Source: Gemmatimonadota bacterium (GTDB taxonomy: Bacteria > Gemmatimonadota > Gemmatimonadetes > Longimicrobiales > Longimicrobiaceae). From it: a DNA stretch of 34,524 bases. This document shows positions 1 through 34,524 of this stretch, one piece after another. The stretch's first letter is position 1. The number at the start of each line of letters is the position of its first letter. The stretch covers positions 1 through 34,524 of the forward strand of contig SKRI01000230.1 of NCBI GenBank assembly GCA_007118565.1, given 5' to 3'. Position numbers and translations under genes: made by a program. A model generated the notes under the pieces. That model ran no database searches. It saw nothing but the letters and a program-made list of their open reading frames with translations, and was not told the origin of the DNA.

Positions 1-2
1 AC

Positions 3-830
3 TTCGTCCGCGGGGAAATCGAGATCAACCAGCGGCTCGATGCGTGGGCCGACCCGGGGCTCGGCGCCCTCGGCTTCCTTCCGGGTACCGATTTCGCCGA
101 CGTCCGGCTGGCGGGCGATGGGTGGGGAACCACGGTGCACGTGGGAATGAAGGCGTATCTTGCACCGAATCTCGAGTTCGGCGCCCGGTACCTGCACTCG
201 GTCGACCTCGATGTGACGGGGACGGCCGAGTTCGAGCAGATCCCCACCGGGATCGACATCATCGGGATCGGTCCGGCGGATGCGTTGATCGGTCAGGCCT
301 TTCCTGCAGATCAGGAGGTGAGCACGAGCATTACCTTCCCGAACATGGCAGTTGTCGGGCTGGCCTACCGGCCGATCGACCCGCTCCGGGTCCTGCTCGA
401 CTACCAGTGGACCGGATGGTCCACCTTCCGCCAGTTCGATCTCGACTTCGCCCAGCAGCCGGGGCAGACGCTGATCCTCGATTATCGCGACGCGAGCACC
501 TACCGCATCGGCGCGGAGCTCGCCGTCGCAGAAGCGCTCGACCTCCGGGCCGGCTTCATCTACAACACGGCGGCCACGCCGGACGAGACCGTCACGCCAC
601 TCCTCCCCGAGGCGGAGCGGAACTACTACACCGCCGGAATCGGCTACCGGATCGGAGGCGCCCGCATCGACCTCGGTTACCAGTTCATCGACCAGGCGGA
701 CCGACGCGGCCGGGTACGCGGCCGGCCGACGCGAGACCTCACTGCCCAAGAGCTGAACCGGGGTGTGTATGGCAGCACCGGCCACGTGCTCGGCCTCACG
801 ATCTCGTACGCCTTCGGCGGCGGCCTCTGA
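3..830 (+). CDS. Outer-membrane protein, OmpP1/FadL/TodX family (5' end cut)
   Basis: The reading frame is open from the first bases of the window, so this is the C-terminal 275 residues of a longer protein whose start lies outside. Alternating hydrophobic/polar strands with aromatic girdle residues, such as GARYLHSVDLDV, LRVLLDYQWTGWSTF and IGYRIGGARIDLGYQF, are typical of FadL-like beta-barrels that take hydrophobic compounds across the outer membrane. The Tyr-rich segment LRAGFIYNTAATPDETVTP and the closing strand ISYAFGGGL fit the end of the family. A start at the internal ATG at 135 is possible on paper but would begin in mid-barrel. The SGNH lipoprotein gene follows after 32 bases on the same strand, suggesting a shared transcript. 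Family assignment is good; the substrate is unknown. Confidence 0.8.
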   Translation, partial: FVRGEIEINQRLDAWADPGLGALGFLPGTDFADVRLAGDGWGTTVHVGMKAYLAPNLEFGARYLHSVDLDVTGTAEFEQIPTGIDIIGIGPADALIGQAFPADQEVSTSITFPNMAVVGLAYRPIDPLRVLLDYQWTGWSTFRQFDLDFAQQPGQTLILDYRDASTYRIGAELAVAEALDLRAGFIYNTAATPDETVTPLLPEAERNYYTAGIGYRIGGARIDLGYQFIDQADRRGRVRGRPTRDLTAQELNRGVYGSTGHVLGLTISYAFGGGL

Positions 831-862
831 GCCCCCGTAACAACTCCTACGTGCAAACCACG

Positions 863-2170
863 ATGAAAGCACGAAACGCATTCTTCCCGGCGGCGTTGCT
901 CGCGGGCGCTCTGGCCGCGGTCGCCTGTGTCGACCACGAGGGTCTGCTCGACCCGCCCGCGCTGACCGCCGAGCAGGAGCTCTTCAGTCGGTACGTGGCC
1001 CTCGGCAACTCCATCACCGCGGGCTTCCAGTCGGGCGGAATCGTGGACAGCACCCAGGCGGAGGCGTATCCGGTGTACCTGGCAGAGGCGGCCGGCGTCG
1101 ATTTCGGCATTCCCGCGCTGGCCTTCCCCGGCTGTCCGCCGCCGCTCGCCCAGCCGGCGCCGCTCGGAACAGCCACCATCGCCCCTCCCGGGGCACCGGC
1201 CTGCGCGCTCCGTGCCACGCCGACCGCTCCGTTCGTCCAGAACCTCGCGGTCCCGGGAGCCCGGATCCTGGACCTGTTTGACAACCTGACGGCGGCGGAG
1301 GGTGGATCCGCTACCACCCTCACCTCGTTGATCCTGGGCGGCCGCACACAGATCGAGGCGATGCACGACGCCGATCCGACGCTGGTCTCGGTCTGGATCG
1401 GCAACAACGACGCGCTCGCCGCGGCCATCGCCGGCCTTCCCGCCCTGCTCACGCCCCAGGCCGCTTTCGAGGCCGATCTCGACCGGCTGGTCGAGGAGAT
1501 CAACCGCACTCAAGCTCGCGACGCCGTCCTCATAGGCGTGGTCGACGCCGTTCTCGCCGCACCGCTCCTCCAGCCGGGGGCGTACTTCTGGGCCATCTGG
1601 CAGCAGCGGGAGCTACTGCCTCCCGAGGTCCGCGGCGCGCTCAAGCCGGTGAGCGACAGCTGCGCCCCCGCCTTTCCGGACGGAACGCCGAATCCGCTCG
1701 CGCGCAACATGGTCTCGTTCCGCGTCCTCGCCGACGACGCCTTTTCTGAAATCACGTGCAATCCCGACGAGCTTCCGCCCGGAAGCCCCCACCTGCTCAC
1801 CGTCGACGAGCAGGCCACGGTGCAGGGACGCGTCGCATCCTACAACGAGGCCATCGCCACGCGCGCGGCCGCCGAGGGTTGGATCTACGTCGATCCGAAC
1901 CAGAGGCTGCTCCCTCTGGCCATGGAAGGGCCTCCGTTCAACCGCATTCGGAAGTGCCAGATGCTGGCCACGGCCGCGACCCCGGAGCAGTTCCAGCAGG
2001 CGATCGCCCTCTCCTGCCCGGTTCCTGCCCAGATGGGCGGAGCGCCGAACTTCTTCGGATCGCTCGTCTCGTTCGACGGGGTCCACCTGACCGCGGAGGC
2101 GCACCGGGAGGTGGCCCGCGTGATCGCGGCTGCGCTGAATGAGAGTCACGGCCTGAACCTACAGCCCTGA
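863..2170 (+). CDS. SGNH/GDSL-family hydrolase, predicted lipoprotein
   Basis: 435 residues. The ATG at 863 puts a signal peptide at the start (FFPAALLAGALAAVAC) with a probable lipobox Cys22, so the protein should be lipid-anchored in the envelope. The SGNH esterase/lipase blocks are visible: block I as ALGNSITAGF with nucleophile Ser50 (a GNS variant of GDS), the GNND block near Asn181-Asn182, and block V DGVHLTAEAH with Asp405 and His408 completing the catalytic pair. Several Cys residues (about 91, 114 and beyond) may form disulfides in the periplasm. Likely activity is hydrolysis of an ester or acyl group; the substrate is not visible. The frame is open upstream through the porin gene, but those codons are shadow sequence. 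The neighbouring FadL-like porin suggests a role with lipophilic substrates, which is inference. Confidence 0.82.
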   Translation: MKARNAFFPAALLAGALAAVACVDHEGLLDPPALTAEQELFSRYVALGNSITAGFQSGGIVDSTQAEAYPVYLAEAAGVDFGIPALAFPGCPPPLAQPAPLGTATIAPPGAPACALRATPTAPFVQNLAVPGARILDLFDNLTAAEGGSATTLTSLILGGRTQIEAMHDADPTLVSVWIGNNDALAAAIAGLPALLTPQAAFEADLDRLVEEINRTQARDAVLIGVVDAVLAAPLLQPGAYFWAIWQQRELLPPEVRGALKPVSDSCAPAFPDGTPNPLARNMVSFRVLADDAFSEITCNPDELPPGSPHLLTVDEQATVQGRVASYNEAIATRAAAEGWIYVDPNQRLLPLAMEGPPFNRIRKCQMLATAATPEQFQQAIALSCPVPAQMGGAPNFFGSLVSFDGVHLTAEAHREVARVIAAALNESHGLNLQP

Positions 2171-2270
2171 TCCGTCAGAAGCCCGCCCCGCGAGCGGCGC
2201 CTCTTGCCACTGCAGGGCCGGAGGGTCATCTTGGGCGCGTAGTTCATCGTTTCCGCCTGATACGACCCTG

Positions 2271-2789
2271 ATGTCCGACCGAACCCTCAATTCGAGCATC
2301 CGGTGGCCACTGCTGCTGGCCGTGGGAACCCTGTTCGCCGTCGTGGTCGCCGCCTGCGACTGGGACGAGGGAGGCTTCCCCAAGGTGACTCAGCGTGATC
2401 CGGGACCACCTCCAGTGGCCGAGTTCCCGCAGCCACCTCGTGCAGGGGCCGACGCACTGGCGATGGACGTGGTCGACTTCGGTGCCATCGACTTCCCGGC
2501 GGGGGTCACCGCCGATATGGCGGAAATGGGCGAGGGGGTCTATGCGCGGGTCTGCGTCGCCTGCCATGCCGCCGGTGGAGCGGGGAGCACCATCGGACCG
2601 GCGCTGAACGATGATGACTGGATCCACATCGACGGCACCTTCGAGCAGATCGTCTCGATCACCCGCAGCGGTGTGGCTCAACCTCGGGTGTATCCCGCCG
2701 CTATGCCCCCGATGGGCGGGGCGAGCCTCGACGACGAACAGCTGCAGGCAGTATCGGCGTACGTATACGCGCTCAGCCGCCTCAATTAA
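2271..2789 (+). CDS. Class I cytochrome c, predicted lipoprotein
   Basis: 172 residues. A short N-terminal hydrophobic segment ends in VVAAC (Cys29), a probable lipoprotein signal. After a Pro-rich linker, one haem-binding motif CVACH (Cys95, Cys98, His99) starts a small cytochrome c domain. The distal ligand is probably Met148 (or Met145) in the AMPPMGG stretch, followed by the C-terminal helix DDEQLQAVSAYVYAL that is standard for this fold. It should act as a membrane-tethered electron carrier on the periplasmic side. No oxidase or cytochrome maturation gene is present in the window, so its partner is unknown. The small membrane protein at 2810 follows after 20 bases and may be cotranscribed. 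Confidence 0.88.
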   Translation: MSDRTLNSSIRWPLLLAVGTLFAVVVAACDWDEGGFPKVTQRDPGPPPVAEFPQPPRAGADALAMDVVDFGAIDFPAGVTADMAEMGEGVYARVCVACHAAGGAGSTIGPALNDDDWIHIDGTFEQIVSITRSGVAQPRVYPAAMPPMGGASLDDEQLQAVSAYVYALSRLN

Positions 2790-2809
2790 CCCATCCTCCG
2801 AGCTGCGCG

Positions 2810-3040
2810 ATGAGCAAGAACCTAGTTTTCGGGATCGGAGCGGTCATCGGGATCATCCTGCTTGCGCTGGCCGTCATGGCGACCATGACCGCGATCCAGT
2901 GGGGGCAGATCGACCGGGACGGAGCCGCCATCGGTTGGGGCGTCGTGGCCTTCTTCCTTGCGGTGGCGGGGATCGGATCCATCGCGGGCTCGGCGAACCA
3001 CGCCTTCCGGGTGATGGGTCGGCCTGCGGAGCACCACTGA
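2810..3040 (+). CDS. Small membrane protein of unknown function
   Basis: 76 residues with two predicted membrane segments: about residues 6-27 (VFGIGAVIGIILLALAVMATM) and about 42-62 (GWGVVAFFLAVAGIGSIAG), joined by a short polar loop containing QIDRDG. The tail is charged and His-rich. It starts 20 bases after the cytochrome c gene and ends 24 bases before a strong terminator, so the two are probably one transcript. Codon use is strongly GC-biased like its neighbours, which supports a real gene. I do not recognise a family; an accessory role to the cytochrome is only suggested by position. Confidence 0.65.
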   Translation: MSKNLVFGIGAVIGIILLALAVMATMTAIQWGQIDRDGAAIGWGVVAFFLAVAGIGSIAGSANHAFRVMGRPAEHH

Positions 3041-3064
3041 TCACCGATCGATCCTGAAACGGAA

Positions 3065-3106
3065 AAAAGAAGCGGGCGGCCTTTGGGGAGGCCGCCCGCT
3101 TCTTTT
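3065..3106. terminator. Bidirectional intrinsic terminator
   Basis: Two perfectly complementary 18-base arms (3065-3082 and 3089-3106) enclose the 6-base loop TTGGGG. The stem has a long GC core flanked by an A-tract on the left and a T-tract on the right, so it works as a factor-independent terminator on either strand. It sits between the convergent small membrane protein gene and ispH. Confidence 0.93.
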
Positions 3107-3148
3107 CTTGCGCCGTGTCGCGCAGGCGAGATTCTGTCGCTGAACCCC

Positions 3149-4429
3149 TCAGGCGGCGACCGGCTCGCCGGCGGGAAGCTCCGAGGTGAGGCCCCGCGCG
3201 GTCAGGATCAGCTCGATGGCCGCGCCGATCTTGTTGTTCGGGGTGGATGCCCCGGCGGTGAGCCCGATGGAGATCGGCCCCTCCGGAAGCCAGTCCTCGG
3301 CCGTCGTCTCCGGGGTATTGAACGGGGTCCCGTTCGGCTTGAACCGAATGGTTCCGGACTCGGGATCGATGCAGGCCGCATCGGACACATGGTAGGTAAT
3401 GGTGTGCTTCGCGCACAGCACCGCCAGATGGTTCGTGTTGGAAGAATTGTATCCGCCGATCACGACCATGATGTCAGGCGGCCCCTCCTCCGAGGCCATC
3501 ATCTCCTTCACCGCGTCCTGCCGCTCCTGAGTCGCGGAGCAGATTGTGTCGAAGGAGCGGAAGTGCTCGTCGATGTCGAACCCCGCCTGACTCCCGAATC
3601 GGCGAGCGAGCGACTTGCCGACCTCGTCGGCGATGGCCAGCGACTCGCTGGAGAGCATGGTCGTCTGGTTCGCGACGCCGATCCTCGCCAGGTCCCGGTC
3701 CGGATCGAAGTCGGGAGATGCCTTGTCGCGGAAGTGCTCGACAAACGCCTCGCGGGAGAGAGCGCCGGGCTTTCCCTCGATGTAGTCCATGACCAGCCGC
3801 GCCTCGTCCATGTCGAGGACGACGACGTACTTTCCGTTCGGATACTTGCTCGCCTGGCTGGCCGTGGCCTCCGTCTCCTCGTGATAGTACTTCCCGTGGA
3901 TGAGGGCGGTGTAGCCATCCCGGGCGTACTGCTCCACCCGCTTCCAAACCACCAGCACGCTCCCGCACGTGGTGTCCACGAGCACGGCCCCTGTCTGCTT
4001 GAGCCGCTCGAAGTCCTGGAGGGTCACGCCGAAGGCGGGAAGGATGACTACGTCGTCCTCCGTCAGTCCGGAGAAGTCGAAGCGATCGATGCCGTGCTTG
4101 CCCGCCGCGGGGTAGAGAAACTCGATCCCCATCTCCCGCATCCGCTGGTTGACGTGCGGGTTGTGGATGATCTCTCCGACCAGGAAGATCCGTTTGTCCG
4201 GGAACTGCGTGCGGGTCTCGTACGCATAGTCGACAGCGCGATCCACTCCGTAGCAGAACCCGAAGGCCTCGGCCAGACGGACGGTGACGGCCTTTTCCCC
4301 CTCCCCGAAGGTGCGGGTGTGCCCCTCCTCCCGGATGGCATCGACGAGCCCGCTGTGGTAGTCGGCCTGCACCACGGCCTCGATCTCCTTTCGGCGACCG
4401 AACCCGCGGCGAAAATATCGATCCGTCAT
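3149..4429 (-). CDS. ispH: 4-hydroxy-3-methylbut-2-enyl diphosphate reductase (cyanobacterial/plant type)
   Basis: Last enzyme of the MEP isoprenoid pathway: an iron-sulfur enzyme that reduces HMBPP to IPP and DMAPP. The three cluster cysteines are in FGFCYGV (Cys59), VDTTCGSV (Cys155) and TICSATQERQ (Cys297). The active-site histidine motifs EIIHNPHVNQR and HGKYYHEE are present, as is the Thr-Gln-Glu of ATQER. At 426 residues it is longer than the ~315-residue E. coli form, and its N-terminal extension (YFRRGFGRR, then a ~35-residue lead to the first Cys) matches the cyanobacterial/plant class. I place the start at the ATG at 4429. A GTG at 4504 would add 25 residues, but that stretch has clearly lower third-position GC than the gene. 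It is transcribed away from the GT51 gene and ends at the bidirectional terminator. Confidence 0.95.
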   Translation of the reverse strand: MTDRYFRRGFGRRKEIEAVVQADYHSGLVDAIREEGHTRTFGEGEKAVTVRLAEAFGFCYGVDRAVDYAYETRTQFPDKRIFLVGEIIHNPHVNQRMREMGIEFLYPAAGKHGIDRFDFSGLTEDDVVILPAFGVTLQDFERLKQTGAVLVDTTCGSVLVVWKRVEQYARDGYTALIHGKYYHEETEATASQASKYPNGKYVVVLDMDEARLVMDYIEGKPGALSREAFVEHFRDKASPDFDPDRDLARIGVANQTTMLSSESLAIADEVGKSLARRFGSQAGFDIDEHFRSFDTICSATQERQDAVKEMMASEEGPPDIMVVIGGYNSSNTNHLAVLCAKHTITYHVSDAACIDPESGTIRFKPNGTPFNTPETTAEDWLPEGPISIGLTAGASTPNNKIGAAIELILTARGLTSELPAGEPVAA

Positions 4430-4486
4430 CTGCCTGTTGGCTTCGCGGAGACCGGCTCGAAGCCCGAGCCGGAAGTTGACCCGAAA

Positions 4487-4500
4487 GTGATGTGGATCAC
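4487..4500. promoter_or_regulatory. CRP/FNR-like inverted repeat (GTGA-N6-TCAC)
   Basis: The sequence reads GTGATGTGGATCAC, matching the core half-sites of the CRP/FNR-family operator TGTGA-N6-TCACA with exact N6 spacing but without the outer T and A. It lies in the 203-base region between the divergent ispH and GT51 genes. A motif this short can occur by chance and no CRP-family regulator is encoded in the window. Confidence 0.25.
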
Positions 4501-4632
4501 GCACACCGAAGGTGATCCGTCGACGTTTACGGTAATCAGACCGCTCCGGGGCCGCAACCGCAGTGACCCCATGGGGTATGCGAATTGCGCCCGGCCGAGC
4601 CGAACGGGACAGGGAAAGGAGATCTCCAGCGC

Positions 4633-5484
4633 ATGCGTATGAGACTGAAGAGAGAGAAGGGCGGGGCGAGCGCCGCGAACTGGGGGGGAGGTCGAGTGGG
4701 ACGGCGGTCCGGGACCGCGACGGCGGAGCCCCGCGGGGACGTGGGCGCCCTCGTCGTGATCACCGCCCTCGTGCTCGGCGGGGTCGCGGGGTTCGCCTTC
4801 GGCGCGGATCGCGAGATCGGCGAGGGTGTCGTTCAGCAGTACGCTGAAGCGCAGACCCGGGAGGACTGGACCGCGCTCGATGCCCTGCCCGAGTTCGTGC
4901 CGCGCGTCTTCCTGACCGTAGTGGATCCCGGATTCGAAGACCGCCGGTTCATCACCGGCGCCGAAGACGAGAGCGCGGTGAGCCGGGAGCTGGTCCGGCA
5001 GGTCCATCGCCTCGACGCGACGCCCGGCGGTCGGGCGCGCGAGTTCGTCATGGCTCCTCTGCTCGAGGGTCGGCTGAACAGGCGACAGCTCCTCGAGCTC
5101 TACCTCAACCGGGTGTGGATGGGCCGCGACGGTGAGTGGAACATCTACGGGATCACACAGGCCTCGCGGGAGTATTTCGGAAAGGAGCCGGCTGAGCTCA
5201 CCCTTAGCGAGACGGCCACCCTGGCCGGCCTCCTCCTGCCACCCCGTATGGAGAGCCCCGCCGATCATGTGGGCGCGGTCGGCGCTCGCCGGAACGAGGT
5301 GCTGAGGCAGCTACTGAATGTCGGGGTGATCGACGAGGAAGCGTTCCGTGAAGCCGCCGGCGAGCGCCTCGGCTTCCAGCCCGGGGTCCAGTTCGCGCCG
5401 ATGGCACCGCCGCCCCCTCGCGAGGACGAGGAGGCGGCGGTGATCCGGCTCAACCGTCCGATTCAGCCGGTCACCGAGGACTGA
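4633..5484 (+). CDS. Degenerate GT51 (peptidoglycan glycosyltransferase-like) membrane protein
   Basis: 283 residues. The ATG at 4633 is preferred because AAGGAG (4616-4621) precedes it; an earlier ATG at 4585 is in frame. One N-terminal membrane segment (GALVVITALVLGGVAGFAF, about residues 37-55) anchors it. The middle resembles the GT51 domain of class A penicillin-binding proteins: FEDRRF matches motif 1, and LLEGRLNRRQLLELYLNRVWMG and GITQASREYFGKEPAELTLSETATLAGLL match the later motifs well. The region between motif 1 and the usual QGGSTITQQ motif is collapsed and that motif is replaced by ESAVSRELVRQ, so catalysis is doubtful. There is no transpeptidase domain; the C-terminus is about 60 polar residues. 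It may be a cell-wall polymerase relative with a regulatory or scaffolding role. Confidence 0.75.
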   Translation: MRMRLKREKGGASAANWGGGRVGRRSGTATAEPRGDVGALVVITALVLGGVAGFAFGADREIGEGVVQQYAEAQTREDWTALDALPEFVPRVFLTVVDPGFEDRRFITGAEDESAVSRELVRQVHRLDATPGGRAREFVMAPLLEGRLNRRQLLELYLNRVWMGRDGEWNIYGITQASREYFGKEPAELTLSETATLAGLLLPPRMESPADHVGAVGARRNEVLRQLLNVGVIDEEAFREAAGERLGFQPGVQFAPMAPPPPREDEEAAVIRLNRPIQPVTED

Positions 5485-5908
5485 TCTCCGAGGCGTGTAG
5501 CTGGACCAGCGTCCACTCACCCTCCTGGCGGGTCATCACCCCGGTGATTAGGACCTCCTCCCGCTCGTCCACCGCATCGAACGACGCACCGAACCAGCCG
5601 GTGTTCGCGGAGGGGCTAACCGCCACCGTGATGCGCCCCGTAGGGACGAGCGGGCCCCCGTCCTCGAGCGGCCCGGGCGCAATGCGGGCATCCGGTCCGT
5701 GGGTGAAGACGTTCAGCGCATCCGTCCCCTCCCCGGCCTGGAGGAGCGCCGCCATCGAATCCACCTGCGCCCTGACCTCCTGCTGGGCTGCGTCCAGGTC
5801 CGGACCGGCGGCATACCTGCCCTCGTAGTATTCGGGGGGCGTGGGCTCCACCTTGCAGGCGGAGACGAGGAGAAAGAGCAGGATGGCTGCGGTCGGGAGC
5901 CGGCGCAC
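5471..5908 (-). CDS. Hypothetical lipoprotein
   Basis: 145 residues from a GTG at 5908 with GGAGGT just upstream. The frame stays open to 6001, but the extra 31 residues would put the signal peptide internally. From the GTG the protein begins with Arg-Arg, a hydrophobic run (LPTAAILLFLLVSAC) and a clear lipobox Cys, so it is a predicted envelope lipoprotein. The mature part has a helical segment (LDAAQQEVRAQVDSMAALLQ), then a beta-rich stretch including RITVAVSPSANTG and EGEWTLVQLHASEI that resembles SnoaL/DUF4440-like small alpha+beta folds; that likeness is weak. Its 3' end overlaps the last 14 bases of the convergent GT51 gene. Function unknown. Confidence 0.7.
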   Translation of the reverse strand: MRRLPTAAILLFLLVSACKVEPTPPEYYEGRYAAGPDLDAAQQEVRAQVDSMAALLQAGEGTDALNVFTHGPDARIAPGPLEDGGPLVPTGRITVAVSPSANTGWFGASFDAVDEREEVLITGVMTRQEGEWTLVQLHASEISPR

Positions 5909-5911
5909 GGC

Positions 5912-5917
5912 ACCTCC
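5912..5917 (-). promoter_or_regulatory. Shine-Dalgarno site deciding the GTG start at 5908
   Basis: GGAGGT on the minus strand lies 3 bases before the GTG. Spacing is short, but no other start in this frame has both a ribosome site and a signal peptide directly after it. Confidence 0.55.
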
Positions 5918-6019
5918 GGAATAGGGATGAGAATCGATGCGGCACCTTGGCCAGCGCGGCGCATCAAATGAGTTTAACGCCTTCGGCATATCCACTGTCA
6001 AGACTGAGGCAAATCGCGG

Positions 6020-6448
6020 ATGCTCTTCCGGCTCTTCCTGCTCTTCACGATCACTCCGATCGTCGAGCTCTACCTGCTCATCCGGATCGGAGGAGCCATC
6101 GGGGCGCTCCCGACCATCGCCATCGTTGTCATCACCGGGCTAGTCGGGGCGTGGCTGGCGCGTCTGGAGGGGGCCCGGGCCTGGGGCGACCTCCGGCGCT
6201 CCCTTGCCGGGGCGCAGTTTCCCGGCAACGCGATCCTCAATGGGATCGCGGTATTCATCGGCGGCGCCTTCCTGCTGACGCCGGGCGTGCTGACCGACCT
6301 CCTCGGCATCGCCCTTCTCGTTCCCGCGACCCGGCGCCCCATCATGCGAATGGTCCGGGAGCGCTTCATGAAGCGTCTCGAGAAGAGGGGAGATGGGGAG
6401 ATCGAGGTTCGCTACTGGCGGCAGGAGCCGCCAACGGACGACCGATGA
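6020..6448 (+). CDS. fxsA: FxsA family membrane protein
   Basis: 142 residues. The N-terminus LFRLFLLFTITPIVELYLLIRIG and the following GALPTIAIVVITGLVGAWLARLEG are characteristic of FxsA/YtxG-like proteins, with the P-I-x-E motif inside the first membrane segment. The central AFLLTPGVLTDLLGIALLVPATRRPIM gives a further membrane segment with the family's conserved TPG and the RR that follows. The tail is soluble and charged (MKRLEKRGDGEIEVRYW). In E. coli, FxsA overproduction relieves exclusion of phage T7 by the F plasmid PifA protein; the normal role is unclear. It is divergent from the lipoprotein at 5908 and 137 bases upstream of the next gene. Family assignment is strong. Confidence 0.93.
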   Translation: MLFRLFLLFTITPIVELYLLIRIGGAIGALPTIAIVVITGLVGAWLARLEGARAWGDLRRSLAGAQFPGNAILNGIAVFIGGAFLLTPGVLTDLLGIALLVPATRRPIMRMVRERFMKRLEKRGDGEIEVRYWRQEPPTDDR

Positions 6449-6519
6449 TGCGACTCGCGCCATCCTACGCCGCCGGCGACTCCGGAACAAGCACCTGCAC
6501 TTCCGGCTATATCATCTGC

Positions 6520-6549
6520 TTGACGGACGGTCGGGAAATGTGGCATTCT
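6520..6549 (+). promoter_or_regulatory. Possible sigma70-type promoter
   Basis: TTGACG (6520-6525, five of six consensus bases) is followed after 18 bases by CATTCT (6544-6549, weak -10). It sits in the 137-base gap upstream of the unknown protein at 6586. The -10 match is poor, so this is a candidate only. Confidence 0.28.
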
Positions 6550-6585
6550 CCGACCCCAAGCCTTCTCTCAGCGAGCGCTGCCTAG

Positions 6586-7296
6586 ATGATCTGGTTCGGC
6601 GAAAACTTCGTTCCCGTCTTCACCCCGCGTGACCGCGAGGGCGAGTTCTCGCGCATGCAGCGGGGGATCCGGTGGGTCGCCGAGCGGAGGCCGGGGGCCA
6701 CCGGAGACGAGCTCGTCTCCGCGCTCAGCGAGAGCGGCTGGGTATCGACCGAGACGGCACGCCGGCTCCTCCCGTACTTCCGCGACTTCGATGCGGACCG
6801 GTACTTCGCGGAGCGGCTCCGCCGACTCTCGTTCCGCGGCGAGCTCGCCGTCGACGAGTTCAGGCGCCGGATCGGGCAGGTGATGGTGGACCTGACGGAG
6901 GAGGGAGAGAAGGTGGTGCTCCCCGGTGGTGCGGAGGCGGTTCGCTTCCGTGCCGGCGATCGGGAGGGCCTCGTCTTCGCCTTCCCCGAGGTATCCTACG
7001 CCGTCGATCCGGAGCTACGCGCCGCCGTTCCGGACGTGCTGGAGCACTTTCCGCACACGGTCGTCCTCGTCGCCCGCAACTTCCGGCCGGGGGCGGAGGC
7101 CGCCTTCCGGAGCCTCTTCCGCGGTCAGGAGATCGCCCCGACCACGGTGACGGTGAACCGGCTCCTCGGGCTCCGCGCAGTGGCCCTCCGCTACCGCACC
7201 CCCGCCGAGCGTGTGATGGACCTTCTCTGTAGCGGCGGCGGTGTGTCCACCCGGGCGGTGGCCCGCCTGGGAGATCGGGAGCTCGCCGCGGCCTGA
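6586..7296 (+). CDS. Protein of unknown function with possible N-terminal winged-helix
   Basis: 236 residues, no signal peptide or membrane segment. Residues about 25-65 (RWVAERRPGATGDELVSAL, then ESGWVSTETARRLLPYF) look like a helix-turn-helix or winged-helix fold. Residues about 85-110 form a helix and a strand (VMVDLTEEGEKVVLPGG). The centre alternates strands and helices (GLVFAFPEVSYAVDPEL, TVVLVARNF, EAAFRSLFRG) and the C-terminus has a single Cys (LLCSGGGVSTRAVARLG). No catalytic motif is recognised. The start has no evident ribosome site; an internal ATG at 6655 is an alternative. It ends only 6 bases from the 3' end of the convergent gyrA, with no terminator between. Codon use matches the neighbours, so it is a real gene. 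Confidence 0.75.
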   Translation: MIWFGENFVPVFTPRDREGEFSRMQRGIRWVAERRPGATGDELVSALSESGWVSTETARRLLPYFRDFDADRYFAERLRRLSFRGELAVDEFRRRIGQVMVDLTEEGEKVVLPGGAEAVRFRAGDREGLVFAFPEVSYAVDPELRAAVPDVLEHFPHTVVLVARNFRPGAEAAFRSLFRGQEIAPTTVTVNRLLGLRAVALRYRTPAERVMDLLCSGGGVSTRAVARLGDRELAAA

Positions 7297-7302
7297 CCGA
7301 GG

Positions 7303-9870
7303 CTAATCGACCTCCATCGAGAGCTGCTCCTCGCCGGTGACTTCATCGTTGCCGGCGCTTTCTTCGTCGTCCGCCTCCGCCTCGGAAACTGGCGAATCCT
7401 CCCCCTCCTCGGGCGTCTCTTCCTCCGCGGCAGCCGGGGGACGGCTCCCCCCCTTCGCCAGGCGGCTCACCGAGACGACCCGCTCCTCCCCCGCGAGCGG
7501 GATGATCGGCGCATCGTCAGCCCCGGATGCGGCAACGGGCACCTCCCGGACCGAGAGGGTGTGCATCCGGCCTCCGCTCGCCACCGCCATCAGCTGCTCC
7601 CCGCCACCCACCTCGAAGGCCGCCACGAGCCGGTCGCCGTCATCTGCCACCGACAGCGCGCTTCCCAGGCCGCCACGCCCCTGACTGGAAATCTCGGAGA
7701 GGGAAAGGCGCGCAGCCCGTCCCCGCGCCGAAACCAGACAGAGCTGCCCATCGCGCCGGGCGACGGCCAGACCCACCACCTCGTCACCCTCCCGCAGCCG
7801 GATCCCCCGCACCCCGCGCGCCGTGCGTCCCATGCTGCTCACCTCATCGGCGGGGAAGCGGATCAGGCGCCCGGCCGCGGTAACCAGGACGATGTCGTCC
7901 CCGTCGCCGACCGGACGGACGTCGAGGAGGGCATCTCCCCCGGAAAGGGAGAGGGCACGGATGCCGCCACTACGCGGATTGGCGATCGGCGAGAGCTCCA
8001 TCCGCTTCACGACCCCGCCCCGGGTCACGAAAACCAGCATCGCGCCCTCCCCCGGGTCGCGGAGCGGCAGCACTGCGGCCACCTCCTCATCGCCCTCCAT
8101 ACCCACCAGCTCGTGGACGGCGGAGCCACGGGAGGAGCGCCCCGGCTCGGGGAGGTCCTCGACCGCGAGGCCGTATGCCTGCCCGCCCCGGGTGAAGACC
8201 AGCACGATGTCCTGCATGCGGGCCATGAAGACCCGCTGGAGGGAGTCGCCCTCGAAGCGCTCCATGTCCGCCAGCGGCCGCCCCTCGCGCAACCGCCGCT
8301 CGTAGAGCGACATCGGCATCTGCTTGGCGTACCCCTGGCGGGTCATCACCACGATGACGCTCTCGTCCGCGACGAGCGCCTCGAGCGACACCTCGTCGGA
8401 ATCGAGGATGGTGGTCCTGCGGGGATCGGCGTACCGGCTCACGACCTCCTCCAACTCGGCGCGCACCAGCGCCACCTGCCGCTCCGGGCTCTCGAGGATC
8501 CCTTCGAGTTCGCCGATCTCCCGGCGCAGCTCCTCGTGCCGCCTGCGGAGCTGCCCCGTCTCCAGCGAGGTGAGGCGGGAGAGCCGCATGCGGAGAACGG
8601 CTTCCGCCTGCGGCTCGGTGAGCGCGAACTCCTTCCGCAGCTTCTTCCCGGCCGACTCGCGGGTCCGGGAGCCCTTGATGATGCGGACCACCTCGTCGAT
8701 GTTCTCGAGCGCGATCAGCAGCCCTTCCAGGACATGCGACTCCTCCCGTGCCCGCCTGAGCCGCCACTCCGAGCGGCGCACCACCACCTCGATGCGGTGG
8801 TCCCGGTAGCGCTCGAGGAGCACCTTCAGCGGCATCTCCCGCGGCACACCGTCGTCCAGCGCCAGCGCGATGACCCCGAAGGTCGACTGCAGCGAAGTCC
8901 ACCGGTGCAGTGCCTTGGCGATCGCGGCGGCGTCCGCGCCCCGCTTCAGGTCGAGCACCAGTCGCAGGCCGTCCCGGTCTGACTCGTCCCGAAGGTCGGA
9001 GACGTCCGGAATCTTCCCCTTCCGGGAGAGAGTGGCGATCTGCTCGATGATCCGCGTCTTGTTGGTGGCGTATGGGATCTCGGTCACAACCAGCTGCTCC
9101 CGACCGCCCCGCCGCCGCTCGCGCAGCATGCGGGCACGCATGATCACGCGCCCTCGGCCCGTCTCGTACGCATCGCGGATCCCCTTCCTCCCAACGATGA
9201 GACCGCCCGTGGGAAAGTCCGGTCCCGGAACGAAGGACATCAGCTCGTCGAGAGTGCACTCGGGATGATCCAGAAGATGGATGACCGCCCGACCGATCTC
9301 CCCGAGGTTGTGCGGGGGAATGTTGGTGCTCATCCCGACCGCGATGCCGCTGCTCCCGTTCACCAGGAGGTTGGGGAGGCGGGAGGGGAGTACCTTCGGC
9401 TCCTCCAGGCGGTCGTCGAAGTTGGGGGCGAAGTCGACGGTGTCCTCCTCGATCTCCGCGAGTACCTCGAGGGCAACGGGGGAGAGGCGCGCCTCGGTGT
9501 ACCGGTATGCCGCGGCCGAGTCCCCGTCAATCGATCCGAAGTTGCCCTGCCCGTCCACCAGCGGATAGCGGAGGGAAAACTCCTGCACCATGCGCACGAG
9601 GGCGTCGTACACCGCGCTGTCCCCGTGCGGATGATACTTTCCGAGCACGTCGCCCACGACCGTCGCCGCCTTCTTGTACGGACGGTCGGGACGCAGCCCC
9701 AGCTCGTACATGCTGTAGAGGATTCGGCGGTGCACCGGCTTGAGCCCATCCCGAACATCGGGGAGGGCGCGCTGGACGATCACGGACATTGCGTAGTCGA
9801 GGAACGACTCGCGCATCTCCTCGTCGATGAAGCGCGGCTCGACGCGCTCCGTGGTGGTCGCGACGGTCAT
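7303..9870 (-). CDS. gyrA: DNA gyrase subunit A
   Basis: 855 residues, the usual length. GyrA forms the A2B2 gyrase that cuts and reseals DNA and introduces negative supercoils. The N-terminal [19 protein letters not shown] and [18 protein letters not shown] are diagnostic. The catalytic tyrosine is Tyr124 in [10 protein letters not shown]. Ser85 and Asp89 correspond to E. coli Ser83 and Asp87, so the quinolone-determining positions look wild type. The coiled-coil tower follows, then the six-bladed C-terminal domain with a GyrA box variant QGRGGLG at 730-736, which favours GyrA over ParC. The last 40 residues are very acidic, as in other gyrases where such tails tune supercoiling. gyrB is not in the window. 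The ATG has no clear ribosome site. Confidence 0.96.
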
Positions 9871-9997
9871 GCGAAGCGGTTGTGGCGAACGGAATTAGAC
9901 GGGTGGCGCTGCCAAGCTACGAAGACCCGCAGCGGCGCGCATCCCCGATGCGGTACGGGGAGGGGTGGGAGATGGGGGGTCTCGGCGAGGGGACGGG

Positions 9998-10315
9998 TCA
10001 GTCGTCCCAGTCCTCGAGGATCTCCTCGAACTCCGCGGCCATGGTCGGGTGGCCGTGGCGATGGGCGGCGGCGATGCCGTCCCGGTACGCCACGCGCGCC
10101 TCCTCCTCCCGCCCCAGCTCCCGGAGCACGTGCCCGAGGCGGCCGTATGCGTTCCCCTCGTCGTCCGTGCTCTGGAGATACTTGCGGAGGTGGTCGGCGG
10201 CCTCCTCCCAACGCTCCTGGCGCTCGAGCTCGAGCGCCAGGCCGAAGCGCGCGCGCGGGTCATCCGGGTTCGCCTCGAGCATCCGGGAGAGCGCCTCGAC
10301 GCGGTCGCCCGTCAC
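9998..10315 (-). CDS. Small TPR-repeat protein
   Basis: 105 residues from a GTG with GGAAGGG just upstream. Three tetratricopeptide-like helical pairs are visible: residues 4-17 with DPRARFGLALELERQERWEEAADHLRKYL split across the first two, then GNAYGRLGHVLRELGREEEARVAYRDGI with the typical Gly/Ala and Leu spacing and the A-x-x-A-Y-x-x-G pattern. The C-terminus is acidic (EFEEILEDWDD). TPR proteins are scaffolds for protein-protein contacts; the partner is unknown. It lies between gyrA (127 bases downstream) and the HTH protein (32 bases upstream) on the same strand and is probably cotranscribed with the latter. Confidence 0.82.
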   Translation of the reverse strand: MTGDRVEALSRMLEANPDDPRARFGLALELERQERWEEAADHLRKYLQSTDDEGNAYGRLGHVLRELGREEEARVAYRDGIAAAHRHGHPTMAAEFEEILEDWDD

Positions 10316-10347
10316 GAAACCCTTCCGGCGGGGGAGAGGACGACCAC

Positions 10348-10785
10348 CTACGAGCGGTCCCGAATGACCTTTACGGCGAGCGCACCGATCCCGAGCCCCG
10401 CCCCGACGATCCCCGCCACCTTGGCCGCGCGCTCCGGATCGATGGAGGCGGCGCGCTCCTGCAGCGAGACCGACGGCTTCCCTTTCCTCCCCTTCGCATG
10501 CTCGCCAGAGGCACCCGGATCCTTGAGCTCCTCGAGGCTCACCTCCGCCCCCGTGATCGGGCAGGTCCCGAGCCCCTGCTCCCGGTTGGTTCGGTTGGTG
10601 AAGACCAGGTCCGCATCGCCCTCGGGGGAGCGTACGCCGGTCCCGAGCGGCTCGATGGCGCCATAGACGGCGCTCCGGCTCATCCCGACCTCCTCCGCGA
10701 TGGCCCGGACGGGAGCGTCCGTGCTCCAGTACATCTCGTTGGCCCGCCTCTGCGGGGAGACGGCTTTCTCAGTGGGACTCGTCAT
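10348..10785 (-). CDS. HTH protein with C-terminal membrane tail
   Basis: 145 residues from the ATG at 10785. Residues about 14-45 form a helix-turn-helix of the invertase/sigma-region-4 style: RRANEMYWS, then APVRAIAEEVGMSRSAVYGAI with the expected Gly in the turn and Ser-Arg-Ser at the recognition helix. A middle section carries one Cys in GLGTCPITGAEVSLEEL. A Lys/Gly-rich linker leads to a C-terminal hydrophobic stretch (AAKVAGIVGAGLGIGALAVKV) ending in Arg-Asp-Arg-Ser, which could be a tail anchor. A DNA-binding domain followed by a tail anchor would be unusual. The frame is open for 70 codons upstream, but no signal or domain appears there. Probably transcribed with the TPR gene. No family recognised. 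Confidence 0.7.
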   Translation of the reverse strand: MTSPTEKAVSPQRRANEMYWSTDAPVRAIAEEVGMSRSAVYGAIEPLGTGVRSPEGDADLVFTNRTNREQGLGTCPITGAEVSLEELKDPGASGEHAKGRKGKPSVSLQERAASIDPERAAKVAGIVGAGLGIGALAVKVIRDRS

Positions 10786-10917
10786 TCCGGCATCTTCGGA
10801 GCGAGGGATGTGTCGGAAACAGTCTGCGGAGTTGCACAAGACATACCAGGAATGGCCGCTCGCGAGGTCCATTCGTCGTCGCTGTGGACGCGTGCGAGGT
10901 ACGACCACCGATTCCCG

Positions 10918-10946
10918 TTGTATCAGAGCGGTTCGCGGCCTATCTT
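10918..10946 (+). promoter_or_regulatory. Possible promoter for the coiled-coil/MFS genes
   Basis: TTGTAT (10918-10923) and TATCTT (10941-10946) are separated by exactly 17 bases, in the 189-base gap divergent from the HTH gene. A start of transcription near 10953 would leave a short leader before the GTG at 10975. Each hexamer matches consensus at four positions. Confidence 0.35.
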
Positions 10947-10974
10947 CCTCGCTTCCCGCCGGCCGGACCACGCT

Positions 10975-11304
10975 GTGGCACGCCCGGCCGGACACGATTG
11001 GCGATACGCGTCTGACACCGGTGACACTCTACACGCCTTGCGCTCCTCCCGCCAGCTGCTGAGCAGCCTCGAGAACGCATACCGGGAATCCTTCCAGCGG
11101 GCGGAAGCCGTTGGGGATGAACAGGAGATGCAGCGCCTCGAGCTCGATTTCCAGCGGGACCAGGTCTTCCTGAGCGTCCTCCTGGACATCCGCACGCAAC
11201 TGTCCGACATCGGACGATCCGTGCATCCCGGTGAGCCGGAGGAGCCCTCCACGCTCGAGACGGTGGAGCGGCTCTCCGGGCTTCTCGGGCGGCGCTTCCG
11301 TTGA
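10975..11304 (+). CDS. Small coiled-coil protein upstream of the MFS transporter
   Basis: About 109 residues from a GTG at 10975; a TTG at 11038 is an alternative, and a much longer upstream frame exists but is shadow sequence across gyrA. The bulk is a predicted helix rich in Leu, Glu, Gln and Arg: ALRSSRQLLSSLENAYRE, then MQRLELDFQRDQVFLSVLLD and IRTQLSDIG, with heptad-like spacing. It ends with PSTLETVERLSGLLGRRFR. There is no membrane segment or signal. Its TGA overlaps the TTG of the MFS gene (TTGA at 11301-11304), indicating translational coupling. The family is unknown; codon bias and coupling support a real gene, but the start is uncertain. Confidence 0.55.
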   Translation: MARPAGHDWRYASDTGDTLHALRSSRQLLSSLENAYRESFQRAEAVGDEQEMQRLELDFQRDQVFLSVLLDIRTQLSDIGRSVHPGEPEEPSTLETVERLSGLLGRRFR

Positions 11305-12557
11305 CCCCCGTACCCACGCGGACCGTCTCTCAGCCACCCCCCTCGGACGTCGGCGGAACGAAACTGGCCGGGGGACGCGCGCCCCTCGCCGTCCTCTTCC
11401 TCACCGTTTTCCTGGACCTGGTCGGGTTCGGCATCGTCATTCCCCTCCTGCCCCTCTACGCCGAGACGTTCGGGGCGGGGCCGGTGGCCGTGACGATGCT
11501 CGTGGCGGTGTACTCGCTCATGCAGTTCGTCTTCGCCCCGTGGTGGGGGAGGATCTCCGACCGGTTTGGGAGGCGACCGATTCTCATCATCGGACTCTTC
11601 GGCTCGGCCATCTCCTACATCGCCTTCGGGCTGGCCGGCTCCCTCGCGGTCCTCTTCGGCGCCCGTATCCTGGCGGGGTTCATGGGGGCCAACGTCGGCG
11701 TGGCGCAGGCCTACGTAGCCGACGTCACGGACCCGGCGGACCGGGCCCGGGGAATGGGGCTGATCGGCGCCGCCTTCGGCCTGGGCTTCATCTTCGGGCC
11801 GGTGATCGGCGGGCTCCTGGCCCCCTACGGCGCCGCCGTCCCGTTCCTGGCAGCGGGGACGCTCGCCTTTCTCAACGCGCTGCTCGCCATTGCCCGGCTC
11901 CCGGAGTCGTTGCCGCACACCGATCGGTCGGCAGCGCCCCCGAGCTTCGGGGCGGGGCTGCGGGAGCGCGTCGCCGGAGCGCGCCGCGCCTTCCGGGACG
12001 CGACCCTCGCGCGCCTCTACTCGGTCTTCTTCCTGGTGACCTTCGCCTTCGCCGCGCTGGAAGCGACCTTCTCACTCTGGGCGGACCGCGCCTGGGCGCT
12101 GAGTCCGGCGGAGATCGCCTACGTCTTCGCCTATATCGGCGTCCTCGTGGTGATCGTGCAGGGCTTCCTGGTGGGGCGGCTGAGCCGACGGTGGGGGGAC
12201 GTCCGTCTCGCGGTGACCGGGGCAGTCGTCCTGGCTGCGGGGTTGGCGGCCATTCCGGTAGCCCCGTCTCCCCTCCTCCTCGCGCTCGCCCTGGCCGGCG
12301 TCGCGTTCGGCCAGGGAACCACGACACCGGCCATCTCGGCCCTGGTCTCGCGGAGGGGCGGACGCACCGATCAAGGGACTCTGCTCGGCGTCTCCCAGTC
12401 CCTCTCCGCCCTCGGGCGCGTGGTCGGCCCGGTGCTCGCCGGCGTGCTCTTCGCCGGCGTCGGCATCGGGGCTCCCTACTTCATGGGGGGTATCCTGGTC
12501 GCTGGCGCGGGCGTGATCCTCCTTCCGCTCCTCTCGACCGGGGGTTCGGACCGATGA
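11301..12557 (+). CDS. MFS transporter, TetA/TCR-like drug exporter family
   Basis: 418 residues with about 12 predicted membrane segments. The first segment LAVLFLTVFLDLVGFGIVIPLLP and the cytoplasmic loop GRISDRFGRRPILIIG (MFS motif A, GxLaDrxGrkp) are typical of the tetracycline-resistance/DHA1 group. The LGFIFGPVIGGLL stretch in segment 5 is motif C, the antiporter signature. The start is a TTG overlapping the previous stop; no ATG or GTG lies nearby in frame, and about 28 polar residues precede the first segment. Proton-driven export of a small hydrophobic compound is likely; the actual substrate cannot be read. The stop overlaps the LD-carboxypeptidase start (ATGA at 12554-12557), so three genes form one coupled unit. 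Confidence 0.9.
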   Translation: MTPVPTRTVSQPPPSDVGGTKLAGGRAPLAVLFLTVFLDLVGFGIVIPLLPLYAETFGAGPVAVTMLVAVYSLMQFVFAPWWGRISDRFGRRPILIIGLFGSAISYIAFGLAGSLAVLFGARILAGFMGANVGVAQAYVADVTDPADRARGMGLIGAAFGLGFIFGPVIGGLLAPYGAAVPFLAAGTLAFLNALLAIARLPESLPHTDRSAAPPSFGAGLRERVAGARRAFRDATLARLYSVFFLVTFAFAALEATFSLWADRAWALSPAEIAYVFAYIGVLVVIVQGFLVGRLSRRWGDVRLAVTGAVVLAAGLAAIPVAPSPLLLALALAGVAFGQGTTTPAISALVSRRGGRTDQGTLLGVSQSLSALGRVVGPVLAGVLFAGVGIGAPYFMGGILVAGAGVILLPLLSTGGSDR

Positions 12558-13480
12558 TCCGTCCTGCACGGCTGCGGGATGGCGCCGGAATCGCGCTGGT
12601 GGCGCCGGCTGGACCCCTCCCGCCCGGAGCGCTCGAGCGAGCGGTGGAGCAGGTCGAGGCGTGGGGGTGGCGGCCGCTTCCGGGTCCGCACGCCGCCGGC
12701 TCCCACCACGGGTATCTGTCCGGGAGGGACGAGGATCGGCTCGGGGATCTGCAGGCAGCGCTCTTCTCTCCCGCGGTGGACGCCGTCTGGTGTCTGCGCG
12801 GCGGGTACGGTACCATGCGGCTCCTGCGGCGGATCGACTGGCGGCCGATGCTGGAGCGCCCGCGGCCGCTGATCGGGTTCAGCGACAACACCGCGCTGCA
12901 CCTGGCCCTGGTACGGCGGGGGCTGGTATCCTTTCACGGCCCGCACGCCGCGGCCGACCCGTTCCCGCCCTTCACGGGGGAGCGGCTCCGGGAGCTCCTC
13001 GTCCGCCCGGAGCCGGCGGGCGTCCTCCCGCTCCCGGAGGAATCGGGGGAGCGCCCGGCCGCGATCCGCGGCGGCGCTGCCGAGGGGCCGCTGGTGGGGG
13101 GCAACCTCGCCCTGCTCGCGGCCACGCTGGGGACGCCGGACGCATTGCGGGCCGAGGGCGCCATCCTCTTCTTCGAGGAGGTCGGAGAGCCGGCGTACCG
13201 GATCGACCGGCTCCTCACCCAGCTCGAGCTGGCCGGCGTGCTGGACGCGGTCGCCGGCGTGGTTATCGGAGGCATGACGGAGGTGCCTATCCCTACGAGG
13301 GACGACATTCCCCCCGTCCGCGAGGTCCTCGCCGGCCGACTCCACGACCGCGGCGTTCCGGTGCTGACCGGGTGCCCCGTCGGCCACATCGACGAGATGT
13401 GGACGCTCCCGCTCGGCATTCGCGCCCGGCTGGATGCGGACGCCGGCACCCTCGAGCTCCTGGAAGCGGCGGTACGTTGA
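12554..13480 (+). CDS. ldcA: LD-carboxypeptidase (S66 peptidase family)
   Basis: 308 residues, the normal size. S66 enzymes remove the terminal D-Ala from murein tetrapeptides during peptidoglycan recycling, and some relatives cleave microcin C7-type compounds (MccF). The nucleophile is Ser110 in LIGFSDNTALH; the glutamate of the triad is Glu208 in LFFEEVGEPAYRIDR; the histidine is His278 in GCPVGHIDEMWTLPLG. The N-terminal GIALVAPAGPL and the CLRGGYGTMRLL motif (residues 80-91) are also conserved. There is no signal peptide, so it is cytoplasmic. Translation is coupled to the MFS exporter by an ATGA overlap, a pairing that could also fit a self-immunity role; recycling is the default reading. 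The adenosyltransferase gene follows after 22 bases. Confidence 0.93.
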   Translation: MIRPARLRDGAGIALVAPAGPLPPGALERAVEQVEAWGWRPLPGPHAAGSHHGYLSGRDEDRLGDLQAALFSPAVDAVWCLRGGYGTMRLLRRIDWRPMLERPRPLIGFSDNTALHLALVRRGLVSFHGPHAAADPFPPFTGERLRELLVRPEPAGVLPLPEESGERPAAIRGGAAEGPLVGGNLALLAATLGTPDALRAEGAILFFEEVGEPAYRIDRLLTQLELAGVLDAVAGVVIGGMTEVPIPTRDDIPPVREVLAGRLHDRGVPVLTGCPVGHIDEMWTLPLGIRARLDADAGTLELLEAAVR

Positions 13481-13502
13481 TCCTACGACTGGAGGCAGGG
13501 AG

Positions 13503-14075
13503 ATGAAGATCTATACGCGCACCGGTGACCGGGGCGAGACCGGCCTCTTCGGCGGCGGCCGGGTTCCGAAGGATCACGCGCGGGTGGAGGCGTACGGAGC
13601 GGTCGATGAGCTCAACTCGGTGCTCGGCGTGGCCCTCTCCTCCCTCTCCGCATCGGCGCGGCATACGGTGGGAGACAGAATCCGGCAGATCCAGGCCGAC
13701 CTCTTCACCCTGGGGGCGCAGCTCGCCACCCCGGAGAAGGAGGACGGCAGCCGGCCCGCCCACCTTCCGGAGCTCGAGGACGATGCGATCGAGCGGCTCG
13801 AGGGGGCCATCGACCGCCTGGAGGCGGACCTGCCGCCGCTCCGGAACTTCATCCTGCCGGGCGGTACCGGTCCTGCAGCACATCTCCACCTGGCCCGGAC
13901 TGTCTGCCGCCGGGCGGAGCGCCGGGTGGTTCACCTGGGCCACGAGGCGGTTATCCCGGAGGAGACGGTGGTGTACCTCAACCGCCTCTCGGACTACCTC
14001 TTCACCGCGGCGCGAGCCGTCAACCGGCTGGCGAACGTCCCCGACATCTCCTGGACACCCCGGGAGGAGACGTAG
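13503..14075 (+). CDS. Cob(I)alamin adenosyltransferase, PduO type
   Basis: 190 residues. It transfers the adenosyl group of ATP to cob(I)alamin to make adenosylcobalamin. The N-terminal ATP-binding motif is clear (YTRTGDRGETGLFGGGRVPK), followed by VEAYGAVDELNSVLG. The later motifs are LPGGTGPAAHLHLARTVCRR, AERRVV and LNRLSDYLFTAARAVN, all expected of the trimeric PduO helical bundle. GGAGG at 13491-13495 gives a well-spaced ribosome site for the ATG at 13503. It follows the LD-carboxypeptidase on the same strand and precedes the bacilliredoxin by 54 bases. No B12-dependent enzyme is in the window. Confidence 0.95.
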   Translation: MKIYTRTGDRGETGLFGGGRVPKDHARVEAYGAVDELNSVLGVALSSLSASARHTVGDRIRQIQADLFTLGAQLATPEKEDGSRPAHLPELEDDAIERLEGAIDRLEADLPPLRNFILPGGTGPAAHLHLARTVCRRAERRVVHLGHEAVIPEETVVYLNRLSDYLFTAARAVNRLANVPDISWTPREET

Positions 14076-14129
14076 GACCCGATCGAGGAAGCGACCCGAT
14101 CGGCACACTCATCAAAGACAGGACATACG

Positions 14130-14546
14130 ATGGCATACAGTGAGCTTCTGGTTCGTCCGATGCGTGAAGAGCTGACCCGGCTCGGCGTGGAGGAATGGCG
14201 CAGCGCCGAGGAGGTTCGGGACGCGCTCTCCGATCCGGAGGGGACCACCCTGATCGTGATCAACTCGGTGTGCGGATGCGCGGCGAGGAACGCGCGCCCC
14301 GCGGTCGCGCTGGCGCTGGACGACGGCAAGCGGCCGGAGCGGACGGCCACCGTCTTCGCCGGGCAGGACGCGGAAGCCACGCAGGAGGTACGGAACCACC
14401 TGCACGGTTATCCCCCCTCGTCACCCTCGATCGCCCTGCTCAAGGACGGCGAGGTCGTCCTCATGCTCGAGCGTCACCGGATCGAGGGCCGCACCGCCGA
14501 GGAGATCGCCGGCGACCTTCGGAGTGCTTTCGACGAGCACTGCTGA
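14130..14546 (+). CDS. Bacilliredoxin, BrxA/BrxB (YphP) family
   Basis: 138 residues, the usual length. Thioredoxin-fold protein that removes bacillithiol from mixed disulfides on proteins. The active-site motif is Cys48-Gly-Cys50 in LIVINSVCGCAARNARP, the CGC signature of the family, and the start (YSELLVRPMREELTRLGV) is also typical of it. The conserved C-terminal part SPSIALLKDGEVVLMLERHRIEG forms the remaining thioredoxin strands. Its presence suggests the organism makes bacillithiol, although no bshA/B/C is in the window. An AGGA site precedes the ATG. A stem-loop lies just after the stop. Confidence 0.94.
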   Translation: MAYSELLVRPMREELTRLGVEEWRSAEEVRDALSDPEGTTLIVINSVCGCAARNARPAVALALDDGKRPERTATVFAGQDAEATQEVRNHLHGYPPSSPSIALLKDGEVVLMLERHRIEGRTAEEIAGDLRSAFDEHC

Positions 14547-14554
14547 CCTGCCGG

Positions 14555-14586
14555 GGGAACGGCCTGGCTTGCGCCTTGCCGTTCCC
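14555..14586 (+). terminator. Stem-loop after the bacilliredoxin gene, possible terminator
   Basis: Arms GGGAACGGC (14555-14563) and GCCGTTCCC (14578-14586) give 9 base pairs. Inside the loop, GGC/GCC can pair again around TTGC after a 2x2 internal loop. No T-tract follows, so it may be a weak terminator or a 3'-end-stabilising structure. Confidence 0.4.
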
Positions 14587-14683
14587 TCGATCGATCACAC
14601 GGCGAGACGGGGGAGCGCGGCCGCGCACTTCCCCGCGGAGAGCCGCGAACCACCGCTCTCACCCTTCCATCCCCCGGATCCCC

Positions 14684-14689
14684 AGGAGG
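14684..14689 (+). promoter_or_regulatory. Strong Shine-Dalgarno site of the acyl-CoA ligase
   Basis: A perfect AGGAGG stands 4 bases before the ATG at 14694 and fixes that start. It is one of the strongest ribosome sites in the window. Confidence 0.7.
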
Positions 14690-14693
14690 CCGC

Positions 14694-16553
14694 ATGGCAA
14701 GCACGTCCGCCCCGGGCACCGCTCCCCCGCACGTCGAGCTCAAGCCCTTCGATCGCGATACCCTCGGCAAGGTCTTCCTCTCGGCGGTCGAGCGACACGG
14801 CCGACCGGATGCCCTCCGGTACAAGGAGGGGGGAAGCTGGCGATCCATCTCCCACCGGGAGGTCGCGGAGCGCGTGACGCGGCTGGCCGCGGCGCTCACC
14901 GACATGGGAGTAGAGAAGGGTGACCGGGTCGGCCTCCTCTCCGAGAACCGCCCCGAGTGGGCCATCAGCGACTATGCGGTGATCTGCATGGGTGCCGCGG
15001 ACGTCCCGCTCTACCCCACCCTCCCGCCGAATCAGATCGAATACATCCTCAAGGACAGCGAGGCCAAGGTGGTCTTCGTCTCTACCCGGGAGCAGCTCGA
15101 CAAGATCAACCAGATCCGCGGCAACCTGCCCGACCTCAAGCAGGTGATCTCGTTCGATGACCCGGCCGGCGCCAAGGGGACCGTCCACCTCGAGGAGATC
15201 CTCCGCCGGGGAGGGAAGCTGGCGGAGGAGGGGAAGGCACGCCCCCTCGGAGAGATGGTCGGGGAGATCGGGCGCGACGACCTCGCCACCCTCATCTACA
15301 CTTCGGGAACCACGGGGAATCCGAAGGGGGTCATGCTCACCCACTACAACCTGGCCTCGAACATCGCCTCCGTGCACCAGCACGAGGTCATCGATCCGGG
15401 CTCCGGCGAAGTGGCCCTCTCCTTCCTTCCGCTCTCCCACGTCTTCGAACGGATGGTCGACTACTTCTACTGGGACGCGGGCGTCAGCATCGCCTACGCC
15501 GAGTCGCTGGAGACGGTGGCGGACAACCTGACCGAGGTCTCGCCCCATTACATGGTCTCGGTGCCCCGCCTCTTCGAGAAGATCTACACGAAGGTAATGG
15601 GCGCCACCGGCATCAAGCGGAAGCTGGTGATGTGGGCCAAGAAGGTGGGAGAGGAGATCGCCGAGATGCGACTCGCCGGACGGGAGCCGACCGGCGCCCT
15701 CGCAATCCAGGGGAAGCTGGCCGACAAGCTCGTCTTCTCCAAGCTGCGGGAAAGGACCGGCGGCCGCCTGCGCGCCTCGATCTCCGGCGGCGCTCCGCTC
15801 TCGGGTGACATCGCCAAGTTCTTCTTCGCGGCCGGGCTCCCGGTCTACGAGGGGTACGGGCTAACCGAGACCTCGCCGGTGATCACCGCCAACAAGCCTG
15901 GGAACGTCGGCCTCGGTACGGTGGGGACCCCGGTTCCGGGGGTGGAGGTCAGGATCGACGAGAACGGGGAGATCCTGACCCGCGGCCCGCACATCATGAA
16001 GGGGTACTGGCAGAACGAGGAGGCCACGGCCGAGGCCATCGACGACGACGGCTGGCTCCATACGGGAGATGTCGGGGAGTTCGACGCGCGGGGCCGCCTG
16101 CGGATCACCGATCGCATCAAGAACATCATCGTGACTGCGGGTGGGAAGAACATCGCCCCCTCCCCCATGGAGAACGCGGCGGCGCTCTCCCCGTACGTGG
16201 CCCAGGTGGTGATGATCGGCGACAAGCGGGCCTACCCCTCCCTGCTGGTGGTTCCGGACTTCGAGAATCTGGCCCCCTGGGCGCAGGAGCAGGGAATCGG
16301 CAGCTCGGATCGGGAGTCGCTGGCCAAGGATCCGCGGGTGCAGAAGCTGCTCGAGAAGGAGACGCTGGGACGGCTCGAGAGCTTCGCCCGGTACGAGCAG
16401 CCCAAAAAGATCTCGGTGATTCCCGAGGAGTTCACGGTGGAGTCGGGGATCCTGACGCCGACCATGAAGGTGAAGCGCCGGGTGGTCGAACAGCGCTACG
16501 GGGAAGTGATCGAGGAGATCTACCAGGAGCCGGACAGCGGCCTGAAGCAGTAG
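14694..16553 (+). CDS. Long-chain fatty-acid--CoA ligase (AMP-forming)
   Basis: 619 residues. ANL-superfamily enzyme that activates a fatty acid with ATP and joins it to CoA. The AMP-binding signature YTSGTTGNPKGVMLTH starts at Tyr202. The adenine/acyl motif YGLTETSPV has Thr391-Glu392. Asp459 in GDVGEFDARGRLRITDRIKN binds the ribose, and Lys592 in TPTMKVKRR is the expected catalytic lysine. The insert-bearing type (DYFYWDAGVSIAYAESLETV, then VSVPRLFEKIYTKVM) matches the FAA1/bacterial FadD15 group with a large N-terminal domain. No signal peptide or membrane segment. It is 147 bases from the bacilliredoxin and is followed at once by a strong bidirectional terminator. Chain-length preference cannot be read. 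Confidence 0.95.
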   Translation: MASTSAPGTAPPHVELKPFDRDTLGKVFLSAVERHGRPDALRYKEGGSWRSISHREVAERVTRLAAALTDMGVEKGDRVGLLSENRPEWAISDYAVICMGAADVPLYPTLPPNQIEYILKDSEAKVVFVSTREQLDKINQIRGNLPDLKQVISFDDPAGAKGTVHLEEILRRGGKLAEEGKARPLGEMVGEIGRDDLATLIYTSGTTGNPKGVMLTHYNLASNIASVHQHEVIDPGSGEVALSFLPLSHVFERMVDYFYWDAGVSIAYAESLETVADNLTEVSPHYMVSVPRLFEKIYTKVMGATGIKRKLVMWAKKVGEEIAEMRLAGREPTGALAIQGKLADKLVFSKLRERTGGRLRASISGGAPLSGDIAKFFFAAGLPVYEGYGLTETSPVITANKPGNVGLGTVGTPVPGVEVRIDENGEILTRGPHIMKGYWQNEEATAEAIDDDGWLHTGDVGEFDARGRLRITDRIKNIIVTAGGKNIAPSPMENAAALSPYVAQVVMIGDKRAYPSLLVVPDFENLAPWAQEQGIGSSDRESLAKDPRVQKLLEKETLGRLESFARYEQPKKISVIPEEFTVESGILTPTMKVKRRVVEQRYGEVIEEIYQEPDSGLKQ

Positions 16554-16570
16554 ACGGGCACGCTGGTAAG

Positions 16571-16609
16571 AAAAGGTCCCCCGCGGCGGATGCCGCGGGG
16601 GACCTTTTT
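16571..16609. terminator. Bidirectional intrinsic terminator
   Basis: A 17-base-pair perfect stem (16571-16587 with 16592-16608) closes on the loop GGAT, with AAAA on the left and TTTTT on the right. It serves both the acyl-CoA ligase (+) and the convergent small membrane protein (-). Confidence 0.94.
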
Positions 16610-16637
16610 CGATCTGGCACTCCCGTTCCGCAGGGGA

Positions 16638-16949
16638 TCAGGAGTTGGGGCGAGCCGCCAGCAGGATGGCCCCCATGGCCAGCAGGATCGAGGCGATCAG
16701 CGATCCGGTCACCGCCGCGCCGGCCTCGGGAAGGAGCGGAGCAGTCTCCTCCAGGCCCACCAGCTCGACCGGCCGGATCCTCCTTGCTACATGCACGGTT
16801 GGCGCAACGAGAGCGGCGGTTGCGGCGCCTAGGAAGGTCCATGCGACGGGTTTCGTCAGCACGACAGGGCTCGTCATTCGCAGATTTTTCTCTCCGATAC
16901 GTTCTCCGGTGACCAGCCATGCCGCGCGGGCGGCGGCCAGCACGTGCAA
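16638..16949 (-). CDS. Small membrane protein of unknown function
   Basis: 103 residues from a TTG at 16949, chosen because AAGGAG (minus strand, 16955-16960) lies 5 bases upstream and overlaps the stop codon of the VOC gene. An ATG at 16877 would give a 79-residue form. Two membrane segments are predicted: about residues 33-53 (PVAWTFLGAATAALVAPTVHV) and about 79-99 (GAAVTGSLIASILLAMGAILL). Between them is a short polar loop (RRIRPVELVGLEETAPL). No family recognised. It is the last gene of a minus-strand array and ends 29 bases from the bidirectional terminator. Confidence 0.6.
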   Translation of the reverse strand: MHVLAAARAAWLVTGERIGEKNLRMTSPVVLTKPVAWTFLGAATAALVAPTVHVARRIRPVELVGLEETAPLLPEAGAAVTGSLIASILLAMGAILLAARPNS

Positions 16950-16954
16950 CTCGG

Positions 16955-16960
16955 CTCCTT
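16955..16960 (-). promoter_or_regulatory. Shine-Dalgarno site overlapping the VOC stop codon
   Basis: AAGGAG on the minus strand shares bases with the TAA of the VOC gene (16959-16961) and stands 5 bases before the TTG start at 16949. It suggests that translation of the small membrane protein is tied to the VOC gene. Confidence 0.5.
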
Positions 16961-17327
16961 ACCCCTCTCCGGCGACGAGGTGGATGATGTTCGACGGGCT
17001 TGAGATCCAGAAGCCCTCGAAGTCGGACGGAAGAGGCTCCACCTCATCGCGGCGGACGCAGCCGTGCTCCTCCAGGTGCGCCGCCGCGGCTTCCACGTCA
17101 TCGGTAGCGATCTCCAGCCAGATCTCCGCCTGGCTCATCGCCGGAACCCGGTCGATCCAGAGCACCTTGTCCCCGAAGGCGAACCGGACCGTCTCGGTTG
17201 CGCTCGGCGGGGTGCCCTCCAGCTCCTCGAGTCGCAGCACGTCACGGTAGAAGGCCACCGTTCGCGCGTACTCGTGGGCAGGCACCTTCATGGCGATGTT
17301 CCTGCCCGGGGCGTAGCCCGGGGTCAT
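16959..17327 (-). CDS. VOC (glyoxalase/bleomycin-resistance) family protein
   Basis: 122 residues from the ATG at 17327, 13 bases after the stop of the binding-protein gene. A second ATG at 17291 has a better ribosome site (AGGA, 8 bases away) and would remove 12 residues. The vicinal-oxygen-chelate pattern is seen in MKVPAHEYARTVAFYRDVLRLEELE, RFAFGDKVLWIDRV, EIWLEIATDDVEAAAAHLEEHG and PSNIIHLV. The fold often carries a metal site or binds small molecules. Only some usual ligand positions are conserved, so a catalytic role is not certain. The next gene downstream is coupled through its ribosome site. Confidence 0.8.
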   Translation of the reverse strand: MTPGYAPGRNIAMKVPAHEYARTVAFYRDVLRLEELEGTPPSATETVRFAFGDKVLWIDRVPAMSQAEIWLEIATDDVEAAAAHLEEHGCVRRDEVEPLPSDFEGFWISSPSNIIHLVAGEG

Positions 17328-17340
17328 CGTTCCCGGCCGA

Positions 17341-18516
17341 TCACCGCTCCTCCCACCGGGGCGTCGGAAAGCGTGGCTCCCCTGTCGCCACCTCCTCGGG
17401 CCAGACCACCACCTTCTCCCCATCCTGCCACTGGACGAAGAGCCCCTGGTTGGCGGTCTGGTAGCCGCGCTCATCCACGGCAAAGTCGCCGAAGATCGTC
17501 TGCGTCTCGAGGCTCAGCAGCACATCGCGGAGCGCTTCCGAATCGAGGCTCCCTGCCTGCCGCGCCGCCTCCATGAAGAGCTGGCAGCTGCCGTACGCCC
17601 CCGCCGCGTGAAAGCTCGGCGGCTGACCGAACTCCCGCTCGTACGCCTCGGCGAACTCGTTCACGCCGGGGTTGGGAAGGCTCGGCTCCCAGGCCGACAG
17701 GCCATACGCATACTCCGCCTTCTCCCCGAGCGCCGCCTGGAACTCGGCCACCGCCCCCGACGTCCCGAACATCGCCACGTTAACACCGTGCTCCTCCATC
17801 TGGTGGACAACGGCGATGAAGTCGTCGAGCGCCGAGGCAGCCATGCCCAGCACCTCGACATCGTTCTCCCGGATCCTCGTCAGAAGTTCGGAGAAGTCCT
17901 CCGTTCCCGAGGGGTAGGTCTCGTGGAGGACCACCTCCAGTCCACGCTCCCGGGCCAGCTCGGCCGCACCCGCGCCGGCGGCTCGCGGGAAGAGCTGGTC
18001 CTCCTGGAGAATCGCGACGCGCCGCAAGCCGTTCTCATCGGCGATGTCGATGAGCCCCGCCAGGAAGAGCTCGGCAGGCGGGAGCACCATGAAGAGGTAG
18101 CGCCGGCCCTGCTCCCAGATGGAGGTGGTGGCCGCCAAGGGGGAGATGTGCACCATCCGGTGCCGCTCGGTTACCGGGGCCACGGCCTCCGTGAGCGTCG
18201 AGCCGTAGGGGCCCATGATGGCGTCGACCCCCTCCTCGGTGATCAGCCGCTCGTAGAGGCGGGGCGCCAGCTCCGCGTCGGACTCATCGTCGTGGATCAC
18301 GAACTCGATCTGCCGGCCGAGGAGGCCACCCTCCGCGTTGACGTGCTGCTGGCAGAGGCGGTAGCCGTTGCGCGCGGGGATCCCCTGCGTGGCATACGCG
18401 CCGGTCTCGGACATGGTGGCGCCTATCCGGGTCGGGCTCTGCTCGTTGATCGCCTCCGGCGGTGCGGAAGCGCAGGCGGCGAGCAGGGGGACGAGCAGGA
18501 GCAGCTTCATTCTCAT
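17341..18516 (-). CDS. LivK-like ABC transporter substrate-binding lipoprotein
   Basis: 391 residues. The signal peptide MRMKLLLLVPLLAACAS has a clear lipobox (LAAC), so this is a lipid-anchored periplasmic protein. The start of the mature part, RIGATMSETGAYATQG, and the pattern GYRLCQQHVNAEGGLLGRQ match the type I periplasmic binding fold of branched-chain amino-acid and amide receptors. Other family blocks are IEFVIHDDESDAELAPRLYERL, DAIMGPYGSTLTEAVAPV and FAEAYEREFGQPPSFHAAGAYG. No permease or ATPase gene for such a transporter is in the window, so it may be an orphan receptor. It is 96 bases from the FAD subunit gene upstream and 13 bases from the VOC gene downstream. The ligand is unknown. 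Confidence 0.9.
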   Translation of the reverse strand: MRMKLLLLVPLLAACASAPPEAINEQSPTRIGATMSETGAYATQGIPARNGYRLCQQHVNAEGGLLGRQIEFVIHDDESDAELAPRLYERLITEEGVDAIMGPYGSTLTEAVAPVTERHRMVHISPLAATTSIWEQGRRYLFMVLPPAELFLAGLIDIADENGLRRVAILQEDQLFPRAAGAGAAELARERGLEVVLHETYPSGTEDFSELLTRIRENDVEVLGMAASALDDFIAVVHQMEEHGVNVAMFGTSGAVAEFQAALGEKAEYAYGLSAWEPSLPNPGVNEFAEAYEREFGQPPSFHAAGAYGSCQLFMEAARQAGSLDSEALRDVLLSLETQTIFGDFAVDERGYQTANQGLFVQWQDGEKVVVWPEEVATGEPRFPTPRWEER

Positions 18517-18612
18517 AGCATCAATCCATGCAGGGATACCGAATCGTGGAGCGACGCGGGGCGCGCAGCTCGGATCGGGGCAGGCCAGAATCCTCGCCCA
18601 GGCGTCTGGGGC

Positions 18613-19617
18613 TCACCCCATCTCCCGCAGCGCCCGGCGCACGTACACCGGCACCATGGCGCGGCGCCACTCCGGATCGACGATGATGTTCTCCAGCGGC
18701 CGGCTCTGCCGGTGCGCCGGCTCGGCCACCGCATCGGTGACATCGGAGAGCGGGTGTCCGGTGGCGATCTTGTCGAGCCCCGCCACGACGCGCGGGCGGG
18801 AGCCGAGGGCGGAGACCACCATCTTCATCTCCCGCACCCTCCCGTCCTCTCCGAGATCGGTGGCGATGGCTATGGAGAGGAGCGGGAAGTCGATCGACTT
18901 TCGCTGCCGCACCTTGCGATAGGCGGTGCGGACGCCGGAGCCCGGAAGCGGAACGCGGATGCGCCGCACCAGCTCGTTCCGCCGGCGCACGCTGTTCCAA
19001 ATCCCGTCGGCCACGAACCAGTCGGCGAGCGGCACGGTCCGCGGACCGTCGGCGGAGACGAGGTCAACCACCGCGCCCAGCGTCAGGAGGGCGGGCGGCG
19101 TGTCGGCCGAGTGGGCGGCCACGCACTTCTTCCCCACCTTGGTGACGTGGCAGACGTCGCCGTCCTTCTTCAGGCAGTAGCCGAGCGCCTTCCGCCAGAA
19201 GTGCGACTGGTTGTAGTAGGTGCAGCGCGTGTCGAGGCAGAGGTTACCGCCGATCGTCCCTGAGTTGCGGATCTGCGGGCCGGCCACCTGGCCGGCGGCC
19301 TCGGCCAGCGAGGGCGTGTGCCGCCGCACCAGCCGCGAGGCGGCCACGGCCGAGAGGGTCTCGCAGGCGCCAATCACCAGCTCCCGAGCCTCGTCCTCGC
19401 CGGTAGCGTTCCCCTCCCCGTCCCCGTAGCTGATTCCCCGCAGCTCCCCGATCCCCTTCAGCCCCACCACGTGGTGCGGGGTGAAGAGCCCGTGCTTCAT
19501 GTTGGGCATGAGGTCGGTGCCCCCGGCGATGGGGATCGCGCCCTCGTCCTCGAGCAGGTCGAGAGCGGCGGAGAGCCTGTCCGGACGGTGGTAGCGGTAA
19601 TCGTGGAGGCGGAGCAT
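18613..19617 (-). CDS. FAD-binding subunit of a xanthine-oxidase-family enzyme, 4-hydroxybenzoyl-CoA reductase beta-like
   Basis: 334 residues. The FAD-binding motifs of the medium subunit are present: IPIAGGTDLMPNMKHG (about 28-42) and AGPQIRNSGTIGGNLCLD. It also has four cysteines, Cys132, Cys148, Cys156 and Cys165, spaced 16, 8 and 9 residues apart. As I recall, the [4Fe-4S]-binding cysteines of Thauera aromatica 4-hydroxybenzoyl-CoA reductase beta are 122, 138, 146 and 155, exactly the same spacing. Ordinary xanthine-oxidase FAD subunits lack this insert. RKVRQRKSIDFPLLSIA is the family's C-terminal motif. The enzyme would pass electrons between FAD and a molybdenum subunit through [2Fe-2S] centres, but no such subunits are adjacent: the upstream gene is an MBL hydrolase and the downstream gene a binding protein. 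The substrate is therefore open. Confidence 0.9.
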   Translation of the reverse strand: MLRLHDYRYHRPDRLSAALDLLEDEGAIPIAGGTDLMPNMKHGLFTPHHVVGLKGIGELRGISYGDGEGNATGEDEARELVIGACETLSAVAASRLVRRHTPSLAEAAGQVAGPQIRNSGTIGGNLCLDTRCTYYNQSHFWRKALGYCLKKDGDVCHVTKVGKKCVAAHSADTPPALLTLGAVVDLVSADGPRTVPLADWFVADGIWNSVRRRNELVRRIRVPLPGSGVRTAYRKVRQRKSIDFPLLSIAIATDLGEDGRVREMKMVVSALGSRPRVVAGLDKIATGHPLSDVTDAVAEPAHRQSRPLENIIVDPEWRRAMVPVYVRRALREMG

Positions 19618-19713
19618 GATCGGCGGGTCGCGGGTCGTTCTACCGAAAGCTACGGAAGGGACGCCGCTCCCGCCAAGTCGGAGGGGTCGTGACTGGGGAG
19701 ATGGGCCCGGCGT

Positions 19714-20481
19714 TTACTGCCGCGCCGAGAGGTGGTCGAGGATTGCCCGCAGGGAGCCGTCGGCGGCGGCGCGGAGCGCCGTGGGGAGATGGGGGCCATA
19801 GACCCGCTCCCGCAGCTCGTCGAGGGAGGGCGCGCCAGTGGCGGGGAGCGCCGCCTCCACCTGGGCGATCCGCTCCCCCCGGTGCGCCCGGTAGCGAGCG
19901 ACGGCCTCGGCCGGATCGGTGATCGGGGGGCCGTGCGCGGGATAGATGACCTCGGGAGCCAGCGCCTCGACCCGGTCGAGGGAGCGGAGGTAGGCGCCCA
20001 GATCCCCCTCCGGGGCAGCCACGAGCGTCGTATCGCCCTCGCCCATGAAGAGATCGCCGGCAAAGAGCGCCCCGTTCTCCGGCGCCTCCCCGCCGCTCCA
20101 GAGGAGGGAGATGTGGTCCGGCGTGTGGCCCGGCGTCTCCACCACGCGCAGCGTGCCCACATCGGTCTCGATCTCCGTCCCGTCGCGGACCGCCCCGCGC
20201 CCCCGCACCTCCGGCGAGAAGGCGCGGACAGGCGCACCGAGCCACTTTCCGAGCCGCTCCGCGCCTCCGGCATGGTCCGGATGCCAGTGGGTCACCACGA
20301 GGGTGACGGTCCGGCATCCCGATACCGCCTCCACCAGCGCCTCGAGGTGCGCCGGGTCGTCCGGGCCGGGGTCGATGATCGTCGCCCGCTCACGGCCCAC
20401 GATGTAGGTCCGTGTCCCGTCGAGGGTCATGCCCGAGGGGTTGTCGGCGCGAACCGTGGAGAGGGCAGGAGGGGGAGTCAC
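19714..20481 (-). CDS. Metallo-beta-lactamase-fold hydrolase (LACTB2/glyoxalase II-like)
   Basis: 255 residues from a GTG at 20481, 5 bases after the stop of the flavoprotein gene. Metal ligands are complete: His65, His67, Asp69 and His70 in THWHPDHAGG, His119 in TPGHTPDH, Asp143 in FAGDLFMG, and His183 in YPAHGPPI. This is the binuclear-zinc set of the MBL superfamily. The C-terminal helical extension (AHRGERIAQVEAAL, then LDELRERVYGPHL) is the kind found in LACTB2-like and related hydrolases that act on thioesters or phosphodiesters. No signal peptide. As the last gene of the amidohydrolase/methyltransferase/flavoprotein cassette it may act in the same pathway; the substrate is unknown. Confidence 0.9.
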   Translation of the reverse strand: MTPPPALSTVRADNPSGMTLDGTRTYIVGRERATIIDPGPDDPAHLEALVEAVSGCRTVTLVVTHWHPDHAGGAERLGKWLGAPVRAFSPEVRGRGAVRDGTEIETDVGTLRVVETPGHTPDHISLLWSGGEAPENGALFAGDLFMGEGDTTLVAAPEGDLGAYLRSLDRVEALAPEVIYPAHGPPITDPAEAVARYRAHRGERIAQVEAALPATGAPSLDELRERVYGPHLPTALRAAADGSLRAILDHLSARQ

Positions 20482-20486
20482 TGGAG

Positions 20487-21686
20487 TCAGCGTGAGGGGA
20501 GGACGAGGGAGAGCGCGGTATCGATGGAGGCGAGGGAGCGGACCGGGCGGATGTCACCGGTGACCGCCACCAGCGCGTCGGCGGCTGCCGGCCGAGCGGC
20601 GAGCGAGCGGGACAACGGCGAAAAGATTGCCGGCCGCGAGGTCACCGCCTCCACGACCCTCTGCAGCCGCCTCCCCGGGGAAAAGGCCCGCCCGTGGGCC
20701 TCCTCGTAAGACCGGAGCGCGCCGCGCGTGGGTCCGGTCGGCGAGCGCAGCGCCCGATCCGCGACACGGGCCGCGAGGGCCGCGCCGTGGAGCGCCCGGT
20801 AGATCCCCTGGCCCGTCAGAGGATCGTAATATCCGGCGGCGTCCCCCACCAGTAGAAGACCGTCGTCCACGATCCGCCGCACGGGAATATCGAACGGGCC
20901 CGTGGCGAGCACATCCTCACACCGTGCCGCACCGCCGTTCCCGAGCGCCGCTTCCAGCTGTCGGTCGAAGCAGCCGCCAGAGTCGCCCCGTGCCTCCGGA
21001 ATCCGGTTCTTCCCCAGCACCACGACGACGTTGGCGAGCTCGCTGTCTACCGGAGCGATCCCCACACACAGCTCGGATCCCAGCTTCAGAACGCCATGAT
21101 CCCGGGGGGGAATGCCGCGCACGTGGGCGGCGAGCGCCAGCTTCCAGATGCGAGGGGACCGGCGGACGAGGTCCAGTCGCCGCACCAGCTTCGAACGGAG
21201 GCCGTCGGCAGCCACCACCAGGCGTCCCCGCACCGGCGTGCGGGATCCGTCCGGATCAATCGCCTCCACCCCGACGATTCGCCCTCCTTCGAGAAGCGGG
21301 CCGCGCACCTGCCAGCCGGTTCGCGTCTCCGCCCCGGCCTCGGCGGCCGCGCGAAAGAGAATTTCGTCGAGGACGGCGCGGCGGATCCCGAGGCCGTGAA
21401 CAGTCGGGGGGAAACGACCCCGGAATCCCGTGCGGTCCAGGGGGCCGATCTCCCACCCCCGGAGTGGAACCGCGCCCGCCCCGCGAACCCGGTCCAGCAC
21501 CCCAAGACGCGCGAGCTCCCGGACCGCGGCGGGGTTGAGGCATTCGCCGCACGGCTTGCGACGCGGCATCTCCCCCCGCTCGAGTAGAAGGGCGCGCCAA
21601 CCCGCCGCCGCCATCCGCCGGGCCATGGCGGAGCCGGCCGGGCCCCCGCCCACTACCACCACGTCGTACACGTCCGTCTGCCTCAC
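20487..21686 (-). CDS. Geranylgeranyl-reductase-family FAD-dependent oxidoreductase
   Basis: 399 residues from a GTG whose bases overlap the previous stop (GTGA, 21683-21686). The Rossmann FAD motif is VVVVGGGPAGSAMARRMAAAG (about 9-29, ending in LLERG). It is followed by RRKPCGECLNPAAV, a geranylgeranyl-reductase/halogenase-like block, and by the second FAD motif LLVGDAAGYYDPLTGQGIYRAL. LVVAADGLRSKLVR is the DG motif. No signal or membrane segment. Enzymes of this family reduce prenyl chains or oxidise polyketide-like rings. Translational coupling to a methyltransferase suggests tailoring of a lipophilic quinone, prenyl lipid or polyketide, but the substrate is not determined. Confidence 0.9.
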   Translation of the reverse strand: MRQTDVYDVVVVGGGPAGSAMARRMAAAGWRALLLERGEMPRRKPCGECLNPAAVRELARLGVLDRVRGAGAVPLRGWEIGPLDRTGFRGRFPPTVHGLGIRRAVLDEILFRAAAEAGAETRTGWQVRGPLLEGGRIVGVEAIDPDGSRTPVRGRLVVAADGLRSKLVRRLDLVRRSPRIWKLALAAHVRGIPPRDHGVLKLGSELCVGIAPVDSELANVVVVLGKNRIPEARGDSGGCFDRQLEAALGNGGAARCEDVLATGPFDIPVRRIVDDGLLLVGDAAGYYDPLTGQGIYRALHGAALAARVADRALRSPTGPTRGALRSYEEAHGRAFSPGRRLQRVVEAVTSRPAIFSPLSRSLAARPAAADALVAVTGDIRPVRSLASIDTALSLVLPSR

Positions 21687-22390
21687 CCGGGCTCGTTGTG
21701 GCGGATGGTGAGGGAGAGCCGGAAAACCGGCTCCCGCCGCGCTCGTGCCTCCAGGATCCCGGCGCGCTCCGCGAGCCGGAGAACCTCCGCCGGCGTGAAG
21801 GCGGCGCGCACCGATACGGGTCCGTCGTGGCGGGTGAAGCGGCTCCGGCGCCATACCGTGGCCGCCAGGAGGTGCGCCCCCAGCAGACCGAGCGGCGAGC
21901 GGCGCAGATCGTTTACCACGATACCGAGGGTGGAGACGCGTGCCATCTCCCGGAGGATCTGCACCGCATCCTGCTCCTCGAAGTGGTGGAGGGCGGTGGA
22001 GCAGAGGGAGATGTCGAAGGCGTCGTCTTCGTACGGAAGATCGAGCGCATCGGCCCGCTCCACCCGGACGCGGGGGTGCCCACCGGCCCGCTCCCGGCCA
22101 CGGGCCAGGGTTTGGGGATGTAGATCCGTGGCCGTGACCTCGACCTCGCGCCCGCCGCCCCAATTGTGCTCGGCGATTGCCAATGGAATGTCGCCGGAGC
22201 CGGTCGCCACGTCGAGAATCCGGTAGCGCCCGGGCGGGGCGTCGGCCAGGAGCTCCCGAACCCTCCGCAGGGCCGTGCGTCGTCCACCCAGCCACCGGTT
22301 GACCGCGCGGAGGTCGCACAGGCTGCGCCCGAGCTCCTCCTCGTCGAGCTCTGGCTCGTCCATCAGCTCGGGTGCGGTGACGCGCCTCAC
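21683..22390 (-). CDS. Class I SAM-dependent methyltransferase
   Basis: 235 residues from a GTG overlapping the amidohydrolase stop (GTGA, 22387-22390). An ATG at 22363 is an alternative. The SAM-binding motif I is YRILDVATGSGDIPLAIAEH; the acidic residue after strand 2 is in EVTATDLHPQTLARG; motif post-I/II is RADALDLPYEDDAFDISLCS, then TALHHFEEQDAVQILREMARV. The later part (VVNDLRRSPLGLLGAHLLAATVW split by a short linker, then FTRHDGPVSVRAAF and FTPAEVLRLAERAG) resembles methyltransferases found beside type III polyketide synthases and FAD oxidoreductases; no such synthase is in the window. Overlaps at both ends tie it to the amidohydrolase and the flavoprotein. Methyl acceptor unknown. Confidence 0.88.
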   Translation of the reverse strand: MRRVTAPELMDEPELDEEELGRSLCDLRAVNRWLGGRRTALRRVRELLADAPPGRYRILDVATGSGDIPLAIAEHNWGGGREVEVTATDLHPQTLARGRERAGGHPRVRVERADALDLPYEDDAFDISLCSTALHHFEEQDAVQILREMARVSTLGIVVNDLRRSPLGLLGAHLLAATVWRRSRFTRHDGPVSVRAAFTPAEVLRLAERAGILEARARREPVFRLSLTIRHNEPG

Positions 22391-23745
22391 CCTGCCGCCT
22401 CGCGCTCCCGCAGGCGGTCCGCGGCCCTCTCCATCTTCCCCTGCAACTCCTCCACATCGACGCCCGGGAGCCGGCCGTCGCGGTAGAGAATGCGGCCGGC
22501 GACCATGGTGAGGCGCACGTCGCTGCCGCGCGCCGCGTGGACGACGGCAGCGAGTGGGTCGTGCACCGGTCTGACGTGTGGCGCGTCCAGCGATACCGCG
22601 CAAAGGTCCGCCGCCTTGCCGGACTCGATGCTTCCGACCTCGTCCTCCATCCCGAGGCAGGCGGCCGCATCCAGGGTGCACATCCGCAGCACCTCCGCGG
22701 GCGGCAGCGCGTCCGGGACGCGGAGGCGGGGGCGCTGGAGAATCGAGGCGATGCGCGCCTCCTCGAGCATGTCCATGCGGTTGTTCGAGCCGGCGGAGTC
22801 CGTGCCGAGGCCGACCCGCACCCCCGCCTCGCGGAAAAGATCGAGCGGCGCGATGCCGTGCCCGAGCCGAGCGTTGGCCACTGGACAGTGCGCCACCGTG
22901 CACTGGCAATCCGCAATGCGGCGCACGTCCTCCTCTCCCACGTCCACGCAGTGGATGAGCAGCGGCCCGAGACCGAGCAGGCCCAGGCGGTCCAGGAGGG
23001 CTATGGGAGACGGCGCCCTCGCATCGACGGATATGCCCCGGGCGCGCAGCCGGTCGGCGAACACCCCCTCCCCCGCCGCCACCAGCCGCCGCTCCGCCGC
23101 GGACTCGGCGATGTGCACGGCGACGGGCAACCGCTCGGCGCCGGCGTACTCCGCCACGCCGCGGTATAAGGCGTCCGACACCGTATACGGGGCGTGCGGG
23201 GATATCCCGACCCTGACCCGGTCGCCGGCCACCCCCCGTGCCCGCTCCACCCTCTCGCGGAGCGCAGCGAGGGCGGCCGCCGCGTGCTTCGGATCGGGAC
23301 CAAAGACCTCGTGGAAGACGACACCGCGGAGACCTAGATCGCGCAACGCCTCGAGCGAGGCGCCCGAGGCCTCGGTGGCGCCGAGGGTGGTGATCCCGGC
23401 GCGGAGCGCCTCGACAACCGACCAGCGTGCCGCCACGCCGAAGTCGTCCGGCGCGCTCAGGCGGCGGTAGCCCCGCATGAGCCCGGCGATCCAGTCCGGG
23501 AAGGCGAGGTCCTCCAGCGCACCGCGGAAGAGGGCGAGGTCCGGATGGGCATGGGCATTTACCAGCCCCGGGAGGAGGGCGGAGCCGCCGAGATCGATCT
23601 GCTCCGCGCCGGCCGGAGGGGTCACGTCGTCGGCCGGACCGACCTCCGCGATCCGCCCTTCTCCGTCCACCAACACCGCACCCTGTCGGATGGGCGGCGC
23701 GCTCACCGGAACGACCCAATCGGCGCGGAGAAGTAGCGGCCGCAC
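22387..23745 (-). CDS. Amidohydrolase family deaminase (SAH/aminofutalosine/guanine deaminase-like)
   Basis: 452 residues from a GTG 3 bases after the stop of the BamA-like gene. TIM-barrel metal-dependent hydrolase. Metal ligands: His65 and His67 in LVNAHAHPDL, His211 in VAVHIAESAAE and Asp316 in GLGTDSAGSNN; His265 in LLIHCVDV and Glu214 in HIAES complete the deaminase set. The SPHAPYTVSDALY and HCPVANARLGHG motifs match the MtaD/SAH deaminase and TRZ/ATZ clade. The C-terminal EDEVGSIESGKAADLCAV is universal in this clade. Candidates include SAH/MTA deaminase and 6-amino-6-deoxyfutalosine deaminase (MqnX) of the futalosine menaquinone route; sequence alone does not decide. No other mqn gene is present. 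Coupling to a methyltransferase fits either. Confidence 0.88.
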   Translation of the reverse strand: MRPLLLRADWVVPVSAPPIRQGAVLVDGEGRIAEVGPADDVTPPAGAEQIDLGGSALLPGLVNAHAHPDLALFRGALEDLAFPDWIAGLMRGYRRLSAPDDFGVAARWSVVEALRAGITTLGATEASGASLEALRDLGLRGVVFHEVFGPDPKHAAAALAALRERVERARGVAGDRVRVGISPHAPYTVSDALYRGVAEYAGAERLPVAVHIAESAAERRLVAAGEGVFADRLRARGISVDARAPSPIALLDRLGLLGLGPLLIHCVDVGEEDVRRIADCQCTVAHCPVANARLGHGIAPLDLFREAGVRVGLGTDSAGSNNRMDMLEEARIASILQRPRLRVPDALPPAEVLRMCTLDAAACLGMEDEVGSIESGKAADLCAVSLDAPHVRPVHDPLAAVVHAARGSDVRLTMVAGRILYRDGRLPGVDVEELQGKMERAADRLREREAAG

Positions 23746-23748
23746 CCC

Positions 23749-25551
23749 TCAGTTCGGGTAGGTGAAGAGGGAGGGAGATACGGGTCGGCGAGAGCTGCGC
23801 CGGATCTCGTAATCCGGCTCACGTGCGAGCATCTCCGTGGACTGTCCGATGCCCACCCGGAGCTCGACGCCCGAGCCGAGCCCGCCCCTCACCACGGGGA
23901 TGGACACGTCCAGTCGGAAGACGCGCCGCGACCCCGAGGGGAAGGCGGCCCGGAGCCCGCCACCCACCGAAAGACGGTTGACCGGGACCTCGTTGCCGTA
24001 GGGGACGTCTCCCGCCCAGGCGCGCGCCGCATCCAGAAAGGAGACGGCACCCAGGTCGAAGAGGTGCGCGGCCGGCCATCCCAGATACGCTCTATGCTCC
24101 AGCGTCCCCGCCAGCCGCTGCCCGGCCGGGATGCCGACGCGCGGCACCCCCCTCAGCCCGGACGGCCGGCCGAGTGTGAGCTGGAAGGGAACCGTCGTCT
24201 CCCATCCTGCGGCGCCCTGCATCGCGAAGAGGAAGGTGTGCGCCGACTGGGGGCTCGGCCGGTAGTAGGCCCAGACCGACCCCTCGGCGAAGATGTCCCT
24301 CCATTCGGATGATTCCGCGAAGGGGACGTTGTACTTCCGCTTGGCCTCGGCCACGACCCCCATTCCGCTGATCACCCGCCCGAAGTGCTCTCCGGCCGCG
24401 AAGATCCCCAGGTCGATGGAGATGTCGTCGTCGGTGGAGAAATCGCGCAGGCTTCTCCCGACCACGACCTCCACCTCGGAGCCGACCTTCACGTCCTCCA
24501 TGGCGCGCACGGCGTCGAGCCCCATGCGCGGCAGGAAGGCCACGTCGCGGTGGCCGGCCATGAGGAGGAAGCGCAGGCTAGCCACGGAGTCCATGCGGGC
24601 GGTCAGCTCTCCCAGCTCGATCCCGTCGGCGGGAGGATCGCCCTCGCGGCGGTAGAGGCGGGCGTCTCCGGGATACTGGATCCACTCGCCCGCCACCGCC
24701 GCCCCGAGAAGGGCGGTGCGGTCACGCTGACGGAACCGGTAGAGCGCGCCCAGGTCGAAGGAGCGCCGCTCCTCCGGGAAGAGGACGTGGTATGCGCCTC
24801 CCCCGTTCATCGCCACATAGTCGAAATACCGGTCCTCCGTGACGAACTGCTGCCGGACCGCCCAGCGACCGCGGTCGCCAACGAAGGGCCAGGTAAGCGT
24901 CTCGGAGATGTGGACCCCGGTGGGCGTGCTCTCCACCCGTGCCGTTCCCTGCAGGCGGGATCCAAGGATCTGTGGGTTGGCGTAGAACACGCCGTACCAC
25001 GGATCGCCAAAGAGCTCGCGGTAGAAGAGCTCGATCTCCTGCCCCGTGCCGAGGAGGTTGTCCTGGCGGGCCGTCGCGCCGGAGAGCCGGAGCCCTTCGC
25101 GGCTCTCCGTGAGCGGAATCAGGTGCAGGGCCCATTCGTCCCACACCTCGACCTCGAGGATCCAGTCCCCGTTCGGCTGACGTTGCGGCTCGATATCGGC
25201 GACGGCAATGAAGTTCGAGGCGCGGAGCAGCCGCTCGGAATCGCCGACCAGGAGCGGGTCGAAGCAGTCCCCCTCCCGCATGAGGATCTCCCGCTCCACC
25301 ACCGAGACCCGCGTCGGGGTGTGCAGCGCGTTCGCGCTCCGGTAGGCCCACGCCCACCGGCCGGCCGCGGCCACCTCGTCGCGGTCGAAGATGCCGTGGC
25401 TCTGCACCCGGACCTCGGCGATCCGACCGTCCGCGCACACGGGTGCGACCTCCTGCGCACGGAGGTCGGCCGCCGCCAGAAGGCAGGCGACGGCCATCGC
25501 TACGCTCGTGAGCGGAGCGATCTGTCGAAAGCGTGGAATGCGTTCGCTCAC
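23749..25551 (-). CDS. BamA/TamA-like outer-membrane protein
   Basis: 600 residues from a GTG at 25551; the frame is open to 25740, but the signal peptide ([18 protein letters not shown], then AAADLRAQE) follows directly after this GTG. About residues 38-150 form one POTRA-like module: [50 protein letters not shown] and [14 protein letters not shown]. The rest is a beta-barrel of the surface-antigen (Omp85) type with alternating strands such as [21 protein letters not shown] and [11 protein letters not shown]. Omp85 proteins insert or translocate outer-membrane proteins; with one POTRA this is probably a specialised member. The usual C-terminal aromatic residue is absent (ends TYPN). It heads the minus-strand array, so it may export a product of the genes behind it. 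Confidence 0.82.
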
Positions 25552-25733
25552 GGATCGCGCGGAAGGAGGAACCGGTTCCCCGGCTGGCAACAATCGCACC
25601 TTTCCTCGAGGTCGGCCAGAGCCGCAATCGATCCGCCGCATCCCGGGGCAGAGGGGATCAGCTTTCTTGTCCTTCACCCGGATCTTGCATAGGGTTCCCA
25701 CCTTCGCCCGAACCCTCTCCCGCGCATCGGTCC

Positions 25734-27998
25734 ATGACATCGCTCCGGCAGGCAGCCCTCGACTACCACCGCCAAGAGCCCCGCGGCAAGATCGCGGTCG
25801 TCCCCACGAAGCCCGCGCTCACGCAGCGGGACCTATCCCTCGCGTACACGCCGGGGGTGGCGGAGCCATGCAGGGAGATCGCCCAGGATCCGGAGGCCGT
25901 GTTTCGCTACACGGCCCGGAGCAACCTGGTGGCGGTGGTCACGAACGGTTCTGCCGTGCTCGGTCTCGGGGATATCGGCCCTCTGGCATCCAAGCCGGTC
26001 ATGGAGGGGAAGGCCGTGCTCTTCAAGCGGTTCGCGGACATCGACGTCTTCGACCTCGAGGTGGATACCAAGGACCCGGACGAGCTGATCCGCTTCTGCG
26101 AGCTTCTCGAGCCCACGGTCGGCGGGATCAACCTTGAGGACATCGCCGCGCCGGACTGCTTCTACATCGAGGAGGAGCTGAAGAAGCGGCTCGACATCCC
26201 CGTCTTCCACGACGACCAGCACGGCACGGCGGTGATCTCCGGCGCTGCGCTCCTCAACGCGCTCGAGCTGGTGGAGAAGGACATCTCAGACGTCCGCGTC
26301 GTCTTCAGCGGCGCGGGCGCGGCCTCCATCGCCAGCGCCGAGCACTACGTGACGCTCGGCGTCCGCCGGGAGAACATCCTGATGACGGACAGCAAAGGCG
26401 TCATTCGCGCCGACCGCGATCCGGAGGAGCTCAACCCGTACAAGCGCCGCTTCGCCCGGGAGACGGACCGCGAGACGCTCGAGGATGCCATGGAGGGCGC
26501 GGACGTCTTCGTGGGACTTTCCGTGGCTGGTCTCGTCACCGGAAAGATGGCCCGCTCCATGGCGGACCGGCCGATCATCTTCGCCCTGGCCAACCCCGAT
26601 CCGGAGATCACCCCGGACGAGGTGGCCGAGGTGCGGGACGACGCAATCATGGCAACGGGACGGTCGGATTTCCCGAACCAGATCAACAATGTCCTGGGCT
26701 TCCCCTTCCTCTTCCGGGGCGCGCTCGATGTCCGGGCCCGCGCCATCAACGAGGAGATGAAGATGGCCGCCACCCGCGCGCTCGCCGATCTCGCGAGGCA
26801 GGACGTCCCCGAGTCGGTGGAGCGGGCTTACGGGGACGAGCGCTTCCGCTACGGGCCGGAGTACCTCATCCCCAAGCCCTTCGACCCACGCATCATGCTC
26901 TGGGTGGCCCCGGCGGTGGCGAAGGCGGCCATGGAGACCGGCGTCTCCCGCACCGAGATCGACCTGGAGGCCTACCGCGACACCCTCGAGGGGCGGCTGG
27001 GTCGCGGTCGCGAGGTGATGCGCACCATGATGAACCGGGCGCGCCGCGACCCGCGGCGCATCGTCTACCCCGAGGGGGAGAACGAGCGGATCATCCGGGC
27101 CGCCGCGCAGGTGGTGGAAGAGAGGATCGCCAAACCCGTCCTCCTCGGACGCAGGAAGCGCGTGGAGCGGGCAGCGGCAGCGCTCGCCATCTCCCTCGAA
27201 GGGGTCGAGATCATCGATCCGGACGACGACGAGGAACGGCTGGACCGATACGCCGCGCGCTACTACGAGCGGCGCCAGCGGAAGGGGGTCTCCCCCGGGG
27301 AGGCCAAGCAACGGGTCCGGCAGCCGGCGCACTTCGGCTGCATGATGGTGGCCGAGGAGGACGCGGACGGCCTGCTCGCCGGGCAGGACATGAACTACCC
27401 GGAAACCATACGTCCCGCGCTGGAGATCATCGGCACCGCCCGAGACGTCCGCCACGTGGCCGGCCTCTACATGATGGTCCTGCCGCGTGAGCTCCTCTTC
27501 TTCGCGGACACCACGGTAAACATCGACCCCGACGCCGAGACGCTGGCCGAGATCGCGATCATGGCCGGGCGCTTCGTCCGGCGGCTCGGAATCACGCCGC
27601 GGGTCGGAATGATCTCCTTCTCCAACTTCGGAACCTCGCGCCACCCGCGCTCCGAGCGGGTGCGGGAGGCCACGGAGATCGTCCGAACGACTGATCCAAC
27701 GCTGGAGATCGACGGGGAGATGCAGCTCGACACAGCGGTGGTCCCGGAGATCCGCCGGAAGCGCTTCCCGTTCAGCACCCTCGAGGGGCGGTGCAACACC
27801 CTGGTCTTCCCGGACCTGGATGCGGCCAACGCCGCCTTCAAGCTGATGGACCGGCTGGGAGGCGCGGAGGCGTTCGGTCCCATCCTGCTCGGGATGACGC
27901 GACCGGTGCACGTACTCCAGCGCGGGAGCGAGGTGGCGGACATCGTCAACCTGACGGCCATCGCCGCGGTCGACGCCCAGGAGCGGAGCACCGGGTGA
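25734..27998 (+). CDS. maeB: NADP-dependent malic enzyme with C-terminal phosphotransacetylase domain
   Basis: 754 residues, the typical MaeB length. It decarboxylates L-malate to pyruvate with NAD(P)H production. The malic domain (about 1-165) has [20 protein letters not shown] and the catalytic/metal segment [15 protein letters not shown] and [20 protein letters not shown]. The NADP domain (about 165-410) has [18 protein letters not shown], then [12 protein letters not shown] and [22 protein letters not shown]. After a short linker at about 415-430, the phosphotransacetylase-like domain runs to the end ([51 protein letters not shown]). This domain is usually regulatory in MaeB. The start is the ATG at 25734, divergent from the BamA-like gene. 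The stop overlaps the DUF402 start. Confidence 0.96.
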
Positions 27999-28528
27999 GC
28001 TCCATCTCCATCCACTACCGCCGGCTGCCGGACCGCGAGCGGGTCTTCGAGCAGACGGTCGTGGCGGAGGAGCGGGACGGCTGCGTGGTCACGCTGCTCG
28101 AGTCCGCGGACCTCTCCGGCCCGGTCCGGGTGGATGGCCACGCCGTGCTGGAGCCTGGCGCCCCGGTGGTCTGGTTCACCTATCCCGACCGCTGGCACGA
28201 CATCGGACGCTTCCATCTCGCTGACGGCACCTTCACTGGCGTCTACGCGAACATCCTGACCCCGGTGGAGATGGGGGAGGGGCGCTGGGACACGACCGAT
28301 CTCTTCCTCGACGTCTGGAAGGGAGTCGCGGGCGAGGTCCGTCTCCTCGACGAGGACGAGTTCGACGAGGCGGTAAACGCGGGATGGATGGACGAGGAGA
28401 TGGAGCGCCTCGCGCGGGCCGAGGCGGAGCGGCTCACCGCCGCCGCTCGGGCGGGAACGTGGCCCCCCGGCGAGGTGGACCGGTGGACGCTCGACCGGGT
28501 AATGTCGTATCTTGAGGCCGGCCGCTGA
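27995..28528 (+). CDS. DUF402 protein (nucleoside di/triphosphate phosphatase-like)
   Basis: 177 residues from a GTG overlapping the malic enzyme stop (GTGA, 27995-27998). The DUF402 core is [20 protein letters not shown], then [41 protein letters not shown] with the conserved acidic residues that hold metal ions in this family, and a long C-terminal helix of Glu/Arg/Ala repeats. Characterised relatives include the S. aureus nucleoside diphosphate/triphosphate phosphatase Ntdp and the archaeal FAU-1 ribonuclease, which has the domain at its C-terminus. The actual substrate is unproven. Coupling to malic enzyme has no obvious explanation. Confidence 0.85.
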
Positions 28529-28594
28529 TAGCGGCCCCTCGCTCATGTCGCCCGGTGTCCAGGCCGGTGCATCCACCCCTCAGGATTCCAGATC

Positions 28595-29287
28595 ATGTTC
28601 TCACGTACCACCGCGCCGCTGATCCTCGCGCTTCTCATCGCGGGGGCGGCCACCGCGTGCGCCCAGGAGGCGCAGCCCGCTGACCGGGGCGCGGCCACCG
28701 CCGGCCCGGATGCGGTCGTCGGCACCGCCGATGCCTCCCGCGCCAAGGGAGCCGAGGACGCACCCGTCCAGATCGTAGAGATCTCGGACTTCCAGTGCGG
28801 GTTCTGCCGCCGCTTCGCCGAGGAGACGATGCCGGCCGTTGACAGCGCCTACATCCAGACCGGGCAGGTCCGCTTCCTCTACATACACTACCCCCTTCCC
28901 AACCACCAGCAGAGCTGGGCCGCGTCCAAGGCCAGCCTCTGCGCGGGGGCACAGGACGCCTTCTGGCCAATGCACGACCTGCTCTTCGCTGGCCAGTCCG
29001 AGTGGTCCGGGGATCCGCAGCCGGTCGATCGCTTCCGCGCCTACGCCGATGAGGCGGGAGTGGACCGGGGCGCCTTCGACACCTGCATGGAGAACGACCA
29101 GGTGGCTTCCGTCATCGTGAACGACCTGATGCAGGTCTCCCGGGCAGGGGTCACCGGTACGCCGACCTTCATCATCAACAACGAGACGGTGGTGCAGGGC
29201 CACCTGAGCTTCGATGAGTTTTCGCAGCACATCGACGCCGCGCTGGCGGGGAACGGTGCGGCGGAAGGGGGCGAGCCCGAGGAGTAA
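28595..29287 (+). CDS. DsbA-family thiol oxidoreductase, predicted lipoprotein
   Basis: 230 residues. The signal peptide (PLILALLIAGAATAC) ends at a probable lipobox Cys22, followed by a disordered Ala/Gly/Asp-rich linker. The thioredoxin-fold domain has the redox motif Cys68-Gly-Phe-Cys71 in EISDFQCGFCRRF and the cis-Pro190 in GVTGTPTFI. The pattern matches DsbA-like proteins with an inserted helical domain (SLCAGAQDAFWPMHDLLF). Two further Cys residues (116 and 164) are in the inserted domain and could be a second pair. It is anchored on the periplasmic side and should form or isomerise disulfides. It converges on the DsbA/VKOR operon at 29360-30785, suggesting a shared function; the two proteins differ in anchoring. 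Confidence 0.9.
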   Translation: MFSRTTAPLILALLIAGAATACAQEAQPADRGAATAGPDAVVGTADASRAKGAEDAPVQIVEISDFQCGFCRRFAEETMPAVDSAYIQTGQVRFLYIHYPLPNHQQSWAASKASLCAGAQDAFWPMHDLLFAGQSEWSGDPQPVDRFRAYADEAGVDRGAFDTCMENDQVASVIVNDLMQVSRAGVTGTPTFIINNETVVQGHLSFDEFSQHIDAALAGNGAAEGGEPEE

Positions 29288-29318
29288 GCCCGGCAAGCCC
29301 TCCGGGCGGAGAGTGACG

Positions 29319-29349
29319 GGAGGGGGCGATGCAGCGGCATCGCCCCTCC
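29319..29349. terminator. Stem-loop terminator between convergent genes
   Basis: GGAGGGGGCGATGC (29319-29332) pairs with GCATCGCCCCTCC (29337-29349) around the loop AGCG, with one bulged G. A short TTT follows on the plus strand. It lies between the stops of the DsbA-like lipoprotein and the 68-aa protein and may act in both directions, but the T-tract is short. Confidence 0.65.
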
Positions 29350-29359
29350 TTTATGTGGT

Positions 29360-29566
29360 CTACTCCTCCACGATCTCGGCGCTCACCAGACGCTTCAGGC
29401 TCACCGCCAGACGGCGGTTCACCTCGGGACTCTCGCGCAGCGCGTCGATCAGGCGCTCGTGACCATCGAGCGCCCCGGCAGGCAGGGTAACAGTCTGCTC
29501 ATGGAAGTTGCCGCGGTCGGCGAATAGAAGCCGGAGGGTGACACCGCTGTTCTTTTTCGGGCTCAT
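29360..29566 (-). CDS. 68-aa protein coupled to VKOR
   Basis: 68 residues. Its ATG overlaps the VKOR stop (ATGA, 29563-29566), so it is the third gene of the DsbA/VKOR operon. The sequence starts MSPKKNSGVTLRLLFAD, continues through GNFHEQTVTLPAGALDG and ends in a helix pair (ERLIDALRESPEVNRRLAV, then SLKRLVSAEIVEE). There is no signal or membrane segment and no Cys, so it is cytoplasmic and not itself a redox protein. The frame upstream is open to 30082, but that is a shadow of VKOR. No family recognised; coupling and codon bias support a real gene. Confidence 0.7.
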   Translation of the reverse strand: MSPKKNSGVTLRLLFADRGNFHEQTVTLPAGALDGHERLIDALRESPEVNRRLAVSLKRLVSAEIVEE

Positions 29567-30030
29567 GTCGAGTTCATATCGAGGTTCGGTGCGGACGCCG
29601 GCCGCAGGCCGGTCAGGCTGAGCAGGAAGATGAGGGCGACGAGGATGGCCGACACCACACACCACTGGCACCAGGCGTGGATCACCGCCGCCTCCAGATA
29701 GGTCAGGTACGCGGAGACGACCATGGCGATGGCCGAGAGGCCAAGGAGCGCCAGCGCGATCGGGCGATGCCCCGCCCAGCGTGGCTGGAGCCCCGCCATG
29801 GCCACCCCGAAGATCGCGGCATAACCGCCCAGGCCCCAGAGCGCCACCGGCAAACCGAGGAAGTAGGCGTACTCGGAGGCCTGCACCAGGTCGCACCCGC
29901 CGAAACCGCACTGCAGCGTCCCAATTCCCCCCAGGTGGTAGAGGGAGAGGTACGCCGAGACGAAGATGCCGACCAGCGCGAGGACGGCGATCCCCATGCG
30001 CGGCCAGGCGGCCGGTGCCACGGAGGTCAC
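29563..30030 (-). CDS. Vitamin K epoxide reductase (VKOR) family protein
   Basis: 155 residues from a GTG overlapping the DsbA-like stop (GTGA, 30027-30030). Four to five membrane segments, e.g. GIAVLALVGIFVSAYLSLYHL and ALALLGLSAIAMVVSAYLTYL. The loop cysteines are Cys41 and Cys46 in LQCGFGGCDLV, followed by ASEYAYFLGLPVALWGLGGY. The quinone-facing active pair is Cys121-Gln-Trp-Cys124 in HAWCQWCVVSAIL, the CxxC of bacterial VKORs. In bacteria lacking DsbB, VKOR reoxidises DsbA and passes electrons to quinone. Coupling to a DsbA-like gene directly upstream strongly supports that role here. It is a stand-alone VKOR, not fused to a thioredoxin domain. Confidence 0.94.
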   Translation of the reverse strand: MTSVAPAAWPRMGIAVLALVGIFVSAYLSLYHLGGIGTLQCGFGGCDLVQASEYAYFLGLPVALWGLGGYAAIFGVAMAGLQPRWAGHRPIALALLGLSAIAMVVSAYLTYLEAAVIHAWCQWCVVSAILVALIFLLSLTGLRPASAPNLDMNST

Positions 30031-30785
30031 GCCTCCGGCTCAGCCGGGTCAGGGTCGTCCATTGCGCCGTTCTGCATCGCATCCTGGATTGCCGCCTCCA
30101 TCGCGCTCACCGTGAGCTCGCGCACGGGGTCACCGTTCACGAAGATGGTCGGCGTCCCCTGAACGCCCCGGGATATCCCCACCTGCAGGTGGGCGGTCAC
30201 ATCTTCCGCGTGCCGATCCGAGCGCAGGCAGTCCTCGAACGCCCGCCGGTCCAGGTTCAGCTCCCGCGCATACTGGACGAAGCTGCCGGTAGGATCGCCT
30301 TCGGCCGACCACCCCGGGCGACGCGCGTGCAGGACGTCGTGGTAGTCCCAGAAACGGTCCTGGTCGAGCGCGCAACGGCTGGCGCGAGCGGCCAGGAAGC
30401 CGTGCTCGAAGACCCCCACCAGCGGGAAGTGGTAGAACTGCCACTGCACCTGCCCCGTCTCCAGGTAGCGCTGCTTGATGACCGGGGCGATCTGCGTGGC
30501 GAAGCGGCCACAGGAGGGGCACTGGAAGTCCACGAACTCCTCGATTACCACGGGCGCGTCGGGGTCGCCGCGGGGGACCGGCTCGACCTGCTCCAGCTCG
30601 TCCGGCGTCAGGGTGAGCGGAACCGGCGCCACCGTCGGCCGGGCCTGGGTCGTGGCCTGGTACACGAGGATGCCGACTCCGATCACCGCGATCACGCCGA
30701 TCAGGAGGTAGAACGGCTTCAGCCCCGGGGGCTCCTTCCTCTCCGTCTTCTTGGTCTTGGCCGTCTTCGACCTCTTGGCAGCCAC
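30027..30785 (-). CDS. DsbA-like thiol oxidase with N-terminal membrane anchor
   Basis: 252 residues. A Lys/Arg-rich cytoplasmic start (residues 1-20) leads to one membrane segment (FYLLIGVIAVIGVGILVY, about 25-42), which places the rest in the periplasm. The thioredoxin-fold domain has Cys89-Pro-Ser-Cys92 in EEFVDFQCPSCGRF and the cis-Pro loop GVQGTPTIFVNG. The inserted helical region (ASRCALDQDRFWDYHDVLH) has a Cys which, with the one in FEDCLRSDRH, could form a second pair. First gene of the operon with VKOR and the 68-aa protein, so the direct partner for reoxidation is at hand. Transcribed away from the protein at 30935. Confidence 0.93.
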   Translation of the reverse strand: MAAKRSKTAKTKKTERKEPPGLKPFYLLIGVIAVIGVGILVYQATTQARPTVAPVPLTLTPDELEQVEPVPRGDPDAPVVIEEFVDFQCPSCGRFATQIAPVIKQRYLETGQVQWQFYHFPLVGVFEHGFLAARASRCALDQDRFWDYHDVLHARRPGWSAEGDPTGSFVQYARELNLDRRAFEDCLRSDRHAEDVTAHLQVGISRGVQGTPTIFVNGDPVRELTVSAMEAAIQDAMQNGAMDDPDPAEPEA

Positions 30786-30934
30786 GGCTCTCTCCGATAC
30801 TCTGAATGGGGAACGTGAGGCGAGCCGAAAGGTAGTGATATCGTGGGAGATGCAGCAAGGCGCGAGGTACGGACCTTGCCCCGCGTCGCCACTGGATTCC
30901 CGTCGAAAAGCCTTCCCGAAGATCGAAACCGAGC

Positions 30935-31531
30935 ATGGCCGACATCCGTATCGTTCGCACGCACGGCTCGCGGCTGTGGCTGTTGACGGGTGCGCTCGCC
31001 TTCCTCGCCATCGCCGTCTGGGCGAGCGTCTTCTTCTTGGGTGATCCCACCGCGCCCGAGGAGGAGCGTCGTGTCGGAGCGCTCGCCGACTTCGGCGCGG
31101 ACCGCGCCCCCGTCCTTCCGGCGCAGGCCGTCCCCTTCAACGCGCTCCGTCCGGTGACGGAGCGCGACCTGGGCGGTTACGTGGAGCTGCGGGGCACGGC
31201 CACAACCCCGGTGCGGGCCAATTCGGTGCTGGTACGTGCGGACGATGGGCGGCGGATCCTGGTGCGCTTCGAGCCCCCCCTCGAGGGGTCGCCAGGCATC
31301 AGCGCGGGGTCCAGCGTGACGCTGCGGGGGTACCTGCGGCGGGTGGCGCTCGCCGAGTACGAGACGATGGTCCAGGACACTCTCGGGCACCGGATCCCGC
31401 GTCCCCCTCCCCACCTCAAGTTCGGGTGGGAGCCGGACAGCGCCTTCCTGGCTCTCGACCGGCTCTACATCAAGGACTACTACCTGTCGGTTCGGCCGCA
31501 CGGGTTGAACGGCGCGGCCGCCGCCGATTGA
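30935..31531 (+). CDS. Membrane-anchored protein of unknown function, possible OB-like domain
   Basis: 198 residues. One N-terminal membrane segment (LWLLTGALAFLAIAVWASVFFL, about 14-35) follows a short cytoplasmic start, so the rest is periplasmic. After a linker containing FGADRAPVLPAQAVPF, the region about 70-135 is beta-rich (LGGYVELRGTATTP, SVLVRADDGRRILVRFEP, SVTLRGYLRRVALAE), resembling small OB folds such as CcmE, but without the CcmE haem-binding His motif. The C-terminus (KFGWEPDSAFLALDRLYIKDYYLSV split by a turn) is aromatic. Divergent from the DsbA/VKOR operon. The next gene begins within or just after its stop codon. No family named. Confidence 0.7.
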   Translation: MADIRIVRTHGSRLWLLTGALAFLAIAVWASVFFLGDPTAPEEERRVGALADFGADRAPVLPAQAVPFNALRPVTERDLGGYVELRGTATTPVRANSVLVRADDGRRILVRFEPPLEGSPGISAGSSVTLRGYLRRVALAEYETMVQDTLGHRIPRPPPHLKFGWEPDSAFLALDRLYIKDYYLSVRPHGLNGAAAAD

Positions 31532-31539
31532 CGGCCCGC

Positions 31540-31758
31540 ATGCGCTGGTCCCCCGACGCACTGCGCAGCCTCGAGCGCGCCATCGAGGAGGGCCGGCGCG
31601 TAAGCATCATGCGGAGGGGAACGGATTTCACCGTCGAGCCGGAGGGGCTGCGGACGGAGGGGAGCCGCGAGATCCTCTACGGACGTCTCCCCAGCACCGG
31701 CGAGACGCTGGACTTCCCGCTCGACGAGATCGACGAGTACGACGACCTGAGGAGCTGA
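31540..31758 (+). CDS. Small protein of unknown function
   Basis: 72 residues from the ATG at 31540. A TTG at 31528 overlaps the previous stop (TTGA) and would add 4 residues. Neither has a good ribosome site. The protein starts MRWSPDALRSLERAIEEGRR (helix), then has strands VSIMRRGTDFTVEPEGL and EILYGRLPSTGETLDFPLDE and ends acidic (IDEYDDLRS). It has no signal or membrane segment and no Cys. The composition resembles small regulator or toxin-antitoxin folds, but no match is certain. Position directly after the membrane-anchored protein suggests the same transcript. Confidence 0.6.
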   Translation: MRWSPDALRSLERAIEEGRRVSIMRRGTDFTVEPEGLRTEGSREILYGRLPSTGETLDFPLDEIDEYDDLRS

Positions 31759-31964
31759 GGGGCTGAGCGCCCGTCGATGCAGGGGACTCCTCACGCACCC
31801 CGTCGCTCCTCTGGCAACTCCACTCTGCGGCTTCGAGGTGGAGAACGCCCCGGCCGCAGCCCTTGATGCACATCGCCATATCACACCACGCCGCCCGTCC
31901 CGGCCGGAGCCTCCGTGCTCCCGGTGGAGGCGCAACCGCTGACGATACACCGGACACCATCAGG

Positions 31965-34524
31965 ATGGAGAACGCAACGACCACGGGGTGGGACCGGAGA
32001 TCTCCCGCGCTCGGCGCCCGCCGAGCGCGGGAACGCTCCGCTGTTTTCGTCGGGGCGCTCATAACCGCGGCCCTCCTCCTCGCTGCCTGCGCCGCACCTC
32101 CGCCACCCGTACCCGCCCCTCCCCCCGAAACCGGGCCCCCTGACGTCCTCGCAGATCTCTCGCTCGACGAGCGAGCCGCGCTCCTGGTGGCGGTCCCAGC
32201 CGAGGCCACGCAGGACGACCTCGTCCGCTGGGTCCACGGACGGGGCGTGCGGACCCTCTGGTTCGCAGGCGAGGGCCCGGTGCCGGATGTGCCGACGCCA
32301 AGGCCGGAGGGCGCCGACACGCTGGAGGCGGACACCCTACCCCCACCCCCGCCTCCCCCGCTCCTGCACCTGCAGGACCTGGCGGGGGTCGAGGCAGTCT
32401 CTCCGCTGCTCCTCGGCGCGGGGGGCCGAATCGATGCGAGCGAATCACAGGGGCTGAGGACCGCGCGTGAGCTGCGCCAGAGGAACCGCCATCTTGCCCT
32501 CCTCACCGTGCCCTTTGCAGGCACCACGCGCGCCCCGGTCCACCACGATCCGGAGGCCGCGTACGCCGGCGCCATCCGCTATCTGGAGGGAGCCGGCCTC
32601 ACCGGCCTCCGCACCGGCATCGGCCTCGGCATGGCCGGGAGCGGCCAACCCGACCCACGCGACCGCGCCGGGTGGGAAGCGCACGGTCTTTCGGTGCTCC
32701 GCGGGGCGGTCGGCGCCGGAATCGACCTGGTGGACCTCCCCCTCGGCACGATTCCGATCCTCACCGGAAGGGGAGAGCCGCTGGCCCACTCCGCCCGCGG
32801 GGTGGAGGGGCTCCTGCGGCGGGACCTCGCCTTCGACGGTGTGGCCCTCGTCCGCCTCGACCCGGCCGAGCCGGTCGTGGCCGAGATCGGGGAGCGCGAG
32901 GCGGCGATCCGCGCGGTCGCGGCCGGGGCCGACCTGGTGTACGTGCCCGGAAGCCCGGATGCGGTGATCGCTTCGCTCACGGTGGCGGTTCAGCGCGGGC
33001 GCATCCCGGCCTGGCGACTCGACGAGGCCGCCCGTCGTGTTCTCGCGCTCCGCGAGGCCGCGCTCCGGGCGCCGCCTGCCGCCCCCTCCTCGAGCCAGAC
33101 CACATCCCCGGCTCCGGCGCCGGTCTTCCGGCTTGGGTCGGCGCACCGGATTGCGCTTCCCCTCTCGGACGGCGCGCGCATCGTCCTCCTGCACTCGCGG
33201 GAGACGTCCGACGGCGAGGCGCAGCAGATGGCCGCTGCACTGGAGGATCGCGGTCCACCCGTGGGCATCGTCCGCACCGATCTGGGGACGCTGAATCCAG
33301 CGGGAGACCGGCGCGTCCTGCAGGCGCTGCTCGGCGCGGACATCGCCCTGGCCCTCGATGGCCCTGCCGCGCTGGCCGCGCTCGGGGCAGAGTCCGATCC
33401 GCTGGGCGTGTCCACGCCGGTGATGCAGGTGATCCGCGGCGCTGCCCCGGACGATCCATCTCCCCTCCCCGCCCTCTGGACGGAGCGCGGCGGGGCGGAG
33501 GGAGCCCTGGCTCTGGCGGCGGCGCTGCGAGGTCAGTCGGCCGTCCTCTCCCCCTCGCACCGCTACGACCCGTTCGGCACGACCGTCCTCCGGCCGGTCT
33601 CCGCCTTGGAGGTCGGCCTCCATCCGGACAGCCTGCGCCGGGTGGACGCGCTGATCGGTGCGAGCATCCGCGGAGGCGTCTTTCCCGGCGCCACCCTCGC
33701 CATCGGCCGCCGCGGCGGCCTGGTGATGCAGCGTGGGTATGGGGGAGATACGCGCCGCGGCACGGTTGTGCCCGCCACGCCCGACACCCGCTTCGACCTC
33801 GCTTCCCTCACCAAGGTCGTCGGCACCACCTCAGCCATCATGGCGCTGGTCGACGACGGGAAGCTCTCCCTCGAGACGCGGGTGGTCGACGTCCTCCCCG
33901 ACTTCCGGGGGCGTGGCAAGGCGGACGTCAGGATCCGCCATCTCCTGACCCACACCTCCGGGCTGCCCGCCGGGGCCGCGCTCGCGAACGTCGCGCTCTC
34001 CCCGCGGGACGCGCTCTCCCGCGTGCTCGCCACCCCGCTACGGACCCTTCCGGAGGCGGAGGTGGTGTACAGCGACTGGGGCCCGATCATCCTGGCCGCG
34101 GTGGTGGAGCGGGTCAGCGGGGAGCCGATCGACCGATACCTGGCGCGCCGCGTCTTCGGCCCTCTCGGCATGTCCTCCACAGGGTACCTACCCCCACTTG
34201 CGGTGGGGCGCGCAACGGCGCCCACCGTTCGTGGCTCGACCGATGAGGCCGACCGGCGCGGGGTGGTGCACGATCCGAATGCCTTCCGGCTGGGTGGGGT
34301 CACCGGACACGCGGGGCTCTTCTCCACCGCCCGGGACCTGGCGACTTTCGCGCAGATGATGCTGAACGAGGGGAGCTACGGGGATGTGCGGATCTTCCGC
34401 CCGCAGACGGTGCGGACCTTCACCGCCCGCCAGCCCGGCGCCGGGCACCGGGCGCTCGGGTGGGAGACGGCGAACGGAGCGGCCTCCTCCGGCGGCACCA
34501 TCTCCCCCAGGGCCTTCGGCCATA
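31965..34524 (+). CDS. Lipoprotein: degenerate GH3-like domain fused to beta-lactamase-type (class C) domain (3' end cut)
   Basis: At least 853 residues; open to the window edge. The signal VGALITAALLLAAC has a lipobox Cys42, followed by a Pro-rich linker. Residues about 60-370 look like the GH3 part of GH3/beta-lactamase fusions (DVLADLSLDERAALLV, RTLWFAG, LLRRDLAFDGVALVRL, AAGADLVYVPGSPDAVIASL, RLDEAARRVLALREA). The usual KHFPGHG block is missing, the first half is shortened by a proline run (about 124-135), and the catalytic Asp motif VTDA is replaced by VRLDP, so this part is probably not an active glycosidase. The serine-hydrolase domain starts at about 560, with Ser614-Leu-Thr-Lys617 and Tyr702-Ser-Asp704 in place of SxxK and YxN; the third motif lies outside. 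It may process muropeptides or esters. Confidence 0.85.
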   Translation, partial: MENATTTGWDRRSPALGARRARERSAVFVGALITAALLLAACAAPPPPVPAPPPETGPPDVLADLSLDERAALLVAVPAEATQDDLVRWVHGRGVRTLWFAGEGPVPDVPTPRPEGADTLEADTLPPPPPPPLLHLQDLAGVEAVSPLLLGAGGRIDASESQGLRTARELRQRNRHLALLTVPFAGTTRAPVHHDPEAAYAGAIRYLEGAGLTGLRTGIGLGMAGSGQPDPRDRAGWEAHGLSVLRGAVGAGIDLVDLPLGTIPILTGRGEPLAHSARGVEGLLRRDLAFDGVALVRLDPAEPVVAEIGEREAAIRAVAAGADLVYVPGSPDAVIASLTVAVQRGRIPAWRLDEAARRVLALREAALRAPPAAPSSSQTTSPAPAPVFRLGSAHRIALPLSDGARIVLLHSRETSDGEAQQMAAALEDRGPPVGIVRTDLGTLNPAGDRRVLQALLGADIALALDGPAALAALGAESDPLGVSTPVMQVIRGAAPDDPSPLPALWTERGGAEGALALAAALRGQSAVLSPSHRYDPFGTTVLRPVSALEVGLHPDSLRRVDALIGASIRGGVFPGATLAIGRRGGLVMQRGYGGDTRRGTVVPATPDTRFDLASLTKVVGTTSAIMALVDDGKLSLETRVVDVLPDFRGRGKADVRIRHLLTHTSGLPAGAALANVALSPRDALSRVLATPLRTLPEAEVVYSDWGPIILAAVVERVSGEPIDRYLARRVFGPLGMSSTGYLPPLAVGRATAPTVRGSTDEADRRGVVHDPNAFRLGGVTGHAGLFSTARDLATFAQMMLNEGSYGDVRIFRPQTVRTFTARQPGAGHRALGWETANGAASSGGTISPRAFGH

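Follow-up and report, generated by a model that had tools for sequence, protein, structure and literature searches.

The hcrB-like gene described here very probably encodes the β subunit, with FAD and a [4Fe-4S] cluster, of a three-subunit molybdenum enzyme that resembles 4-hydroxybenzoyl-CoA reductase (HCR) and is encoded at two separate loci; this grading covers the HCR-like complex with its split loci and leaves the substrate aside. The window, i.e. the whole stretch of DNA that was analysed (34,524 nucleotides), is the complete contig C58 of a 306-contig, 93.6%-complete metagenome-assembled genome (MAG) of the phylum Gemmatimonadota, order Longimicrobiales. What appeared to be an orphan gene now reads as part of a complete enzyme encoded at two loci, and the point in the lineage at which the operon broke up has been located. 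A near-perfect link to a divergent ring epoxidase, together with exclusion from genomes that possess fused PaaZ, provides a testable lead to an alternative module for aromatic-CoA degradation in a phylum of which very few members have been cultured.

The FAD subunit and its four-cysteine insert

The product of hcrB contains the Pfam domains FAD_binding_5 (E = 7.8e-41) and CO_deh_flav_C (E = 5.3e-8), and its fold is that of the FAD subunits of the xanthine oxidase family. The top match in the Protein Data Bank is 1rm6_B, the β subunit of Thauera aromatica HCR, with an E-value of 5.5e-59 compared to 3.2e-28 for the runner-up. The alignment runs from end to end (residues 4-328 of the query, 4-315 of 1rm6_B), and 1rm6_B is also the best structural match of the predicted fold (TM 0.86). 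Cys132, Cys148, Cys156 and Cys165 pair with Cys122, Cys138, Cys146 and Cys155 of 1rm6_B and superpose on its cluster-ligand positions without a gap in the insert, so that the FAD subunit has four cysteines at exactly the HcrB spacing. The preliminary description had proposed this correspondence, and with it an HcrB-type identity and a [4Fe-4S] signature, from HcrB residue numbers that turned out to be right. The four are the sole invariant cysteines among 21 HcrB homologues, which are 37-72% identical to the query and come from Gemmatimonadota, Acidobacteriota, Planctomycetota, Myxococcota, SAR324 and other groups; the nearby Cys127 varies. The motif C-x15-C-x7-C-x8-C is present in 104 of 117 extracted hcrB stretches, the other 13 being cut off (12) or split in frame (1). 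In the AlphaFold model the loops around the putative cluster (residues 130-149 and 157-164) have pLDDT values below 50, so the assignment rests on the sequence, which supports binding of a [4Fe-4S] cluster by the four cysteines.

The insert is less exclusive than had been supposed. Other FAD subunits of the xanthine oxidase family had been said to lack it, but those of two further three-subunit members of the family, PaoABC of E. coli (5g5g_B) and the Methylobacillus aldehyde oxidase (5y6q_B), possess a cysteine-bearing insert in the same place. Their cysteines are spaced differently, however, and the match to the query is far weaker (E = 1e-21 and 3e-28, respectively, versus 6e-59 for HcrB).

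The idea that the gene is a relict, left behind after the rest of the enzyme was lost, draws on the window's having no partner genes and on the failure to find PaaA/C in the genome. It is nevertheless extremely improbable. The reading frame is intact, the cluster cysteines are kept, single-copy partners are encoded elsewhere in the genome and hcrB is retained across the order Longimicrobiales. Furthermore, divergence from relatives is biased to third codon positions (0.35-0.44 vs 0.15-0.20), so selection acts on the HcrB protein. Nor does anything point to a solitary flavoprotein with a novel function, another option that had been raised. Damaged copies of hcrB do occur in other genomes: there is a frame change in L054:10001-10981 and an in-frame TAA in G246:C14:20891-21871, and in G246 a further, partial match to hcrB lies on C7.

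Table 1. Features of the window and of contig C187 (locus L087).
Feature	Position	Strand	Basis or remark
hcrB-like gene (FAD-binding, [4Fe-4S]-signature subunit), 334 aa	18613..19617	-	Pfam domains, 1rm6_B alignment, homologue alignment, fold match
Insert with codons of four putative [4Fe-4S] ligands	19123..19224	-	1rm6_B alignment; invariance in 21 homologues
Cys132 codon	19222-19224	-	End of hcrB insert
Cys165 codon	19123-19125	-	End of hcrB insert
MBL-fold hydrolase, upstream of hcrB	19714..20481	-	Not part of the enzyme; G006, of the same family, has a homologue close to hcrB
Downstream neighbour of hcrB: LivK/UrtA-like periplasmic binding protein	17341..18516	-	Not found beside hcrB in the examined loci of relatives
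Bacilliredoxin (Disulph_isomer, BrxA/B-like)	14130..14546	+	Homologue divergently beside hcrC in most intact f3 hcr loci
Cobalamin adenosyltransferase	13434-14075		Near hcrB, as is bacilliredoxin; both near hcr in G042 too
hcrC	L087 (C187) 4156-4662		[2Fe-2S] γ subunit
hcrA	L087 (C187) ATG 4659 to 7154		Mo α subunit; overlaps hcrC by 4 nt
XdhC-like gene in two parts	L087 1039-1863 and 719-1042	-	Beside hcrC-hcrA
MocA-like gene	L087 1856-2452	-	Beside hcrC-hcrA

The genes next to hcrB are, as had been noted, those of an MBL hydrolase and a LivK-like receptor, and no gene for a molybdenum or [2Fe-2S] subunit is found in the window. Most relatives do not keep these genes as partners of hcrB. The hcrB locus of G006 has MBL, FAD-reductase-like and amidohydrolase genes in common with the window; a LivK/UrtA-like gene was not found near hcrB in the loci of relatives that were examined. 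The hba genes of Rhodopseudomonas form an uptake and activation set for 4-hydroxybenzoate, and on this model the LivK-like gene and an AMP-ligase of the window were considered as such a set. The candidate was dropped because relatives do not keep the two genes near hcrB and the ligase looks FadD11-like. Elsewhere in the window two genes of the DsbA/thioredoxin-4 family lie close together on opposite strands (28595-29287 and 30027-30785).

Partner subunits and the split operon

Whole-genome searches found one PF00941 (FAD) protein, which is the window's own HcrB, one PF01799/Fer2_2 ([2Fe-2S]) protein and one PF02738/MoCoBD_1 (Mo) protein. The genes of the latter two form an hcrC-hcrA pair on contig C187, so that both the γ and the α partner expected for HCR are encoded in the genome. 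The term 'orphan', used for hcrB in the preliminary description, thus no longer applies, and its suggestion of a subunit working with distant partners fits. Since each of the three is present in a single copy genome-wide, they were assigned to one enzyme by elimination and would assemble into one complex. The XdhC-like maturation protein beside the pair consists of two overlapping genes (L087:719-1863), of which the upstream one encodes the C-terminal part and the other the N-terminal part.

The best models for the three subunits are TIGR03195, TIGR03193 and TIGR03194, HcrA and HcrC scoring best against those of the HCR α and γ subunits. HcrA matches 1rm6_A with 636 bits, compared to 303 for the next family, and is 43% identical to it over 752 columns. 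Tyr326, Arg358-Gly-His360-Gly, Tyr521 and Glu726 (1rm6_A numbering) are invariant in HcrA of the window genome and in all 78 full-length homologues, whereas CoxL of CO dehydrogenase and QorL of quinoline oxidoreductase differ from HcrA at positions 326 and 360. Glu726 is presumably the base in HCR, and we take Tyr326, Glu726 and also His360 to have catalytic roles; the HCR structure paper of Unciuleac from 2004, which PMC12771579 cites, is said to describe those of Tyr326 and Glu726. The HcrB-type cluster spacing and these active-site residues favour electron entry and dehydroxylation of the HCR kind.

The enzyme is close to HcrABC of T. aromatica (1rm6/1sb3) in its three subunit types, the spacing of the β insert and the α positions 326, 360 and 726. 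It differs in that identity is about 37% for β (structural alignment) and 43% for α, the β gene is unlinked from those of γ and α, and there is an association with an O2-dependent epoxidase. Furthermore, all three proteins miss the NCBIfam equivalog cut-offs for HCR (TIGR03193/03194/03195: 176 against 258, 874 against 995 and 280 against 405 bits, the last being HcrB). For this reason the enzyme is not named a 4-hydroxybenzoyl-CoA reductase, and its substrate may differ from 4-hydroxybenzoyl-CoA. It is most likely an HCR-like aryl-CoA dehydroxylase. In a tree of HcrA the Thauera protein and a SAR324 sequence (L082) share a long branch, the placement of which is unsure, and no deep relations were concluded from it.

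The two loci were followed through 61 relatives, which include the families f1 (that of the window), f2 and f3. Orthologues of hcrA and hcrB are both present in 45 genomes and both absent from 11; one genome has only hcrA and four have only hcrB, three of these four being less than 90% complete. In f3, a distance of 0.9-1.3 kb separates hcrA from hcrB in 23 of 24 genomes, the exception being G030, where hcrB is at a contig start; an AmiA-like amidase gene lies between them, and a bacilliredoxin gene is positioned divergently upstream of hcrC. In f2 the two genes share a contig in three of eight genomes (with gaps of 0.7, 3.1 and 7.6 kb); the other five have them on separate contigs. In f1 they are on different contigs in all 13 genomes that have both, even where the contigs are large (805 kb and 232 kb in G006). 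The order hcrC-hcrA-hcrB is found in Planctomycetota, Polyangiaceae, Myxococcota and one further Gemmatimonadota group (L080, L081, L083, L041). Linkage in other phyla and families indicates that the linked arrangement is probably ancestral and the split in f1 derived.

The AmiA-like (N-acetylmuramoyl-L-alanine amidase-like) gene that separates hcrA from hcrB in f3 follows hcrA in f1 (L061:8716-9999, L153:9881-11056). DUF559 and repeated Uma2-type putative endonuclease genes occur within or just after the hcrC-hcrA locus of f1 (L147:7815-11324, L146:14092-16410) and are possible agents of the operon's break-up. One Longimicrobiales hcr locus, in identical gene order, recurs on two contigs (L052:10001-11014 and L053:10001-11014) of RHO3_bin_65, a MAG that bears the label Deltaproteobacteria; this is probably mis-binned or duplicated sequence. 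No relatives were found in the plasmid collection searched.

Association with a divergent ring epoxidase

The 12 genomes among the 61 that have no hcrB orthologue also lack PaaA/PaaC (PF05138; Fisher p = 7e-12, uncorrected for kinship), and the only other one without PaaA/C is the window genome. The 12 represent ten genera in three families, so hcrB and PaaA/C have likely been lost in parallel several times. As a control, 4-hydroxyphenylpyruvate dioxygenase (HPPD) was compared with hcrB in the same genomes; 5 have both, 44 hcrB only, 3 HPPD only and 9 neither (p = 0.18). Joint disappearance of catabolic genes thus does not by itself account for the link to Paa. A paaA-paaD-paaB-paaC cluster is located about 0.5-6 kb from hcrB in several genomes of f1.

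The survey was extended to 249 Gemmatimonadota genomes, in which PaaA/C were classed by best E-value as canonical (<1e-89) or divergent (about 1e-32 to 1e-64) and a close hcrB orthologue was defined by E<1e-80. Close hcrB and divergent PaaA/C, in counts that are phylogenetically non-independent, occur together in 75 genomes, hcrB only in 3, PaaA/C only in 8 and neither in 163. Five of the eight have a more distant hcrB, and with such copies included 80 of the 83 divergent-class genomes have hcrB. Close hcrB is found in none of the 89 genomes with canonical PaaA/C, most of which belong to one family. Fused PaaZ tracks the canonical class (88 genomes shared, one only in each) and never accompanies the divergent one. 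Both kinds of PaaA/C are present in family f4. Divergent PaaA aligns to E. coli PaaA, including the diiron motifs, and scores 121 bits against an equivalog cut-off of 280; for PaaC the values are 87 and 133.

The resemblance to PaaABCDE plus PaaZ extends to a PaaA/B/C/D-like set that accompanies hcr across the phylum and in places adjoins hcrB. It ends at the sub-cut-off scores, the missing fused PaaZ and the window genome, which contains hcr and gives no match to PaaA/C or fused PaaZ, the components of the canonical phenylacetate pathway. Its PaaA/C genes would be either lost or hidden in an assembly gap. Generic ALDH domains are present in every Longimicrobiales relative, so the absence of fused PaaZ alone is no proof of a gap in the pathway. 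Overall there is good evidence that hcr and the divergent epoxidase form a functional module, from phylogenetically non-independent counts and with the window genome itself devoid of PaaA/C. A Box-type benzoyl-CoA route was dropped because the model of BoxB, the benzoyl-CoA epoxidase, has no match above cut-off in any of the 61 relatives.

Proposed reaction and alternatives

In the model that we favour, an ancestral hcrC-hcrA-hcrB operon would have been broken in f1 and the separated subunits kept. The β subunit would be supplied from C58, and the γ subunit, with its two [2Fe-2S] clusters, and the molybdenum-containing α subunit from C187, together with the XdhC- and MocA-like maturation genes. 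Ferredoxin or another low-potential carrier may reduce the [4Fe-4S] cluster of β, from which electrons would pass to FAD, through the two [2Fe-2S] clusters and on to the Mo-pterin site, where an aromatic acyl-CoA would be reductively dehydroxylated. The product would then enter CoA-bound ring degradation, in most relatives with the divergent PaaABCD-type epoxidase. The direction of the reaction is the least certain step. Reductive dehydroxylation is given slightly better than an even chance, oxidation of an aldehyde or another acyl-CoA intermediate is a minority prospect, and the remainder is left to other reactions.

An enzyme that is strongly reductive makes an odd companion for an O2-dependent epoxidase. 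One rival to the model is an oxidative molybdenum hydroxylase in another route of ring degradation. Such an enzyme would oxidise the CoA-bound semialdehyde (or its equivalent) after epoxidation by the divergent PaaABCD-type enzyme in genomes without fused PaaZ, a role suggested by the way close hcrB tracks divergent PaaA/C, by the confinement of fused PaaZ to the canonical class and by the proximity of hcrB to the paa cluster. Most members of the xanthine oxidase family oxidise their substrates, and PaoABC also has a cysteine insert. We consider this explanation unlikely all the same: the exact HCR spacing of the cluster cysteines and the HCR-like Tyr326 and His360 indicate HCR chemistry, the ubiquitous ALDHs could perform the semialdehyde step, the window genome retains hcr without PaaA/C, and the phylum counts are uncorrected for kinship, with canonical genomes mostly from one family. 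Somewhat less probable still is an ordinary HCR that serves the anaerobic benzoyl-CoA pathway and whose operon has been dispersed. HCR subunits are the best matches of all three proteins, and some Gemmatimonadota MAGs are reported to contain genes for the degradation of benzoyl-CoA (PMC10581226). However, all three scores fall short of the HCR cut-offs, the SAR324 homologue is 54.5% identical to Thauera HcrA compared to about 43% for the window clade, and hcr is associated with a divergent epoxidase instead of known enzymes of benzoyl-CoA metabolism.

The HCR-like enzyme and the epoxidase may belong to a hybrid aromatic-CoA pathway, not yet described, of Gemmatimonadota outside the canonical-Paa group. 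One module, consisting of the HCR-type molybdenum enzyme and the divergent PaaABCD-type epoxidase, would replace PaaABCE and PaaZ, the molybdenum enzyme either making the epoxidase substrate by dehydroxylation or oxidising the ring-opened semialdehyde instead of PaaZ. This proposal is tentative, and we rate its chances at a little under even. No mention of Gemmatimonadota was found in a survey from 2026 that treats the phenylacetate pathway (PMC13186573), and a literature search of partial coverage found no paper on HCR in the aromatic metabolism of Gemmatimonadota or Longimicrobiales. Five genomes of f4 and f8 (G070, G076, G102, G131 and G198) combine divergent PaaA/C with a more distant hcrB, about 40% identical, and most f4 genomes with a distant hcrB are without PaaA/C, so that the hcrB family appears to comprise two or more functional groups.
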